Shown piece after piece: positions 1 to 64,000 of a DNA stretch of 64,000 nt; position 1 is the first letter of the stretch; every line of letters starts with the position of its first letter. Position numbers and translations under genes: made by a program. The stretch lies in the NCBI RefSeq assembly GCF_010686655.1, contig NZ_JAAGVY010000002.1, forward strand, positions 186,001 through 250,000, in the 5' to 3' direction. Source of the DNA: Cryomorpha ignava (lineage in GTDB: Bacteria > Bacteroidota > Bacteroidia > Flavobacteriales_D > Cryomorphaceae). The notes below the pieces were generated by a model. It ran no database searches. It was not told the origin of the DNA and worked only from the letters and a program-made list of their open reading frames with translations.

Positions 1-1
1 G

Positions 2-469
2 TTTTATTTTAAAGATGAGGTAGATGTGGAATGGGTAGGGCATCCCAACTGGTTTTTTCGGATAAGCAAATACACAATGCCCCTTTTTAAGAACAAATAT
101 GTGCCCGAATGTTTTTATCTCAATGCCCTTAAAGCCTATCCCGACGATCTTGAAAACTATGTACTCAAGCCGTTGTATTCATTTGCCGGCAGCGGCGTGA
201 AACTGAATGTGACCAAAGCCGATCTGGATGCAATAACTGATAAAGAGAATTTTATTCTTCAGAAGAAAGTGACTTATGCACCTGTAATAGATACACCTAC
301 CGGGCCGGCTAAATGCGAAATCAGAATGCTAATGCTTTGGGAATCTGAAAAAGCTGAAGTGCGGATTGTGAATAATTTAGTGCGTATCAGCAAAGGTGAG
401 ATGGTTGGTGTGAGGTACAATAAAGATAAGGATTGGGTAGGGGGTAGTGTTGCTTTTTTTAGTAGGTAG
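2..469 (+). CDS. C-terminal part of an ATP-grasp-like protein, 5' end outside window
   Basis: The frame is open from the first bases, so only about 155 C-terminal residues are visible; the GTG at 26 lies inside the frame and need not be the start. The segment has a Lys-Pro plus glycine-rich turn (VLKPLYSFAGSGV), then a strand ending QKKV, then RMLMLW and VRIVNNLVRISKGE. This order resembles the nucleotide-binding half and closing strands of ATP-grasp ligases. The ligated substrate cannot be told. The call rests on motif shape only, and another fold with a similar glycine turn is possible. No gene follows it for 450 bases. Confidence 0.5.
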   Translation, partial: FYFKDEVDVEWVGHPNWFFRISKYTMPLFKNKYVPECFYLNALKAYPDDLENYVLKPLYSFAGSGVKLNVTKADLDAITDKENFILQKKVTYAPVIDTPTGPAKCEIRMLMLWESEKAEVRIVNNLVRISKGEMVGVRYNKDKDWVGGSVAFFSR

Positions 470-893
470 ATTACTTTTGAGAAGGCTTTGATAGAACATT
501 GAAATTTGACCTTGGTAAATGCTCTTTAATCAAAAGCTTGCCGCGCTTTTAGATTTACATCAATTCTTCGTTCCATCTCTGTAGTATTCTCTTTAGAAAT
601 TGTATGTGAAATTGTATGTGCAAATTTAGCTTTTAAGATTTTATCGCTTTAAAAATTTGATAATCAAATACCTCTCGCGCCCCGACCCTTCCGTACGGAC
701 TCATAAAATCGAAAGGGAGTCCCCCCACGACTTATTCAAAATTTCATGTCTCATCCTTTATCAAATTAGAGTTTGAAAGTGGTGCCGATGCATTGTCGCT
801 GACTGAATAATGTAGAATAATGGCTTCAAGTGAAATGAGCGAGTTTTGAGCATCCCAAAATCTGGCTAATTCCAATTTGCTTTGTATTTCATT
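470..893. other. Intergenic stretch without a recognised gene
   Basis: Six-frame reading shows no convincing coding sequence. A short GC-rich patch near 678-730 contrasts with the AT-rich surroundings but does not fold into a tRNA that I can recognise. Nothing else supportable is seen. Confidence 0.4.
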
Positions 894-911
894 TGTACGT
901 AATTTTGTACA
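894..911. promoter_or_regulatory. Probable YefM-type operator, paired TGTAC(A/G) boxes
   Basis: TGTACG at 894-899 and TGTACA at 906-911 are 12 bp apart, start to start, just upstream of the antitoxin gene. In E. coli the YefM repressor binds two repeats with a TGTACA core at the same 12-bp phasing. The arrangement here therefore fits autoregulation of the downstream TA pair; binding itself is inferred. Confidence 0.55.
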
Positions 912-926
912 TATAAATTCAAACCT

Positions 927-1178
927 ATGATTACAACTACAATTTCAGATTTCAGAAAGGACATTAAAAAGTATTTAAAGAGAGTAACAGAGAACTTTGA
1001 AACGTTAATCATTAACCGCGGAAAAGATTCTGGTGTGGTGGTAATATCTCTCGACGAATATAATTCGTTAATGACTACTCAACATGAGCTCTCATCCGAA
1101 AAAAACAAAGCAAGACTTGATTCCGCAATAGCGAAATTCAAAAAGGGTGATTCATTTAGTAAGGACTTAATAGACTAA
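927..1178 (+). CDS. yefM: Phd/YefM-family antitoxin
   Basis: This 83-residue protein has the Phd/YefM layout: an N-terminal DNA-binding beta-alpha unit (MITTTISDFRKDIKKYLKRV) with the typical strand VVVISLDEYNSL in the middle and a charged, probably disordered C-terminal tail that would wrap the toxin. Length matches the family. The gene overlaps the toxin start by one base (TAATG), implying translational coupling. Two TGTAC boxes just upstream are a likely autoregulatory operator. Family known role: neutralises the RNase toxin and represses its own operon. Both genes look intact. Confidence 0.88.
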   Translation: MITTTISDFRKDIKKYLKRVTENFETLIINRGKDSGVVVISLDEYNSLMTTQHELSSEKNKARLDSAIAKFKKGDSFSKDLID

Positions 1179-1435
1179 TGAAATACAGTTTCGTTGATGA
1201 ATCATGGGAAGATTATTTGTATTGGCAAAAAGTCGATAAGAAAGTGGTCAAGCGAATAAATGCTTTGATCAAGGACATTTCAAGACAACCATACGAAGGT
1301 ATTGGAAAACCCGAACCTCTAAAGCACAACTATCGGGGTTATTGGTCGAGAAGGATCGATGAGGAACATAGGTTAATTTATCAGGTAAACGAAGATGAAA
1401 TTCACATTATAAAATGCAGATTTCATTATGACTAA
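1178..1435 (+). CDS. yoeB: YoeB/Txe-family mRNA interferase toxin
   Basis: The 85-residue product matches YoeB in length and landmarks: SWEDYLYWQKVDKKVVKRINALIKDI at the N-terminus, a central GIGKPEPLKHNYRGYWSRRI and the C-terminal EHRLIYQV...CRFHYD. The family is a ribosome-dependent RNase; its catalytic residues (a Glu and an Arg in the middle, His and Tyr at the extreme C-terminus) have counterparts here, including the final HYD. Paired with the upstream antitoxin and apparently intact, so probably an active type II module. Confidence 0.9.
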   Translation: MKYSFVDESWEDYLYWQKVDKKVVKRINALIKDISRQPYEGIGKPEPLKHNYRGYWSRRIDEEHRLIYQVNEDEIHIIKCRFHYD

Positions 1436-1449
1436 ATGACAAAGAGTAG

Positions 1450-1548
1450 GAAGGTGAAGAGCAGGTAATTGTCATGCGGGATTATCGAGGGAAGGAAGTT
1501 CCTACAGGAACGGCGATTAGTATTCTTAAAAAAGCTGGATTAAAATGA
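1450..1548 (+). pseudogene. hicA: HicA-like toxin, C-terminal remnant
   Basis: After a stop at 1447-1449 the frame encodes about 32 residues ending VPTGTAISILKKAGLK, like the C-terminus of HicA toxins (small double-stranded-RNA-binding-fold RNases), whose last helix follows a K/P-x-GT motif. The catalytic His region and first two thirds of the gene are absent. Its stop overlaps the hicB start as ATGA, the normal HicAB arrangement, so this is the truncated 3' end of a former toxin gene. Confidence 0.6.
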
Positions 1549-1930
1549 TAACCTATAAACTGATAATAGAAAAGAACAAAGACGGATTTTGGGGGCGAAT
1601 CGATAAGCTCGACTCTGTGTTTTCTCAAGGAGAATCTGTTAAGATTTGAAAGTCAATATAAAGGAGGCGATTGATCTGTACTACGAAACCACAAACAAAA
1701 AAACGCCAAATTATGATTTTGAACTTGTTATAGATATTCAAGAATTTTTTAAAGCTAAAAGCTACATTAATGTCTCAACTCTTGCAGAGCGAATAGGTAT
1801 GAATGCCAGTTTGCTTAGACAGTATTTAAAAGGGTTAAAATTTCCAAGCATGGCTCAAGTCGGTCGAATAGAAAGCACTATTAGACAAATTGGTGATGAA
1901 TTAAGTAGAACAGAACTTCAAGCAAGTTAG
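1545..1930 (+). pseudogene. hicB: HicB-like antitoxin split by a one-base frameshift
   Basis: The ATG at 1545 opens MITYKLIIEKNKDGFWGRID...SQGESV, a typical HicB partial RNase H fold, but a TGA at 1647 ends it. The other frame continues at once with IKEAIDLYYETTNKK and a helix-turn-helix C-terminus (LAERIGMNASLLRQYLKG), running to 1930. Adding one base near 1643 joins the halves into one full-length HicB of about 128 residues with GESV-K-DLK at the junction. With the toxin reduced to a tail, this looks like a decaying module; a sequencing error cannot be excluded for the frameshift. Confidence 0.72.
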
Positions 1931-1989
1931 AATAGCTGATTTAAAAACGAAAAACAGCGATGAGTACATTCGGAATTAAAAAGTCAAAT

Positions 1990-2024
1990 AGTTCCCAAAA
2001 ATAGAACTCTATTCCCTATCTTTG
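1990..2024 (+). promoter_or_regulatory. Promoter and operator of the higBA operon
   Basis: A perfect Bacteroidota -7 box TATCTTTG lies at 2017-2024, five bases before the GTG at 2029, so the mRNA is probably leaderless or nearly so. An inverted repeat AGTTC (1990-1994) / GAACT (2004-2008) covers the -33 region and is a plausible HigA operator. Confidence 0.5.
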
Positions 2025-2028
2025 CGTA

Positions 2029-2322
2029 GTGAGAGTACTATCGAAGAAAACTTTAAGAGAATTCTGGCTAAAACATGAAGACTGTGAAAATCAGTTATTG
2101 GGTTGGTATAAGGAAGTCAAATTATCAAAATACCAATCTTCGGAAGAATTCTTAGCGGCATTTCCCAATGGAAGGGCAATAGGTAGGAGTCGATATATTT
2201 TCAACATCAAAGGGAACAAATATCGCTTGGTGGTTAAAGCAAATTTTGATTTAAAAACGATTTGGATAAGATTCATCAGAACTCATAGTGAATATGACGC
2301 TATAAATGCATTAGAAATATGA
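2029..2322 (+). CDS. higB: HigB-type mRNA interferase toxin
   Basis: The 97-residue protein begins MRVLSKKTLREFWLKHEDCE, the characteristic start of HigB toxins of the RelE superfamily, and carries the central RSRYIFNIKGNKYRLVVKANF and final WIRFIRTHSEYDAI strands of that fold. GTG is chosen as start because homologues begin with this sequence; there is no room for a Shine-Dalgarno site after the -7 box, suggesting leaderless translation. The stop overlaps the antitoxin start as ATGA. The family cleaves mRNA on the ribosome. The toxin-first order is the typical HigBA order. Confidence 0.9.
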   Translation: MRVLSKKTLREFWLKHEDCENQLLGWYKEVKLSKYQSSEEFLAAFPNGRAIGRSRYIFNIKGNKYRLVVKANFDLKTIWIRFIRTHSEYDAINALEI

Positions 2323-2690
2323 ACTGGACAATAATTTCAACTGAAGAAGAATACGAAGCGGCTTTAGAAAGATTAGAGATAATATTCGATTCTAAACCTG
2401 TGGATTCAACATTTAAAGAAGCAGAGCTACTTACAATGCTGATAGAGAACTATGAATTAGAAACAGAGCTTGCATTTCCAGACCCAGATCCTATTGAAGT
2501 GATTAAATTTAAAATGGAGCAAAATAACATGATAAGTAAAGATTTTGCGAAAATAGTTGGTGGTAAAAGCAAAGCTTCAGAAATTCTGAATAAGAAAAGG
2601 AGATTGACACTCAAAATGATTAGGCAAATCAATAAACTATTAGGAATCCCAGCCGTAGTGCTAATCGGCGAATACGAATTGGTAAAATGA
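2319..2690 (+). CDS. higA: HigA-type antitoxin with Xre helix-turn-helix
   Basis: The 123-residue protein has an N-terminal helical part (residues about 1-60, including EYELETELAFPDPDPIEVIKF in segments typical of HigA) and a C-terminal Xre-type helix-turn-helix around MISKDFAKIVGGKSKASEILNKKRRLTL. It overlaps HigB by four bases and ends LLGIPAVVLIGEY, a family-typical tail. It should neutralise HigB and repress the operon through the inverted repeat near 1990-2008. Intact module. Confidence 0.9.
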   Translation: MNWTIISTEEEYEAALERLEIIFDSKPVDSTFKEAELLTMLIENYELETELAFPDPDPIEVIKFKMEQNNMISKDFAKIVGGKSKASEILNKKRRLTLKMIRQINKLLGIPAVVLIGEYELVK

Positions 2691-2700
2691 AATACAGAAT

Positions 2701-2730
2701 GTTGTATAAGCCATAATGCAGACTGAACGG
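2701..2730. repeat. Intergenic repeat, family 2, copy 1
   Basis: Starting ten bases after the higA stop, this element shares TATAA, TAATGCAG and TGAACG in the same order with 5827-5855, which also follows the stop of a small TA-type gene. See the cassette-array finding. Confidence 0.4.
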
Positions 2731-2786
2731 TTGCCATAAGCCTATACTCGCCGCCATCAGCCAGAATCACTACAGCAATAAATGAA

Positions 2787-4334
2787 ATGACCCCCAACAA
2801 AGAAAAAGGTAAATTAAGCAAAGATCAAATTGATCAATGTATATCCATTTTAGAAGCATTAAATAACGACACTGATCAAATATTTGATATTCCGATAGAG
2901 CAAAGAATTGAACTTCTTACTCAAGCCGGACGACTTTCACGTCCGCAAAAAGATGAATTAAAGAAACGGATAAAAGGTGCCAGAAAGAAAGCTAAACGAC
3001 AATCTGCTCAAGACGATAAACATTCCCGCAATAAAACCGGAATACGACGTGCCAGAGAAGCGGCTGTATTTATTGCACCAAAAATGCTCACGCTTGATGG
3101 TGCGCGAGAAAGGCCTGTTGTAAAATCTGTATCTCCTCGCGAATGTTATGTGTGTAAGGAGATGTTTACAACCTTGCATCACTTTTATGACACCATGTGT
3201 TCATCTTGTGCCGACTTTAACTATGCCAAGCGTTTTCAAACAGCCGATCTTACCGGACAGGTTGCTCTGGTTACCGGCTCTCGCCTTAAAATAGGCTATC
3301 ACATTACCCTGATGCTATTGCGCGCCGGAGCTACTGTAATTGCAACAACCAGATTTCCGGTGGATTCTGCCTTGCGTTATGCCAAAGAACCTGATTTTGA
3401 AACATGGGGGCATCGTCTTAAAATTCATGGGTTGGATTTAAGGCATATTCCCAGCGTAGAGATATTTTGCAATTTCATAGAGCAGCAATACGATAGATTG
3501 GATGTGCTGATCAATAATGCAGCACAGACGGTTAGGCGTCCTGCCGGTTTCTATCAGCACCTATTGGCAAATGAGGAGCGCGCCTTTTCTGAATTGCCTC
3601 CCATGGTAAGAACTGTTTTATCAGATCATGAAGCGTGTCTGCAAGAAATCGAAGCCATCAGCGCACTGGTAGTAGATCAGAACAAGAACTTGCCGGTTAG
3701 CTGGCATGGAAAGCAAGTGGGTATTGGTTTAACTGCTTCCGCAAAATTATCTCAAATAGCTTATACCATTGATCAATCGCTGACAACAGAAGAAGTTTTT
3801 CCAACTGGTAAAATGGATGCCGACTTGCAACAAGTTGATTTGCGGAAGACGAATAGCTGGCGATTAAAATTAGGAGAGATTCATACCAATGAAATGCTGG
3901 AAGTGCAGCTCGTTAATTCGGTGGCTCCATTTGTGCTGTGCAATCGCCTGGTAAACGTGATGAAAAAGGAAAACACAGGAATGAAGCACATCATCAATGT
4001 TTCTGCCATGGAAGGCAAATTTCATAAATACCACAAAGAATCGCGCCATCCGCATACCAATATGGCCAAGGCTGCACTAAACATGATGACGCTTACATCT
4101 GCTGCAGATTTTGCCAAATATGGAATTTATACCAATGCAGTAGATACAGGATGGGTAACCGATGAAGATCCGATTGAGCTGGCAAAAAGCAAAGAAGAAA
4201 TTCATGATTTCCAACCGCCTTTAGATATTGTTGACGGCGCCGCCAGAGTGCTGGATCCGCTTTTTGATGGCATTAATTCCGGAAAACATTGGTGTGGGAA
4301 ATTTTTGAAGGATTATAAGGTTACTGGGTGGTGA
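2787..4334 (+). CDS. SDR-family oxidoreductase with N-terminal zinc-ribbon extension
   Basis: This 515-residue protein has a lysine-rich N-terminal region (about 1-115), a four-cysteine site C120-x2-C123-x14-C138-x2-C141, then a short-chain dehydrogenase/reductase domain: [14 protein letters not shown] for the cofactor loop and LINNAA for the strand-4 motif. A long insert separates this from INVSAMEG and the active-site segment. Where classical SDRs have Tyr-x3-Lys, this protein has Thr424-N-M-A-Lys428, so catalysis must differ or use another residue; this may be a subfamily trait. The substrate is unknown. Its last 33 codons have a decayed second copy at 8219-8317. Confidence 0.8.
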
Positions 4335-4543
4335 TGGGTTCGAGATGAAAGATTACCGGCTTCATGGAAATTTGGAGTGATAAGAATTCATCTTGTTTTA
4401 CTGTTATTTGCAGTTTCCAATAATTGAGAAGTTAAAAACCGTTGTAGAAATATTATGGATTTTATTAAAGTGCTATATTTAGCGGTAGGATTGGGGTTCG
4501 GTGAATAATATTTCGGAATTCATCAGGTATTCCCATATGCTAA

Positions 4544-4566
4544 ATAAGCGCAACAGTTGCACTTAT
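4544..4566. repeat. Palindrome ATAAGcGCAAC-a-GTTGCaCTTAT
   Basis: An 11-bp-arm palindrome with one mismatch and a one-base centre. The same palindrome, lacking the three central bases, occurs at 14860-14879. The recurrence suggests a protein-binding site or an intergenic repeat family rather than chance. Confidence 0.5.
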
Positions 4567-4581
4567 CTCCTGATATTGACG

Positions 4582-4623
4582 GATATAGTTAACTAGTTGC
4601 GTTTATTGAATTGTTGCAGCGCA
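4582..4623 (+). repeat. Repeat upstream of small gene, related to 12611-12652
   Basis: Shares TAGTTGC, then TTATTGAATT, then TT(G/A)C with 12611-12652 in the same order and spacing. It ends eight bases before the ATG at 4631, so it may include expression signals of that gene. Confidence 0.4.
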
Positions 4624-4630
4624 TTAAAAA

Positions 4631-4861
4631 ATGAACGATAGAGAGATCAGAAAAACTTGGAGAAAGTTGACAATTCCATTTGTTATTAGACTTATCGTGC
4701 TTATGACAGCAATACTTTTTCACCGATTGGGTAGTAAACGACCAGGATCGCAGACGCTTTGGTTATTTGCAGGAGTCCTTGGAGCCGTATTCACACTTTT
4801 GCCAGGATTCAAAATGCTTAAATTTCGACAGTACTTAAAGAACAGAGACGAAAATGACTGA
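4631..4861 (+). CDS. Small membrane protein, two transmembrane helices
   Basis: The 76-residue product is not recognised. It has a basic N-terminus, one hydrophobic helix around FVIRLIVLMTAILF, a short polar turn with SKRPGSQ, a second helix around LWLFAGVLGAVFTLLPGF, and a basic tail. Both ends would lie in the cytoplasm by the positive-inside rule. It overlaps the next gene by eight bases, so the two are probably co-translated. No toxin family can be assigned, although small hydrophobic proteins of this size are common in mobile accessory regions. Confidence 0.5.
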   Translation: MNDREIRKTWRKLTIPFVIRLIVLMTAILFHRLGSKRPGSQTLWLFAGVLGAVFTLLPGFKMLKFRQYLKNRDEND

Positions 4862-5090
4862 CAAGAAGGTTATTATCGCCCTGACGCAAGACGAAGCAGT
4901 AGTGCTCTACGACTACCTGACTCGTTTCAACAGTCAAGACAATAATGTCCCATTTGATGACCAAGCTGAACAACGAGTATTGTGGGACATTGAGTCCATG
5001 CTTGAAAAAGAAATGGTAGCATCCTTAAAGACAAACTATCAAGACATAGTTAAACAAGCTCGCGACAATATTCGTGACAATGAAAAATAA
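4854..5090 (+). CDS. Small soluble hypothetical protein
   Basis: A 78-residue acidic protein of mixed helix prediction (TQDEAVVLYDYLTRF; QRVLWDIESMLEKEM) whose start lies inside the preceding small membrane-protein gene. The pattern of an ALTQDEAVVLYDYL helix followed by an aspartate-rich loop is shared by many uncharacterised small bacterial proteins, but I cannot name a family. Overlap with the upstream gene and the following palindromic element suggest that the two form one cassette. Confidence 0.5.
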   Translation: MTDKKVIIALTQDEAVVLYDYLTRFNSQDNNVPFDDQAEQRVLWDIESMLEKEMVASLKTNYQDIVKQARDNIRDNEK

Positions 5091-5105
5091 TAAAAACACG
5101 CACTG

Positions 5106-5158
5106 CAACACTCTGTATAGTGCATACTCTTCGGGATACGCACCATACAGTATCGTTG
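5106..5158. repeat. Imperfect palindrome, family 1, copy A (attC-like)
   Basis: Fifteen bases after a stop codon, outer CAAC (5106-5109) and GTTG (5155-5158) flank an inner stem CTGTAT-a-GTGC (5113-5123) / GCAC-c-ATACAG (5140-5150) with one mismatch. The right part GGGATACGCACCATACAG recurs at 12727 (16 of 18) and 13618 (15 of 18), and the left part recurs at 11835. The box-stem-box layout resembles integron attC sites, without matching the strict consensus. Confidence 0.5.
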
Positions 5159-5215
5159 TGTGTCAGCTAAAAAACACTCCGACCCAAAACGGCAAATAAT
5201 CAGTAACTTTACCTT

Positions 5216-5683
5216 ATGAAACCAAGGTTGTATTTTGACACGTCAGTTTTTGGGGGTATTTATGACATAGAATTTGAAAAAGAAACTAAACAGCTCTTTG
5301 AAATGGTCGAGCTTGGGGAAATTGTATGCTTGTATTCGGAATTGACAATTGCCGGAACTTGAAAACGCACCAGAAAAAGTTAAAAAGCATTTTCAAAAAG
5401 TTCTGACTGCCAACGCGGAAAAAGTTGAATTGACTTCTACCAGCAGAGAACTTGCGAACATGTTTTACAAGCAAAAGTTGTAGGGACGACCAGCCTTGAT
5501 GACTGTTTACATATTGCTACTGCTACAATAAATAAAGCGGATATTCTCGTAAGTTGGAATTTTAAGCATATCGTGAATTTTTTCAGAATCAGAGGTTACA
5601 ATTCCATCAACATCAGAGAGGGACATCAACAATTAGACATCAGGTCACCGAAAGAAATTATAAGACATGAAGACGACAACTAA
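5216..5683 (+). pseudogene. PIN-domain protein with two frameshifts
   Basis: The start MKPRLYFDTSVFGGIYDIEF carries the first PIN aspartate; the frame breaks near 5355 (one extra base), resumes as ELENAPEKVKKHFQKVLT, breaks again near 5456 (one base missing) and resumes as VVGTTSLDDCLHIATATINKADILVSWNFKHIVN and IRSPKEIIRHEDDN to the stop at 5681. With both shifts repaired, all PIN acidic positions (D in the start, E, DD and the late D/N) are present in a protein of about 155 residues. The two shifts restore the original frame. It overlaps a small partner gene. Now probably non-functional, unless the shifts are sequence errors. Confidence 0.75.
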
Positions 5684-5810
5684 AGATTTTGATACAGTAG
5701 CTTTTTTTAGGGTTGAAAAGGAAAGGATTGCCATAGAAATCTCGAATATGACTTTCGAAGAACTCAAAGCATATTTGAAATCCAAAAGCAAGTGGGTGAA
5801 TAAAAAATAA
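5667..5810 (+). CDS. Small partner (possible antitoxin) of the PIN gene
   Basis: A 47-residue ORF (MKTTTKDFDTVAFFRVEKER ...) overlaps the end of the PIN gene by 17 bases. PIN proteins ending in IRSPKE are commonly followed or preceded by short MKTKTFDAV-type proteins taken to be antitoxins; this one has that start but is short and diverges after residue 20. The call depends on context and may describe a remnant. Confidence 0.45.
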   Translation: MKTTTKDFDTVAFFRVEKERIAIEISNMTFEELKAYLKSKSKWVNKK

Positions 5811-6243
5811 AAGCCGACCACACAACATTATATAATCGTAATGCAGGGTGAACGTCTAAAGATGAATATCATACAAGGAATGAGCCTTACGGTGAATTGA
5901 AAGGATTTGCTTCGAAATCCTGCCCTACGCATCATACACATGCCGCTCTACCACAAAAGATTAATAATTCAAACCGCATGCTCAATTCAAACGATTGTTA
6001 GCTTCAGTAAAAGTACCCTTGATTGACGACCTACCCAATTCTCATTATCAGGAAATATAGAATCTGTTGTGCCACCTATAAATATCTTTTTATCAAGCGT
6101 TTCGCAAGCCAGCAATCCCATCGACCAATAGCTTAAAATGAGTTTATTGATCCATTAAACATATAAATCAAAGCCTTCTGTCGCTAATTTCACCCTTCAT
6201 TTGCTAAGGAATAGTAAATTTGTATTCCAAAAAAACGAAGCCC
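5811..6243. other. Gap with one family-2 repeat, otherwise nothing recognised
   Basis: The only structure seen is the repeat at 5827-5855 (TATAA, TAATGCAG, TGAACG) shared with 2701-2730. The remainder has stops in all frames and no fold that I can support. Confidence 0.4.
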
Positions 6244-7707
6244 ATGAGCAATTCAATACGCAATATAGAACCTAAATCACTGTGGAATCATTTTGCAGAT
6301 TTAAATGCAGTTCCGCGCCCGAGTAAAAAAGAGGAGCGTGTTAAGGCGTTTATGATGTCGTTTGGAGAAAGTCTGGGTTTACCTACACGCATGGATCCCG
6401 TTGGGAATGTAATCATTACCAAACCTGCTAGTGCCGGAATGGAAGACCGTGCGCCCATCGTGATGCAAAGTCACTTAGATATGGTGCACCAAAAGAACAA
6501 TGCCACCCAATTTGATTTTGATACCGAAGGCATCAAGATGTACATAGATGGAGACTGGGTAAAGGCCGATGGCACAACCCTGGGCGCTGACAATGGAATA
6601 GGTGTTGCCACCATTATGGCGATATTGGCCAGCACAGATATTGATCACCCTGCGATGGAAGTCTTGTTTACAATAGATGAAGAAACCGGGATGACCGGCG
6701 CTTTGGGCTTGCAAGGTGGTGAGCTGACAGGGAAATACCTTCTGAATCTAGATACCGAAGACGATGATGAATTAAGCATCGGCTGTGCAGGTGGGGTAGA
6801 TGTTACGGTTACAAAAGCCTACACCGAAATAGATACACCACCAGCCCACACGGCCTATCAACTAACTATGAATGGCCTGAATGGCGGCCATAGTGGGATG
6901 GACATAAACAAGGGATTAGGGAATGCCAACAAATTGCTGAACCGCATCTTGTGGGTGGCTGATGCCAAATTTGACATCCATCTCGCCAGTTTTGATGGCG
7001 GTGGTTTGCGCAATGCCATTCCACGTGAAGCCACTGCTACGGTGGTTGTGAATGAAAAAGAAGCCACCGATTTTGAAGCTTTTATAAAGAAAACCATTGT
7101 CGTTATTCAACAAGAATACCTTGTGATGGAAGCTGGATTGAACCTCGATGTGGTTTCAGCTGACATGCCGGCCAAGGTGATGGACTTGGCAGCCCAAAAG
7201 CAAATCCTTTCTGCGCTTTATGCTTGTCCAAATGGCGTTTACCGGATGAGTCCGGATATACCGGATATGGTACAAACTAGTAATAACGTGGCAAGGGTGC
7301 TGGTAGGCAATGGTGAAATAAAAGTGCTTTGCTTAACACGCAGTTCGGTAGATTCTGAAAAAGATGATTTGGCTCAAGCCATCACAGCCAACTTTATCAA
7401 TATGCAAGCCACTGTTGAACTTTCCGGAGATTACCCTGGCTGGACACCCATGCCAGATTCGAGCATTGTTGACTTAATGACAGACCTATATGTAGAAATG
7501 TACGATGACCAGCCAAATGTTTTGGCGTGTCATGCAGGTTTGGAATGTGGAATTCTGGGAACCAACTATCCGGAGATGGAAATGATTTCATTCGGGCCGA
7601 ATATCCGCGGCGCGCATTCACCCGATGAGAAAGTTCAAATAAGTTCGGTACAAAAATTTTGGGAGTTTACGCTTGAAGCTTTGAAGCGTATTCCAAGTGC
7701 GAACTAA
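6244..7707 (+). CDS. pepD: Cytosolic aminoacyl-histidine (beta-Ala-His) dipeptidase
   Basis: This 487-residue protein is a PepD-type M20 metallopeptidase. It starts SIRNIEPKSLWNHFADLNAVPRPSKKEE, has the metal motifs MQSHLDMVHQK, GTTLGADNGIG and the catalytic FTIDEETGMTGA, then NGGHSGMDI in the lid domain and a final SFGPNIRGAHSPDEKV. All metal-binding His/Asp/Glu positions are visible. The enzyme hydrolyses dipeptides in the cytoplasm. ATG at 6244 is preferred to an upstream in-frame TTG at 6220 because homologues begin at this point. It stands alone between accessory genes, so it may be part of the core chromosome here. Confidence 0.95.
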   Translation: MSNSIRNIEPKSLWNHFADLNAVPRPSKKEERVKAFMMSFGESLGLPTRMDPVGNVIITKPASAGMEDRAPIVMQSHLDMVHQKNNATQFDFDTEGIKMYIDGDWVKADGTTLGADNGIGVATIMAILASTDIDHPAMEVLFTIDEETGMTGALGLQGGELTGKYLLNLDTEDDDELSIGCAGGVDVTVTKAYTEIDTPPAHTAYQLTMNGLNGGHSGMDINKGLGNANKLLNRILWVADAKFDIHLASFDGGGLRNAIPREATATVVVNEKEATDFEAFIKKTIVVIQQEYLVMEAGLNLDVVSADMPAKVMDLAAQKQILSALYACPNGVYRMSPDIPDMVQTSNNVARVLVGNGEIKVLCLTRSSVDSEKDDLAQAITANFINMQATVELSGDYPGWTPMPDSSIVDLMTDLYVEMYDDQPNVLACHAGLECGILGTNYPEMEMISFGPNIRGAHSPDEKVQISSVQKFWEFTLEALKRIPSAN

Positions 7708-7726
7708 AGGGCAGATGTAATAAAAA

Positions 7727-7888
7727 TTGAAAGACCTCATTCAAACAATAGATGGAATAGCTAAGTACGGACTGTACCCGGATTTAGAAATTGAGAATAA
7801 AGAAATTGACTTAGAATTTAATCTTATAAGACTTTATTCCCTTTCCTTCCAGATTACGAATGAAATCGAAAAAGTGCATGAAAAGTAA
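7727..7888 (+). CDS. Possible small protein or gene remnant
   Basis: A 53-codon frame starts at TTG 7727 (LKDLIQTIDGIAKYGLYPDLE...) and ends KVHEK. It is rich in Ile, Leu, Glu and Lys and looks coding by composition, but no family or start signal is evident. It may be the tail of a lost gene. Confidence 0.25.
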   Translation: MKDLIQTIDGIAKYGLYPDLEIENKEIDLEFNLIRLYSLSFQITNEIEKVHEK

Positions 7889-7974
7889 GAAGCGATGCTG
7901 AAGAAATTTCTCGTCTCGTTCTCCGAAACTGCGCAAGAAACATAGTTTATTGCAACCGTTACCTTCCCAAGCTA

Positions 7975-8163
7975 ATGAAACCGCCAAACAAAAAGTCTGA
8001 AATTAAACCTTGGTTGCCTCTACTCGGGGTAATACCCTTTGTATTTATTTTTCTTTGGATGGAAACCGGAAATTTAGGCACTACTGAAATCATTGTTGCT
8101 TCAACATGTATATTAGTGGCTTTCGGCGCATTGTTTTTTTTAAACCGGAATTCGCGTAAATGA
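7975..8163 (+). CDS. Small membrane protein, two transmembrane helices
   Basis: A 62-residue product with a basic N-terminus (MKPPNKKSEIK), helix 1 around WLPLLGVIPFVFIFLWM, a short GNLGTTE loop and helix 2 around IIVASTCILVAFGALFFL, closing with NRNSRK. Topology would place both termini inside. No family recognised. It lies just before the decayed SDR tail. Confidence 0.45.
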   Translation: MKPPNKKSEIKPWLPLLGVIPFVFIFLWMETGNLGTTEIIVASTCILVAFGALFFLNRNSRK

Positions 8164-8218
8164 TATACACCGAACAGTTGAGAGAGATTGTGATTGAATC
8201 CTTACGATTGGGAGAGTA

Positions 8219-8317
8219 GGAGCTGCCAGATTGTTGGATATGATTTTTAATGGGAATAACACCAGGAAACATTGGTGAGGCAAGTTTTTGAAGGATTATT
8301 TGGTTTCTGGGTGGTGA
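8219..8317 (+). pseudogene. Decayed duplicate of the SDR C-terminus
   Basis: Translation gives GAARLLDMIFNGNNTRKHW-stop-GKFLKDYLVSGW-stop. The intact SDR at 2787-4334 ends [32 protein letters not shown]. About two thirds of the residues are identical over 33 codons; the Cys codon TGC has become TGA. No upstream SDR sequence remains. This is the tail of a lost paralogue or of a duplication. Confidence 0.8.
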
Positions 8318-8377
8318 TTGAGAGTTTTTTTTGACCTAATACCCCCTTTTTTTTCATTTAATCGCTAATTTAGCTTT

Positions 8378-8492
8378 ATGGAGATTGAGAAATTCAATAG
8401 CTATTTACATAACGAAATGCTCACGTGGTATATTTTAAATTGGCTTTTGTATCTCCTTCATCCTTTTGTTTGTCAAAATTTTTATTAATTGG
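8378..8492 (+). pseudogene. Possible MscS-like channel N-terminal remnant
   Basis: After a near -7 box (TAATTTAG, 8366-8373), an ATG at 8378 gives MEIEKFNSYLHNEMLTWYIL; a frame change then gives IGFCISFILLFVKIFINW. Small mechanosensitive channels often start with this kind of helix before their first membrane span. The match is short, so the call is weak. Confidence 0.25.
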
Positions 8493-8555
8493 TAAGCATT
8501 AGGAAATTACTCGATAAAAAGAATCTCGAATATAGAATAAGAACCACCCAGAGCT

Positions 8556-9227
8556 ATGCGACATAAATTATTTATAAGTTATTCAAACTGTGATTCAGAA
8601 AAAGTGGAACTGATCAATACCATTCTAACGCATAATAAGATCTTCACACCTTTAATAATTGCGAAAAATCGTGAACCACTTATGCCTCTTTCTGAAAAAG
8701 TTACTAATGGAATAACATCTGCCGAAGTAGTTATTCCCATCCTGACGAAAAAATCAATTAAAACCCAATGGATTAATCAGGAAATTGGATATGCTAAGGC
8801 CAAAGACAAAGAAATAATACCAATTGTTGAAAGTGGCTTAATAGATAAACTAAAAGGGTTTATTCATAAGCAAATAGACCTACCATACAGTTTTATTCCA
8901 AACATTAATAAATTTCAGGAGCATAAGGATTTTAGCAATATGTTCAAGATATTGCTCATTGATTTAGAAGCAAAATATTCTGATATAGTCGTTTCAGCTT
9001 CTAAGGATGACGTTAAAAAATATTTAGAGAAAGGAAGGCTTATCAAATATGAGGAGGGTAGCAGACATTTTTTAGTTGGTAATACCGTCCACCCTTTTTC
9101 AGATGCCGATACTCCAGCCTATGTTCAGAAACTATTAAAGAGGAAACATGATGATGCTTTAAAAATTGAAAAGAGCCAGTATGATAACTATGAAAAGGGT
9201 AGAAGAGTTTTATTTAAAAAAGTATAA
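8556..9227 (+). CDS. TIR-domain protein, possible defence NADase
   Basis: Residues 1-140 of this 223-residue protein form a TIR domain: KLFISYSNCDSEKVELINTIL (strand A and helix A), a PLMPLSEKVTNGITSAEVVIPILTKKSI segment seen in bacterial TIRs, and QWINQEIGYAKAKDKEIIPIVE. Glu76 in WINQE sits where TIR NADases have their catalytic Glu. The C-terminal 80 residues are lysine-rich and unassigned. Bacterial TIR proteins of this type often deplete NAD after phage sensing. A palindromic element, a membrane protein and a PD-(D/E)XK protein follow on the same strand. The sensor is unknown. Confidence 0.8.
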   Translation: MRHKLFISYSNCDSEKVELINTILTHNKIFTPLIIAKNREPLMPLSEKVTNGITSAEVVIPILTKKSIKTQWINQEIGYAKAKDKEIIPIVESGLIDKLKGFIHKQIDLPYSFIPNINKFQEHKDFSNMFKILLIDLEAKYSDIVVSASKDDVKKYLEKGRLIKYEEGSRHFLVGNTVHPFSDADTPAYVQKLLKRKHDDALKIEKSQYDNYEKGRRVLFKKV

Positions 9228-9267
9228 AAGTATTTTTTAAGGAGCGCTAAAAATTTAAATCGAGCCT

Positions 9268-9304
9268 ATCTAACCGTGCTGCGCTTTTTAGCAAAACGTT
9301 AGAA
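9268..9304. repeat. Short attC-like inverted element after the TIR gene
   Basis: ATCTAAC (9268-9274) and GTTAGAA (9298-9304) flank TGCT (9277-9280) / AGCA (9290-9293). ATCTAAC fits the integron R-box pattern RYYYAAC; GTTAGAA fits GTTRRRY at six of seven positions. The site is shorter than usual attC sites, so it may also be a degenerate terminator or chance hairpin. Confidence 0.35.
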
Positions 9305-9347
9305 TGTATTTGAAAAGTGACATCAAAACACAAGTTATTAGCTGCTT

Positions 9348-9653
9348 ATGATTATTTTGATTCCGATCATATATTATATGGCAGCTGAAGAATATGGTAA
9401 AAACACAGCTTTCATAGCAACCGCTGGAATCGTATTCGTAGGGTCAAGTGCATTGATAACTAGTCGATTGTTGGATAGATATTCTAAAATAGAACGAAAG
9501 GATAATAGGAAAATGATACTTTTAGTTTTTTTGTTCTTGGTAATAGCTTTATTGTCCACCCTTATTTTTGACCTACGGGGCTTGGTAATTTGTCTGTGGC
9601 TGCCTATGTCGATGTTTTTAATTCGTATACTTTTTGGTAATGATAAAACATAA
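9348..9653 (+). CDS. Small membrane protein, four hydrophobic segments
   Basis: A 101-residue protein with hydrophobic stretches near MIILIPIIYYMAA, FIATAGIVFVGSSALI, MILLVFLFLVIALLSTLIF and LVICLWLPMSMFLIRILF and a basic loop (DRYSKIERKDNRK) in the middle. No family recognised. It lies between the TIR gene and the nuclease-like gene; a membrane partner in a defence locus is possible but unproven. Confidence 0.5.
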   Translation: MIILIPIIYYMAAEEYGKNTAFIATAGIVFVGSSALITSRLLDRYSKIERKDNRKMILLVFLFLVIALLSTLIFDLRGLVICLWLPMSMFLIRILFGNDKT

Positions 9654-9975
9654 TTACTTCTATAAAATGGGAATTTAGTCCTTCCGTAAACCATGTCAAT
9701 ATTGTCGTTTTTCGTTGGTTTTTATTTCTTTATACGCAGGTTAGGGTTCGACTTTTTTTGAGACGGCTATTAATATTTTCTTTTAAATGCTATATTTATC
9801 GGAAGAACAGGGAATTGATGATTGAAGATCGAGAAATTCAACACGTAATCCTACATACGAAAGGAGACTTGCCAACGTCTTTTGCCCTGCTATACAAGCG
9901 GATAAAGATAAAAATAGTGATGTTCCAGTTTTTTGGCAACTAACCGAAAAAACAACCGAACTAAAAGAGAAACAG

Positions 9976-11820
9976 ATGAAATTAGAAAAGATACTAGATA
10001 AACTTGGGTCATTAGAGAAGAATTCTTTTATAAAAATAATTGATCACATCATTTCCAAAAACCCTAAGAATTCAAAGGAAATTGAGAAAATCTTAAGTTC
10101 GTCAGATAAAGGATTGAAATCTGTTGACAGCCTTAATATTTCTAATATTTTCACGTTGATTTCAACAGAATTTACAGAACATTTAAAATGTGAATTCCAA
10201 GAGGCCAACTCGCAATTGGACATATTAATTGACATTATAATTCGAGACGGAAATTGCTTGATGAGACAAGATTGGTTTTCAAGATTGTATGATACAGAAA
10301 TCAAGAATCTAAAAGGAAAGATCAAAACTTTGACCGCAGAATTAGAAAATGAAAAATCAGAACTAAGTGAATCCAAAAAACGGGATTACCGAGTATATAA
10401 GGCTTGCTTATCTACCGCCTATACGAACGATATTACTAATAATCGTGATGCCAAAATTACTTCTGATGAGTTGTCGATTATATTAACCTTATCAAAACAA
10501 CTTGGACTTTCCCAAGAGGATATCAAATTGATTAACTATTCTATTTTACCAATCAAAAAAACTGATATTCAAGATGTAATAAACAACTTAAAGAATATCG
10601 GAGTCGTATTTTACTCGAAAAAGGAAAATACAATCTACGTCGCTGATGAAATGGTAAGACTTCTAAGAAAAGTCAGACAAAAAGAAGTGGCCGAAAAATT
10701 TTATAGGCGAACATTGAAATTATTGAGAGAACCAATAATTAATCAAATATCCAAAGAACATAACATTGACAGAAAATTAAATGCTTCTCAAAAAATAGAG
10801 GAGATAATTAAGCAGGGCATCTCGTTCACAGATTTACTCAAAGATGAAATATACAAGGAAGGAACAAATCTAACCGAAAAGAAAAAAAATCTAAATGAGC
10901 TATGTGAGAAAGGTTTAAATATTCCGAATCTGAAAGGCAGCACTATTGAAGACAAAATCAAAAGTTTAATTGACCATTTTGAAAACGTCGAAAAGGACGA
11001 AAAGGTTGGAATATCTATTGATGGATTTGATAAAATGCTCGCGGAACTCAATCAATCACTTCCAAAACTCAATAAGGAACTCAAGGAACAATTTGAGTTG
11101 CAAGATGAATATGTGCTAAGTGCAGATTATCTCCTTGACTATAACATAAAGCCTAGAGATATTTTAGATTTAATTGCCAAGCCAGATTTATCTAAATTCA
11201 CGAAAGACAATGGTATTAAACAGCGTGGAGATGATATCTTAAATATTCTTGATCATTACAAGGATGTTGAAAATCTTTATTTGGAAAACTATGCCAACGT
11301 TGGGTATCGCAACTTAAACTTGCTGAAAGAAAATGGAATTTCGGTTAAGGAAAGTGAGTTAGGTTTGAAGTTTGAAGAGCTTACCAAAGTCATTTTCAAA
11401 GGCTTAGGTTTTGATGTAGATGAAAAGCTTAAAAATGAGTTAAACACAAGCAAGGATATGATCGATATCCTGTTGAACTTGGGGAATAATGAAGTCATAA
11501 TCATAGAGTGTAAAACAAGCAAAGAAAGGGGATACAATAAGTTTAGTTCGGTATCAAGACAATTAAAATCATACCAGAAATTGGCACTTAAAAATGATTT
11601 AAGAATAGTCAAGATACTACTTGTTTCACCTGAATTTAGTGATGATTTTGTTTATGATTGTGAAATGGATACTGAAATGAATTTGTCTCTCTTGACAGCG
11701 GCAACGCTTTCTAAAATATTTGAGGCATTTAAGGCTTCTAAATATCAGGAATTCCCACACGTTTTATTTCGAGATATTGTAATAAATGAAGAGCGGATTA
11801 TTAAGGCATTGTCGAAATAA
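9976..11820 (+). CDS. Large protein with C-terminal PD-(D/E)XK nuclease domain
   Basis: This 614-residue protein is mostly helical and lysine-rich. Residues about 110-300 include a coiled-coil-like stretch (EIKNLKGKIKTLTAELENEK) and a helical region. Near the C-terminus, GLKFEELTKVIFKGLGFDVDE is followed by Asp497 (DMIDILLNLGNN) and Glu511-Cys-Lys513 (IIIECKTSK), the D...ExK catalytic layout of restriction-endonuclease-like nucleases. The frame is open upstream to about 9820 with no ATG, so the N-terminus may have been longer. No methyltransferase lies nearby. A repeat copy follows the stop. Probably a nuclease effector; target and partner unknown. Confidence 0.65.
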   Translation: MKLEKILDKLGSLEKNSFIKIIDHIISKNPKNSKEIEKILSSSDKGLKSVDSLNISNIFTLISTEFTEHLKCEFQEANSQLDILIDIIIRDGNCLMRQDWFSRLYDTEIKNLKGKIKTLTAELENEKSELSESKKRDYRVYKACLSTAYTNDITNNRDAKITSDELSIILTLSKQLGLSQEDIKLINYSILPIKKTDIQDVINNLKNIGVVFYSKKENTIYVADEMVRLLRKVRQKEVAEKFYRRTLKLLREPIINQISKEHNIDRKLNASQKIEEIIKQGISFTDLLKDEIYKEGTNLTEKKKNLNELCEKGLNIPNLKGSTIEDKIKSLIDHFENVEKDEKVGISIDGFDKMLAELNQSLPKLNKELKEQFELQDEYVLSADYLLDYNIKPRDILDLIAKPDLSKFTKDNGIKQRGDDILNILDHYKDVENLYLENYANVGYRNLNLLKENGISVKESELGLKFEELTKVIFKGLGFDVDEKLKNELNTSKDMIDILLNLGNNEVIIIECKTSKERGYNKFSSVSRQLKSYQKLALKNDLRIVKILLVSPEFSDDFVYDCEMDTEMNLSLLTAATLSKIFEAFKASKYQEFPHVLFRDIVINEERIIKALSK

Positions 11821-11834
11821 AAGCCGTTGCCAAA

Positions 11835-11854
11835 ACTCTGCATAGTGCGTACCC
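11835..11854. repeat. Family-1 repeat, half copy D
   Basis: Fifteen bases after the nuclease stop, the segment matches 17 of 20 bases of the left arm of copy A (5110-5129), including the flanking CAA. The right arm is missing, so this is a degenerate copy. Confidence 0.4.
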
Positions 11855-11953
11855 GCTCCGCCGCATTTTCCTTTAATCCGCCCCCCAAAAAGGGCCGTCG
11901 TCTACATCCACTTCTTCTAAAAGCACTACCTTACAGTCCCAAACATCCATCTA

Positions 11954-12418
11954 TTGAAACTAACAGAACTAAGACAAAGACCCGATCTGAAAGCTAACGA
12001 CAAGCTGGAAAGCGCCTATATCCAGTTTGGCAAACTCATCAGTGAGCTTAATGCTAAGGAGATACCAAATGAAGTGGCTCTCGCGATCAACAAAGAAATT
12101 GAAGACCTAAACACCACCACAGACTCGGGTAAGGATTTGAGAAACCACATTCGGCAGAATCAAACACGGATCATCAAACTACTCGAAAAAGAAGTAAAAC
12201 TTGTCACCAGGAATCACCACCGCAACACGTGGTTGGCCATTGGTATGGCAGCCTTTGGCATTCCACTTGGAGTGGCTTTTGGCGCAAGCCTTGGCAATAT
12301 GGCTTTTATCGGAATAGGATTGCCCATTGGCCTGGCAATCGGAGTGGCGGTGGGAACAAAATTAGATAACAAAGCTGCAGAAGAAGGACGACAACTTGAT
12401 TTGGAATTGAAGTATTGA
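11954..12418 (+). CDS. Small protein with glycine-zipper membrane segment
   Basis: A 154-residue protein starting from TTG. The N-terminal 90 residues are helical and charged (LRQRPDLKANDKLESAYIQF; NQTRIIKLLEKEVKLVTRNHH). A glycine-rich hydrophobic region follows (AIGMAAFGIPLGVAFG, then IGIGLPIGLAIGVAVG) with regular small residues, as in glycine-zipper membrane helices that can oligomerise. The short C-terminus is charged. Function unknown; the architecture recurs in Bacteroidota hypothetical proteins. Confidence 0.6.
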   Translation: MKLTELRQRPDLKANDKLESAYIQFGKLISELNAKEIPNEVALAINKEIEDLNTTTDSGKDLRNHIRQNQTRIIKLLEKEVKLVTRNHHRNTWLAIGMAAFGIPLGVAFGASLGNMAFIGIGLPIGLAIGVAVGTKLDNKAAEEGRQLDLELKY

Positions 12419-12610
12419 GGGGGAGTTGGGTTTTGTCGATTTTGTTTGAGTCTTTATGTTTCTAAATTCATCTTTGCTATCAACCTATAAAATCCCATGC
12501 ACGCATTCCGGAAGGAGTTGGGTTACCTCCGCCTTAATTTTCTTATACTTGTTAAAACGAAACAGTTGAGCAGATGGGTTTGATATCTACTATTTTAAGT
12601 CCGTATGAGT

Positions 12611-12652
12611 AATAAGTTTAAATAGTTGCTCTTATTGAATTATTACCAGCAA
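12611..12652 (+). repeat. Repeat related to 4582-4623
   Basis: Shares TAGTTGC, TTATTGAATT and TT(G/A)C in the same order with the segment before the gene at 4631. No gene starts directly after this copy, so a purely promoter role is less likely. Confidence 0.4.
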
Positions 12653-12701
12653 TTGAAGAAAAAACAGAAATAAATTCGAGAAATGAATAAAAAGCCAGGG
12701 C

Positions 12702-12748
12702 CTGAGGTATAGAGTGTATAACCTGTGGGATCCACACCATACAGTTGC
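12702..12748. repeat. Family-1 repeat, copy B
   Basis: The right arm at 12727-12744 matches copy A at 16 of 18 positions; the left arm contains TATAGAGTG where copy A has TATAGTG. It lies 60 bases before the antitoxin gene at 12809. Confidence 0.45.
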
Positions 12749-12808
12749 ATAATCTACCAGAATTTGATAAGTCACCAGCAATACGTATATTTGAATAAAT
12801 ATTTACGT

Positions 12809-13048
12809 ATGAATACCAAGCTGACATTATCTTTGAAAAAATCCGTTATTGAAAGAGCTAAACAATATGCGCGAAAAAACAATCAAAGTCTCTCTCAAGT
12901 TATTGAATCGTATTTAGACAAAATCACTTCTAACAACGCAGAATACGGTGATAAGGAGCTTGATTCAATTCGTGGCATAATTACTTTGCCAAAAGATTTT
13001 GACCCAAAAAAGGAAATGAACAAAATCAGAATCCAAAAACATGGCTGA
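12809..13048 (+). CDS. DUF6364-like ribbon-helix-helix antitoxin
   Basis: ATG at 12809 gives a 79-residue protein, MNTKLTLSLKKSVIERAKQY, followed by ARKNNQSLSQVIESYLDKI and an acidic tail ending FDPKKEMNKIRIQKHG. A beta strand plus two helices is the ribbon-helix-helix layout, and this start is typical of DUF6364 antitoxins paired with PIN toxins. The frame extends upstream to 12725, but that part is unlike the family. It overlaps the toxin start by eight bases. Confidence 0.82.
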   Translation: MNTKLTLSLKKSVIERAKQYARKNNQSLSQVIESYLDKITSNNAEYGDKELDSIRGIITLPKDFDPKKEMNKIRIQKHG

Positions 13049-13460
13049 GAATAATCTATTTATAGATACGAATGTGATTATTGATTTACTTGCGGATAGG
13101 CTGCCGTTTTCGAATGCGGCTTTTGAAATATTTCATAAATCAAACAGGTCGAGGTGGAATCTTTATACTTCTTCAAATTCAATAATAACTTCTTTTTACA
13201 TAATTGAAAAAAACGTGAATTCTAAACTTGCTAATAAGGCAATTCGAACGATTCTCAATAGAGTTACAGTGCAAGATCTAAATAAGTTAGATTTGCTTAA
13301 TGCTTTAAATTCGAGTACTGCCGATCTTGAAGATGCGGCTCAAATTGGATGTGCTAAAAAAATCGGAAAAATAAATTTCATTGTCACAAGGGACAGAAAA
13401 GGGTTTGAGAGATCTCAAATTGAAATTATTTCTCCTGACGAATTAGTGAATACCCAATAA
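13041..13460 (+). CDS. vapC: VapC-like PIN-domain toxin
   Basis: The 139-residue protein starts NNLFIDTNVIIDLLADR, with the first PIN Asp, then has EIFHKS in helix 1, SIITSFYIIEKNV with an acidic residue, LEDAAQIGCAKKIG with the central acidic pair and a late IVTRDRKGFERS with the last Asp. Length and order fit VapC RNases. It overlaps its antitoxin by eight bases. Intact pair, so probably active. Target RNA unknown. Confidence 0.88.
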   Translation: MAENNLFIDTNVIIDLLADRLPFSNAAFEIFHKSNRSRWNLYTSSNSIITSFYIIEKNVNSKLANKAIRTILNRVTVQDLNKLDLLNALNSSTADLEDAAQIGCAKKIGKINFIVTRDRKGFERSQIEIISPDELVNTQ

Positions 13461-13935
13461 TCCGATTCCGATAGATAACACGCTACGATGGTGCCAGATA
13501 GGCTGTTGCTAAATCTGTAACATCACGATAATAGTTTATCAAGCTACAATGACTCAATTAATATTCGAAAAATTAAAGTAAAACAACTGGTAATATTTTG
13601 GATAGTCCATAACCACCGGGATACGTACGATACATTTGCCGTTAGCATTCCCAATCAAAAGCGTATGAAGTGACCTGACTGTAAACGCATGGAAAATCGG
13701 AGTCATTCATGCTTCATTCAAGGAAAGTGAATAATTTGATGCTCTGTCGGGGTATGACGAATCGTTTAAATTAATTCAAGTATTGCCAGCACGCATCACG
13801 GCATGTGGCCCATATCTGCTCCGGCTAAGCATGGCTTCCCAAAATGACTTGCTATGCCTTTTAAGAATACAAGTACATCCATAATTTACCATTCCTAGAT
13901 TGGGATAGCCAGGATATTCAAACTACCTTTCTACC
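13461..13935. other. Gap holding one family-1 repeat
   Basis: No coding frame is convincing. The repeat copy C at 13584-13646 is the only structure recognised. Confidence 0.4.
13584..13646. repeat. Family-1 repeat, copy C
   Basis: Outer CAAC (13584-13587) and GTTAGC (13641-13646) flank GGATAGTCCATAACC and GGGATACGTACGATACA (13618 on), which match copy A at 15 of 18 bases. Spacing between the outer boxes is close to that in copy A, supporting a shared element. Confidence 0.45.
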
Positions 13936-14715
13936 ATGTTGAAGAAATTATTGATAGCCTTTTCCCTCCTTCTTCACTTTGGAGTATACGCTCAACTCGC
14001 TGATGGCAGCACGGCACCCGATTTCACCCTCACGGATTATAATGGAATAGAGCATAATTTATATTCATACCTGGATGCAGATATAACCGTTATTGTTGAG
14101 ATATTCGCAGCGCATTGTCCTAATTGCTGGGCATATCACCAAACACACACCCTGAAAAACCTATACAATACATACGGACCAGATGGCACAAATGAAGTGA
14201 TGGTACTGACCTTGGAACACGACCAATGGAACGGTCACGACGCCTTCATCGGAGTAGGTCCGGCATGGGTAACCCAAGGAAATTGGTTAGAAGGAACACC
14301 CTTCCCGATCTTTAATGTGGAAGATCCAGACCGCGGTGTATTTGATGATTACAATGTGGTAGGCTACCCGGTTGTCTATAAAATTTGTCCCAATAAAATT
14401 GTCGAAAGGATTTCTACTTCCGCAACAACTCAACAGATCTACGAAAAAGTACAAGCTTGCCAGTTAGCGCTTTCCATCAACGAAATCACCGACTTGGGAG
14501 ATGTTTATTACGATGCTAAGACTGGAAATCTGAACATATCCGCTTACGAAAAAGTGAGATCCATTCGCGTGATGACTGTCACGGGGCAAATAGTGCGAAC
14601 AACCATAGCCATGGTTTCAAATGAGATTCACCTTGGCTATCTCCAATCGGGAATTTACCTCTTTGAAATCCGTACCGACAACACGACGCTAGTTCGCAAA
14701 TTCTATTTGGATTAA
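13936..14715 (+). CDS. Secreted thioredoxin-like protein with T9SS sorting domain
   Basis: The 259-residue protein has a signal peptide (MLKKLLIAFSLLLHFGVYAQ), then a thioredoxin-like domain: GSTAPDFTLTDYNG, the CxxC motif C61-P-N-C64 and a cis-Pro-like GYPVVYKI. The last 75 residues form a type A T9SS sorting domain (IRVMTVTGQIV; LGYLQSGIYLFEIRT; RKFYLD). It would cross the inner membrane by Sec and the outer membrane by T9SS. Role: extracytoplasmic thiol chemistry or redox sensing; partners unknown. It is evidence for a Bacteroidota host. Confidence 0.88.
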   Translation: MLKKLLIAFSLLLHFGVYAQLADGSTAPDFTLTDYNGIEHNLYSYLDADITVIVEIFAAHCPNCWAYHQTHTLKNLYNTYGPDGTNEVMVLTLEHDQWNGHDAFIGVGPAWVTQGNWLEGTPFPIFNVEDPDRGVFDDYNVVGYPVVYKICPNKIVERISTSATTQQIYEKVQACQLALSINEITDLGDVYYDAKTGNLNISAYEKVRSIRVMTVTGQIVRTTIAMVSNEIHLGYLQSGIYLFEIRTDNTTLVRKFYLD

Positions 14716-14859
14716 AATCTTCCTTTTCCCATTACTAAAATTGATACCTCGCATAAAGTCAATGCCTCGCGGCTATGCCCGAAATCGGATCACAAAATCC
14801 GCACAAACCTCAAAAATAATGACTATTACTGTAGCATGTGGAATAACCCCATTCATGAA

Positions 14860-14879
14860 ATAAGCGCAATTGCACTTAT
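14860..14879. repeat. Palindrome ATAAGcGCAA / TTGCaCTTAT
   Basis: Same palindrome as at 4544-4566 without the three central bases, with the same single c/a mismatch. It lies in the gap before the GNAT/Xre module. Confidence 0.5.
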
Positions 14880-14987
14880 TCAATTCTGTCAAAAGCCCGC
14901 GCTTAGCAAGCATCTTCATAATCTGCAGGTTGACTGTTATGTGAACCTTTTAGGTATCAATTAATAAGTGACGAGGTAAATAATATC

Positions 14988-15024
14988 AGTTTATTAAATT
15001 GATAAACTATGTTTTGTATATTTG
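14988..15024 (+). promoter_or_regulatory. Promoter and operator of the GNAT/Xre module
   Basis: A perfect inverted repeat AGTTTAT (14988-14994) / ATAAACT (15002-15008) overlaps the -33 region (TTG at 14999) and is followed by a -7 box TATATTTG at 15017-15024. AAAGGGA precedes the ATG at 15044. The layout suits autorepression by the Xre-type partner protein. Confidence 0.6.
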
Positions 15025-15043
15025 TATTATTTCAAAGGGATAT

Positions 15044-15517
15044 ATGAAATTAAAGCACCTTCCATCAGATAATGAATTGGACGCCGCAATTTCTGAAGTA
15101 TCAAAAGAAGATTTCAATAGAATAAAGAGGGATAAGAATTTTTCCTTTGACTGGCAATTTGAAGAAACAAATGATGTTTATAAAATGCAGCTTGTTTCTG
15201 AAAAGACAGAAATACTAGGATTGATGTCATTGATTGATCGGAAGGATGAATACAGAATTCATATAAATTTATTAGAAACAAATGAGCGGCAGCGAGGTAA
15301 GAATAATGGGATTGATAATATAGCTGCATGCCTTATCGCATTTGCGGCAGAAATCGCAATAAAAAGAGGCTATTATGGATTTGTTTCTTTAACACCTAAA
15401 ACAAAATTGATTGATCATTACCAAGATAAATATGGCTTTCGTCAATACGGTCGCTATTTGGGCATAGATGGAGTTACATCACAAAATCTAGTAGAAAAAC
15501 ATTTGAAAGATGAGTAA
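15044..15517 (+). CDS. GNAT-family acetyltransferase, candidate TA toxin
   Basis: ATG at 15044 is chosen over the frame's first start at 14999 because AAAGGGA lies just upstream and the promoter ends at 15024. The 157-residue protein has a GNAT fold pattern: a central strand EYRIHINLLETNERQRGKNN, a pyrophosphate-loop-like region followed by IDNIAACLIAFAAEIAIKRGYYGFVSLTP, and LIDHYQDKYGFRQYGRYLG, the typical distal helix and strand. It overlaps an Xre-type gene by eight bases and has a palindromic operator. GNAT toxins of TA systems acetylate aminoacyl-tRNA; whether this one does is inference. Confidence 0.72.
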   Translation: MKLKHLPSDNELDAAISEVSKEDFNRIKRDKNFSFDWQFEETNDVYKMQLVSEKTEILGLMSLIDRKDEYRIHINLLETNERQRGKNNGIDNIAACLIAFAAEIAIKRGYYGFVSLTPKTKLIDHYQDKYGFRQYGRYLGIDGVTSQNLVEKHLKDE

Positions 15518-16061
15518 GTATAAAGAACCTACATACGAAGATTTAAGGAAGAAATATACGGATGAAGAAATTGCAGAAAGCTTTGTCTTTAGAAGCACCA
15601 TGACCGTTGATGAACAAGCTGTAGCTGATAAAGAATTTAGAAAACACAGGTTTGAGCTATTAAAGAATATGTCAGATGAACAGGTGCTGCATGGAGAACT
15701 ATTAAGGACGAAATACTTGATGAAAGACTATTTTAATCAAAATTTCTTCATTGATGAATATTCCTTTTCTAATCAACTAAGAAAGTATATAAGTTTGCTA
15801 AACCGAAATATGGCAAACTTTGCTTCAGATATAGATATTCATAAAACAAAGCTTAGTAGAATACTTAATGATAGAGAAAATCCGAATATCGACTTGATGT
15901 ATAGACTAGAACAGCACAGTGGGAAAATGATACCGGCTACTTATTGGTATAAGCTGCATTCAAGGAAATTAGAAGAAGAAATAAAGAGAAATGATGAGAA
16001 GAGGATGGATGAATATAAAAAGGTTAAAAACGAACTGAAATTCAAAATTTCCGCAAAGTAG
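15510..16061 (+). CDS. Xre-type helix-turn-helix protein, candidate antitoxin
   Basis: The 183-residue protein has an acidic N-terminal part (YEDLRKKYTDEEIAESFVF) common in antitoxins of this type, and a helix-turn-helix around NMANFASDIDIHKTKLSRIL and NDRENPNIDLMYRLEQHS. The C-terminus is strongly charged and coiled (KLEEEIKRNDEKRMDEYKK). Being second and overlapping the GNAT gene, it fits a toxin-first module controlled by the inverted repeat at 14988-15008. It may instead be an ordinary repressor. Confidence 0.72.
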   Translation: MSKYKEPTYEDLRKKYTDEEIAESFVFRSTMTVDEQAVADKEFRKHRFELLKNMSDEQVLHGELLRTKYLMKDYFNQNFFIDEYSFSNQLRKYISLLNRNMANFASDIDIHKTKLSRILNDRENPNIDLMYRLEQHSGKMIPATYWYKLHSRKLEEEIKRNDEKRMDEYKKVKNELKFKISAK

Positions 16062-16198
16062 AAAAGAAAATTCGGAGAACTTTTTTAGTATGCCCGTACT
16101 TCCCTGATAATTTCGCAAGGGCTGAAGGCATGGCAAATCAAAATATTTAGAGGATGAGTGCCATAACTTTGTCGTTGCAACAATTGAACTAAAAAATA

Positions 16199-16672
16199 AT
16201 GGAAAACATTTCAAATAGAGCTTTAATAAGTCGCATCTACAGTACAGCCGACCAAAACCTGGAGGACGCTGACTTTGAAGCTGAAAGTTGGTCGCAGTGG
16301 TATTCCGCTGTTCAAGAACTACCTGTGCCTGAAAAGATGGTTTACGTGATCGTGAAATTAAATCAGGCGGTAACACATGGTGGTTTTACGGAATTTTACG
16401 AAACCTCACTAGGGGTTTTTGCTCCCGAAATTATTCATGCCCTCAATGAAATTAAGGCGGTAGCAACTGCCGAAATTGTTTCGAGCACTTTGCTGGTTGT
16501 AAATCCCACAGGACTTCTGGATGAAGATTACAAAGCGTTTGTTTTTAATCTTAAGCTTTCTGAACAACAAAAGGCGCAACTTTACACGCAAGATATTCGG
16601 TATGACCAACTGCACGGACATGAGAATTTAGAGGATCTACTCGGTGCGTATTTACAGGATATAGTTAAATGA
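16199..16672 (+). CDS. DMP19 (DUF4375)-family protein
   Basis: A 157-residue acidic protein with the DMP19 pattern: PVPEKMVYVIVKLNQAVTHG, then GGFTEFYETSLGVFAPEIIHALNEIKA, then a short helical region. DMP19 proteins are small and helical; the founding member was described as a DNA mimic in Neisseria, but most relatives have no proven role. It shares a four-base overlap with a lipoprotein gene, so the two are probably one unit. Confidence 0.7.
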   Translation: MENISNRALISRIYSTADQNLEDADFEAESWSQWYSAVQELPVPEKMVYVIVKLNQAVTHGGFTEFYETSLGVFAPEIIHALNEIKAVATAEIVSSTLLVVNPTGLLDEDYKAFVFNLKLSEQQKAQLYTQDIRYDQLHGHENLEDLLGAYLQDIVK

Positions 16673-17241
16673 AAGTACTTGTCAGATTACTTAGTTATTT
16701 CGGATTAATCATCCTATTGACCCAGTGCGCTGCTTTTGGAAGCAAAACATTGTATAAGACTGACCGACCAATTACATTTGAACCCTCAAGAATTGGTGTC
16801 AGTCAACTTTTAAGAGAGGATATATTAAATCAGATAGTTGGTTCCACCGGGAAATATTATGGATGGGCAGTTGGCGGGTTTTTAAAAGAAAAGCATATTG
16901 CACGTGTTGAAGTCACCATTCCGCAATTTGACGACTTTTTGAATGTGGACAAAGGTGTGATTATAGAATTATGTGAAAGAGATTCTTTAGATGGAATACT
17001 GGTTGGCAGATTGAGGTATATATTTGTTGATTACTACACCTTATTTATTCCCATGGGTCAAAGTCAGGATACCGAGGTGGAATTGCAGTATTATGACTCA
17101 AAGGGTGAACTGATTATTCATACCAGGCATAATACACAGAATGGCAATACTTATGGAAACATGCCAAGTCCTGATTTAACTGTGAGAGATGGAGCCATTG
17201 GGGCACTCAAAAAGATGTTTAAAGAAATGGAGGTTAAATAA
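16669..17241 (+). CDS. Putative lipoprotein
   Basis: A 190-residue protein with a signal peptide ending at a lipobox (LIILLTQC), so Cys 20 would be lipidated. The mature part is mixed alpha/beta with no family I recognise (KTDRPITFEPSRIGVSQLL; VEVTIPQFDDFLN; LVGRLRYIFVDYYTLF). It is translationally coupled (ATGA-type overlap) with the DMP19-like gene. Probable location: periplasmic face of a membrane or cell surface. Confidence 0.7.
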   Translation: MKVLVRLLSYFGLIILLTQCAAFGSKTLYKTDRPITFEPSRIGVSQLLREDILNQIVGSTGKYYGWAVGGFLKEKHIARVEVTIPQFDDFLNVDKGVIIELCERDSLDGILVGRLRYIFVDYYTLFIPMGQSQDTEVELQYYDSKGELIIHTRHNTQNGNTYGNMPSPDLTVRDGAIGALKKMFKEMEVK

Positions 17242-17295
17242 ATGTGCTGGAATAGTTCATTTTTTAATCTCTCTAACTGAAACAGTTGCTACCCG

Positions 17296-17431
17296 TCTCA
17301 AAACAACCACTCAAAACTCCAAATTTTCAGAATCCATCATATCCACCGCCCGTTTCATTTTCTTTTGAATGACTTTAAAGTGATGTTTGTCCTCTTCAGT
17401 TACAAAAGTAATGGCGTCGCCGGGGTTTTCT
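17296..17431 (-). pseudogene. Displaced 3' end of an rhlE-like helicase gene
   Basis: This segment is a direct repeat of 19298-19433, the 3' end of the rhlE gene, with 6 mismatches in about 135 bases. Read on the minus strand it encodes ENPGDAITFVTEEDKHHF and the rest of the tail to a stop. Five of the six differences are synonymous and one is Ile to Met, so the two ends diverged as functional genes before being brought together. It marks the left edge of the AbiE insertion. Confidence 0.85.
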
Positions 17432-17542
17432 GTTGGACTGTGCCTAAATCATAAGGCCTTAAATTTCAAAATCGCCCGTATAAGCATCCCTTTATTTGTT
17501 TGCGATTAACTACATTATGTGTAGCTTTGTGCAAACTAATTA

Positions 17543-18343
17543 ATGAGCTTACAAAAAACATATAACTCCATTGAAAACTATTTGCGCAAAGTACAATCGA
17601 AGGGTCGATACACTTTGACATTAAATGAATTAACGAGCAAATTCGACTCTTCTGAAAAGGCAATTCTCCAGAACACCTTTCGGCTAAAGTCCAAAAACTT
17701 GCTTGCTCAGGTGAGAAAAGAATTCTATGTAATTCTGCCTCCTCAATATTTAGAAAGAGGTATGATTCCGCCAACCCTGTTTATCGGAGATCTCATGGAG
17801 TTTTTGCAGCGAGAGTATTACATAGGATTGTTGTCTGCCGCAGCACTTCATGGTGCAGGGCATCAACAGCCGATGCAGTTTCAGGTAATGATTAATAAAC
17901 CACCCTTAAGAAGAATCAAAAACAAGAAGCTTGATCTACATTTTTATGTGAAGAGCAAATGGCGATCGGAGGACATCGTTGAAAAGATAACTGAAACCGG
18001 ATATATCCAGGTATCATCTCCTTCGCTTACTGCATTCGACCTTGTACGTTACCATAAGAAAATCGGTGGTCTCAATCGTGTAATCCCTATACTTGAAGAT
18101 TTGGTGGAAAACATTAAGCCTGCCGAGCTCGATAGAACTGCTAGAAATCAAAAAGCACCCGACATCCAAAGATTGGGTTACTTACTGGAGCAATTGGGTA
18201 GTAAAAATTTGTCATTTATCCTCTATAATAAAATAGAGGAAAAGTCTTTACGCGAAATCCCAATTTCATTGTCACATAAGAATAGAGACGGAGAGTTGAA
18301 CTCCAAATGGAATGTAATAATCAATACAGAACTCGATTTCTAA
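17543..18343 (+). CDS. abiEi: AbiEi-type antitoxin / transcriptional regulator
   Basis: This 266-residue protein has an N-terminal winged-helix region (SIENYLRKVQSKGRYTLTLN; KAILQNTFRLKSKNLLAQV) followed by the AbiEi domain (RGMIPPTLFIGDLMEFLQRE; YYIGLLSAAALHGAGHQQPM; SPSLTAFDLVRYHKKIGGLN). The family represses its own operon and counters AbiEii in type IV TA systems. The stop overlaps the AbiEii ATG (TAATG). The module lies between two copies of the rhlE 3' end. Confidence 0.9.
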   Translation: MSLQKTYNSIENYLRKVQSKGRYTLTLNELTSKFDSSEKAILQNTFRLKSKNLLAQVRKEFYVILPPQYLERGMIPPTLFIGDLMEFLQREYYIGLLSAAALHGAGHQQPMQFQVMINKPPLRRIKNKKLDLHFYVKSKWRSEDIVEKITETGYIQVSSPSLTAFDLVRYHKKIGGLNRVIPILEDLVENIKPAELDRTARNQKAPDIQRLGYLLEQLGSKNLSFILYNKIEEKSLREIPISLSHKNRDGELNSKWNVIINTELDF

Positions 18344-19131
18344 TGCTGCCAAGGCGATATATAGACGAATGCAAAGAATTTGCACATTGGCTAGAAAATG
18401 CCCAAGTGGAACAAGATCTTGTTATTGAAAAAGCGATGATGGAATTGTTCTCCGATCCATTCTTAAAAGAGCGCTTGGCCTTTAGAGGAGGAACTGCCTT
18501 GCACAAAATATTCTTAAAACCGCAGGTGAGATATTCCGAAGATATCGACTTAGTCCAGATTAGAGCGAAACCTATTAAAGACACTATTTCTGTTGTAAGA
18601 AAACAACTTGATTTCTTAGGTAAACCTGTCGTAAAACAAAAAGCGAATAACAATACTTTGGTTTACCGTTTTGAGTCCGAAATTCCACCTGTTGTAAACT
18701 TGAGACTTAAGATTGAGATAAATTGTAGGGAGCACTTTACCGTATTGGGTTACAAAGAGATTGAACATAAAATTGAGAACAGCTGGACAAACGGTTTTTG
18801 TAAACTCACGGCATTTGAAGTGGAAGAAATGCTGGGCACAAAATTGCGGGCACTTTATCAACGAAAAAAGGGTCGTGACTTATTTGACTTGTACCATGCC
18901 TTGACCAACCTGGACTTGGATACTGGAACATTGATCAAATGCTACCAAGAATACATGGCATTTTCGGTTGACAAACCTCATACGCAAAATCAATTTCTCC
19001 GCAATATGGAGGAGAAACTCAAAGACCCAGATTTTGAAGGAGACATCTTTGCCTTATTGAGACCAGGCATTGAATATGATCAAGCAAAAGCATACGAATT
19101 GATTAAAACCGAATTGATAGAAAAAATATGA
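18343..19131 (+). CDS. abiEii: AbiEii nucleotidyltransferase toxin
   Basis: The 262-residue protein has the nucleotidyltransferase signature FRGGTALHK (from residue 47) and SEDIDLV with Asp67 and Asp69 as metal ligands, then a conserved ERKKGRDLFDLYHAL-like segment (QRKKGRDLFDLYHAL). ATG 18343 is favoured over the frame's first start at 18307 because it forms the TAATG coupling with AbiEi. AbiEii/Sv.T-type enzymes block growth by nucleotide transfer, in characterised relatives to tRNA ends, and cause phage abortive infection. Intact. Confidence 0.92.
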   Translation: MLPRRYIDECKEFAHWLENAQVEQDLVIEKAMMELFSDPFLKERLAFRGGTALHKIFLKPQVRYSEDIDLVQIRAKPIKDTISVVRKQLDFLGKPVVKQKANNNTLVYRFESEIPPVVNLRLKIEINCREHFTVLGYKEIEHKIENSWTNGFCKLTAFEVEEMLGTKLRALYQRKKGRDLFDLYHALTNLDLDTGTLIKCYQEYMAFSVDKPHTQNQFLRNMEEKLKDPDFEGDIFALLRPGIEYDQAKAYELIKTELIEKI

Positions 19132-19297
19132 CAAGCAATTAGTCATACACACTTGCAAGTCGCACTTATATCTCAATTACAAAAACTTGTAAAAAAGTAT
19201 ACCTCCCGAACGCTATAAAGAAAAACAAAACACGAGAGAACAATACACAATCTACTTACTCCATTAATGTTGCGTATATTGTAATTGCTGCCTCCCA

Positions 19298-19433
19298 TCT
19301 CAAAACAACCACTCAAAACTCCAAATTTTCAGAATCAATCATGTCCACCGCCCGTTTCATTTTCTTTTGAATGACTTTAAAGTGATGTTTATCCTCTTCA
19401 GTTACAAAAGTAATGGCATCACCTGGGTTTTCG
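19298..19433 (-). repeat. Right copy of the 136-bp direct repeat (rhlE 3' end)
   Basis: Pairs with 17296-17431 at a constant offset of 2002 bases. The copy contains the real 3' end of rhlE and 15 bases past its stop. Confidence 0.85.
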
Positions 19434-20446
19434 GCTCGGCCTGTTCTTCCTATTCGGTGTATGAAATCTTTGGGAGATCTGGGCAATTCATAATTAATTA
19501 CATGCGGCAAAAAGGCAATGTCTATTCCACGTGAAAGCAAATCGGTAGAAACCAACACCCGTAATTTTCCATTTACAAATTTGGTTAAAGAATCTGTCCT
19601 GCTGCCCTGACTCCGCTTACTGTGTATTGCCTGGGCATCTATACCGTTATTTCGCAATTTATCTGCTACCAGGTCGGCCTGATAAACCGATGATGTAAAC
19701 ACCAATACTTGTTTCCAGTCGTTGGTTTTGATTAAATGCCGAAGCAGCGGCCCTTTCTTCTCGGCAGTGACAAAATAGCCAAGCTGGTTGATTAATTCAA
19801 CCATAACCCTTTCTGCTTCTACCTTAACAACTACCGGGTTTTGTAATAAAAACCCTTTTATTGCATCTACTTCCGGACTTAAAGTTGCGGAGAACAATAG
19901 GTTTTGACGTTTGGAAGGTAATAGCGCAAAAATCTGATCCATCTCCTTTTTAAAACCGAGATTTAACATCTTATCTGCTTCATCAAGTACCAGCGTAGAG
20001 AGCTGGCTAAAATGTACCGCATTAGATTCCTTAAGTTCTAATAAACGCCCGGGAGTTGCCACCAAAACATTGAGATGCTGCATACCCATCATTTGCGGAT
20101 TTATAGAAACCCCGCCGTGCACAGCCATCGATTTAAAACGAAATGGGAGTTCTTGCGAAAAGGAACGAAATACTTCTTCCACTTGTATAGCCAATTCCCG
20201 TGTGGGAACCAATACCAATACATTAATATGTCTATTCTTAGTGGTGGTATGGCCATCCAGGCTTTGAATAATTGGCAGGGCATAAGCGGCCGTTTTCCCC
20301 GAACCTGTAGGAGCTATTCCCAATACATCTTTCCCTTGCAAAATAACGGGTATAGCCTTCTCCTGAATTACAGTCGGTTGTTTATAATCCTGATTGGCAA
20401 TTGATTTTAAAATATATGGAGCTAATCCTAAAGATTTAAAAGACAT
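19313..20446 (-). CDS. rhlE: DEAD-box RNA helicase, RhlE type
   Basis: A 377-residue helicase with all core motifs: the Q-motif region (PTVIQEKAIPVILQGKDVLG), motif I APTGSGKT, VPTRELA, TPGRL, DEAD (LVLDEADKML), SAT, RGIDI and HRIGRTGR. The short C-terminus (ending DSENLEF) lacks a basic tail, as in compact RhlE-like proteins. It unwinds RNA in the cytoplasm, with roles in ribosome assembly, RNA turnover and cold growth. Its 3' end is duplicated at 17296-17431. Confidence 0.95.
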   Translation of the reverse strand: MSFKSLGLAPYILKSIANQDYKQPTVIQEKAIPVILQGKDVLGIAPTGSGKTAAYALPIIQSLDGHTTTKNRHINVLVLVPTRELAIQVEEVFRSFSQELPFRFKSMAVHGGVSINPQMMGMQHLNVLVATPGRLLELKESNAVHFSQLSTLVLDEADKMLNLGFKKEMDQIFALLPSKRQNLLFSATLSPEVDAIKGFLLQNPVVVKVEAERVMVELINQLGYFVTAEKKGPLLRHLIKTNDWKQVLVFTSSVYQADLVADKLRNNGIDAQAIHSKRSQGSRTDSLTKFVNGKLRVLVSTDLLSRGIDIAFLPHVINYELPRSPKDFIHRIGRTGRAENPGDAITFVTEEDKHHFKVIQKKMKRAVDMIDSENLEF

Positions 20447-20795
20447 AAAATGGATTTATTTTAGCTGATAAAGGTAGGCTTTAGAAATGCATTTTTTTTG
20501 AATGTAATATTTTAGGTACCCCTTTCGGGGAATGCCTTTCTACTGGGGGTACCAAATCAACGAATACCACAATCTTAGGATTCGACAAATCTATAATGCG
20601 TTTTCATTCGTACTTCACCGGGTTTACGATTATCAGCTAGCTTCGTTTAGTTGGTCATGAATTGAAATAGTTATATCTGAAGAATCCGAATTCGAGCTCT
20701 GCCATTGTCAGTTTAACCGATATTGAAGTTTGTGGAGTGTGGTTTATACGGAGGTTTGCGGTAAGCAAAACAGAATAACTTAAAACACTGATACA
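20447..20795. other. Divergent intergenic region with hairpins
   Basis: GGTACCCC (20515-20522) and GGGGTACC (20546-20553) form an 8-bp stem, and the competing CCCCTTTCGGGG (20519-20530) forms a second hairpin sharing the same Cs. On the minus strand this lies in the leader of rhlE and could be a switchable structure. No gene is seen. Confidence 0.4.
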
Positions 20796-21149
20796 ATGAA
20801 AATAACATCAAAGTCACACGGAATTATTGACTACATAGTAGTAGTTTTTTTAGCGATATCTCCCACTTTTTTTAATCTTCCTGAAATAACCAGTATTTTC
20901 ACTTATGCTTTGGCCGGAATCCATCTAGGCTTAACTGTGTTGACCAGATTTGAACTGGGTCTTATTAAAGTTATTCCCTTCAAAATTCATGGATGGATTG
21001 AATTAATTGTCTCAATAGTCCTATTTGGAGTTGCCTTTTTCTTAGGCAACAAAGAAGGAGATTTTGCAAGAAACTTTTATCTCGGAGTTGCTGTAGTAGT
21101 ATTTCTGACTTGGCTTATTACTGATTATCGAGTAAGTAAAACCGTTTAG
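20796..21149 (+). CDS. Four-helix membrane protein (SPW-like)
   Basis: This 117-residue protein has four hydrophobic segments (IIDYIVVVFLAISPTFF; IFTYALAGIHLGLTVLT; WIELIVSIVLFGVAFFL; FYLGVAVVVFLTWLITDY) with a conserved SHGIIDY start and HGWIEL before helix 3. This is the pattern of small SPW-repeat-like integral membrane proteins of unknown function. Likely inner membrane. Confidence 0.65.
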   Translation: MKITSKSHGIIDYIVVVFLAISPTFFNLPEITSIFTYALAGIHLGLTVLTRFELGLIKVIPFKIHGWIELIVSIVLFGVAFFLGNKEGDFARNFYLGVAVVVFLTWLITDYRVSKTV

Positions 21150-21212
21150 GCCAATCAGAGCAGTACTGGCACTGTTTGAACCGAAATCACTGACACTGAT
21201 GGATCGAAATAG

Positions 21213-21548
21213 GTGGCACCAATTGAACCGAGTTATCCAAAGGCAACGGCACTGTATGTGGGTGACGAATATATCCAACATAATCTCGCTGTGAAAAACG
21301 GGATTGAGGGTTTTATTGAATATTTTGAGCGAATGCAGACCGAATATCCCAACAAGTCAATCGAATTTGTACAAGCAATCTCCGAAAATGATTTAGTCGC
21401 TTTTCATACCCATCAAGTTTAGCCTGGCAATGATGAATATGTTACAATGGACTTTTTTAGGTTTGATGTGAATGGAAAAATTGTTGAACATTGGGGCTCC
21501 ATACAGCAGATACCAAAAGGATCAGCCAACAAAAACAAAATGTGGTAA
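21213..21548 (+). pseudogene. SnoaL/NTF2-like protein interrupted by a stop codon
   Basis: Frame GTG 21213 gives YVGDEYIQHNLAVKNG, GIEGFIEYFERMQTEYPNKS and AISENDLVAFHTHQV, then TAG at 21420, then PGNDEYVTMDFFRFD, GKIVEHWGSIQQIP and SANKNKMW to a stop at 21546. Homologous SnoaL-like proteins have Trp (TGG) at the TAG position. The first 20 or so residues of the family are also missing or altered. A single base change plus N-terminal loss makes this a pseudogene unless the stop is read through. Confidence 0.78.
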
Positions 21549-21754
21549 AGCGACTATACTTGAACGTCGGGAATTCCGGTGGAGGCTTTAAGGGCGTACT
21601 TTTTTTTGGCGTAAGTAAATTAGCTGACCATAAGCAGTTGCAGTGGATAGTTCAAAATAAGGTCTCTATAAGCTGGGTTAAATAAAGCGGCTAGCCGTTA
21701 GAAAAAGTACAATTGATAATCAATTAAATAAGATCCTGATTCAGGTATATAAGT

Positions 21755-22129
21755 ATGCTAAATGACATTGAATTAAACATTCTGGGAACATCTCTAAAAT
21801 CTTGTTGTAATAATCCTGTAACAGGATATTTCCGGGATGGATTGTGTAGAACTATAAGTGAAGATTCTGGAACTCACATATTGTGTGTTGTTTTAACTCA
21901 AGAATTTTTAGATTTCACTAAATCTTGTGGAAATGACCTTTCTACTCCTGTACCGCATTGGAACTTTCCAGGCTTAAAACCGGGTCAAAAGTGGTGTTTG
22001 TGTATATCCAGATGGCTTGAAGCAGAGCGCGCCGGTAAAGCTCCATTTGTGGTTCTTGAAGCAACACATCAGAGCGCATTAGAGTATACTACTTTAGAAT
22101 TACTGCAAAAATATGAGGTAGTAGATTAA
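21755..22129 (+). CDS. DUF2237-family protein
   Basis: A 124-residue protein with the DUF2237 signature: NILGTSLKSCCNNPVTGYFRDG, CRTISEDSGTHILCVVLT, TKSCGNDLSTPVPHWNFPGLKPGQKWCLC and a final EATHQSALEYTTLELLQKY. Conserved Cys and His residues may bind metal. Function is unproven; in many bacteria the gene lies beside photolyase or light-stress genes, which suits the genes that follow. Its end overlaps the convergent FAD protein gene by four bases. Confidence 0.88.
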   Translation: MLNDIELNILGTSLKSCCNNPVTGYFRDGLCRTISEDSGTHILCVVLTQEFLDFTKSCGNDLSTPVPHWNFPGLKPGQKWCLCISRWLEAERAGKAPFVVLEATHQSALEYTTLELLQKYEVVD

Positions 22130-23406
22130 CTGTTTTTAGATGTCATACTTTCCGAAAAAAACTTACCTGATATTGTCTCTATTACCGCTTGTGCAGCTCT
22201 TTCTCCAGAAATCATGGCCGCATTTAAGGAGCCATTTAACTGTGTGTCGCCTGCTAAGAATATGCTAGAAGTTAAACGTGTTTCAGACGGTGGTATTTCG
22301 TATTTTAAATCACTTAATTGGGGCAAGGCCATTGGTATATTGTAAAGCTTTATAAACTCACAAGAATGGATGCTACAATGCTCTTTTAATTCTTCTTTCA
22401 CCCGCTCAATGAGCATTTCATTTGATAGGTTTTGATTATCTATTACCGTTACCGAAAGCAATTCTTTATTTGGCGTTGTAGTGGTGCCAAGACTTGTATG
22501 ATAAAAAATATTATTTATTAAGGCTCCGTTTTTAGGAATGAGACCTATTAATGGTTTTCTAATAATTCTGCTTTCAGCTGTAAAATATAAGGTATCACAA
22601 GATTTCCATCGAGTTGTTTGATTTTTCACATTGGAAATCAGATGGCTTGCATCTGTTGCTACAATGGTAAAATGATTTTCTAATTTTGTATTGTCATCCA
22701 AGGTTACTTCCCCATCTTTTAAAGATGCTACTTTCGTATTGAATTTGAAGATAGTGCTCTTTAAGTTTTGTGACAGTTGCTTTGGAATCGCTTCAATTCC
22801 AGCTTTTGGCAAAGTTGCGTATCCTTCTCCAAACATTTTGTAAACAAACTCAAACATTCTGCTGGATGTATCCAATTTGTTTTCAAGAAAAATACCACTA
22901 AAGAATGGCTTAAAGAAATCATTTATCATTTCGGCTGAAAAGCCAAGACCCTTCAAATAAGATAATGTAGATGCTTCCTTATCGGCAAATATATCAGACA
23001 GATTTTTTTTCTTTAGTCTGTTATTCAGCTTCAATATTTTGAGCTTATCCGAAAAAGTTCCTATTCCGGAAAACAATGTGGGAAGTAACAAAGATGCATC
23101 TCTCAAGGGGTCACCTATTATGGTTTGTTTGCCCTTTTTAAAAATGGAAGCTCCAGGAATGAATTCTTGTAAATCTAAAGATTCCAAATCAAGATATTTC
23201 TGAGCTGCGGGGTAGGCCGTTAGCAATACTTGAAAGCCACGGTCTAATTGATAGCCATCTATAATATCTGTTTTTACTCTTCCTCCTGCGCGATCGGTTG
23301 CTTCAATAATAACAGCACTATAGCCATTATCTTCTAAAACTTTGGCGGCTATTAGTCCGCTCACTCCAGCGCCAATGATATGTATTTTATAGTCTTGCTT
23401 ATTCAT
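22126..23406 (-). CDS. FAD-dependent amine-oxidase-like oxidoreductase
   Basis: The 426-residue protein opens with a Rossmann FAD site (IHIIGAGVSGLIAAKVLEDN, then ATDRAGGRVKTD) and closes with IFLAGDTQLNGSLNAAMISG, the flavin-binding end of the NAD(P)-binding/amine oxidase superfamily. DRGFQVLLTAYP is typical of a subgroup common near carotenoid and light-stress genes. The substrate is unknown; protoporphyrinogen-oxidase-like or carotenoid-modifying activity are possibilities. It is divergently placed from folE across a 600-base region. Confidence 0.82.
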   Translation of the reverse strand: MNKQDYKIHIIGAGVSGLIAAKVLEDNGYSAVIIEATDRAGGRVKTDIIDGYQLDRGFQVLLTAYPAAQKYLDLESLDLQEFIPGASIFKKGKQTIIGDPLRDASLLLPTLFSGIGTFSDKLKILKLNNRLKKKNLSDIFADKEASTLSYLKGLGFSAEMINDFFKPFFSGIFLENKLDTSSRMFEFVYKMFGEGYATLPKAGIEAIPKQLSQNLKSTIFKFNTKVASLKDGEVTLDDNTKLENHFTIVATDASHLISNVKNQTTRWKSCDTLYFTAESRIIRKPLIGLIPKNGALINNIFYHTSLGTTTTPNKELLSVTVIDNQNLSNEMLIERVKEELKEHCSIHSCEFIKLYNIPMALPQLSDLKYEIPPSETRLTSSIFLAGDTQLNGSLNAAMISGERAAQAVIETISGKFFSESMTSKNS

Positions 23407-24015
23407 AGGCGTATTTTTTACTAAAGAATAGAAAAGTTAGCTATAGGCCAATTTTATCGTCTTAATCGTTGTTTAATAATGAGCCTATAAAAATAAACAA
23501 AAATACTAATGCCTTTGCTTCGAAGCAAAATTATAGAAAGCTACGAGATTACAGCAGCTTTCTATTGCTAAAAAATGAAGATCATTAGGGGATTATGCTA
23601 AAAAAATAAGGATACGATATGTTCTTTATAAACTGTATAGTAACTTTTAGAGGCGTATAGCAGGAATATTCTTTAAGCGAACGGACTATAAGTCTTGTTG
23701 CATGTCTTCTGCAATCAGAAATGTCAATAAGCTTATGGCCTTCAAGTGATTTAGACGTCCTACTGTCTGATTATTAGGTTTTTATGACGCTAGTAATACA
23801 AATCCATTGTAATACATCATTTTATAGACATCTCCATATATAGACCAGCCTCATAGATAAAGCTTATATTAATATGTCAATTTTGTTTATGGATTTTACA
23901 AAAGTGTTAAACAAAAATGGTAAATTTGTTCAAGAAGTATAGAAACAATATTCGCAGAATATACAGTTCTAGAAAGCTTCAATAACGGACTATATATCCC
24001 TACACAGTAAAATAG
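23407..24015. other. Divergent regulatory region between FAD protein and folE
   Basis: No gene seen. Two hairpins lie near the FAD gene: TTTGCTTCGAAGCAAA (23514-23529) and ATAGAAAGCT (23533-23542) / AGCTTTCTAT (23556-23565). A TAAATTTG -7-like box at 23921-23928 could start transcription of folE, leaving an 80-base leader. Confidence 0.45.
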
Positions 24016-24714
24016 ATGAAATTGAAAACAGCAAATCCAGCGCCAATGAATGGCAACAAATTCAGTGACTTTTCCATTGATGAGATAGGAGATGAGCATA
24101 TTTACACCGGCTTAGAAACTCCTATGAAAGCCGACGCATTTATAATGTCTGATGTTGAAAAGAAGGAGAGAATCTCTGATTTATTTTCTCAGATAATGGA
24201 TGTTATGGGACTGGATCTTACAGATGATTCTTTAAAAGGCACACCTGATAGGGTCGCCAAAATGTATATTGAAGAAATTTTCTCTGGACTCAATCCTGAT
24301 AATAAGCCCAAAATTGCACTTTTTGAAAATAAATATCAGTACAACCAAATGTTGGTTGAAAAGAATATTACCTTTTACTCTAATTGCGAACATCACTTCG
24401 TTCCAATAATTGGTAAGGCTCACATAGCTTATGTGTCTTCCGGAAAAGTTATTGGCCTTTCTAAGCTCAATAGAATTGTACAGTATTATGCTAAACGCCC
24501 ACAAGTTCAAGAGCGCTTAACAAATCAAATAGCGATGGAGCTAAAGGATGTGTTAAATACAGAAGATATTGCCGTGATAATCGATGCCAAGCATTTATGT
24601 GTTTCTTCACGAGGAGTTAAAGATGATACCTCTGCTACAGTTACCTCTTATTATGGCGGTGTATTTAACCGGCCACACAAAATTGCCGAATTACAAAACT
24701 ATTTAAAACAATAA
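24016..24714 (+). CDS. folE: GTP cyclohydrolase I
   Basis: The 232-residue FolE has an N-terminal extension of about 40 residues, then DLFSQIMDVMGLDLTDDSL-type helices, GTPDRVAKMYIEEIFSGL, the zinc and active-site segments FYSNCEHHFVPIIGKAHIAY, GLSKLNRIVQYYAKRPQVQERL and the second zinc Cys in DAKHLCVSSRGVKDDTSATVTSYYGG. It converts GTP to dihydroneopterin triphosphate for folate or pterin cofactors. Placement with carotenoid and peroxide genes suggests a pterin or photolyase cofactor role; a second folE copy elsewhere would support that. Confidence 0.96.
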   Translation: MKLKTANPAPMNGNKFSDFSIDEIGDEHIYTGLETPMKADAFIMSDVEKKERISDLFSQIMDVMGLDLTDDSLKGTPDRVAKMYIEEIFSGLNPDNKPKIALFENKYQYNQMLVEKNITFYSNCEHHFVPIIGKAHIAYVSSGKVIGLSKLNRIVQYYAKRPQVQERLTNQIAMELKDVLNTEDIAVIIDAKHLCVSSRGVKDDTSATVTSYYGGVFNRPHKIAELQNYLKQ

Positions 24715-24970
24715 ATTACTTTCACAGTTAAAGTAAAGACTTTAGATGTGACATGTAGCCAATTGCTACATACCCCTCAGCTTGCTTCGAGCTTATTGCG
24801 CGATTAAAAATTATTTGAGAATACAATGGAACTACAAGGTTATAAATTCCTTCCTAAAACGTGATGAAGGGACAGTCACTGTTGAATTTTTATCAACAAA
24901 CAGCGCAGTGTCATTTCCTGAAAAAATAGTTTAAGTAGATTGTGGTATCATATCTTTCAAAATAAAACAA

Positions 24971-25495
24971 ATGAAAATTATTAACGAAGCAAAAGCTACA
25001 AACAATAAAAAAGAGAAGGCGGTAAGTACTTCTATTTACAATATTGCTATAAATGCTCTTGACGGCAACCCTATTGAGCTTTCTGATCTAAAAGGCAAAC
25101 ATGTTTTATTTGTAAATGTGGCTTCAGAATGCGGTTTTACAAGTCAATATAAAGACTTGCAAAAATTGAGTGACGCATATCCAGAAAAATTGGTTGTTAT
25201 AGGGTCGCCTTGTAATCAATTTGGCAAGCAAGAGCCCGGAGATGCTTCTCAAATTCAAGAATTTTGCGAGCTGAATTTTGGGGTTACATTCTTGCTAACG
25301 GAAAAGCTTTCTGTTAAGGGGATCAACCAACACCCATTATATAATTGGCTCACATCTAAAGACTTGAATGGTAAAAAGAATTCTAGTGTAAAATGGAATT
25401 TTCAAAAATATTTGGTAGATGGTAGTGGGAATCTCGTTGATTACTATTTTTCAATCACAAAACCAATGAGTTCAAAAATCACTAAACATTTATAG
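24971..25495 (+). CDS. Glutathione-peroxidase family protein (Cys type)
   Basis: The 174-residue protein has the family motifs: LKGKHVLFVNVASECGFTSQY with peroxidatic Cys54, GSPCNQFGKQEPG with Cys81 as the likely resolving residue, FLLTEKLSVKG, and VKWNFQKYLVDGSG with the catalytic Trp and Asn. Bacterial Cys-type members reduce peroxides mostly using thioredoxin. The N-terminus (about 20 residues, lysine-rich) is longer than usual and has no clear signal peptide. It fits a photo-oxidative-stress neighbourhood. Confidence 0.93.
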   Translation: MKIINEAKATNNKKEKAVSTSIYNIAINALDGNPIELSDLKGKHVLFVNVASECGFTSQYKDLQKLSDAYPEKLVVIGSPCNQFGKQEPGDASQIQEFCELNFGVTFLLTEKLSVKGINQHPLYNWLTSKDLNGKKNSSVKWNFQKYLVDGSGNLVDYYFSITKPMSSKITKHL

Positions 25496-25789
25496 CGTCC
25501 TGCGCAGTTATTTCCGCATAAATAGGTTAAAAATTTGTTTATTGATTTGGATAATTCAGGGTATTGTTTAATCAAGTTTTCTTTAATAAAAAGCAGGAAA
25601 ATCTTCAGAGCCAATAATAGTAAATGGGATGGGTACAAACCTGAACGAAATTAATAGGATTTGCGGAGTGAGCTCTTCGTTTGGCATATATTTTTAGATT
25701 TAATCATCTTTAGGTGAATTGTTTGATTTCTGATATACTAGATCTTTATTTTTCACCAATTTGGTCATCATTTAAATATAAACTACCCA

Positions 25790-26719
25790 ATGATTCAACT
25801 TACTCAATGTCCTATTTGTAATGCCACATCTATTGGATTTTTTATTAAGACAACAGCTCAGATGCATTCGAATAAAGAGTTGTTCAATTTTGACCAATGT
25901 GCTGAATGTAAGTTGGTTTTTTTAAATCCGAGAGTACCGCTAGATCAACTAAAAAATTATTATACCTCTCATTACTTACCTTATAGAGGCGCAAAAGCGT
26001 GGGGGAAGTTTGAGAAATTGGTAGAGAACAGCCAGCAAAAATTGGATTTGAAACGGGTCAACAGGGTAAAAGCGGCTCACACGATTTCATCAGAATCTTT
26101 GATTCTGGATGTTGGCTGTGGGCTACCAAGTTTTTTAAAAGCTTGTAAGCAAGAGTTGAATTGCAAAACCTTGGGTATCGACTTTAGCGATGAGGGGTGG
26201 AAAGATCAATCTGCTCATTTCGAAGGGCTAGATTTACAAGTGGCAGAAATTAAAGACTTACCGGGCAGCCTGCATCCAGATGTAATTACTATGTGGCATT
26301 ATTTAGAGCATGATTACACTCCGCTTAAAAACCTGTGTTATTTAAAATCTATTTCGAAACCAACTACTAAACTCATCATCGAAATTCCCAATTTCGATTC
26401 AGCAAGCAGAAAAAAATATGGTAAACACTGGGCAGGTTGGCATACACCTCGCCATATTTCTTTGTTCTCTCCCGATAATGTAGAGCTACTGCTTCAAAAA
26501 AGTGGATGGAAAGTTTCAAAACTACTTACTTACGGCACCATGGATCCATATTTGCTCTACTGGATGAGCGAGATGGAACAAAAAGGAATCAATTGGGATA
26601 AAAATATGGCGAACGAATTTTGGGAATTTGTGCTTGGAATGGTTCTGTTTACGCCAAAAAAGCTGATGGAAAAAAAATCTTCTCTTGGCATTATGACAGT
26701 TCTTGCCACACCACAGTAG
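25790..26719 (+). CDS. Class I SAM-dependent methyltransferase with N-terminal zinc ribbon
   Basis: The 309-residue protein starts with a four-Cys ribbon (CPICNAT ... CAECKLVFLNPRV), then a Rossmann methyltransferase with SLILDVGCGLPSFLKACKQ (motif I), VITMWHYLEHDYTPL (motif IV) and IIEIPNFDS. This organisation is common in methyltransferases acting on sugars or small molecules. The substrate is unknown; the position between carotenoid genes makes a pigment or lipid substrate conceivable, but I cannot show it. Confidence 0.85.
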   Translation: MIQLTQCPICNATSIGFFIKTTAQMHSNKELFNFDQCAECKLVFLNPRVPLDQLKNYYTSHYLPYRGAKAWGKFEKLVENSQQKLDLKRVNRVKAAHTISSESLILDVGCGLPSFLKACKQELNCKTLGIDFSDEGWKDQSAHFEGLDLQVAEIKDLPGSLHPDVITMWHYLEHDYTPLKNLCYLKSISKPTTKLIIEIPNFDSASRKKYGKHWAGWHTPRHISLFSPDNVELLLQKSGWKVSKLLTYGTMDPYLLYWMSEMEQKGINWDKNMANEFWEFVLGMVLFTPKKLMEKKSSLGIMTVLATPQ

Positions 26720-26725
26720 CATTTC

Positions 26726-27433
26726 TTAAAAAACGAGGAGGTCTTTCCCTTCCCAAGTGCCAGTAGATTTATACGGTTGAAATCTTGAAAATAGCTCTTC
26801 TTTATACCATTCGTTCTTGCGCGTTCTTCTGATAGCTTCTATATGTTGTTTGCTTTTGTAGGCAAACTGTTTTACTGATTCAAAGTCTTTCCATAAGCTA
26901 AATGTGGCCATTTGAACTATGGGAACTTCTCCGACTCCTTTGGTATATATTAAACCTTCATTTCCGTCTAATGCTTCTTGTGAAGTAGGAACATACTTCC
27001 AAAACTGAATGAGCCAATTCCATTTAATGGTCGCTCTGGTAATTACAGCAATAGGTAAATTAGGATTCAAATCTGCCCCTTTCTCAAAAGGGTTTTTGCC
27101 AACCCACGTCCCACCTGCTGAAATGTTTTTCATGTAAAGTGTAAACAACTCACTAGTGTGGTCGGCGTATTGCTGAATCAAGTCAGAAGAAGTGAAAAAA
27201 GTATGGGCAGCTTCTTCAGATTTCCATACTTGAAGTAGGCTGTAAACTGACCAGTCAGGCAAAGGATTAAAACCCTTTCCTTTTCCACTGCCCAAAAGGC
27301 GATAAAACGTTAAACCCTTCACATCAGCTAGATCTTTGTGGGCAAACTGCATCATTTTAAAACCCCAGGCCTTGTTGCTGAAAGAAGAAAATTTGAAAAA
27401 GGAAATAGTCGTGATTTGTTGACTCATCTTCAA
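26726..27433 (-). CDS. crtA: Spheroidene monooxygenase (CrtA)-like oxygenase
   Basis: The 235-residue protein matches the CrtA family: ISFFKFSSFSNKAWGFKMMQ at the N-terminus, LTFYRLLGSGKGKGFNPLPDWS, SVYSLLQVWKSEEAAHTFF, the AVITRATIKWNWLIQFWKYVP core and QMATFSLWKDFESVKQFAYK. Known members oxygenate the C-2 position of acyclic carotenoid ends. The gene is divergent from the desaturase gene with a 280-base spacer. Here it may add a 2-keto or 2-hydroxy group to the acyclic end of a monocyclic carotenoid. Confidence 0.88.
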   Translation of the reverse strand: MKMSQQITTISFFKFSSFSNKAWGFKMMQFAHKDLADVKGLTFYRLLGSGKGKGFNPLPDWSVYSLLQVWKSEEAAHTFFTSSDLIQQYADHTSELFTLYMKNISAGGTWVGKNPFEKGADLNPNLPIAVITRATIKWNWLIQFWKYVPTSQEALDGNEGLIYTKGVGEVPIVQMATFSLWKDFESVKQFAYKSKQHIEAIRRTRKNEWYKEELFSRFQPYKSTGTWEGKDLLVF

Positions 27434-27714
27434 TATTACTGATAATTTAAACGTCTCAAAAGATGTTTTTTTATCGTATGATGTTTTCTCAAATTAAAAC
27501 AGCTCAATACGCGAGTTGTTTTGTTGCCCAAGAATAGTAAATTAGGTAGGATTCAATTCAGACTATATTCGTATTACAAAACGAAATAGAACAGTATGCC
27601 AATATTTAATCTGCTATATCTCTATTAAAACTTGAATGAAGTCATGCAAAACCCACGGCAAACTATTTAGAAATAGCATGAACAAATCTCCAAGAAAAGA
27701 GTTATTTTCATCGA

Positions 27715-29190
27715 ATGCTTAACATGAAGAAGGCTATTGTTATTGGCTCCGGTATTGCAGGTATTGCCACTGCGTTAAGACTCAATAAAAACGGATACGA
27801 AGTAAGTGTTTTTGAATCCAACAGTTATGCTGGTGGTAAAATTCATGCGTTTACTAATAAAGGTTATCGGTACGATATGGGGCCTTCTTTATTTACGATG
27901 CCGCAATTAGTTGATGAGCTTTTCATCCTTCACAACAAGAACCCCAAAGATTATTTTAATTATTCAAGAAAAGATGTGGTTTGTAACTACTTCTGGGATG
28001 ACGGCAAGCGATTTTCGGCTCCAGCGAACCAAGGTGAATTTATCAATAGCGCTGCAATTGAATTTAATACATCACACGAAGTATTGAGAAATTACCTAAC
28101 CGGGAGTAAAGAGAAATACGATTTAACGGAAAATATATTTCTTAGGAAGTCATTGCATAAATGGAGCACCTATCTCTCGTTCAGTACATTAAAGTCACTT
28201 ATCCAAGTTGGTAAGCTTCATATTAATAAGAATCTAGATCAAGTAAATCGCCAGTATTTTGATAATCCAAAATTGCGCCAACTCTTTAATAGGTATGCTA
28301 CTTATAATGGATCATCACCCTATAAAACGCCTGGTATTATGTCTATGATACCGCATTTAGAAATGCATTATGGGACTTTTTACCCGAAGGGTGGCATGCA
28401 TGAAATTTCACAAAGTTTATACCGACTGGCCAAAGATGTAGGTGTATCCTTTCATTTCGATGAACCTGTTACAGCTATTAATATTACGGATAAAGTCGCA
28501 GAAGGAATTACAACTGCAAAAGCCATCTATAAAGCCGATTTAGTAATCTCAAACATGGATATTTTTGGTACGTATCAGAATTTACTAAATGAAGAAAAAC
28601 AACCAAAAAAAATATTACAGCAAGAACGGTCGAGTTCTGCTATCATCTTTTACTGGGGAGTTCATAGAGAATCTTCGGAATTAGACCTTCATAATATTCT
28701 GTTTTCCAAAGATTATCAAGAAGAGTTTAATAAGATATTTGAAGAAAAAATACTCGCTGATGATTTGACGGTTTATATAAACATCACGAGCAAAGAAGAT
28801 GAATCAGACGCGCCTGAAGGGTGTGAAAACTGGTTTGTTATGGTCAATGCTCCTGCAAATTTTGGACAGGATTGGAAAAGCTTGATTGCCAAAGCACGAC
28901 TGTCCATTATCACGAAAATAAATACCGTCTTAAAAATAAAAATCGAAGACCTGATAGATAGTGAACAGGTGTTAGATCCAATTGGGATTGAGACTAAAAC
29001 AGGATCGCACCGTGGATCGTTATACGGCACATCAAGCAATTCAAAATTTTCTGCTTTTCTGCGGCATGCCAACTTTTCTTCAGCTTATAAAAACGTATTC
29101 TTTTGCGGTGGCTCTGTTCACCCCGGAGGCGGAATTCCACTTTGCTTATTGTCAGCAAAAATTACTGCCGATTTATGTACCAAACCATGA
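27715..29190 (+). CDS. Phytoene-desaturase (CrtI/CrtD) family carotenoid desaturase
   Basis: The 491-residue protein has an N-terminal FAD site (KKAIVIGSGIAGIATALRLNKN, then ESNSYAGGKIHAFT), DMGPSLFTMPQLVDELF, RYATYNGSSPYKTPGIMSMI and PKGGMHEISQSLYRLA, and a C-terminal CGGSVHPGGGIPLCLLSAK, all hallmarks of CrtI-type enzymes. Neighbourhood with a CruF-type hydratase points to CrtD activity (3',4'-desaturation of a 1'-hydroxy end, as in myxol/saproxanthin synthesis) more than to phytoene desaturation. A second ATG lies at 27724. The stop overlaps the next start as ATGA. Confidence 0.88.
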   Translation: MLNMKKAIVIGSGIAGIATALRLNKNGYEVSVFESNSYAGGKIHAFTNKGYRYDMGPSLFTMPQLVDELFILHNKNPKDYFNYSRKDVVCNYFWDDGKRFSAPANQGEFINSAAIEFNTSHEVLRNYLTGSKEKYDLTENIFLRKSLHKWSTYLSFSTLKSLIQVGKLHINKNLDQVNRQYFDNPKLRQLFNRYATYNGSSPYKTPGIMSMIPHLEMHYGTFYPKGGMHEISQSLYRLAKDVGVSFHFDEPVTAINITDKVAEGITTAKAIYKADLVISNMDIFGTYQNLLNEEKQPKKILQQERSSSAIIFYWGVHRESSELDLHNILFSKDYQEEFNKIFEEKILADDLTVYINITSKEDESDAPEGCENWFVMVNAPANFGQDWKSLIAKARLSIITKINTVLKIKIEDLIDSEQVLDPIGIETKTGSHRGSLYGTSSNSKFSAFLRHANFSSAYKNVFFCGGSVHPGGGIPLCLLSAKITADLCTKP

Positions 29191-29846
29191 GAGCTCTAAC
29201 CGTAAATTTCATAGATGATAACCATAAAGCTATTGCGATAGCTACACTCTGGGTATTTCACATTGCAGCTGTAATAGGCGTTACAGTAGGTTTTAAAGAC
29301 TGGTTTATCTCTAAAACTCCTTTAACCCTAACGTTAATGCTCGTAGCGCTCATCATCTACTTTCCGATTAAGAAATTGAAATATTGGTTATTAGCTGGTA
29401 TAATCTTTTGTTGTGGATTTTTGGTAGAATGGATTGGTGTTCACTATGGAATAATTTTTGGAAAATATCATTATGGAGCAAACCTAGGTTCAAAGCTAGA
29501 TGAGATTCCGCTGATGATCGGCGTCAATTGGACAATTTTAGTGCTCATTACAGGGGCAATAAGCGCAGCGCTGACAAGTAAAATATGGCTTCGCATTATT
29601 ATCGCTTCGATACTTATGGTTTTTCTAGATTTTTTTATGGAAACATCTGCTCCTGTTTTTGATTTTTGGATTTGGGATATTGGTCACGCACCTTTGCAAA
29701 ATTACATTGCATGGTTTGGTGTCGCTCTGGTACTGCAATTCTTATTTCAGGCTTTCAAAATAGCTGGTGATCTTGCCATTTCGTTACATCTTTACGCTGC
29801 ACAAGTGCTATTTTTTATGTATTTCTATGTATTTCACAATTTTTGA
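29187..29846 (+). CDS. cruF: CruF-type carotenoid 1',2'-hydratase
   Basis: From the ATG at 29187 (coupled ATGA with the desaturase stop) the protein has 219 residues and six to seven hydrophobic spans. It carries FLVEWIGVHYGIIFGKYHYG, LDEIPLMIGVNWTILVLITGA, FLDFFMETSAPVFDFWIWD and YIAWFGVALVLQFLFQ, the conserved polar-in-membrane motifs of the carotenoid-biosynthesis (DUF422) family. Known members hydrate the psi end of gamma-carotene or bacterioruberin precursors. With CrtD it would give 1'-hydroxy-3',4'-didehydro ends. Confidence 0.88.
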   Translation: MRALTVNFIDDNHKAIAIATLWVFHIAAVIGVTVGFKDWFISKTPLTLTLMLVALIIYFPIKKLKYWLLAGIIFCCGFLVEWIGVHYGIIFGKYHYGANLGSKLDEIPLMIGVNWTILVLITGAISAALTSKIWLRIIIASILMVFLDFFMETSAPVFDFWIWDIGHAPLQNYIAWFGVALVLQFLFQAFKIAGDLAISLHLYAAQVLFFMYFYVFHNF

Positions 29847-30049
29847 TTTTGCAATTTAGGCAATAGCTTTAGCCGATTCATATCTAGAGCTGGCCATGAA
29901 ATATTATATCGACTTCCCGAGCTTTCGATACTCTAATATTAGAAAAAAAACAATCAACAATAATATGATAATTAAATTCTTACCAAGATATTAGTGAGAA
30001 CTATGATAAAACCTTACATTTATAGATAATTTAATTTATACCTTATAAT

Positions 30050-30241
30050 ATGAGTAACGGAACAGTAAAGTTTTTCAATAATTCAAAAGGATTTGGATTC
30101 ATCACTCCTGATGATGGCAACAAAGATGTATTTGTACATGCAAATGGACTAGAAGATGAAATCAATGAAGGTGACAAAGTAAGCTACGATGTAGAAGAAA
30201 GTCCAAAAGGATTGAATGCAATAAATGTCAAAGTACTTTAA
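30050..30241 (+). CDS. csp: Cold-shock domain protein
   Basis: The 63-residue protein is a single cold-shock domain: GTVKFFNNSKGFGFITPDDG (RNP1), DVFVHANGL (RNP2) and a final KVSYDVEESPKGLNAINVKV. It binds single-stranded nucleic acid and acts as an RNA chaperone. It is a stand-alone gene followed by a strong terminator. Confidence 0.96.
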   Translation: MSNGTVKFFNNSKGFGFITPDDGNKDVFVHANGLEDEINEGDKVSYDVEESPKGLNAINVKVL

Positions 30242-30273
30242 TTTATCTCTTTGAACATATTGATTAGAAAAAG

Positions 30274-30299
30274 CCTGTCATAATTGATAGGTTTTTTTG
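30274..30299 (+). terminator. Rho-independent terminator of csp
   Basis: CCTGTCA (30274-30280), loop TAAT, TGATAGG (30285-30291) with one G-T pair, then seven Ts (30292-30298). Confidence 0.8.
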
Positions 30300-30576
30300 T
30301 TTTCGGCAAGGTTTAAAATTTGAAAAAGCGCCACCTAAACTTATTTAAGCGTTTAATAACCAGCTGCTGATTGCGATCCTTTTTGTGGCCAACCATAAAA
30401 AAACAATGAGTCCGAAAATAGAAATTTCTATTCTTTCGGAAATAAAACTTGAGAAACCTATAACCTATCGCTCAAAACCTTATTTAATAAATTCAAATCG
30501 TATTACTCTCTTCGTTTATTACTCGAAAAAACAAATCTCATCACTCCACTCATTTTTTTTATCTTGCTTGTTCTAT

Positions 30577-31986
30577 ATGATAGATTTTATACTTAACAAT
30601 CAGATTATTAAAACATCCGCTGGTGCGGGTATTACATTACTCGATTTTATTCGGGATTTTCAACAATTAAAAGGCACAAAAATCGGCTGCCGCGAAGGCG
30701 ACTGTGGCGCTTGTACTGTTTTGGTTGGTGAATTGGTCGACAACAGCGTTGCTTATCAAAGCATTACCTGTTGTATTTCTCCTTTGGGAAATGCCAATGG
30801 AAAACATATTGTTACCGTAGAAGGAATTAATCTACCCAAAGAACTGAACACCGTTCAAAAGGCTATGGTCGACAATTTCGCAACCCAATGTGGTTTTTGT
30901 ACGCCTGGTTTTGTGGTTTCTATGACCGGTTTCGCTTTAGAAAATAAGATTAACACGACTTGCAATGATGCGATAAGCGGGAATATTTGTAGATGTACTG
31001 GCTATAAGTCTATTGAAAAGGCTGGTTTTGAAATCGAAGAAAAATTGCAGCAAAGAGATAATAATCATCAAATAGACTGGCTCATTAAAGAAGGTTTTAT
31101 TCCAAATTATTTTGAAACGATCGCCGAAAGATTAAAACAACTCAAAACGCAGCATTCGGAGATAGAATCTTCAAACAGAGTAAAAGTTGCCAATGGAACG
31201 GATTTATATGTTCGCCACGCTGATAAACTGGCTGATGAGAATGTCGAACTATTAGCAGACAAAAAAGAACTAAAAGGCATTTTATTTTCAGAAGGTGTAT
31301 GCACACTAGGAGCAAATACCACTGTTACAGAAATTGCGAACAGCACCGAATTACAAGCGTTATTTCTGAAGCTGAAAAAGTTCATGAAGCTTATCTCTTC
31401 CGAACCTATTAGAAATATGGGAACCCTTGGTGGAAACTTTGTAAATGCATCTCCAATTGGTGATATGTCTATTTTCTTTTTAGCCTTGAATTCTACTTTG
31501 ACGATTCAAAAAGAAGATGGAACCGAAAGACACATTCCGTTTCAAGAATTTCACCAAAAATATAAAGTATTTGATTTACAGGAAGATGAGATTCTAAAAT
31601 CTCTTTCTTTTAAAGTTTTAGATGCGAATGAATCTTTCAATTTTGAAAAGGTAAGTAAGCGTACGCACTTAGATATTGCCAGTGTAAATTCAGCTGGAAG
31701 ACTTTCTGTAAAAAACAATATAGTGACTGATGCTCACTTCGCAGTAGGTGGAGCCGCCGAAATTCCAAAATACTTACATAAAACAAGCGAATTTTTAGTC
31801 GGAAAGGCTTTAAACGCCGAAACGGTAAAAAAAGCTGAAGCGGTTTTACAATCAGAAATTTCTCCGATTAGCGATGTGCGTGGTGCATCAGAATACAAGC
31901 GCTTATTGGCAAGACAGTTGTTTTATGCGCATTTCATCGAATTGTTTCCAAGTGAAATTGAACTAAATAAACTGATCGGGCAATGA
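30577..31986 (+). CDS. xdhA: Xanthine dehydrogenase small subunit (2Fe-2S plus FAD)
   Basis: The frame extends to 30385, but ATG 30577 is chosen as family members begin with this strand (MIDFILNNQIIKTSAGAG). The 469-residue product has a 2Fe-2S domain with CREGDCGACTVLVG, a second cluster domain QCGFCTPGFVVSM and GNICRCTGYKSIEKA, then an FAD domain (VANGTDLYV; NMGTLGGNFVNASPIGDMS) and a C-terminal CO-dehydrogenase-flavoprotein-like part. It passes electrons from the molybdenum centre to NAD. It overlaps the next gene by four bases. Confidence 0.95.
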   Translation: MIDFILNNQIIKTSAGAGITLLDFIRDFQQLKGTKIGCREGDCGACTVLVGELVDNSVAYQSITCCISPLGNANGKHIVTVEGINLPKELNTVQKAMVDNFATQCGFCTPGFVVSMTGFALENKINTTCNDAISGNICRCTGYKSIEKAGFEIEEKLQQRDNNHQIDWLIKEGFIPNYFETIAERLKQLKTQHSEIESSNRVKVANGTDLYVRHADKLADENVELLADKKELKGILFSEGVCTLGANTTVTEIANSTELQALFLKLKKFMKLISSEPIRNMGTLGGNFVNASPIGDMSIFFLALNSTLTIQKEDGTERHIPFQEFHQKYKVFDLQEDEILKSLSFKVLDANESFNFEKVSKRTHLDIASVNSAGRLSVKNNIVTDAHFAVGGAAEIPKYLHKTSEFLVGKALNAETVKKAEAVLQSEISPISDVRGASEYKRLLARQLFYAHFIELFPSEIELNKLIGQ

Positions 31987-34235
31987 AGAATATTGACAGC
32001 TTTACACACGTTCGAGGCGAGTCGCTTTATGTTGACGATTTAATGCTGCGACAAGATGTTTTATTCGGATTGTGCTTCGATTCGCCTAAAGCGCATGGGA
32101 AAATAAAATCGGTAGATTATTCCAAAGCGGAGGCATTAAAAGGCGTCATCAAAATTTTTACATACAAAGATATTTTAGGCGAAAATCAAATCGGCGGAAT
32201 CATTCAAGATGAGCCGCTATGGGCAGAAGATGAAGTCCATTTTTGGGGTCAACCCATTGCTTTTATTGTTGCCGAAACTGAAGCCATTGCTAAAAAAGCA
32301 CGGGCTCTAATTACGATTGATATTGAAGAATTACCTGTAATTACAACGGCCAAAGAAGCCAAAGAAAAGGGGAGTTTTATCAATGCACCGCGTTCTTTTA
32401 AATTGGGCGATTCCGCAAAAACATTCGCTGATTGTGAGTATGTTTTTGAAGGGGAAACATTTTCAAATGGTCAGGAACACTTATATTTAGAAACCCAGGG
32501 ATGTTATGCCGTTCCACAAGAAAATGGCAGTATCAAATTGACTTCATCTACACAAGGTCCAACTGCTGTTCAAAAAACAGCCGCTAGAGTTTTGGGCGTT
32601 CCAATGCATAAAATTGAAGTAGATGTCATTCGATTGGGTGGTGGTTTTGGTGGCAAGGAAGATCAGGCAACACCTTGGGCTGTAATGGCAGCTGTGGCAG
32701 TACAATATCTAAACCGTCCGGTGAAATTTATGCTCAACCGGCACGACGATTTGCGCATGACAGGTAAGCGCCATCCGTATTCTTCTTTCTATAAAATTGG
32801 CTTGACAAAAGATTTAAAAATTAAAGCTTTTGAAGTTGAGTTCTTACAAAATTCCGGTGCTGCTGCAGATTTATCTCCGGCTATTGCAGAGCGAACACTA
32901 TTTCATGCATGCAACAGTTATTTTATTCCCAATGTGAGCACCACCGTTTATAGTTGTAAAACCAATTTGCCTCCCAATACTGCCTTTCGCGGGTTTGGTG
33001 GCCCGCAGGGAATGTTTGTTATTGAAAGTGCCATTTCAGCTGTAGCTGATAAAATAGGAATAGACAGAAGACAAATTCAGGAAGAGAATTTATTGGCCGA
33101 AAATGATGAATTTTCTTATGGTCAAATTGCAACGCAAGTAGAAGCTAAAAACACCTGGTTTTCTGCTAAAGAAAAATTTCAATTTGAAAAATTAGAGGAC
33201 GAGGTTTTCGCTTTCAATCAAGAAAATAAACGCTTTACAAAAGGGATTTCGTTGATGCCGATTACTTTCGGAATTTCATTTACAAATACACAAATGAATC
33301 ATGCGCGGGCCTTGATTCATATTTATTTGGACGGAAGTGTAGGAGTTTCTACCGGAGCAGTGGAAATGGGGCAAGGTGTAAATACAAAAATGCTGCAGGT
33401 GGCTCAATCCGTTTTGGGCGTTTCCGCAAATAGAGTTAAAATAGAAACGACCAATACAACTCGTGTTGCCAATACTTCTCCTTCTGCTGCAAGCTCTACT
33501 GCCGATTTGAATGGGAAAGCAGTGGAAATGGCGTGCAAATCCTTAATTGACCGCTTACGCAAAGTAGCTGCCAAAATGCTTTCATCCGAAGAAAAAAACA
33601 TTTCTTTTCAGGAAGATTTTGTTTACTTAGATGCTGAGAAAACAGCCCTTTCTTGGGAAGAACTCATTACCCAAGCGATGGCTCAACGTGTTGCGCTATC
33701 AGAGAATGCACATTACGCAACACCCATCATTCATTTTGATAAAACCAAAGAGAAAGGGCATCCATTTGCGTATCATGTGTACGGAACGGCAATCACAACT
33801 GTAACGGTTGATTGTTTGCGAGGCACGTATGAAATTGATGCTGTAAAAATGGTACACGATTTTGGAAAATCTATGAATTACGCAGTTGACATGGGTCAAA
33901 TTGAAGGTGGTTTAGCGCAAGGAATTGGTTGGATGACGATGGAAGAAATTGCTTATGGCAAGGATGGACGTTTATTGTCGAATGCCTTATCGACTTATAA
34001 AATTCCAGATATTTTTTCTGCTCCAAAAACGGTCGAAACCATTCCGTTGGAAACAGAAGGTAGTGAATGGGCCATTAAGAAATCAAAAGCTACAGGTGAA
34101 CCGCCTTTGATGTATGGAATAGGTACATATTTCGCCATTCAGAAAGCTGTAAAGGCATTCAATCCAAATTATAAATTAAAATTCCATGCACCTTTTACGC
34201 CAGAGAAAGTGTTGATGGGATTATACGAGAAATAA
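31983..34235 (+). CDS. xdhB: Xanthine dehydrogenase molybdopterin-binding subunit
   Basis: The 750-residue protein begins with an aldehyde-oxidase hammerhead (SFTHVRGESLYVDDLM; GVIKIFTYKDILGENQIGG), then the molybdopterin domain with VIRLGGGFGGKEDQATPWA, NTAFRGFGGPQGMFVIE, GAVEMGQGVNTKMLQVAQS and TGEPPLMYGIG, where the catalytic Glu is expected. It carries the Mo centre that hydroxylates purines. With XdhA and XdhC it forms a bacterial purine-oxidation operon; substrates other than xanthine are possible. Confidence 0.95.
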   Translation: MKNIDSFTHVRGESLYVDDLMLRQDVLFGLCFDSPKAHGKIKSVDYSKAEALKGVIKIFTYKDILGENQIGGIIQDEPLWAEDEVHFWGQPIAFIVAETEAIAKKARALITIDIEELPVITTAKEAKEKGSFINAPRSFKLGDSAKTFADCEYVFEGETFSNGQEHLYLETQGCYAVPQENGSIKLTSSTQGPTAVQKTAARVLGVPMHKIEVDVIRLGGGFGGKEDQATPWAVMAAVAVQYLNRPVKFMLNRHDDLRMTGKRHPYSSFYKIGLTKDLKIKAFEVEFLQNSGAAADLSPAIAERTLFHACNSYFIPNVSTTVYSCKTNLPPNTAFRGFGGPQGMFVIESAISAVADKIGIDRRQIQEENLLAENDEFSYGQIATQVEAKNTWFSAKEKFQFEKLEDEVFAFNQENKRFTKGISLMPITFGISFTNTQMNHARALIHIYLDGSVGVSTGAVEMGQGVNTKMLQVAQSVLGVSANRVKIETTNTTRVANTSPSAASSTADLNGKAVEMACKSLIDRLRKVAAKMLSSEEKNISFQEDFVYLDAEKTALSWEELITQAMAQRVALSENAHYATPIIHFDKTKEKGHPFAYHVYGTAITTVTVDCLRGTYEIDAVKMVHDFGKSMNYAVDMGQIEGGLAQGIGWMTMEEIAYGKDGRLLSNALSTYKIPDIFSAPKTVETIPLETEGSEWAIKKSKATGEPPLMYGIGTYFAIQKAVKAFNPNYKLKFHAPFTPEKVLMGLYEK

Positions 34236-34320
34236 GGCAATCAAACTTCAATTCACAAAACAAAACATACTTCGTGGTGCTATTATTTATAGTGCCGGAG
34301 ATACCATTGCCGCTTTTTTA

Positions 34321-34728
34321 TTGCACGAATTTTCTATTTATCGATTAGTGGGAATCATGTTAGTTGGTGCAACGCTTTATGCATTTGAAATTCCAAATTA
34401 CTTTGCATGGATTGAGAAGCGAACCCTTTCTTTAAGTGGAATTAAAAAAACCTTGGCAAAAACAGGATTGGCGATAGCATATTTTAATCCAATATGGATT
34501 TTTAGACATTTGGCTTTCATTAAATTATTCTCCGGAAATTACGCGCAAATCAACGGCAACTTATTGCGTATTGCATTTTGGTCATTTTTATTAAATATTC
34601 CAATTTCGTTTCTTGCTAATTATTTGATTCAGAATAAAGTAAAGCTCGATTGGCGGTTTATTGCAAGTGCTATTTTTTCGGCAATCATGGCTGTTTATTA
34701 CGCATTAAGTGAAACTATCTTTCAATGA
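34321..34728 (+). CDS. Mpv17-like membrane protein in the xdh operon
   Basis: A 135-residue membrane protein is seen from TTG 34321, but the frame is open from about 34222 with GAIIYSAGDTIAAFLLHEF, which looks homologous to the first helix of the Mpv17/PMP22 family; so the real N-terminus is upstream, yet no ATG, GTG or TTG is in place there. The only candidate is an ACG at 34222. Further spans are ATLYAFEIPNYFAWIEK, AFWSFLLNIPISFLANYLI and FIASAIFSAIMAVYYALS. It overlaps xdhC by four bases. Function in purine oxidation unknown; tentative family call. Confidence 0.55.
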   Translation: MHEFSIYRLVGIMLVGATLYAFEIPNYFAWIEKRTLSLSGIKKTLAKTGLAIAYFNPIWIFRHLAFIKLFSGNYAQINGNLLRIAFWSFLLNIPISFLANYLIQNKVKLDWRFIASAIFSAIMAVYYALSETIFQ

Positions 34729-35678
34729 TTTTCTGGCAACACATATTAGATAAACTTCAAGACAATCAAAAGCTATATGTCTTAACCGTAATTGAAAATT
34801 TCGGAAGTTCTCCCGGGCGCAAAGGTTTTAAGATGTTGGTTGCTCAAGATGGATTTATCTTTGGTTCAGTTGGTGGTGGCGTAATGGAGTTTGCTTTAGT
34901 AACAAAAGCAAAAGAGCTTTTACAAGAAAAAAATCAACCGACGTTTATAAAAAAACAAATTCACAAAAGAAACATTAAGGATGGTTCTGGAATGATTTGT
35001 TCCGGAGAGCAAACAGTTGCATTTCATTGTTTGGATTCTGGGAATATTCCTGTCATAGCAAGTATTGTTTCCTGCTTAAAAAATGGAGAAAAGGGAACGC
35101 TGAGACTGTCGCCGGATTCTTTTGATTTTTTGAATAAGCTGTCTGGAAATCAGTTTGAATATCAAATCAATTCAGAACTAGATTGGTTTTTTGAAGAGCA
35201 TATTGGTTTTAGAGAAACGCTGTATATTGTTGGTGGTGGTCACGTTGGGGTAGCTGTTTCAGAAACATTTGTAAACCTTGGTTTTTATGTGGTCGTTTTT
35301 GATAATCGAGAAAACTTAAATACGCTAGAAAACAACAATTTCGCACATCAAAAATCGGTTGTGAATTACAAGAATATCGCTGATTACATCCCACAAGGAA
35401 ATTCTAGTTATGTCGCAATTATGACCAATAAATATACGGATGATAAATTGGTTTTAAGTCAGCTTATTAGGAATAAGTATAAATTCATCGGCGTTTTAGG
35501 CAGCGTAGCAAAACTAGAAACGATGTGGAAGGCTTTATTGAAAGAAGGCTACACACAGGAAGAGTTGGACGTGATTTACGCGCCTATTGGTTTGTCCATA
35601 AAAAGTCAAACTCCAGAAGAAATTGCGGTGAGTATTGCTGCGCAGATTATTCAAATTAGGAATTTGGAGAGGGGATAG
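34725..35678 (+). CDS. xdhC: XdhC-family molybdenum-cofactor insertion chaperone
   Basis: The 317-residue protein has the XdhC/CoxI N-terminal domain (VTVIENFGSSPGRKGFKMLV; GSVGGGVMEFALVTKAKE; SGMICSGEQTVAF) and the XdhC Rossmann domain (LYIVGGGHVGVAVSETFVNLG; VAIMTNKYTDDKLVLSQLI; IYAPIGLSIKSQTPEEIAVS). The family binds and protects sulfurated molybdenum cofactor and inserts it into xanthine dehydrogenase. Coupled start with the upstream membrane-protein gene. Confidence 0.93.
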   Translation: MIFWQHILDKLQDNQKLYVLTVIENFGSSPGRKGFKMLVAQDGFIFGSVGGGVMEFALVTKAKELLQEKNQPTFIKKQIHKRNIKDGSGMICSGEQTVAFHCLDSGNIPVIASIVSCLKNGEKGTLRLSPDSFDFLNKLSGNQFEYQINSELDWFFEEHIGFRETLYIVGGGHVGVAVSETFVNLGFYVVVFDNRENLNTLENNNFAHQKSVVNYKNIADYIPQGNSSYVAIMTNKYTDDKLVLSQLIRNKYKFIGVLGSVAKLETMWKALLKEGYTQEELDVIYAPIGLSIKSQTPEEIAVSIAAQIIQIRNLERG

Positions 35679-36459
35679 TCTTGATACTTAATTATTTTCC
35701 AACCGAAGTTCTTTCTTGAGAAGAAGAATGTTGTTGGTGGTTGGGTGGCAAAATCAATTTGACTTACAATAGTTTCGGTATACGGAAAGAAATCAACTGA
35801 AAAGGAAAGGAATAAGGTGTGCGAAAACTTACGCGCTGAAAATCCAAAATTCGCATTATCTGAATTGGTGTAGGAAATTGTGGTTTTACGTAAAAAAAGA
35901 GATGAAAAATAAACCCGCAGGTAACAATCTAAAAGCCATAATCCACTTAGAACATCTAAAAATGAATATCTTGCAATAGGTAAACATTAATTTAAATTGA
36001 TACTAGTTGCTTCGGAACACAACACTATGCTAATATTTGGCTGTATCTTTAAGCGAATGCAAGACATATAAACTAACAAAGATGGAAAAAAGTCTTTCAA
36101 ACATTACTAGTAGAAACTTAAGTATAGAAACCGTTTCTTTATCAAATGGCCTTTATTTTATAATCTTACAAAGTGGAGACAAGTGGGCAACTGGGAAATT
36201 TATTATAGAAAAGTGAATGAAGACGGAATGCCAACAAGTAACATTGTCTAAATTCAATATCGGATATAGTGCACTTCTAAAGGGTTGTAGCCTGCTTCTA
36301 CTCCCTGGTAATTTGGCAGGTTTGAAGCAGTCGGAAATTTACTCTTCCTGAAAATATGGGACTAACAAAAAATGACGTTTTAATGATTCACAAGAAATAC
36401 ATAGTTGTCTCTTATGCTGCTTGCCTCACGGATGGAGACTTTCAAATCATGCTACCACT
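35679..36459. other. Gap with gene remnants
   Basis: Besides the T9SS remnant at 36082-36216, a segment at 36286-36345 resembles 16088-16140 around CCCTG(A/G)TAATTT and GCA(A/G)G. The frame near 35800-35910 is interrupted by stops, and its content is not recognised. Confidence 0.35.
36082..36216 (+). pseudogene. Orphan T9SS C-terminal sorting domain fragment
   Basis: The 44-codon frame ends ETVSLSNGLYFIILQSGDKW and ATGKFIIEK, matching the final half of a type A T9SS sorting signal (L-x-x-G-x-Y-F ... K-F-I-I-E-K). No cargo domain or signal peptide precedes it. It is the 3' remnant of a lost secreted-protein gene. Confidence 0.65.
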
Positions 36460-37344
36460 ATGCCACACATCCTCAAAAACAAGAATTTAGAAATTCTAAT
36501 TGACCTGCCATTTGAAAATTACTGCCTCGCGCGATTTGACTGGACAGGAAAGATTGTGAGCCTGAAATTTCAGAATGTTCGATTGGCAGGTATTGAAAGG
36601 ACAGATGTTGCAAACGAAAATATTCTTGGAAAAGGATTTTACAATGAATTTGGAATCGACACCGCGCTGGGTTTTGAAGAAGCCGCAATTGGTGGTTGGT
36701 TTCATAAAATAGGGGTGGGGGTGTGCAAGAAAGTGGATAGTAAATACAATTTTATGAAACACTATGAAATCAAGCCCGCCAATTTTCAGACTATTGCTGA
36801 AGACAATCGAATTGTGATTACCTGCAAATCAGAATCGGTAAATGGATACGCTTACTCGCTGAGAAAGAAAATCGAACTTCAGGAAAGCAGTTTTGGCATA
36901 GCGTACTTTTTGGAGAATACCGGTGAAAGGGATATTCGCACCGATGAGTATGTGCACAATTTTTTGGCTCTAAATCATGAGCCTATCGGATCAGATTATG
37001 TGCTGAATTTTCCGTTTGCATTAAAACCAGAACTATTTGTGGAAAAAGTTAATCCCGAATCGAAAGTAATTATAGGCGATAATTCAATCAAATTTAATGG
37101 CGTGCCCGAAAAGGAATTCTTTTTCAGTAATCTTACCGGCGGAGAAAATGTTGATGTGGGGTGGAAGCTATCGCACCTGTCAACTAAAATAGGAATTCGC
37201 GAAACCACGAGTTTTCAATCTAGCAAAGTGAATGTATGGGGATGGCGGCACGTGATTAGCCCCGAGTTATTCTTCAAAATATTTCTTAAGCCGGGTAAGA
37301 CGATTGAATGGTCCAGAAATTATTCAATGTACAGATTATTATGA
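36460..37344 (+). CDS. Conserved protein, mutarotase-like beta-sandwich suspected
   Basis: From ATG 36460 (preferred to TTG 36421) the 294-residue protein is rich in beta strands: KNLEILIDLPFENYCLARFD, GKGFYNEFGIDTALGFEEAA, GGWFHKIGVGVCKK, YEIKPANFQTI and VWGWRHVISPELFFKIFLKP near the end. The strand pattern and the conserved N-E-F / W-F-H-K / H-N-F-L positions suggest a galactose-mutarotase-like sugar-binding fold, but I cannot identify the family with certainty. It overlaps the acetyltransferase frame by four bases. Confidence 0.6.
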   Translation: MPHILKNKNLEILIDLPFENYCLARFDWTGKIVSLKFQNVRLAGIERTDVANENILGKGFYNEFGIDTALGFEEAAIGGWFHKIGVGVCKKVDSKYNFMKHYEIKPANFQTIAEDNRIVITCKSESVNGYAYSLRKKIELQESSFGIAYFLENTGERDIRTDEYVHNFLALNHEPIGSDYVLNFPFALKPELFVEKVNPESKVIIGDNSIKFNGVPEKEFFFSNLTGGENVDVGWKLSHLSTKIGIRETTSFQSSKVNVWGWRHVISPELFFKIFLKPGKTIEWSRNYSMYRLL

Positions 37345-37910
37345 GCGAAATAAAAATAGAAACCGGAAGAACGGTGTTGAGATTGATTGAACTATCAGAT
37401 TTAGAAGTCATTCACAATCTTCAGTCCTTGCCGGAAACGGATGAGTTTTATGCTTTAGGAATTCCAAATAACATAGCCGAAACTAAATCTAAAATAGTTC
37501 CTTGGATTGAATAAAATAAATCGGCTGAAAGCAAGAATTATACTTTTGCCATTGAGGATAAGTTGAGTAAAAATTTCATTGGTTTATTTGGGTTTAAACT
37601 TTCGCACAATAAATACCGCAGGGGAGAAGTTTGGTATAAGATTCATATCGCTCATTGGAATAAAGGATATGCCACCGAGGTTTTGGCTGCGATTATTGAC
37701 TTTGGGTTTGAAAAACTCAACTTACACAGAATTGAGGCCGGATGTGCAGTAAATAATGTTGGATCAATTAGGTTACTTGAAAAAGTAGGAATGAAAAGAG
37801 AAGGAAGGGGCCGAAAAGTTTTGCCATTGAAATCTGGTTGGTCTGATAATTATGAGTATGCCATCCTCGAGACTGATGAGCAGCGGGAAATGCAACATGA
37901 ATCACGATGA
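37341..37910 (+). pseudogene. RimJ/RimL-type GNAT acetyltransferase broken by one stop
   Basis: The frame starts SEIKIETGRTVLRLIELSDL, reaches KSKIVPWIE and meets TAA at 37512, then continues in the same frame with NKSAESKNYTFAIE, FIGLFGFKLSHNKYRRGEV, WYKIHIAHWNKGYATEVLAA, INDFGFEKLNLHRIE-like sequence and NNVGSIRLLEKVGMKREG to 37910. The halves together make one complete GNAT of about 189 residues. One base change (GAA or CAA to TAA) explains it. Either a young pseudogene or a sequencing error. Confidence 0.8.
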
Positions 37911-38107
37911 TCGCCTGAATAAATCGAAAAACAAATTTATTTAATGATTATAGCTTCTTCCTTTATTAGATACTATTAATTTTCAAAACAAAAGGCTCCG
38001 AAAGAATTTCTTTTGAAGCTTTTTGTTTTGTTTTATATGGTTTTTGGGTAGGTGGATGCGGCCATTTGTTAGAAGTATTAGCTAAATGCTTTTAACTATT
38101 TGAGTAG

Positions 38108-39331
38108 TTAAACTTTTTCACTCCCCACCTTTATCCACGCGTCAGCTACTTCTTGCCACGGGTAGGTTTCGCCAGCTTTTGAAACACTATCCATTTGCGC
38201 TAGCAGTTCTTGAATTCTCGCCGAGATTGAATGAAGAGACTCTGCATTGTGTTCGTGGTTGGCCCATGAGCGTCCGTATTCCGTCCAGTAGTTCTCCACA
38301 GCTCCAGTGTAATCGGCTTGAAGCTGATCGGCTGGAATTGCGTTGGTGGTCGAAACTTCAATTCTTTCGCTATAGCTTACAGCTGTAACGCCTTCCTGAA
38401 AATTGTCAAAAGTTTGACGCAGCCTGATACCTGGCCATCTCAATTCCATAGCGCCTTCTTTGGGTTGGTACACTGCCGTGTAAATGGTTCCAAAACCCTG
38501 GCTATATTTTCTGTTAAAGAGCGGAGCTTTTAGAAATGCGTCCGCAATTTGCTCGCTTGTGCGTTCGTCTTGAGCCAGCATTTCATGCAAATAAAGCTCA
38601 CGCTCAATAGTCTTTGTAAATGCCGCATGCTCTGGCCAATCTACCACTCCTTGGTGGTTGGTAGAAGCACTGAGGTCGGTGACTACCGGTGCGCGATCTG
38701 GCGCCAGTTGTACCAAATTGTGCTCGCCCTGCTTATTCATCAACATAATGTTGTAACTCATGTGCGAAGGTATACGCTCAAGAGCCGCTACGGCTTCTGT
38801 CAAAGTTGTGCAATATTCCATCACGTAGCGAAGGATAAATGGAATTCCAAATCCAACGCCAACCACTTTTCGGCCGCCAAAGGTTAGCGAAACTACCAGT
38901 CCGCTGTCGTTCATTCCATCTACCACGCCAATAAGGCAATCGCCCATGGCTATTACGCTGCGGCCATTCCAGGCAGATTGCAGCAAAGTGCCTTCACTAA
39001 GGTTCGGATCAAAATCGTAATTGCGCACCAATTGTGCTTCTTTTTCGCTTACTATCTGAGCGCATCCGCTTATGTAAGCTGGTGGTTGATAGCCGGTAAG
39101 AAAACGATGTGCCACCGGATCTGGCCCCGCCAATTTGCAAAGGTGGAGATAGGTGGGATAAAACTCGGGCATGTACTTTTTCAACTGAGCCCGGCAGGTT
39201 TTTAAGTCGGGACTATTGGCATTCATTTTCGATAAATACCAGCCTTTGTATGCCGGCCAGTGTTTCTGAAAAAGTTTTTGCCATTTTTTTCCGGGTTTCT
39301 TTTCGGATATTGAGTGAATATCAAGATTCAT
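38108..39331 (-). CDS. C45-family Ntn acyltransferase/hydrolase
   Basis: The 407-residue protein has an N-terminal helical part, then YISGCAQIV in which Cys90 is the expected N-terminal nucleophile after self-cleavage, followed by LVRNYDFDP (conserved Asn/Asp), GMNDSGLVVSLTFGGR and the ASTNHQG segment. These are marks of the acyl-CoA:6-aminopenicillanate acyltransferase-like (C45) Ntn hydrolases, which cleave or exchange amide-bound acyl groups. It is the distal gene of a minus-strand cluster, separated by 640 bases from the ATP-grasp gene, so it may have its own promoter. Substrate unknown. Confidence 0.85.
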   Translation of the reverse strand: MNLDIHSISEKKPGKKWQKLFQKHWPAYKGWYLSKMNANSPDLKTCRAQLKKYMPEFYPTYLHLCKLAGPDPVAHRFLTGYQPPAYISGCAQIVSEKEAQLVRNYDFDPNLSEGTLLQSAWNGRSVIAMGDCLIGVVDGMNDSGLVVSLTFGGRKVVGVGFGIPFILRYVMEYCTTLTEAVAALERIPSHMSYNIMLMNKQGEHNLVQLAPDRAPVVTDLSASTNHQGVVDWPEHAAFTKTIERELYLHEMLAQDERTSEQIADAFLKAPLFNRKYSQGFGTIYTAVYQPKEGAMELRWPGIRLRQTFDNFQEGVTAVSYSERIEVSTTNAIPADQLQADYTGAVENYWTEYGRSWANHEHNAESLHSISARIQELLAQMDSVSKAGETYPWQEVADAWIKVGSEKV

Positions 39332-39969
39332 TTATTCGTTATTTTAGTAAGGGTAAGATTTTTCGTTAAGTATAAATTGTTTCTAGTAAACCGTCATTCG
39401 GTTTACAGATTTTTGATGTTGTAAAGTGATAACCCTTACAAATAATTATTCCGTAAAAACGGTAGTGCCTCTGGCACTTCTGAAAGATAGCTTATTTTTA
39501 GCCCAGGAATAAATTCCTGGGTTAAAATAACTGTCGTGCCGCTGGCACTGAGAAGTATTCAAGGCTTGAACTTGACAACTTGCTTCCAGCTAAAGCTCAT
39601 GGATTACACCAAGTAAAGCATATCTTCATTTCGTGCAACTTCGTGATTAAAGAAACATTTAGTTCAACCAAAATCCTTAGCTTTATATCAACTTAAATGT
39701 TTTCAAAATAATCAGATCAGCAAAAGCGTTTTTAAAATTCCGTTCCTACCTTTATTTTGAGTTTGATTTTGCGTCCAAATATATCTTCTTCGAAAGTTGT
39801 ATGTCTGAGCTATAGAGTCCAATAGCAAGCGCTGTGCTGAGCATTTCGACACGCTCAATGACCACTTGTCGAAGTAGCGCACGCCCTTTTGGAAATCAAG
39901 GAGTTGACATTTGTCAATGACTGTTTCCAAAAGAAGTGCAACGCCGATATTGGACTATATAGCCTGACA
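39332..39969. repeat. Gap filled with palindromic intergenic repeats
   Basis: Hairpin GTAAACCG (39386-39393) / CGGTTTAC (39399-39406). A three-hairpin block spans 39464-39548: AGTGCC-tct-GGCACT (39464-39478), a 13-bp stem around CCCAGGAAT / ATTCCTGGG (39498-39525), and GTGCC-gct-GGCAC (39536-39548). A further TTCGACA (39845) / TGTCGAA (39867) pair closes the gap. These look like dispersed Bacteroidota intergenic repeats; no gene is seen. Confidence 0.6.
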
Positions 39970-41820
39970 TTACTTCATCAAGTTCGTGCTCAACTCTTGC
40001 GCCAAAACACGTTTATCTTCAACTATTGTAGAAGCATACTGACCTTGAATGGCTGCAATCCATTTCTTGGCGCGAGCATTCAACTGAAATGAATCTGTCA
40101 TCATTCTTCCACGCGAAACCAAAATTCCCATGTCGGCACCTTCGTATAGGTAGTCGCCTTGTTTGGTAATGCGCATGAAGAAGGCTTCACTCTCACTTTC
40201 TACCGCCCGTCTGTGCGTGTCCATTCGGTCAAACTGAATATGGCCGTTGTCAAACATTTTCCAGATACCCGATCTTGGAGCTTGATCAACGTATTCAATG
40301 GTATCGGCTGTGTGCTTCACAATAAGCTGACTCCAGCTGTCCACATTTTCTTCGGTTGACCAGCGGTCGTTGAGTGCTGTTACATCTAGTTCGTAATCTA
40401 CGTCCATCCACTCCAAAATATGGAAGATAAAAAGTGGAGCATCTGCCAGTGCAAATACGGCATGGTTCGTAATTGAGCTTGCACCCGTAACACGTGGATT
40501 TAACTCGCCAAGGTAAATTTCTCCATTATCCTGATCAATCAGGTAATCCAATTCGAAATAGCCTTTGTAACCTTCTTTTCGAAGCTGATCTCCAAAAAGA
40601 CGGGTGTATTTTCGGGCTTTCTCTCTCAATTCGGGTGTAAATGCTCCCGGGTAAATCTCGTTTCCGCACCAACCACCTTTGTAAGGGGTAAGTTCTTTAA
40701 ATCCGACCAATTCTGTCATTAGCGGAGCTACAACAGTTCCGTGTTTGGTTACGCAGGCTTCAATTGCAGAACCTTTACAATTGATGCGTTTCATTATTTT
40801 TACTTCTTTCTCTTGCTCTATCTCGTCGGCATATTTGTTATACTCTGCTTCATTCGAGATGAAAAAAGTGGTATGGCCGGAATCACCAAAGGGCGTTTGA
40901 ATTACCAAATCGTTTCCGAGCTTGGTGGTGAGTTTTTGAAGGTGCTCGTAGTTCTTAACTTCTGATAGTACGTTAGGAACGCATGGTACACCGGCTTTCA
41001 TCGCCAATCTGTTCGTATTTACTTTGTTGTCGAGAAAGGTGCGCATCTTTGCAGAAGGAAACATAATTTCCAGTCCTTGTTTTTTTGCTAACTTCTCTGT
41101 TTCTTCATTAAACATCAAAAACATGGCTTTACCGGCTTTCTTGCCTTTAGACCTGGTTTTAAGATAGTCTTGCACTTCAGGGTGCATCAGCAAGTAGTTG
41201 TTGATGTCTTCGATACTTGTAAAATCATCGTGTGGAATTTCTTCTTTCGGTGAAAATACGTTGGGGTGAAGTCCGTCGAAACATTCAATGTAACTGACAA
41301 ACTTAAAGCTCTTAATCCATTCATCTGCACCCAAAAGGTTAAAATTGGTGGCACTGATGAAATATATAGGGACTTCGTTTTTGTGAAAGTACCTGCGAAT
41401 ATCAGCTACGCCTTTCAATTTCATTGATGCAGCCTTATTAGCTGTGGGACGTTTTTTGGCGGAAGTCTTTTTCTTGACCGCCTTCTTAACAACGGTTTTG
41501 TTTGCTGCGGCTTTTTTGGCCACAGGCGTTTTAGCAGCTGGTTTCTTTGCAGTTGCTTTCTTTGCAGTTGCTTTCTTTGCAGTTGCTTTCTTTGCTGCAG
41601 GCTTCTTAGCGTCAACGCCAGTCGTTACGGGTTTTGCAGCAGCCGTAGGCTTTTCTGCTGCCGTATTCTTAGTCGCTGGATTATTGGCCTTAGCTTTCTT
41701 AGCTGCCGGTTTTTTAGCGGCATTACTTGCAGATGCCGGTTTTGCAGATGCAGCTGGTATACCCGATTTTGTTTTTTTCTCTTCTGTCTTTTTAGCGTTC
41801 TTCGTATCTGTAGTTGCCAT
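39970..41820 (-). CDS. ATP-grasp ligase with histone-H1-like Lys/Ala/Pro tail
   Basis: Of 616 residues, the first 130 are a low-complexity basic tail of AKK, PAAKK and ATAKK repeats. The rest is a carboxylate-amine ligase: PSAKMRTFLDNKVNTNRLAM (pre-ATP helix), VIQTPFGDSGHTTFFIS (nucleotide loop), IMKRINCKGSAIEACVTKHG and GYFELDYLID ... EIYLGELNPRVTGAS (Mg ligands Glu/Glu/Asn). It starts one base after the decarboxylase stop. It should join a carboxylate to an amine using ATP. The tail may bind nucleic acid or other polyanions; its role is unknown. Confidence 0.85.
   Translation of the reverse strand: MATTDTKNAKKTEEKKTKSGIPAASAKPASASNAAKKPAAKKAKANNPATKNTAAEKPTAAAKPVTTGVDAKKPAAKKATAKKATAKKATAKKPAAKTPVAKKAAANKTVVKKAVKKKTSAKKRPTANKAASMKLKGVADIRRYFHKNEVPIYFISATNFNLLGADEWIKSFKFVSYIECFDGLHPNVFSPKEEIPHDDFTSIEDINNYLLMHPEVQDYLKTRSKGKKAGKAMFLMFNEETEKLAKKQGLEIMFPSAKMRTFLDNKVNTNRLAMKAGVPCVPNVLSEVKNYEHLQKLTTKLGNDLVIQTPFGDSGHTTFFISNEAEYNKYADEIEQEKEVKIMKRINCKGSAIEACVTKHGTVVAPLMTELVGFKELTPYKGGWCGNEIYPGAFTPELREKARKYTRLFGDQLRKEGYKGYFELDYLIDQDNGEIYLGELNPRVTGASSITNHAVFALADAPLFIFHILEWMDVDYELDVTALNDRWSTEENVDSWSQLIVKHTADTIEYVDQAPRSGIWKMFDNGHIQFDRMDTHRRAVESESEAFFMRITKQGDYLYEGADMGILVSRGRMMTDSFQLNARAKKWIAAIQGQYASTIVEDKRVLAQELSTNLMK
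41542..41586. repeat. Three tandem 15-bp units in the ATP-grasp tail
   Basis: Three identical copies of TTTCTTTGCAGTTGC (41542-41556, 41557-41571, 41572-41586) and a partial fourth encode the ATAKK pentapeptides. Such an array can gain or lose units by slippage without breaking the frame. Confidence 0.9.
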
Positions 41821-41821
41821 T

Positions 41822-44593
41822 TTATTTATTGTTTTTGTTAGTACCAGCCTTTATTTTCTTGTTAGAAATCCCCGGCCGGCCGATGGCTCCGATGGAAGTC
41901 GCTGTCATTTGTCTGTCTAATACGCTTTGCTTGAAAACGCGTAATCCCAAATCGGCGCGATAACCGTGTATTTCTGTAACATCCAGAGCAAGCATGAATT
42001 TTATAATTTCTTCTGTGGCTACCTGCCCAGGCACTAAAACTGGAAAGCCCGGTGGATAAGGTATTACGAATGATGATGCCACCAGTTCCTTATTCTTTGC
42101 CATCTCGGCAAGGCAATCTTCAAGCGGAATATACGTATAATTTTCTTCGTCGTAAGTTAGAAAGTAAGCTTCGCGCAAATTTCCACCCGGAATGCCCGGA
42201 ACCGCTTGAAAAGATGTGTGGAAATAACTGAAATCAGGTAGGGGTGGTACATCGTTTGTGAGCGACCAAACCTTTTTATTGTGAATCTCAAGTTCGCGAG
42301 CATCAAGGGCATGTAATCCGCTGTCGAGCATTTCAGAAATGCGCAGCAAAGCATTGATCAAATAAGTAATGCTTCCGCGGCTTGTGCCAATATTGGTCAT
42401 AAAAAGCACGGTATTACGCGATGTCTTATTGATCTGGATATTAAATTTATCCATCAAAAACTTGTTCTTAAACGTATCGCCATCCACACCAGTGCGACCA
42501 ATGTGTAAGGTAATCTTGGTTGGATCAAGCACAAATTCATCTTCAGCCCAAGCGGTTTCCATTCGGTTCCAACCTTTATCTCTGGTGTAGTATTCGGCAA
42601 TGTCCGTTTGGCGGTATTTCGATGGAATAAAATCTTTAACCGTAAGCACATCAAAATACTTGTTTAGCGCCGGGTCATCGTTAATTTTGGCACGAAGCGA
42701 CATAGCGAGTTCAATGCCGCGCTCTACCAATTCATATCCTTCAAATTGTACCTGCCGTCGGCCTGCATCAAGCGAAGCCAGCATTTGATAATTTGGCGAA
42801 GTGGAAGTATGCGTCATGTAGGCTTCCATAAATGTCGCCTGGCTTTTTCGGCGGAAATCCTGATCCCAAATATGAATCATCGATCCCTGTCGGAAGCTAC
42901 TCAACGTTTTGTGCGTGCTTTGGGTGGCATAAGCGCGTATGCGTACCTTATCTGGGTCTGGCAAGCAAGGTTGTTCGCCTTCCGCCAATGACTTTATATG
43001 CGCGTCATATTCTTCGCGATATGCAGCAGTTTGGTATCTCTTCTCCAGCTTTTTAGCCACAAACATAGCTGTACGCTTTTTGAAGGTGTATGTAAATCCG
43101 GCAAAGGCAAACCAGGCTTCATCCCACAGGAAAACCATATCGGGCTTAATAGCCAATACTTCTTCCATCATGCGCTCTACATTGTACACCATTCCATCAA
43201 ATGTGCAATTTGTTAAGAGCAACATTTTTACTTTATCCAGTCTTCCGCTTTTGCGAAGAAGGTGGAGTTTCTCGATGATCTCATGCCGGGGAACGGCGCC
43301 ATACATCGAATATTTTTCAATAGGGTAGGAGTCAAGATACACTGGAAAGGCGCCCGAAAGTACAAGTCCGTAATGATGTGATTTGTGGCAATCGCGGTCA
43401 ATAAGCACCACGTCTCCGGGAGCTACGATGGCCTGCATTACTATTTTATTGGCTGTAGAAGTTCCGTTTGTCACCAAAAAGGTATGCATAGAACCGTAGG
43501 CGTCGCGGCACATTTCCTGCGCCTTTTTAAGCGGCCCTGTGGGTTGAAGTAAGGAGTCAAGGCCACCGGTAGTAGCAGAAGTTTCGGCCAGAAAAAGATT
43601 GCGGCCGTAGAAATCACCAAAATCGCGGATCCAGCGGGATTTGAAAATGGAACCACCACGTGAAATCGGCATGGCGTGAAATACACCTGTCGGCTTTTGG
43701 CTGTATTCCATTAATGCAGTAAAAAAGGGAGTCTCATAGCGTTCTGCAATTCCGCGGATGATGCTAAGATGTATTTCCTGAAAATCTTCCTTTCGGTAAA
43801 ATATTCGCCGAAAGGTGTTTATAGTGCTGTCTTTAAGATCAGCTAATACGGTATCGGTTACATAATAGGTATCAATTTCGGGCCTGAACTGTTTAATTAC
43901 TTGTCCCAAAAGAGGACCAAGGTCTTCGTCTTTGCTTTGGACAGGGCCCAAGTCTAACGCATGTTGAATATAAGGCCTGATTAACGGGTCTATTTCTTTC
44001 CATGAAAATGGGGGAGCGTAGCGTATTACTACCGATTGAATGTTGGTATTAAAAAGCAAGGTGATAAGCGCATCCTGAAATGAGCGCTGCACAACCAAAC
44101 TATATCTAAATTGCTCGCTGCTGCTGCGCAAACTTGACAGTTTTTGGCGCATTGCCCGTTCATCGCTTTCAGAAATATTCTCAACCAAAAGTACTTCAAA
44201 ATAATTCTGCTTCGTGCCTTCCGGCTGATCGATAGTTTCAATCTCGTCGCCCTTTTCGTTGTCCATCCGCAATTCTTCGCCACTTCTAAAGCTGTCGCTG
44301 ATCAAGGCTCTCCTAATATCGGCAACGTTATGCGCCATGGCCACATATTCGTGCCGGTTAAAAGCTTCCTGTAGCGACATATATTTTCGCATTCCCGGAA
44401 AGGCAAAATTATGCTCGATTTGAGACAGATTGCTCAATAGAACTTCGCAATCTTTAACCTGGGTCTTGGCCGAAGCAGAACCTTCCGTTGCTTCTGACAA
44501 GCTCACAGATGCCGATCTCAATTTGTTCCAGAGATCCATTCGGAGCTGGCCAATGTTGTAATAGGGAGCGTTAACGACTTTTTTCTTTGTCAT
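41822..44593 (-). CDS. Orn/Lys/Arg decarboxylase-family PLP enzyme with long N-terminus
   Basis: The 923-residue protein has a 320-residue N-terminal part of partly unknown fold (LEVLLVENISESDERAMRQK-like receiver-type strand pattern near 130-170), then a fold-type I PLP domain: TSATTGGLDSLLQPTGPLKK, FLVTNGTSTANKIVMQAIV, GDVVLIDRDCHKSHHYGLVL, FLWDEAWFAFAGF and ATQSTHKTLSSFRQGS with Lys562 as the PLP lysine. The C-terminal VIPYPPGFPVLVPGQ is typical of this decarboxylase group. It should remove CO2 from a basic amino acid; which one cannot be told. Core of the minus-strand operon. Confidence 0.9.
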   Translation of the reverse strand: MTKKKVVNAPYYNIGQLRMDLWNKLRSASVSLSEATEGSASAKTQVKDCEVLLSNLSQIEHNFAFPGMRKYMSLQEAFNRHEYVAMAHNVADIRRALISDSFRSGEELRMDNEKGDEIETIDQPEGTKQNYFEVLLVENISESDERAMRQKLSSLRSSSEQFRYSLVVQRSFQDALITLLFNTNIQSVVIRYAPPFSWKEIDPLIRPYIQHALDLGPVQSKDEDLGPLLGQVIKQFRPEIDTYYVTDTVLADLKDSTINTFRRIFYRKEDFQEIHLSIIRGIAERYETPFFTALMEYSQKPTGVFHAMPISRGGSIFKSRWIRDFGDFYGRNLFLAETSATTGGLDSLLQPTGPLKKAQEMCRDAYGSMHTFLVTNGTSTANKIVMQAIVAPGDVVLIDRDCHKSHHYGLVLSGAFPVYLDSYPIEKYSMYGAVPRHEIIEKLHLLRKSGRLDKVKMLLLTNCTFDGMVYNVERMMEEVLAIKPDMVFLWDEAWFAFAGFTYTFKKRTAMFVAKKLEKRYQTAAYREEYDAHIKSLAEGEQPCLPDPDKVRIRAYATQSTHKTLSSFRQGSMIHIWDQDFRRKSQATFMEAYMTHTSTSPNYQMLASLDAGRRQVQFEGYELVERGIELAMSLRAKINDDPALNKYFDVLTVKDFIPSKYRQTDIAEYYTRDKGWNRMETAWAEDEFVLDPTKITLHIGRTGVDGDTFKNKFLMDKFNIQINKTSRNTVLFMTNIGTSRGSITYLINALLRISEMLDSGLHALDARELEIHNKKVWSLTNDVPPLPDFSYFHTSFQAVPGIPGGNLREAYFLTYDEENYTYIPLEDCLAEMAKNKELVASSFVIPYPPGFPVLVPGQVATEEIIKFMLALDVTEIHGYRADLGLRVFKQSVLDRQMTATSIGAIGRPGISNKKIKAGTNKNNK

Positions 44594-44595
44594 AA

Positions 44596-44976
44596 TTATT
44601 CGGAGTGTAAGGCGAGTTTATTTCCTTCGCTGTCAATGAAAATGGCGAAGTAACCCGACTCTTCATTGATGAATGTTTTGGGCATGATGATGCGTCCGCC
44701 TGCATCGGGCACCCGTGAAAGAATGGTTTCTAGGTCTTTACCACCATTGAGGTAAAGCAATGGCCCAATTTGACCCGGAATAGAACCGGGGCCGTGCACT
44801 ACCGCGCCACCAACACCAGAGCTAGTCGGAAATACGGCCATGGAATGTGTGGAGCTTACCACGCGCTCCATCTTAATGTTATAGATATGATCGTAAAAAG
44901 CAACCGCCTTCTCAAAGTTGAGCGCCGGAATTTCAAACCAACTCACGAAGTCCTTCAGTTTAGTTTCTGTTTTCAT
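44596..44976 (-). CDS. VOC-family (glyoxalase-like) protein
   Basis: ATG at 44976 is preferred to 45000 because GGAAGG lies just upstream; this gives 126 residues. The VOC fold is seen as FVSWFEIPALNFEKAVAFYD, SSTHSMAVFPTSSGVGGAVV, GPLLYLNGGKDLETILSRV, AGGRIIMPKTFI and SGYFAIFIDSEGNKLALHS, with a late Glu/His position as possible metal ligand. VOC proteins catalyse isomerisation, dioxygenation or lyase reactions or act as binding proteins. The two-base spacing to the decarboxylase gene implies co-translation. Confidence 0.88.
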   Translation of the reverse strand: MKTETKLKDFVSWFEIPALNFEKAVAFYDHIYNIKMERVVSSTHSMAVFPTSSGVGGAVVHGPGSIPGQIGPLLYLNGGKDLETILSRVPDAGGRIIMPKTFINEESGYFAIFIDSEGNKLALHSE

Positions 44977-45018
44977 TTTCCTTCCTGTTGTTGATCCCAT
45001 GTTTTAGTTTTTATTTCG

Positions 45019-45080
45019 TTGCCCCGCGATAAATCGACGGGGGTACATGAGCGTATCCCCGTCAATTTATCGCAGGGCAA
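45019..45080. repeat. Long stem-loop inside the operon
   Basis: Arms 45019-45042 and 45057-45080 are complementary at 22 of 24 positions, and the stem extends inward through GTAC (45043-45046) / GTAT (45053-45056), leaving a six-base ATGAGC loop. A second short hairpin CCGCG-caa-CGCGG lies at about 45101-45114. With no T run it is more a processing or repeat element than a classic terminator. Confidence 0.75.
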
Positions 45081-45139
45081 TACACTCGTGGGGCAGACTG
45101 CCGCGCAACGCGGGGCGTTAGCAAGCAGAACCGCCAAAT

Positions 45140-46054
45140 TTAAAAAGTTGGTGCCTGTGGTATTTCCATTTTGTATTCTTCCAGTTTCAATTCGGCAAGT
45201 CTTTCCACCCTTTCAGGTTTAATCAACGGGCCTAACGAATTTAGATAAGTTAAATCGGTACCCGGTTGGTAAATTGTAAATTGCCCGATGTGATCTCTAA
45301 AGCTTTTTAAGGGTTGCCCCAAATGCAGAACACCCAATTCGCGGCTGCGCCTTACTCTTTCGATATTTAGCTCAAGCGGAAAAATCTCTTCATTTCCGCC
45401 GGCCTCATAAAGTACGCGACCATCAGGACCACACACTATCGACCCACCGCTGCCGCCTGTATCCAATCCATTCACATCAAAGAAGAAGCATTGGTTTACT
45501 GCCGCCATGGCTCGGACAATCGAGAGTTCAATTTCGCGGTCTATTGTTCCCGTAAGGGTAGGGTGAAGAATAACTTCGGCTCCCATTAACGCTAAGGTGC
45601 GCACTGTTTCGGGAAACCACATATCGTAGCAAATAGAAACGCCAAATCGGCCTACATCTGGTACATCAAACACGCAGTATTCGCTTCCGGGTGTTACGCC
45701 AACTTCATACGGGTAAAACGGAAACATTTTGCTGTAGCGTTTTACAACTTCTCCTTGTGGATTGATAACAGTGGCGGTATTGTAAATAGCTCCTTCTCTG
45801 TTTTCGAAAACAGAACCCGGCAGTAACCAGATGCCGTACTTTTTGGCAAGAGCCTGCATTTCTGTTTCAAAATGGTTTGGTATAGCTTGCGCGGTTTTAA
45901 TCAACGGCCCGTAAGGACTCAATTCACTAAACACAATCATCTCTACCCAAGGATAAAGATTCATTGTAATATTAATTTTTAGCTTCATCATTTCCACATT
46001 GGGAACGATGGCCGAAACTTTCATTTGAATTCCGGCAATGGCAAATGGCTTCAT
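45140..46054 (-). CDS. Nitrilase-superfamily carbon-nitrogen hydrolase
   Basis: The 304-residue protein shows the Glu-Lys-Cys triad: Glu44 in VFSELSPYG, Lys109 in KRYSKMFPF and Cys142 in VSICYDMWFPE. GVTPGSEYCVFD, RAMAAVNQCFFFDVNG and GGSGGSIVCGPDGRVL match amidase or N-carbamoylputrescine-amidase-like enzymes. It would hydrolyse an amide, carbamoyl or nitrile group on a metabolite. The start overlaps the aminotransferase stop by four bases. A stem-loop separates it from the VOC gene. Confidence 0.9.
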   Translation of the reverse strand: MKPFAIAGIQMKVSAIVPNVEMMKLKINITMNLYPWVEMIVFSELSPYGPLIKTAQAIPNHFETEMQALAKKYGIWLLPGSVFENREGAIYNTATVINPQGEVVKRYSKMFPFYPYEVGVTPGSEYCVFDVPDVGRFGVSICYDMWFPETVRTLALMGAEVILHPTLTGTIDREIELSIVRAMAAVNQCFFFDVNGLDTGGSGGSIVCGPDGRVLYEAGGNEEIFPLELNIERVRRSRELGVLHLGQPLKSFRDHIGQFTIYQPGTDLTYLNSLGPLIKPERVERLAELKLEEYKMEIPQAPTF

Positions 46055-47370
46055 ATAGATTTTTTTATTGATTCTGTGATAGCTGTTTCTAAAATAACGA
46101 GTCCGCGGTTCAATTGTTCGTCAGTAATTACTAGTGGTGAAAGAATGCGAATTATGTTTTTCTCCATTCCGGCACTGATTATTATCAAATCGTTGTGGGC
46201 ACAATGTCGCACTATTTCATTGCACAGATCAGAATCTGGTTGCTCAGGGTCGTTGTGTTTCACGAATTCAATTCCAATCATGGCTCCGAGTCCACGCACA
46301 TCTCCAATGCTACTGTATTGTTTTTTCAGGTTGTGTAAGCGCTGGTTTATCTGGTCGGCTATATAATTAGCACGGGAATTCAAATCCAGCTCTTCCATCA
46401 ATTTGATGGTCGCTAAAGCAGCTGCACAACACACCGGATTTCCGATGTAGGTACCGCCAATGCTGCCAGATGCAGCTGCGTCCATTACTGCGGTGCGTCC
46501 CACTACAGCTGCAATGGGCATTCCCGAACCCATAGATTTGGCGTAAGTGCTAAGGTCGGGCGTTACGCCGTAATGCTGCCATGAAGCCCAATAGCCTGTT
46601 CGACAAAATCCGCTTTGAACTTCATCGATAATGAGCATAATTTCATATTTATCGCAATGGGCGCGCAAGCCTTCCAAATAGCGTTTTGGTACTGGATTAA
46701 ATCCGCCTTCGCCCTGAACTGCTTCAATAATGATGGCAGCTACAATAGATGGGTCTACTAAATTATGGGTACTCTTTTCTAGGTGATCCAATTCCTGATC
46801 GATAAAGGCTTCATAATCCATCCCTTTTCCGTAAAGGTAAAAATTGGGGAAACGCAGTCGATAAACTTCTGGCGCAAAGGGTCCACAACCTATCTTATAA
46901 CCTATTTTGCTAGTCAAAGTCATGGCCATCATAGTGCGACCGTGATAGGCTTCCGAAAAACCAATTACTGCCTGACGGCCAGTAGCTTGTCGGGCAATTT
47001 TAACGGCATTTTCAACTGCTTCGGCGCCGGTGCTCACCAGCATAGCCTTGGTTTCGCCGCCGTGTGGCAGAATTTCGATAAGCTTTTCGCAAAGCTGAAC
47101 ATAAGGCTCATAAGACACTACGTTAAAACTGGTGTGCAGGTATTTTGCGGCTTGTTCTTGAATGGCTTTAACGACCGACTCGGGGCAATGGCCGGCATTC
47201 ACTACGCCAATTCCGCCGGCGAAATCTATTAGCTCTCTTCCGTCAACATCAGTAATGATAGCGCCCCTGGCATGTTGTACAGTGGCAGTGTTGAACACGC
47301 CAACACCATTGGCCACAACTTTTTTTCTCCTTTCCAGGAGTTCTACAGATTTTCTAGTTTCAGCAATCAT
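46051..47370 (-). CDS. Class III aminotransferase (4-aminobutyrate type)
   Basis: The 439-residue protein has ELIDFAGGIGVVNAGHCPES, VSTGAEAVENAVKIARQATG, GFSEAYHGRTMMAMTLTSK, LIIDEVQSGFCRTG (Asp for the PLP ring N), STYAKSMGSGMPIAAVVGR (PLP lysine) and GTYIGNPVCCAAALA. These place it with GabT-type omega-aminotransferases of 4-aminobutyrate, putrescine or related amines. It is the first gene of the minus-strand operon and overlaps the nitrilase gene by four bases. Substrate choice inferred only from family. Confidence 0.92.
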   Translation of the reverse strand: MIAETRKSVELLERRKKVVANGVGVFNTATVQHARGAIITDVDGRELIDFAGGIGVVNAGHCPESVVKAIQEQAAKYLHTSFNVVSYEPYVQLCEKLIEILPHGGETKAMLVSTGAEAVENAVKIARQATGRQAVIGFSEAYHGRTMMAMTLTSKIGYKIGCGPFAPEVYRLRFPNFYLYGKGMDYEAFIDQELDHLEKSTHNLVDPSIVAAIIIEAVQGEGGFNPVPKRYLEGLRAHCDKYEIMLIIDEVQSGFCRTGYWASWQHYGVTPDLSTYAKSMGSGMPIAAVVGRTAVMDAAASGSIGGTYIGNPVCCAAALATIKLMEELDLNSRANYIADQINQRLHNLKKQYSSIGDVRGLGAMIGIEFVKHNDPEQPDSDLCNEIVRHCAHNDLIIISAGMEKNIIRILSPLVITDEQLNRGLVILETAITESIKKSI

Positions 47371-47729
47371 TAAAATACGTTATTATATAGAAAAATGATA
47401 TTTCGAATGATCAACATTTGCAGATGAGCCTCAATAGAATTATCAAGCTATGCATTAGGCTTTTAAGCTCAATCTTGAGAAAAGGTATTGGTGTAACTGC
47501 CGCTTGTGTTAATCCGTGCTAAATATAACAAAAAATTATTGATATTGTTTTCCGGGTAGAAATTAGTAACATAAACGTCTATAAACCAGTGTATCAAACG
47601 GCTGGCTAAGTTTAATCTAAAATCAGTATTAAATAAAATATTTAAGCCAAATTCCTTGAAGTATAAATGATTTTTGGATAAGGAGGCTTTGATCACCTTA
47701 AGTTTTTTGGTGGAATATTGTGCGATATA
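47371..47729. other. Intergenic region upstream of the operon
   Basis: Likely contains the promoter of the minus-strand operon near 47371-47450. A 75-codon minus-strand frame at 47469-47696 has no start signal or family match and is taken as spurious. Confidence 0.4.
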
Positions 47730-48146
47730 TTAAGCTCGCTTCGAGCGCATGGCTTTTACTTTTGCAATTTGTGAATTGATTATCAGGTCTTTGTATTGAT
47801 CGGTTTCCATTCCAAATAAGGCAAGCTTTCCTTCAGCGTCGCTGTGCACACCAAATCCATATCTTTTGCAAAGAGGTGAAGCTCTAAAACACGGTTGCCC
47901 TTTTGAAAAGAATTTAGTTCTTGCCTCATCCAATTCATCTTTTGAAAGACCTTTTCTTAGCGCAAATACTCGAAATAGTACATCATCTGAAGTGTAAATG
48001 TATGGCTGATCGTTAATTATCTCAAACTGCAAGTTCACCACCGATTTTTGATCTCCAATTAAAGGTGGCATCACTCCCGCTGCTACAGGGCAATCTTCGG
48101 CCACCTCAATAAGGGTGTTGACGTAATTGGTTGTATGGACTTTCAT
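47730..48146 (-). CDS. DUF6157-family protein
   Basis: The 138-residue protein has the family pattern HTTNYVNTLIEVAEDCPVAAGVMPP, NLQFEIINDQPYIYTSDDVLF, KDELDEARTKFFSKGQPCFRASPL and CKRYGFGVHSDAEGKLAL. DUF6157 proteins are small cytosolic proteins of unknown role, common in Bacteroidota and Firmicutes. Conserved Cys and Arg residues are present. Single gene. Confidence 0.88.
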   Translation of the reverse strand: MKVHTTNYVNTLIEVAEDCPVAAGVMPPLIGDQKSVVNLQFEIINDQPYIYTSDDVLFRVFALRKGLSKDELDEARTKFFSKGQPCFRASPLCKRYGFGVHSDAEGKLALFGMETDQYKDLIINSQIAKVKAMRSKRA

Positions 48147-48412
48147 TTTTATTATGAAGGTAATGAATTGAGTGATAATCTGGAGAAGTGTGGAGAATTA
48201 TTTCTGATTATAACTTGAAAATGATGTGACTACATGAATTCTATTCGAAATTGTTAAATCAAAAGTTCGGAAATTACAGTTCGAAGTTTAAAGGGTTCTT
48301 AGGTGGTGATAGAGAGAATAACTTTAAACCAATATTAAATAGTTGATTGATCCAAAATTAATTTTAAATTCTCGGAAAGCTACCTGAACGAAATCATTTC
48401 GTATATTTGAAT
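48147..48412. other. Intergenic stretch
   Basis: Nothing supportable found except AT-rich sequence before the DUF433 remnant. Confidence 0.3.
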
Positions 48413-48656
48413 ATGGAAATAATTAAGGATCTTACTAACTACTAATTCTGAAATTCAAAATGGTCAGCCCGTTTTTACTTGCACCCGCGTTCCTGTAGAA
48501 ACTCTGTTTTGGCATTTGCAAAAGGGGATTTCAATAGATGAGTTTCTTACGGATTTCCCAAGTGTAAAAAGGAGTCAGGTAATTGGGGTTATCGCTATTG
48601 CTCGTAAAATCATGACGTCGGAAAACGTTGATAAAATTTATGAAGCTGTTGCTTGA
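48413..48656 (+). pseudogene. DUF433 antitoxin with an early frameshift
   Basis: ATG 48413 gives MEIIKDL, then one extra base near 48431 puts the rest in another frame: LTTNSEIQNGQPVFTCTRVP, VETLFWHLQKGISIDEFLTD, FPSVKRSQVIGVIAIARKIM to a TGA at 48654. With the base removed it is a normal DUF433 protein of about 80 residues. The next frame is its DUF5615 partner. Confidence 0.75.
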
Positions 48657-48792
48657 TGAGAATTTACCAAAGAAGTTGAAATTAGATTTTCCCTTACATG
48701 AGATTTTTACAGTTTTAGCGGAAGGGTGGAGTGGTAAAGGTTTTTGCTTGGGATTAAAATGCAGTAAATTTTTAGAAACTGTTCTTGCATAA
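48640..48792 (+). pseudogene. DUF5615 (PIN-like) toxin, truncated
   Basis: MKLLLDENLPKKLKLDFPLH and EIFTVLAEGWSGKG match the start of DUF5615 PIN-like toxins, including the first acidic motif DEN, but the sequence then diverges and stops after 50 codons. The start overlaps DUF433 by 17 bases, as in intact modules. The catalytic C-terminal half is missing. Confidence 0.68.
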
Positions 48793-48892
48793 ATTTTCCT
48801 TTGCTTTGTATTCGCCGGGCTTGAATGTTTCGTTTAGAATAGTAATCAAGTAGTATTTCAACCCCAATTAATTTTTTGATATTAAGATACTT

Positions 48893-49666
48893 ATGAAGTA
48901 CATTCTATTGAGTTCAATCGTTTTGAGTTGTGTGGTAATATCATGCAGTAATGAGAAAGAACCAAGATATACCGAAACCAATTTGCAAGAAAAAAATAAA
49001 GTCGCCGTCGAGATGGATGACAATAAGCAATCTCTGAAATCGCTTTTAGATGCAAAGAAAGGAGCTTTTGAGTTGAAAGCAGACGACAATAAAAAGAAGA
49101 TTTATAAAGCAGGTATTGACGCAGTTGAGACTAGCGGAATACTTGACAAGGCTCTGAATGTTGGTGATATTGCTCCCAACTTCGTATTGCAAAATGCCAT
49201 GGGTAAACCTGTAGAGCTCTACGAGTTTTTGAAAAAAGGAAAAGTGATATTAACTTGGTACAGAGGTGGCTGGTGTCCGTATTGCAACCTTACGCTCAAT
49301 GAACTGCAATCAGAATTGCCCAATTTTGAGGCCAATGGGGCAAACCTCATTGCATTGACTCCAGAACTACCTGACAGCTCAATGTCAACTGCAGAAAAAC
49401 TCAATTTGGAATTTGAAGTGCTAAGCGATGTGGGAAACAAAGTTGCAAAAGAGTTTAATATCGTATTCAAGCTTACAAGCGATGTGGCTGACAGCTACAA
49501 TAAAGCCTTTGATATGAATGGCTATAATGGCGATGAATCGAATGAGCTTCCGCTACCTGCAACTTATATAATCAACGAAGATGGCCGAATAATATACGCT
49601 TTCTTAAATGCAGACTATCGCAATAGAGCTGAACCTTCGGAGCTTACTGAAATATTGAAGAAATAA
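48893..49666 (+). CDS. Peroxiredoxin-like lipoprotein (AhpC/TSA family)
   Basis: The 257-residue protein has a lipobox (VVISC, Cys18), a helical linker, and an AhpC/TSA thioredoxin fold: NVGDIAPNFVLQNAMGKPVE, VILTWYRGGWCPYCNLTLNE with Cys128 and Cys131, LIALTPELPDSSMSTAEKLN and PLPATYIINEDGRIIYAFLN. It belongs to a peroxiredoxin-like group with a CPYC active site. Anchored in the periplasm-facing membrane, it probably reduces peroxides or thiols. Confidence 0.9.
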   Translation: MKYILLSSIVLSCVVISCSNEKEPRYTETNLQEKNKVAVEMDDNKQSLKSLLDAKKGAFELKADDNKKKIYKAGIDAVETSGILDKALNVGDIAPNFVLQNAMGKPVELYEFLKKGKVILTWYRGGWCPYCNLTLNELQSELPNFEANGANLIALTPELPDSSMSTAEKLNLEFEVLSDVGNKVAKEFNIVFKLTSDVADSYNKAFDMNGYNGDESNELPLPATYIINEDGRIIYAFLNADYRNRAEPSELTEILKK

Positions 49667-50056
49667 TTTTGGGGCATCAATGGGTTTACCGGTTCTGGTA
49701 AAATTACCGATGCCGGTAGATTGCAATATGAATTTGATGCTGAAAGTTGTTTCACCTTCAAAAATTCAATTTTCCATTTTCATGGCTATGAACTCCAAAT
49801 CCAAAGTGAAAATGACACACCGAGAAATAACTGAATTTATGGAGATCACGGCCGACTACCCATGAAGGGGAGTTGCAATCTGGTTCGGAAATACAGCGTA
49901 GTTGAAAAGGTGGAGAATGGTTGGGGAATTTCCGCGCAAACAATAATTGAACTTTACCATTGAGAAGATTAAAACACTTAATTTTGATTTTCATGAAACG
50001 CCGGGAATCAAAAAACTGAACTAACTTTAGTTTTGCGTTTTAATACAAATTATTGC
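49667..50056. other. Gap, possible gene remnant
   Basis: A frame from about 49683 reads TGSGKITDAGRLQYEFDAES and CFTFKNSIFHFHGYELQIQS before a stop; it looks coding but has no start and no recognised family. Confidence 0.3.
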
Positions 50057-50311
50057 ATGGGAATAAAGATTGCATACTACAAGAAAAGCGATTGGGATCG
50101 GGTGACGAAAACAATGGACGACCGGGAAAAAATGCACGATACCTGGCAAGAGTGGCATAAAGAATACTTAAAAGTAAAAATCAATTTTATCAAAAAGGGT
50201 TTTAAGGTTGTAGTTGTGGAAGTAAATCCTGATGAATTGATGCTATATTGTGCCATACGAGGAATAAAAAACACCAGCGCAGTCCGATCGCAGTTTGTAC
50301 AAGATAAATAG
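50057..50311 (+). CDS. Small conserved hypothetical protein
   Basis: From ATG 50057 an 84-residue protein (MGIKIAYYKKSDWDRVTKTM; DTWQEWHKEYLKVKINFIKK; VVVVEVNPDELMLYCAIRGI). The beta-alpha-beta pattern and length suggest a compact soluble domain. Not recognised. The frame could begin at 50033, but the residues before 50057 look less conserved. Confidence 0.55.
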   Translation: MGIKIAYYKKSDWDRVTKTMDDREKMHDTWQEWHKEYLKVKINFIKKGFKVVVVEVNPDELMLYCAIRGIKNTSAVRSQFVQDK

Positions 50312-50346
50312 TAACTTAATTTTGAAAGTTGAAATAAATAAGAGAG

Positions 50347-50580
50347 ATGACACTACGGGCGGCATTAACAACTAAGCCAATTAACAATCTGGCGAAACTT
50401 CCTGAACATAAATTAATATAGGTTTTGGATTTTGCAGAATTTCTTTTGAATAGGATTGATGATCAATTATTGACCGAAGGCATGCAAAAGATAGTTTCAG
50501 ATTCAAAAACGTTTAAATTTCTAAGAAAATGAAGAAGATATTTATTCATATAGCGACGTTGTTAAAGAGAAATATAAATG
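50347..50580 (+). pseudogene. MazE/DUF2281-like antitoxin remnant
   Basis: MTLRAALTTKPINNLAKLPE is followed by a TAG-type stop, then VLDFAEFLLNRIDDQLLTEG, QKIVSDSKTFKFLRK, and in another frame EEDIYSYSDVVKEKYK ending in a TGA that overlaps the next ATG. The pieces in order resemble a short antitoxin of the DUF2281 kind; one stop and one frameshift break it. Confidence 0.55.
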
Positions 50581-50664
50581 AAGAAGGGCGACATTGTTTT
50601 TTTAATACCATTTACATTTACAGGCCTTTCGAGAAATAGATTACGAAACCCACTCCATGAGTAA
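50578..50664 (+). pseudogene. MazF-like toxin, N-terminal remnant
   Basis: MKKGDIVFLIPFTFTGLSRN and RLR match the first strand and loop of MazF/PemK toxins (KGDIVLIPFPFTDLSGNKLRP type), then the frame stops after 28 codons. The start overlaps the antitoxin remnant as ATGA. Confidence 0.62.
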
Positions 50665-51469
50665 AATCGAAAAAATAAGAAATTACAATTCAATTATCCT
50701 GGCTCTCGTTGGAACCATCGCTGTTATATTTCTAATCTTCGCAGCTTTCTTTCTTCTGGAAGAAATGTCGCGTTCTTTTTTTAGAAATGACGATTATAGA
50801 AATGACGGAATTCTCGCTACCGAAGAAACAGATCAATTGCTCAAAGACAGCCTGAGACGGCAAATCATTTCTTTTGACAGAATTCAGATTGTAGATTCCA
50901 TTACTCAAACCTATCTTTTGCCGGTCACCCAGGCCAATTTAGCTGATCCGGAATCAAGCAAAGTATTAGCTGACCGATTAAATACTTTTGGGAGCGGATC
51001 GGATTATGAGTATTACGATGAAAATACATACAATAATCTGATTGTATATAATTCGTCGACCGGAAAATCGCAAGTTGTATTTAATCAAAGAGTAAGCATT
51101 GGAAATTATCAGGTTTATAATTCCGGCGATCAGAAATACATCATAATTTCGGGCTGTAGTAAAGACTCAAATAATGATAAATATCTAAACGATAGAGATC
51201 TGCAGGAGCTTTTTATTTACGACATTCAAAAAGCCGAAATCTCAAAACTAGGAGCAAAGGAGAATTATACAACTCTGAGAACCTATCAACCTGCGCTGTC
51301 AACCGATTTGATTGTTCATTTTGGTATCGATCGAAACAATGACGGGGTTTTTAAAAGCAGGGAAGAGCCAATGGTTTTCTATCAAGTAAACTTCCAGAAA
51401 ATGGCGCTGGAAGAGTTTGTTAGTGATGCTAAGATTAGTGAATTGCAGGGTTTATTGGAAGGGAAGTAA
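50657..51469 (+). CDS. Single-pass membrane protein, function unknown
   Basis: The 270-residue protein has one transmembrane helix (IILALVGTIAVIFLIFAAFFLL, residues about 13-34) and a large mixed C-terminal domain predicted outside the cytoplasm (ILATEETDQLLKDSLRRQII; SKVLADRLNTFGSGSDYEYY; YIIISGCSKDSNNDKYLNDR; IVHFGIDRNNDGVFKSREEP). Two Asp/Asn-rich loops (DSNNDKYLNDRD, DRNNDGVFKSRE) resemble calcium-binding or EF-hand-like loops. No family recognised. Confidence 0.65.
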   Translation: MSKIEKIRNYNSIILALVGTIAVIFLIFAAFFLLEEMSRSFFRNDDYRNDGILATEETDQLLKDSLRRQIISFDRIQIVDSITQTYLLPVTQANLADPESSKVLADRLNTFGSGSDYEYYDENTYNNLIVYNSSTGKSQVVFNQRVSIGNYQVYNSGDQKYIIISGCSKDSNNDKYLNDRDLQELFIYDIQKAEISKLGAKENYTTLRTYQPALSTDLIVHFGIDRNNDGVFKSREEPMVFYQVNFQKMALEEFVSDAKISELQGLLEGK

Positions 51470-51494
51470 TCTTTCTGTTATAATAGTGTAACGA

Positions 51495-51535
51495 ATTCAC
51501 TATTTTTATTGATGGAAATTGAGGTATTTTGTGCG
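51495..51535. repeat. 41-bp direct repeat flanking mrr, left copy
   Basis: 36 of 41 bases match 52501-52541 (ATTC-R-CTATTTTTATT ... GGTATTTTGTGCG). It ends 43 bases before the mrr start and may include its promoter. Confidence 0.7.
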
Positions 51536-51578
51536 CTGTATACTTACTCTGCGTTATGCCTAATAGATAATAAACTGA

Positions 51579-52456
51579 ATGTCAAGAAAGAAAATATACG
51601 ATAAAGTACCCACTCATGATGAAATGATGATTCCTACTTTGGAAGCACTAAAGTTATTAGGGGGTTCAGGCTCGATAGATGAAATAAACGAAAAAGTTTA
51701 CGAAGTTACTGGCTTGAACGAAGAAATTTTGGAAATACCACACGACGAAAATGGAGTTCAAACGAAGGTCGAATGAGATTGGCATGGGCAAGAACCTATC
51801 TAAAAAAATATGGATTACTCGACAATTCTTCTCGTGGTGTCTGGGCTTTAGTTGATAATGAAATTGAAATATCAAAATTGGATTCCGACAAAATACTAAA
51901 AACTGTCAGGGAGCAAACTAGAAAACCAGAGATTGAGCAAAAGAAAACCAAGAAAGAGGTCGAACTGGAAATAGTAGAAGAAATCGAAGATCAAATTGAT
52001 TGGAAAGAGCACCTGATTTCTATTATTCTTAAAATCGACCCTTCAGCCTTTGAAAGGCTGTGCCAAAGAATTTTAAGAGAGAGCGGATTTGTTCAGGTTG
52101 AAGTAACTGGTAAATCCAGCGACGGCGGAATTGACGGAAAGGGAATAGTTAGACTAAATGGATTTTTAAGCTTTCACGTGTTTTTTCAGTCAAAACGATA
52201 TAAAGGTTCAGTCGGTTCTGGAGATATACGCGATTTTAGAGGCGCAATGCAGGGCAGAGCGGATAAAGGTCTATTCATTACCACCGGTAATTTCACAAGG
52301 GAAGCAATCAAAGAAGCGACTAGAGACGGAACTCCGCCAATCGATTTAATTGATGGGGATTTATTGTGTGATAAACTAAAAGAATTTAATCTTGGTGTGA
52401 AAACTGAACTCATTGAAGAGGTTTCAGTAAATGCTGAATGGTTTTTGAAAATCTAA
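51579..52456 (+). pseudogene. mrr: Mrr-type restriction endonuclease, split or frameshifted
   Basis: Frame 1 (51579-51776) encodes the N-terminal winged-helix domain (IYDKVPTHDEMMIPTLEALK ... EILEIPHDENGVQTKVE). Frame 2 (51773-52456) continues RLAWARTYLKKYGLLDNSSR, a charged linker, and the Mrr catalytic domain: FERLCQRILRESGFVQVEVT, GKSSDGGIDGKGI, FFQSKRYKG and KGLFITTGNFTREAI, where D and QxK are the nuclease residues. The frames overlap as ATGA, so it could be a coupled two-chain enzyme; Mrr relatives continue without break, so loss of one base is more likely. Mrr cleaves methylated DNA. Confidence 0.85.
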
Positions 52457-52500
52457 AAAAAGTACTTGATATAATAACTTGAATAAAACATAGCTATTAC

Positions 52501-52541
52501 ATTCGCTATTTTTATTAGTGGAAACTGGGGTATTTTGTGCG
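52501..52541. repeat. 41-bp direct repeat flanking mrr, right copy
   Basis: Matches 51495-51535 at 36 of 41 bases and begins 45 bases after the mrr stop. A 31-codon frame at 52575-52670 follows, in the position mrr has after the left copy; it is not recognised. Confidence 0.7.
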
Positions 52542-52715
52542 GTATCTAGAAACGTTATCGACAACTTATTTGATATGAGTACAATAAAAATAAAAAGAGA
52601 ACTTGGAGAACTGGACATAATTAAGTTTTCTTTCCGATACATTTTGATTAGAAAAGACGACAGTTCATAACAGTGGCAGCATAAACACAAATGTAATAGC
52701 TAACCCAAACAAAAA

Positions 52716-52958
52716 ATGAATAAAGAAAATAGTCAACCGAAACAACAACCCAATAACCCCTTGCACGGGATGAAATTGGCAACTATACTGGAGTTGTTGG
52801 TGGAACATTATGGTTGGGAAGGGTTAGCAATGGAAATTAATATCAATTGTTTTAAAAGTAACCCTTCCATTAAATCGAGCCTTACGTTTTTAAGAAAAAC
52901 GCAATGGGCGAGAGATAAAGTTGAGCGGCTTTATCTTGATTTAGAAAATAAAAAGTAA
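52716..52958 (+). CDS. VF530-family DNA-binding protein
   Basis: The 80-residue protein matches VF530 (DUF2132): [40 protein letters not shown] and [20 protein letters not shown]. The family is a small helical fold reported to resemble DNA-binding proteins. Single gene with its own start; role unknown. Confidence 0.92.
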
Positions 52959-53011
52959 CCCAAATGGTTATTTGGCTTATCATCTTTTAAAAGATCAAAA
53001 ATAAACGACCT

Positions 53012-53443
53012 ATGAATACTTATCCATTAACCACAAATCACTTTCAAGTTGAGTGGGGCGGCACACGGATGGGATTTACGGAAGTATCCGGATTGTCAAT
53101 TGGGATTGAACCAATAAATTATCATGAAGGTTCTTCTAAGGAAAACTCCACCCAAAAAATGCCCGGTAGATTAAAATATGATAATGTCATTTTAAAAAGA
53201 GGTATTGTGATGAGCGACAATGAGTTTTATACTTGGATGAGTACAATTAAACTCAATAAGATTGAACGGAGAGATTTAACTATTTCATTACTCAATGAAG
53301 ACCATGAACCGGTTATGGTTTGGAGATTGAAAAATGCTTTTCCAATAAGAATTGAATGGTCGCCTTTGAGAGCCGACGCCAATGAAGCGGCTATTGAATC
53401 AATTGAGATAAGCCATGAGGGAATGACTGTGAGAAATGATTAG
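53012..53443 (+). CDS. Contractile-tail tube protein (gp19/CIS tube family), orphan
   Basis: The 143-residue protein matches the tail-tube family of phages and contractile injection systems: TNHFQVEWGGTRMGFTEVSG, NYHEGSSKENSTQKMPGRLK, YDNVILKRGIVMSDNEFYTW, DLTISLLNEDHEPVMVWRLK and FPIRIEWSPLRADANEAAIE-like closing strands. In a full system this protein stacks as the inner tube inside a contractile sheath. No sheath, baseplate, spike or AAA gene lies near, so this copy is an orphan: a relic, a spare tube subunit used by a system elsewhere, or a repurposed protein. Confidence 0.9.
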   Translation: MNTYPLTTNHFQVEWGGTRMGFTEVSGLSIGIEPINYHEGSSKENSTQKMPGRLKYDNVILKRGIVMSDNEFYTWMSTIKLNKIERRDLTISLLNEDHEPVMVWRLKNAFPIRIEWSPLRADANEAAIESIEISHEGMTVRND

Positions 53444-53606
53444 ACTCGTCTTTCATTTTGTAATAATTGTCGCTGTATATAATCTGTTATACTCCACTAG
53501 ATCATTATGACCACTAAAGAACGCTTGAAGGAAGTAGGGTTAACCTCCAATTCTAAACATCACCTCATACCGCTTGTTGCATTAGCAACTTATTGAAAAC
53601 TCAAAC

Positions 53607-54662
53607 ATGTCAGAAAATACAAAAGCATATGGTACCGACGGTGCCAAAAAAGATTTAAAATCTCGTGAAATTAAACGCAGAGATGTAACCAAAGAAGATG
53701 TAAAAATCGAAATTTTATATTGCGGGGTGTGTCACAGCGATATTCATGCTGCACGCAACGATTGGGAAAATTCTACCTATCCGCTGGTGCCCGGTCACGA
53801 GATTGTGGGAAAGGTTACAGAAGTAGGAAGCGATGTAAAAAAATTCAAGAAAGGCGACTTGGTGGGAGTAGGCTGTATGGTAGATTCTTGCCAGGAATGC
53901 GGCGCTTGCAAAGACGATTTAGAGCAATTTTGTGAAGTTGGTATGGTGGGAACCTATAATGGAAAAGACAAACATACCGGCAAGCAAACCTTTGGCGGAT
54001 ATTCAACACAAATAGTGGTGAGAGAAGAGTTTGTTTTAAATGTTCCGGAGAATTTAGATATTAAAAAAGTAGCTCCTCTACTCTGCGCGGGAATCACCAC
54101 CTTTTCACCCTTAAATCACTGGGGAATAAAGAAAGGCGATAAGGTTGGCGTTATTGGTCTAGGCGGTTTAGGCCATATGGGAATCAAGATTGCACATGCC
54201 ATGGGAGCAGAAACGATCATGATTACAACCTCGCCGGAAAAGGCTGAAGATGCCAAGCGACTTGGTGCAGACTCTGTGCTGATCTCTAAAAACGAGAAAG
54301 AAATGGAGAAGCATCAGGGTACTTTTGATTTTCTATTGAATACTGTTCCTGTTAAGCATGATATGAACCCTTATTTAAAACTTCTAAAGCGCGATAGTAC
54401 AATGGTGATGGTAGGTGCCATTGAACCGCTGGAACCCATGCATGGCGGAAATTTGATAATGGGAAGAAAAAGAGTTGCCGGTTCATTGATCGGTGGCATT
54501 AAGGAAACCCAGGAAATGCTTGATTTCTGTGGTGAGCACAATATTACGCCAGATGTAGAGATGATAGAAATGAAAGACATCAACAAAGCATTTGATCGGG
54601 TTACAGACAGCGATGTTAAGTATCGCTTTGTGATCGATATGCAAAGTTTGAAAGACGAATAG
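53607..54662 (+). CDS. Zinc-dependent alcohol dehydrogenase (YahK-like)
   Basis: The 351-residue medium-chain dehydrogenase has CGVCHSDIHAARNDW and PGHEIVGKV (catalytic zinc), VDSCQECGACKDDLEQFC (structural zinc), VAPLLCAGITTFSPLNHWGI and GVIGLGGLGHMGIKIAHAMG (NAD(P) site). It is of the cinnamyl-alcohol-dehydrogenase-like group that reduces aldehydes using NADPH. A bidirectional terminator follows it. Confidence 0.95.
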   Translation: MSENTKAYGTDGAKKDLKSREIKRRDVTKEDVKIEILYCGVCHSDIHAARNDWENSTYPLVPGHEIVGKVTEVGSDVKKFKKGDLVGVGCMVDSCQECGACKDDLEQFCEVGMVGTYNGKDKHTGKQTFGGYSTQIVVREEFVLNVPENLDIKKVAPLLCAGITTFSPLNHWGIKKGDKVGVIGLGGLGHMGIKIAHAMGAETIMITTSPEKAEDAKRLGADSVLISKNEKEMEKHQGTFDFLLNTVPVKHDMNPYLKLLKRDSTMVMVGAIEPLEPMHGGNLIMGRKRVAGSLIGGIKETQEMLDFCGEHNITPDVEMIEMKDINKAFDRVTDSDVKYRFVIDMQSLKDE

Positions 54663-54683
54663 AGTCGATCTAAATCAAAAAAA

Positions 54684-54720
54684 AGAGCCTATACTTTCAC
54701 GGTATAGGCTCTTTTTTTTT
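54684..54720. terminator. Bidirectional rho-independent terminator
   Basis: AGAGCCTATAC (54684-54694) pairs perfectly with GTATAGGCTCT (54702-54712), with an A run before and a T run after, serving both convergent genes. Confidence 0.92.
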
Positions 54721-54728
54721 AATCAAAC

Positions 54729-55406
54729 TTATTTAAGGGCATCAAATAATCTTTCGGCTACCAATTTAGATGAGGCCGGATTTTGACCGGTTATCAAATT
54801 TCCATCGACTAAGACGAATTCAGACCAATCAGCTCCTTTTGAATAGAACCCACCATTTTTTTTCAGCATATCTTCTACCAAAAAAGGAACAACATCGGTT
54901 AATTCTACCCCTTCTTCTTCTGTATTTGTGAAGCCCGTTACTCTTCTACCTTTTACCAATGGCTCTCCATTTCTATCCTTTACATCTTTTAACGCTGCGG
55001 GGGCGTGGCATACAAAAGCTATGGGTTTCTTTTGCTCATTAAAAGTCTCAATTAATTCTATCGATGTTTTGTCCTGCGACAAATCCCATAATGGTCCATG
55101 TCCGCCGGGGTAAAACACGGCATCATAATCTGCAGCTTTCATATCTGCCAGTTTATGCGTGTTATTTATCATTTTCTGGGCATCTTCGTCTTTGTGAAAT
55201 CTTTTTGTCGATTCAGTCGCCGCATCCTCCGTGTCACTTGTCGGATCGATCGGTGCCTTTCCACCTTTTGGTGTAGCCAGTGTAATGTTAACACCCTTAT
55301 CTATTAAAATGTAATAGGGGCCAGCAAATTCTTCTACCCAAAAACCAGTTTTCTTTCCGGTATCGCCCAATTTATCATGTGATGTTAATACAAATAGTAC
55401 TTTCAT
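54729..55406 (-). CDS. DJ-1/PfpI (Hsp31-like) class I glutamine-amidotransferase-fold protein
   Basis: The 225-residue protein has KVLFVLTSHDKLGDTGKKTG and FWVEEFAGPYYILIDKGVNI at the N-terminus, DAVFYPGGHGPLWDLSQD and AFVCHAPAALKDVKDRNGE with the nucleophile Cys. The catalytic set Glu, Cys, His is present. Relatives act as glyoxalase III, deglycase-type or chaperone proteins. Convergent with the alcohol dehydrogenase gene; both may handle reactive aldehydes. Confidence 0.92.
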   Translation of the reverse strand: MKVLFVLTSHDKLGDTGKKTGFWVEEFAGPYYILIDKGVNITLATPKGGKAPIDPTSDTEDAATESTKRFHKDEDAQKMINNTHKLADMKAADYDAVFYPGGHGPLWDLSQDKTSIELIETFNEQKKPIAFVCHAPAALKDVKDRNGEPLVKGRRVTGFTNTEEEGVELTDVVPFLVEDMLKKNGGFYSKGADWSEFVLVDGNLITGQNPASSKLVAERLFDALK

Positions 55407-55695
55407 TTTTTATCTTGTTTTTAATCAAATTGCGATACTTTGCTACAGCAATTTTTGCCACAGCTTAATGTTGACTAATACAACCCGAAAAAACCAAAAT
55501 TGTTAACTCATTTATGATTTTTCATTTCCATAATTGATAAAGTACAACTGTAGCGTGACTGATCTTATTTTTACTAAACCTTATGCCTTAAATTTAGATT
55601 TGGATAAATTAATAAGAATGATAAACCCTTCATTCGGAGGCAGCACTCTATCTAAAAGAAAAAGAAATAAATTTACCGTTAATCATTAATCAATA

Positions 55696-56304
55696 TTGAA
55701 ATTGAACAGAATCCCTTTTTTACTTGTTTACAGCAGAATATTGATAGCCGTTATAATAGCTGTATTGGCTTTAACTAAGGTCGTTAATCATACTATTTGG
55801 ATAGTGGTTCTAATGTCTATAGGATTGATTACAGACGTTTTTGATGGTATAATTGCCCGGAACTTAAATGTTTCAACTGAAAAGCTGCGAATCTGGGATT
55901 CGAACGTCGATCAATTTTTTTGGATAATAACCATTGGTTCAATATTCTACTTAAATAGTGACTTTGTGAAAGAGAACATAATGTGGATAGGAATTATCAT
56001 AATTCTTGAACTGTTATGCTACCTCATTAGCTATTTGAAGTTTGAAAAGTCCATTGCAACCCATAGCTTACAAGCTAAACTTTGGACGCTCATTCTACTT
56101 GTTTTTTTAATTGATTTAGCTCTGAATGCTACAAGTCAAATCCCTTTTTTCAGTTGCATTTTAATCGGTGCTACCTCTAGAATTGAAATAATATTAATAA
56201 TCGTGAAATTAAAGAAATGGACAACCGATGTTCCTTCCGTTTTTGCAGTTTCAAAAATCAATGCAGGAATCCCTATCAAGAAAAACAAATTATTTAGCAG
56301 TTGA
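55696..56304 (+). CDS. CDP-alcohol-phosphatidyltransferase-like membrane protein
   Basis: The 202-residue protein starts from TTG and has five or six hydrophobic spans. The family signature D-G-x2-A-R-x8-G-x3-D-x3-D is seen as DGIIARNLNVSTEKLRIWDSNVD, listed here in parts: DGIIAR, then eight residues, then Leu where Gly is expected, then RIWDSNVD. The aspartates remain but the Gly is lost. Such enzymes transfer phosphoalcohols to CDP-diacylglycerol. Activity is uncertain. Confidence 0.6.
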   Translation: MKLNRIPFLLVYSRILIAVIIAVLALTKVVNHTIWIVVLMSIGLITDVFDGIIARNLNVSTEKLRIWDSNVDQFFWIITIGSIFYLNSDFVKENIMWIGIIIILELLCYLISYLKFEKSIATHSLQAKLWTLILLVFLIDLALNATSQIPFFSCILIGATSRIEIILIIVKLKKWTTDVPSVFAVSKINAGIPIKKNKLFSS

Positions 56305-56355
56305 AAAGTGCTGGTGATTATGATATTAAAAAAAAAATCTCAACTATTAATTTGC

Positions 56356-56706
56356 CTATGTAATTATCTCTACGATTCCCCATGCCACCGCTAACCATAT
56401 TGATAGAATAACAGACGACCCAAACCCTTTCGTTTCAAAATCGCCGCGAAATTTATCCACGATTTCTATCACAACGGCATACGCTATAGTTCTTGTAACA
56501 ATTCCAAGCCCGATCAACCAAAATAAGCCGAGTGTGAGAACATTAAAAATTAGCGTAATGAGCCAGCCGATTATAAACCCCATAATCATAATGGAAAGCG
56601 CTGTGTAAATGGCGGCTTTCTTATCTCTGATGTTAATCGTACTCATAAACTTCGAGGCAAGAAGTAGCACAATGGGTGTTGCAATAATTTTAAGAATAAT
56701 TTCCAT
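56356..56706 (-). CDS. Small membrane protein (holin-like)
   Basis: From ATG 56706 the protein has 116 residues with four hydrophobic segments (MEIILKIIATPIVLLLASKF; AAIYTALSIMIMGFIIGWLI; LFWLIGLGIVTRTIAYAVVI; SSVILSIWLAVAWGIVEIIT). The segment pattern is like the phage-holin-family / Tmem membrane proteins of Bacteroidota. No phage genes adjoin. The upstream in-frame extension to 56754 is unlikely coding. Confidence 0.6.
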   Translation of the reverse strand: MEIILKIIATPIVLLLASKFMSTINIRDKKAAIYTALSIMIMGFIIGWLITLIFNVLTLGLFWLIGLGIVTRTIAYAVVIEIVDKFRGDFETKGFGSSVILSIWLAVAWGIVEIIT

Positions 56707-56788
56707 ATCAATTTTTAGTATTTCGTTGTATCCAGTCAGCGTTACTTTCGGCACCTATAAAAGTTGTCGAATGTTATGTAATCCGTGT

Positions 56789-57910
56789 TTATAGCTTTTT
56801 TTTCACTTGTCTTGCTCTGTTTGAAGTAAAACCACTTTCCATATCCTTTCTTCGCATATTTCTCTCTAAAAGCTTTTCGTATAATTCAGCTTCTTCCCGG
56901 TTTCCGGCTATTCTATGTTCTATATGAATATCCTTCTTTTTAATGTGGGTATGTGGCACCTCGTCGCGTATAAAAGTCGCTTTATTGTTTGGCATAATGC
57001 TGTGTCCATACGTATTGGCATATACCCATGTAAATTCGGCTCCGAAAAACAAGATGAGACATGAGTATGAAACCCACAATAAAATAAGCACCATAGATCC
57101 TGCTGCGCCGTAGGTAGAGCTCGGATCGGCCGAACCAAAATAGAGACCCAGTAAGTATTTGCCGATTGAAAATAGCACAGCAGTTAGCAAGCCGCCTACC
57201 CAGACAGATCTCCATCGGATTTTAGCATCGGGCAAAAATTTAAACAGCAAGGTGAATAGTACCGTTATTACACCAAGCGACAACACTTCACCGGATATCA
57301 TTGCGATATACACCGATAGTTCTGAAAAAATCCTTTCCAGATATCCGTTTAAAAGTGCTAAAACTGCCGACAATGCAAAACTTACCAGTAGTAAGAATCC
57401 CACAACCATAACAAAACCAAAGCCCATGATCCTGTCTTTAACCAATTTTTTAAAACCAGCGTTTTCAACCTGCTTCAAGTCCCACACAATATTCAGCGAA
57501 AGCTGCAAATGATAAAACACCCCGGTAGCACCAAATATCAGCGTGGCCAAACCAATAATGGTAGAAATGAAACTCTTATCACCACCCTGGGTGCCTGCAA
57601 CAATTTCTTGAATAGAATCTGCCGCACTTTGACCTATTGCGTCCGCAATCTCATTGGTAAGTCTGCCCTGCACAATGTCATTGCCCCAAATAGCACCTAC
57701 CGTATTGATAATCACCACCACCAATCCCGGTAGCGAAAGTACCGCATAGTACGCCACTATGGCGCTTAACCTCCACGGGTCATCAGCATTCCATTCCTTA
57801 TAAGTTCGCTTTAGCAGTTCTGGTAAATGCTTAATCCTAAATTTTTTATGTTCAATTATTGCCGCTTTAGCCATTTTGGTAGGAGAGGTATTGTAGTGTT
57901 GTTTTCGCAA
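56789..57910 (-). CDS. YihY/BrkB-family inner membrane protein
   Basis: The 373-residue protein has six membrane spans and family landmarks: DPWRLSAIVAYYAVLSLPGL, GATGVFYHLQLSLNIVWDLK, LLKFLPDAKIRWRSVWVGGL and YGAAGSMVLILLWVSYSCLI-type segments with FGAEFTWVYANTYG. A polar cytoplasmic tail ends in basic residues. Despite the old RNase BN name the function is unsettled. A downstream ATG at 57874 is an alternative start. Confidence 0.92.
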   Translation of the reverse strand: MRKQHYNTSPTKMAKAAIIEHKKFRIKHLPELLKRTYKEWNADDPWRLSAIVAYYAVLSLPGLVVVIINTVGAIWGNDIVQGRLTNEIADAIGQSAADSIQEIVAGTQGGDKSFISTIIGLATLIFGATGVFYHLQLSLNIVWDLKQVENAGFKKLVKDRIMGFGFVMVVGFLLLVSFALSAVLALLNGYLERIFSELSVYIAMISGEVLSLGVITVLFTLLFKFLPDAKIRWRSVWVGGLLTAVLFSIGKYLLGLYFGSADPSSTYGAAGSMVLILLWVSYSCLILFFGAEFTWVYANTYGHSIMPNNKATFIRDEVPHTHIKKKDIHIEHRIAGNREEAELYEKLLERNMRRKDMESGFTSNRARQVKKKL

Positions 57911-58344
57911 TGCATTACAAACTCTTAGCCAAAAGAAAAGTTTATAATTGCTGAAGTGCAGATTCCCGCGCTCAATGCTCTCAAACGTACAATATATCCA
58001 TAAGCTTGTTCGGAAATGAGCGGTTGCTTTATAGACTTCTTTTGAGGTTCGGCTTCCGCCAATGATAACTTTGTGTGTAAAATTACCCCATTGAACGTGA
58101 GAAGTTTTGGACAGAATTGATACTTCGGTTGTGGCAAATAAAAGTTGCGTTTTTTTTAAGACCTAAGTCGCTTTGTATCCCACAATTTGCTGATGAGTAA
58201 ATCCATTTTCTCAAAACAATATAGATCGTGAATGGTACACTTGGAACTTTCAGACAGCCAATATATTTTTATCGCCTGTTCACCTTTTAACAGGTTGTTC
58301 GATATGCCTTTAGTATTCCTAATACCAACAGTTCAACCGAAAAG
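57911..58344. other. Intergenic region, divergent promoters presumed
   Basis: No coding frame is convincing. The region separates BrkB (minus) from the protease gene (plus) and should carry promoters for both. Confidence 0.4.
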
Positions 58345-58845
58345 ATGAAAAAGCTACTCGTACTCCTGTCCATCACACTCACCCTTTTTGCCGCAGTGGC
58401 AAGTGGCCAGATAAACCGGCAGGAACAGTCTATGTGGTGCTGGGCCACGTGTATTCAGAGTTCGCTCTATCAAGGCAATGTGGAGCAGTCGCAATCTGCA
58501 ATTGTATCGCGCCTTACAGGATGGCCTCAAAACCGGCCGGCTGCAATCGATGAGGTAATTTCGGTATTGCAATCGTATAAATTTCGTGCCTGGTCGGTAG
58601 GCTATCCCGCCAGTCCGCAACAGTTGTATAGCACACTCTCAGACGGGTGGAAGCTAATCGCCTTTGTAAATCCTATGGACAATCCAACCGTAGGTCATTT
58701 CATTATGCTTCAGGGTGTTACGCCCAATGGTCTGATACGCGTGAGCGATCCTGCTGATGGACGCACCTATGAGCAAGATCCCCAGACTTTGTACAATGGG
58801 TGGAAGTGGAGCCGGTCTATCGTGGTGGGAATGCCGGTGAATTAA
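58345..58845 (+). CDS. Secreted papain-like cysteine protease domain protein
   Basis: The 166-residue protein has a signal peptide (MKKLLVLLSITLTLFAAVAS), then QEQSMWCWATCIQSSLYQ with catalytic Cys32, GWKLIAFVNPMDNPTVGHFI with the His, and VSDPADGRTYE with the Asp. The Cys-Trp-Ala / His / Asp order is that of the papain-like C39-2 or AvrRpt2-like peptidases. It has no T9SS domain, so it is probably periplasmic. The processed product might be a peptide or a competitor surface protein; unknown. Confidence 0.85.
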   Translation: MKKLLVLLSITLTLFAAVASGQINRQEQSMWCWATCIQSSLYQGNVEQSQSAIVSRLTGWPQNRPAAIDEVISVLQSYKFRAWSVGYPASPQQLYSTLSDGWKLIAFVNPMDNPTVGHFIMLQGVTPNGLIRVSDPADGRTYEQDPQTLYNGWKWSRSIVVGMPVN

Positions 58846-59469
58846 AAAAAATGAATTGGTATACCTTGAAGAAATCTCGTCTGCCTTTCGGCGAATGAGA
58901 GGTGATAGCATAATCTAAGTCCAGCCAGAAAAGCTAAGATTTCCAACCATCATTTACTCATATCGTTCCTGTATTTGAATGATAAGAAACTTCATCTTAG
59001 AGAACTGAAAAATTCAACTTCTATATACCGATTAGCCCATCAATAAGCAGTGTACAACACATTTCGCAAGAGTCATTCTGTAAGATTTACATCGATTAAA
59101 TCGCCGCAGATTTGAGTCGGCTATCTATCATAAAAACAAATACTGGCAGATTATTAGAAGAAAGGAAAAGCAACAGGATTAAATAGTATTTTCGACGGTT
59201 TAAATACTGGCCTCTGGTAATTTAAAGACGCAACTATTATTATAAAGGAGAATACCTAAAGCTTATTTTATATGATGAATTGGAAAATATACGATCCTTT
59301 AGGGAAATAAGGTGCACTCGATGTATTTTACTAAGCACTCCACTACGACACGTGGTAGAATGAGCCTTTGGGGGTTCAGCACATGAGTGGCGCTTTTTTA
59401 AATGCTGGGCAGCCAAAAAAAAAAACGAAAGTCCGAAAATTAAAAAAGTCTAAATGAATGGAGTCAAAA
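58846..59469. other. Intergenic stretch without a recognised gene
   Basis: All frames are interrupted. A run of ten or more A bases lies at 59417-59430. Nothing else is supportable. Confidence 0.4.
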
Positions 59470-60240
59470 ATGAAAAATAAATTTCTTTTATCAGCAACAT
59501 GTTTTGTAATTGGTTTTTTTGGTTTAGCAACATTCGTGAATGCCCAGGCATTTATGGATTTTGAATCTGGTTTCGTTTTTACAGGTTACAATAACGTGCG
59601 GATTCCTGGTGATGCTGGAACCTTATTTTCTCTAAAAAATGATTTAGAGCCCAAACCAAGCGCTTTTATTCGAATAAGAGCGGGATATACAATTAAATCG
59701 AGGCATACGGTATCACTTTTATATGCGCCTTTAACCGTGAAATCAAATGGAGCGACAAATAAGGAAATTTATTTTGAAGATGTAATTTTTGCTCCAAATA
59801 CCTTTCTCAATGCAAGCTATAAGTTTAATTCATACAGGATAACTTACCGATACGATATTGTAAAAAAATCAAAAATTGAATTTGGTTTGGGCTTTACTGC
59901 AAAAATAAGAGATGCCGAAATTGGCCTTAAGAGTGAGGGATTATCTGCTTCAAAAACAAATGTAGGGTTTGTCCCCATCATAAATTTCAGGCTCCATTGG
60001 AAAATGAATGATAAAATTGGTGTGCTCTTCGAGGGAGATGCCTTGGCCGCACCGCAAGGTAGAGCAGAAGATATTCTGCTTGCTGGAACATATAAATTTT
60101 CAGATCAGTTGTCAGTTCGTTTTGGATATCGAATTCTTGAAGGGGGAGCAGGTAATGATGAAGTCTACAACTTTACGTTGTTCCATTACGCTTCTGTGGG
60201 TGCTTCTTATACTTTTAATAGCAAGTTAAAATCAAAATAA
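59470..60240 (+). CDS. Outer-membrane beta-barrel protein
   Basis: ATG 59470 (MKNKFLLSATCFVIGFFGLA) gives a clean signal peptide cut after NAQA; 256 residues. The mature protein has alternating amphipathic strands (AFIRIRAGYTIKSRHTVSLL; NSYRITYRYDIVKKSKIEFG; FRLHWKMNDKIGVLFEG; SVRFGYRILEGGAG) and ends SVGASYTFN, as in 8- to 12-strand barrels. Upstream ATG 59458 is an alternative start. Function unknown. Confidence 0.75.
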   Translation: MKNKFLLSATCFVIGFFGLATFVNAQAFMDFESGFVFTGYNNVRIPGDAGTLFSLKNDLEPKPSAFIRIRAGYTIKSRHTVSLLYAPLTVKSNGATNKEIYFEDVIFAPNTFLNASYKFNSYRITYRYDIVKKSKIEFGLGFTAKIRDAEIGLKSEGLSASKTNVGFVPIINFRLHWKMNDKIGVLFEGDALAAPQGRAEDILLAGTYKFSDQLSVRFGYRILEGGAGNDEVYNFTLFHYASVGASYTFNSKLKSK

Positions 60241-60479
60241 CTGAAAAATGCCGGTTATATACTAATCTACCACTATTCGAATGGTTTGCATGAATTAGAA
60301 TTTATAATAGATTTCAAGTTTGGTCAGGGCAGAAGCGGGCTCTTAAGGATATGCTTTACTAATGAGGCTATCATTTAATATTCCTGGTTGGATGCTTTAG
60401 GGTCGTATCTAATTTAAGTTTACCTGCTGCGAATAAAGCAATAAAACTTACCGCCGAACGGTTACCTTACCTTATTTGC

Positions 60480-60702
60480 TCAATGGTCCATACTTTCAAA
60501 CATTTCTTCTGCCCTTATCATTTTTATAAGCCACCCTGTTAAATTGGGAGAATCAATTACAATAATTGATAAGGAATTTGATATTAGTGGACGCGTGTCA
60601 GACATTGGGCTGTTCTATGTAATTTTGAAGACCGATACAAATGAAAAAATTATGATTCCCAACAATATATTCTTACAAAAAGCAACAAAGATAAGTTTAT
60701 GA
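60480..60702 (+). pseudogene. MscS-type mechanosensitive channel, internal remnant
   Basis: The frame reads SSALIIFISHPVKLGESITI, IDKEFDISGRVSDIGLFYVI and LKTDTNEKIMIPNNIFLQKA, matching the pore-lining helix end and beta domain of MscS channels. The N-terminal spans and C-terminal cage are gone. The stop at 60700 overlaps the next gene start (60699), so the operon context once included this channel. Confidence 0.72.
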
Positions 60703-61280
60703 AAATTATAACTTTAATTCTATCAATAGGCTTTTTATTACTTTTATCAAATGCTTTAAAGGCACAGTATAAATATGAAAGAGAATACAGAATAAAGTCC
60801 GAAATGATTCCGCAATCGGCGCAAGCCTTTATCGATTCAATCGGTCCCGATTCAAGAATAAAGTGGTATAAAGAAATAAGTCTCGACGCTGTTTCCATCG
60901 AAGCCAAATTTAAACACAATAAGAAAAAATTTAGTGTTGAATTTGATACATTGGGAATTTTACAAGATGTAGAATTTATAATAGAATCAAGTGAAATACC
61001 ACCAGTTGTCTTTAACAAAATAGAACAAAAACTTGATTCTCTTTATGAAAAATGGAAATTTCAAAAGATACAAATTCATTACAGCGGAAGCCATAGCGAT
61101 ATCTTAACTTCTATACATAAAAATGAACCAGGCAACGCAGTAAAGGTTTATTTCGAGATAGTCTTAAAAGGAAAAAATCCCGGAAACACCCAGGAATATG
61201 AAATTACTTTTAATGCACAAGGAGAGATGCAACATATTCAAATGATAATACAAGATGAAGCCGACCACCTTGAATATTAG
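60699..61280 (+). CDS. Periplasmic PepSY-like protein
   Basis: The 193-residue protein has a signal peptide (MKIITLILSIGFLLLLSNAL, KAQ) and two tandem alpha-beta units (SAQAFIDSIGPDSRIKWYKE; KKFSVEFDTLGILQDVEFII; NPGNTQEYEITFNAQGEMQH) as in PepSY-like or DUF2874 proteins. The start overlaps the MscS remnant and the end overlaps the next gene by 26 bases. Confidence 0.65.
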   Translation: MKIITLILSIGFLLLLSNALKAQYKYEREYRIKSEMIPQSAQAFIDSIGPDSRIKWYKEISLDAVSIEAKFKHNKKKFSVEFDTLGILQDVEFIIESSEIPPVVFNKIEQKLDSLYEKWKFQKIQIHYSGSHSDILTSIHKNEPGNAVKVYFEIVLKGKNPGNTQEYEITFNAQGEMQHIQMIIQDEADHLEY

Positions 61281-61953
61281 AATTAAACTGCTGTTGGCTC
61301 TTTTGTTGGTTACAGCCTCAAAAACGGTTTTTGCACAAATCCCAACAAGGGTTGGCTTTTTACCTTCCATAAATTACAATCACAAATTAAACACCAATTG
61401 GGATGTAAATCTCAAATACGAATCAAGGCATTTTGTGTATAACAACAATACTTCGGAAAGTAGAGACTTTAATTATAATTATGGATTAAGTGATTTTTCG
61501 GCACTGGTGGGAAGAAAAGTAGGCCTAAATTCAAAAGTTGTTGCAGGGTTTTTAACACGTATAGAACCTGATATAGTAGTTTATAGAACGATTCAGCAAT
61601 TTATATTTCAAACCAAATTAGCGTCTTTTCGGTTGGCACATAGAATAGCTGCTGACCAAACATTTTCGCCTGAAGAAAACCCTGAATTCAGATTGAGATA
61701 TAGGGTAAGCGCTGAAATACCATTATCAGGTTTAAAAGTTGATGTTAAAGAATTTTATATCAAGTTTAATACAGAGTTACTCAATAGCCTCCAAAACGAT
61801 GAATATGATTTAGAATTTAGGGTAGTTCCTAATATAGGTTATGTAATCAATGATCAACAGAAAATAGAATTGGGACTGGACAATCGTTTCGATTCATTGA
61901 TTGACAATGAAACTCGTTTAACTTCTTGGATTTCAATAAATTGGTACCTATAA
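61255..61953 (+). CDS. DUF2490-family outer-membrane protein
   Basis: The 232-residue protein has a signal peptide (LLLALLLVTASKTVFAQ) and strands typical of DUF2490: FLPSINYNHKLNTNWDVNLK, YESRHFVYNN, FQTKLASFRLAHRIAADQTF, EFRLRYRVSAEIPLSG and the end ETRLTSWISINWYL with a terminal aromatic. Likely a small barrel. Part of the coupled operon with the PepSY-like and antiporter genes. Confidence 0.82.
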   Translation: MKPTTLNIRIKLLLALLLVTASKTVFAQIPTRVGFLPSINYNHKLNTNWDVNLKYESRHFVYNNNTSESRDFNYNYGLSDFSALVGRKVGLNSKVVAGFLTRIEPDIVVYRTIQQFIFQTKLASFRLAHRIAADQTFSPEENPEFRLRYRVSAEIPLSGLKVDVKEFYIKFNTELLNSLQNDEYDLEFRVVPNIGYVINDQQKIELGLDNRFDSLIDNETRLTSWISINWYL

Positions 61954-62017
61954 GAAAATCGTATAAAGCAGAGATGCACAATATGAATTTGGCACATTTA
62001 AAAAAATATAGAATAAT

Positions 62018-62971
62018 ATGGTTTTTTCATTACTATTAATCGTAGCCGGGTTTTTAGGTTTAATTTTTGGGGCTAATTGGCTTGTCGATGGCGCATCAGG
62101 CCTGGCGAAAAAATACAATATTCCTGATTTGGTAATTGGTTTAACAATTGTCGCTTTTGGTACTTCCGCACCCGAATTAGTTGTTAATTCTGTAGCCTCA
62201 ATTGACGGGCTTTCAGATATCGTTTTGGCAAATATTATTGGCAGCAATAATTTTAACTTGTTTTTAATATTGGGAATAGCCGGATTGGTTTATCCAATTA
62301 CTGTGCAGTCATCCACCGCCTGGAGAGAAATCCCTATATCCTTAATAATTACAGTAGTATTATTTGGGCTTGCAAACGATTTCTTCATGAATCAAAACCC
62401 GGTAATTTCAAGACTTGACGGAATTATTTTGCTCGTATCTTTTGTATCTTTTCTGTACTACATATTCAAACAAATGAAAACCGAAAAAATTGAAGTAATT
62501 CCTTATATTCAAAAAACGAATCTGAAGATTTGGAGTTTAATTTTAATAGGTTTTGGCGGACTGATTATAGGAGGGAAGCTTGTGGTGGATAATAGCATTG
62601 ATATAGCAACAGATTTAGGTGTTAGTCAAAAAATAATCGGATTAACTATCATTGCTGCCGGCACTTCGCTACCCGAATTAATAACTTCAATTGTCGCTGC
62701 CCTTAAAAAGAATAGCGACATCGCCATTGGAAACGTCATTGGCTCAAACATTTTTAACATTCTTCTTATCATTTCAATTAGCGCTTTAATAAATCCTATA
62801 GAATATAATCCCGTTTTCAATCAAGATTTTGCTATATTGATTGGAGGAACAGTTTTCCTAATCATTGCAATGTTTACAGGGAAAAGGAAAAAACTCGACA
62901 GGTGGGAAGCATTGGTATTGGTTGTTTTTTATCTGATTTATACTTCTTATTTGGTCTCAAAGGAATTGTAA
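62018..62971 (+). CDS. CaCA-family calcium/sodium antiporter (YrbG-like)
   Basis: The 317-residue protein has about ten spans and the two alpha repeats GTSAPELVVNSVAS (from residue 49) and GTSLPELITSIVAA, with GSNNFN and GSNIFN after each. These are the ion-binding repeats of K-independent Ca/Na exchangers. It exports Ca2+ through the inner membrane. Last gene of the operon. Confidence 0.94.
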   Translation: MVFSLLLIVAGFLGLIFGANWLVDGASGLAKKYNIPDLVIGLTIVAFGTSAPELVVNSVASIDGLSDIVLANIIGSNNFNLFLILGIAGLVYPITVQSSTAWREIPISLIITVVLFGLANDFFMNQNPVISRLDGIILLVSFVSFLYYIFKQMKTEKIEVIPYIQKTNLKIWSLILIGFGGLIIGGKLVVDNSIDIATDLGVSQKIIGLTIIAAGTSLPELITSIVAALKKNSDIAIGNVIGSNIFNILLIISISALINPIEYNPVFNQDFAILIGGTVFLIIAMFTGKRKKLDRWEALVLVVFYLIYTSYLVSKEL

Positions 62972-63076
62972 AATCATATAAAATGAGGAAAAAACATGCA
63001 CCCCGAAATTGGTAGCATCATAGAGCTTGGTTATAACCCGGCAATTCCCGAAGATGTGATTAAATAGTCTGCTGCC

Positions 63077-63250
63077 ATGTCAACTCCAAGCGTGCTTTTT
63101 ATAATGATTGGTTCTGCTTTGATGTTTGTTGGATTGGTTATTATGGCTTTTGAAGTGGTGTGGGAAAGTATGTGCCTGGACGGCTCTGTTTTAAAAAATC
63201 GGTTAATCATCTGGGCTGTTAGAATTCGCCATGAGGTAGATTGTTTATAG
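63077..63250 (+). CDS. Small membrane protein, possibly a remnant
   Basis: A 57-codon frame gives MSTPSVLFIMIGSALMFVGL, VIMAFEVVWESMCLDGSVLK and ends RIRHEVDCL, with one clear transmembrane helix. No family recognised; it could be the end of a larger lost gene. Confidence 0.3.
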   Translation: MSTPSVLFIMIGSALMFVGLVIMAFEVVWESMCLDGSVLKNRLIIWAVRIRHEVDCL

Positions 63251-63634
63251 CATGAAAGAATCTACATATGCCGGTTCTGACGTGATTGCTGACTCATTGT
63301 TTCGATTTATTTTTATCGAGCATTCAGGATAGAGTTCATCTTACAATAAGTAATTTTTGACTTCTATAAAATTCTTTAGATGAAAACAACCACGACTGCA
63401 TGGAGGAGTTAGGCTGTTATTCCACTATCCTTTGGTGATGCCTTACTAAAAACCAATCACCAACTTAGCCGATCTCAGGACTGAAGGACTCCATACAGAT
63501 GCAGCAAACCAATCACCAAACACAAACTACCTCGGTAGCTCAAAACCCACTTTCGGACAGTAAAACCATCCATTCGGAAAATTATGAGCAGAATAATGTA
63601 ATCGGCCGCTACATTTATTAAAAAATCTAACCAA
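63251..63634. other. Intergenic region before the secreted-protein gene
   Basis: No coding frame is convincing; presumably carries the promoter of the gene at 63635. Confidence 0.35.
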
Positions 63635-64000
63635 ATGGAAACAAAATTCTACTCATCTAACCATGCGCTTTTCCTGCCCGTACTTGCGGGATTGTGCGCC
63701 GCCTTTCTTATTAGCGCCGGCACAGCACAGGCGCAGAACTTAAATTTTAATACCATAACTGGCTATACAATGTCCGTTAATCCAGGTCCTACGATCTGCG
63801 AAACCAGCAGTGCAAGCGTGACCACATTTTATTATCCTATTTTTGGTCTTCCCGATGCACCCGCATCTACGCTTACGGCGAGCGAAGGCAGCCATCACCT
63901 GGCAACAGCCGGCGAAACAACAATAGTTACAGTAGATATTCCTGCAGCTGGATATTTAGCCTTGAATTGGCAGTTGAGCTACAAGTATGGAGAACCAGGT
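63635..64000 (+). CDS. Secreted protein, N-terminal part (cut by window end)
   Basis: The open frame starts METKFYSSNHALFLPVLAGL and has a signal peptide ending SAGTAQAQ. The visible mature part is rich in Thr, Ser and Gly strands (NFNTITGYTMSVNPGPTICE; EGSHHLATAGETTIVTVDIP), like the start of a large Bacteroidota extracellular or adhesin-type protein, which would end in a sorting domain beyond the window. Confidence 0.75.
   Translation, partial: METKFYSSNHALFLPVLAGLCAAFLISAGTAQAQNLNFNTITGYTMSVNPGPTICETSSASVTTFYYPIFGLPDAPASTLTASEGSHHLATAGETTIVTVDIPAAGYLALNWQLSYKYGEPG

Follow-up and report, generated by a model that had tools for sequence, protein, structure and literature searches.

The question raised by this locus is why an ATP-grasp enzyme should begin with a tail that resembles histone H1. 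H1-like tails usually mark DNA-binding or granule-tethering proteins. In the window, i.e., the whole stretch of 64,000 nucleotides of Cryomorpha ignava DNA that was analyzed, such a tail opens the gene product F1 (Table 1). The ORF list and the sequence place the start of F1 1 bp past the stop of the upstream decarboxylase gene F0. The original prediction had described an ATP-grasp enzyme with an H1-like tail, and both the profile matches and the AlphaFold model agree with this description. The predicted tail of about 130 residues, made up of AKK, PAAKK, and ATAKK with three exact 15-bp repeats, was also seen in the sequence, where residues 1-130 contain 37 Lys and 38 Ala. The three copies of GCAACTGCAAAGAAA (41556-41542, 41571-41557, and 41586-41572 on the minus strand) lie in an array detected by TRF at 41534-41595 (4.1 copies, 95% match). 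Eleven copies of the DNA pattern encoding AKKxxAKK were counted across the 5.0-Mb genome, five of them inside the F1 tail, and the reversed-pattern control gave none. A plus-strand ORF at 41444-41920 (158 aa) was rejected as the mechanical reverse of the tail.

Table 1. Features of the ligase gene and its neighbors in the window.
Feature	Coordinates	Strand	Basis or remark
F1, predicted ATP-grasp ligase, whole ORF	39970..41820	-	616 aa, ATG start
Histone-H1-like polycationic N-terminal tail of F1, residues 1-130, predicted disordered	41431..41820	-	composition, pLDDT, sub-threshold HC2 match
ATP-grasp core of F1, residues 131-616	39973..41430	-	profile, invariant residues, AlphaFold, Foldseek
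Three exact 15-bp repeats, one pentapeptide each	41542..41586	-	read from sequence
ATP/Mg motif ELNPRVTGASS, F1 residues 439-449	40474..40506	-	alignments
F0, Orn/Lys/Arg-type PLP decarboxylase, 923 aa, Lys-rich C-terminus	41822..44593	-	OKR_DC_1
F5, small VOC/glyoxalase-like protein, Lys-rich N-terminus starting MG	44596..45000	-	assigned by eye; without Pfam match
F3, carbon-nitrogen hydrolase (amidase superfamily)	45140..46054	-	PF00795
F4, class-III aminotransferase, nearest to 4-aminobutyrate transaminases	46051..47370	-	sequence comparison
F6, C45/AAT-type NTN-hydrolase	38108..39331	-	PF03417; NF040521, 159 bits versus cut-off 85

F1 residues 127-607 matched the full-length NCBIfam model NF005096 (PRK06524, "biotin carboxylase"; profile positions 8-486 of 493) with 806 bits, above the curated cut-off of 684, and F1 is thus a member of this family. 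The model has just ~8 residues ahead of the matched core, whereas the window protein adds ~120. The ATP-grasp core was modelled with confidence by AlphaFold, and Foldseek retrieved biotin carboxylases and PurK (E ~1e-16) at identities of only 12-16%. All of the 41 diverse family members compared share the Mg/ATP residues E439, N441, and R443, and F1 carries, on an ATP-grasp fold, the Mg/ATP ligands of the E-x-N-x-R motif expected of a biotin carboxylase. In E. coli biotin carboxylase, the bicarbonate-deprotonating role of a glutamate is established. In the profile alignment, the N-T/P-R-L/I-Q-V-E-H stretch of solved biotin carboxylases corresponds to N-P-R-V-T-G-A-S in F1, with QVE facing TGA; the bicarbonate-activating Glu is absent from F1 in this alignment, and Ala447 is found at its place. 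A Pfam-type profile search gave no match to the Biotin_carb_C domain in F1, and no biotin carrier protein was found among the operon genes of the loci compared. Since this Glu and this domain are missing, F1 is read as an amide ligase and not as a carboxylase. ATP-grasp enzymes join carboxylates to amines, and from the fold, the lost carboxylase Glu, and the operon context, F1 is more likely an ATP-grasp amide ligase, probably acting on a carboxylate and an amine. The term "small-molecule ligase" used in the original prediction is likely to hold, and "biotin carboxylase" seems to be a misnomer for the family, given the absent Glu and the missing C-terminal biotin-carboxylase domain.

The neighbors of F1 recur in the order F4-F3-F5-F0-F1-F6-F2, with short gaps, across 83 loci (window included), some members being missing per locus; F4 denotes a GabT-like aminotransferase and F2 a succinate-semialdehyde-type dehydrogenase. 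F0 adjoins F1 in nearly all loci compared and matches PDB 9n0n, a "probable amino acid decarboxylase", over its full length (777 bits). The PLP-lysine motif STHK was present in 79 of 83 F0 sequences, some of which are incomplete, and the SICYD cysteine motif in 64 of 71 F3 homologues; no solved homologue of F6 was found by sequence search. In the genome of the window, a relative of F2 (67%) is located on another contig and not in the window operon. This SSADH-like partner lies on contig C1 (G000:C1, L164:6790-8145 and 12054-12755), ~4 kb from a gene homologous to F8, a family of 233 aa found with the operon at eight other loci.

The NF005096 relatives in Proteobacteria have C45 and decarboxylase neighbors as in the window, and the F1-F6 pair is kept. 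In Roseobacter it is joined by F0 and a C-N hydrolase, with gabT close by; in rhizobia its neighbors are F0 and ABC transporters; and in Shinella and Roseateles (L225, L229) it lies beside agmatinase, 5-guanidino-2-oxopentanoate decarboxylase, aldehyde dehydrogenase, D-amino-acid dehydrogenase, and racemase genes. The conserved pathway neighbors expected of an arginine/ornithine-to-GABA catabolic operon were found, and the arginine/guanidinobutyrate neighbors point to an operon for the breakdown of arginine, or of a related basic amino acid, to GABA. This gene context suggests that F1 and the C45 hydrolase belong to arginine-to-GABA catabolism. F1 would then take part in a route by which a basic amino acid, probably arginine/ornithine or its amine, is degraded to GABA and on to succinate. 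As a working guess, it may acylate or glutamylate an amine intermediate for protection, which F6 or F3 would later free, in a Puu-like manner. The Puu pathway, in which putrescine is gamma-glutamylated, and the GABA shunt share with this operon the logic of an amine, a ligase, a hydrolase, a GABA transaminase, and a succinate-semialdehyde dehydrogenase. However, F1 is an ATP-grasp enzyme and not glutamine-synthetase-like, the hydrolases are of the C45 and C-N types, and the parallel in substrate is one of analogy.

The tail was then compared across 107 family members from Bacteroidota, Balneolota, Ignavibacteriota, Calditrichota, and one Planctomycetota MAG, each tail being taken mechanically from the first in-frame ATG. 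Tail length ranged from 3 to 173 aa (median 31), with 63 tails of at least 20 aa, 39 of at least 50 aa, and 10 of at least 100 aa. A net positive charge was found in 105 of the 107 tails and in all 63 of those reaching 20 aa, which are composed of 27.6% Lys, 12.7% Ala, and 12.4% Thr with aromatics nearly absent; the median net charge of the core is -10. A maximum-likelihood phylogeny of the core requires 12 changes to account for tails of at least 40 aa, at least six of these changes being forced by well-supported branches, and long tails are thus reconstructed as having arisen at least six times in the family. The relatives that group with the window protein have stubs of 10-15 aa, so that its 130-aa tail represents a separate expansion of its own. 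The same operon is found in many relatives whose ligase bears a stub of 3-15 aa only, and the proteobacterial relatives as annotated have almost no tail (the shortest starts give 2-5 aa); the tail is thus not needed for catalysis. Slippage-type variation in length, which the original prediction had proposed to look for among strains, was seen between species (e.g., 74 versus 96 aa, in frame), the level that the comparison covers.

In Shinella (L225:6908-8446) and Sinorhizobium RAC02 (L230:8908-10446), an in-frame upstream ATG adds a very basic N-terminus of ~28 aa (MSKKKKEKKKEKKRDKRKKHSK), which is left out of the annotation of the Shinella record; the EG codons that follow it, just ahead of the annotated start, could represent a Shine-Dalgarno sequence. 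Two candidates were discarded: a 1504-aa decarboxylase-ligase fusion in L117, which proved spurious, its open frame in GC-rich DNA crossing the upstream gene in a different reading frame, and an 82-aa "tail" in L126, which is hydrophobic and probably reflects a wrong start choice. The motif KTGTDRTKIPIRGK, common to the tails of the Gramella/Gillisia/Psychroflexus clade, had one strong match in six genomes, the tail itself, and no strong match outside the ligase tail in these genomes. A search for a phage homologue found none.

A second, unrelated ATP-grasp protein is encoded 2.7-4.1 kb ahead of window position 1 (G000:C2:181910-183328; L163:5911-7329). It has a C-terminal PAAKK/AKK tail of ~150 aa, and its cluster contains, as judged by eye, a GCS2-type ligase, a glutamine-amidotransferase-like gene, an esterase, and another ATP-grasp-like gene. 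Among its relatives, the C-terminal tails vary and are mostly basic, and two of them carry a repeated AT-hook-like KRRGRPAK. Variable basic tails in most of the F1 family and in this second family contradict the view, held in the original prediction, that such tails are foreign to small-molecule ligases. The AT-hook core RGRP was also observed in six F1-family tails (0.1 expected in shuffles), all from one clade, and probably reflects one event.

No in-frame ATG was found within the tail or the first eight core codons in 42 of the 63 tails of at least 20 aa, and 10 of these 63 have no ATG, GTG, or TTG there. In close pairs, the tail dN/dS was mostly 0.12-0.3, with a few pairs up to 0.77 (approximate values, the alignments being repetitive), and third-position changes prevail; the core gave ~0.01-0.03. 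The basic tails common among relatives, the lack of internal ATGs, and the purifying selection thus run against the possibility that relatives have no tail and that an internal start is used, which the original prediction had named as its own refutation. In the window protein itself, translation could possibly begin at the internal Met133 instead of the ATG. Furthermore, the K+R share of long tails was flat over a GC3 range of 0.22-0.97 (rho 0.01, p 0.96, n = 44), the use of AAG in tails tracked that of the core, and GC-rich genomes added Arg. Because K+R is independent of GC3, it is the charge of the protein that is kept and not the DNA composition. An origin of the long tails from A-rich DNA or start-region bias was ruled out by this GC3 test, and such bias may lie behind the short stubs. 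The charge kept at any GC3, together with purifying selection on the tail codons, indicates that the tail is made as protein and that selection maintains its charge.

These data also bear on the idea that the tail is a low-complexity expansion with no specific function, nearly neutral, that began at an A-rich Lys-coding start (MTKKK-type stubs) and grew by slippage. Such an expansion would account for the frequent stubs of 5-15 aa, the exact 15-bp repeats, the hypervariable tail length, and the Lys codons at the 3' end of F0 beside the F1 start. It is nevertheless unlikely, as it fits poorly with a tail dN/dS well under 1, with the uniformly positive charge of the tails of at least 20 aa, with the retention of charge through AAG and Arg in GC-rich genomes, and with the recurrence of the tail on a second ligase family at the opposite terminus.

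AlphaFold predicted no secondary structure in the window tail, with pLDDT values of 39-49 in 10-residue blocks. The tail scored 31.3 bits against HC2 (cut-off 40) and 25.3 bits against NF038053 (Burkholderia H1-like; cut-off 80), below both thresholds. AlgP and PhaF of Pseudomonas (KPAA-repeat H1-like) likewise have a long, disordered K/A/P/T tail of similar size and repeat type on an unrelated protein; these tails bind DNA, and a role in tethering granules to the nucleoid has been ascribed to them (PMC9239181). They are, however, C-terminal and borne by granule-associated proteins, whereas the F1 tail is N-terminal, on a ligase, and known here from its sequence. The chlamydial and Bordetella H1-like proteins Hc2 and BpH1 share with F1 Lys-rich pentapeptide repeats and in-frame length variation, as in the Lys-rich pentamers of Hc2 that vary in length (PMC2848022), but they are stand-alone nucleoproteins. 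Actinobacterial topoisomerase I is, like F1, a catalytic enzyme with a lysine-repeat tail, and there the repeats raise residence on DNA (PMC7398561), the enzyme's own polymer substrate, whereas F1 has no known nucleic-acid substrate. Our literature searches, which did not extend to earlier ATP-grasp ligase surveys (e.g., the 2009 amidoligase survey), returned no paper on this tail, ligase family, or operon. The tail is of a known type that seems not to have been described for this ligase family in the literature searched.

From the computed selection, disorder, repeated gain, and operon context, we infer binding to a polyanion, and with it the identity of that polyanion, a substrate, and a benefit to the cell. 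We hold with moderate confidence that F1 is an amide ligase of basic-amino-acid catabolism whose charge-selected disordered tail tethers it electrostatically to a polyanion, most likely nucleic acid. The N-terminal extension would be a translated disordered polycation, the sequence of which drifts almost freely while its positive charge is selected, and it would hold the ligase on nucleic acid or, alternatively, on polyphosphate. The polycation tether or nucleic-acid binding put forward in the original prediction is thus favored, on indirect evidence. Against it stand the short stubs of so many relatives and the restriction of RGRP to one clade of ligase tails, and it is hard to see why a catabolic ligase should be placed on nucleic acid. 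If the tether is true, it would offer a simple, evolvable means of placing metabolic ligases in bacterial cells; an H1-like tail, repeatedly gained and with its charge under selection, is here found on a probable enzyme of amino-acid breakdown.

The ends of the partner enzymes were also considered. The N-termini of F5 and the C-termini of F0 are basic in ~70% of loci, whereas the corresponding fractions are 0-0.14 for the ends of F2, F3, F4, and F6 and 0.14-0.21 for background ORFs. This pattern, the net acidic character of the ATP-grasp core and of most operon enzymes, and the strongly conserved operon order would suit a basic tail that binds acidic operon partners and builds a metabolon. Such docking is decidedly unlikely, since the tail sequence is unconserved between clades, unlike a docking motif, and the same operon occurs with stub-bearing ligases. 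Under the tether to a polyanion, F0 and F5 would perhaps be held along with the ligase through their basic termini; these ends could reflect such co-tethering or, for F0, just a shared A-rich gene junction. Among the F5 homologues (L031-L102), the conserved basic N-terminus starts with MG in 60 of 62 cases, followed by a lysine run (MGGxxxKKKK).

It is also conceivable, if quite improbable, that the ligase conjugates its carboxylate substrate onto its own tail lysines, from which the C45 or C-N hydrolase would release it. The known chemistry of the fold, the Lys tails on two different ATP-grasp ligases of this genome, and the two hydrolases of the operon agree with this scheme, but no conserved acceptor motif was seen, and members with 0-3 tail lysines retain the same operon, so that tail lysines are not obligatory acceptors. 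Finally, a Lys-rich leader that senses Lys-tRNA supply or enhances solubility or expression, and is no binding element, would match the Orn/Lys/Arg-type decarboxylase of the operon and the Lys run at the very start of the ORF, but it is the least probable reading, as the second ATP-grasp family has its tail at the C-terminus and the abundant Arg of GC-rich tails fits charge rather than lysine sensing.

Beyond the tether of F1 itself, a broader and rather speculative proposal is that Bacteroidota have repeatedly given polycationic tails to at least two unrelated families of ATP-grasp amide ligases, with small-molecule or protein-tagging ligation taking place on the nucleoid, the ribosome, or polyphosphate, whether to localize metabolism or because the real substrate is a protein bound to nucleic acid. 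With natural tails of 3-173 aa on a strongly conserved core, the family already offers an experimental series in tail length, and the finding also flags a doubtful family name and an uncharacterized, widely conserved catabolic operon.

Strict AKK triple repeats were searched for in 40 genomes of the class, and their distribution counts in favor of the tether. Beyond this ligase, they were found in topoisomerase I C-termini, bTHX-like ribosomal proteins, stand-alone H1-like proteins, a DksA/TraR-like protein, and one 198-aa protein of unclear type, all identities being assigned by eye. In the genome of the window, a bTHX-like ribosomal protein with a long AKK tail is encoded at ~16.3 kb of contig C49 (G000), and a 185-aa Lys-rich H1-like protein at ~9.3 kb of contig C68.
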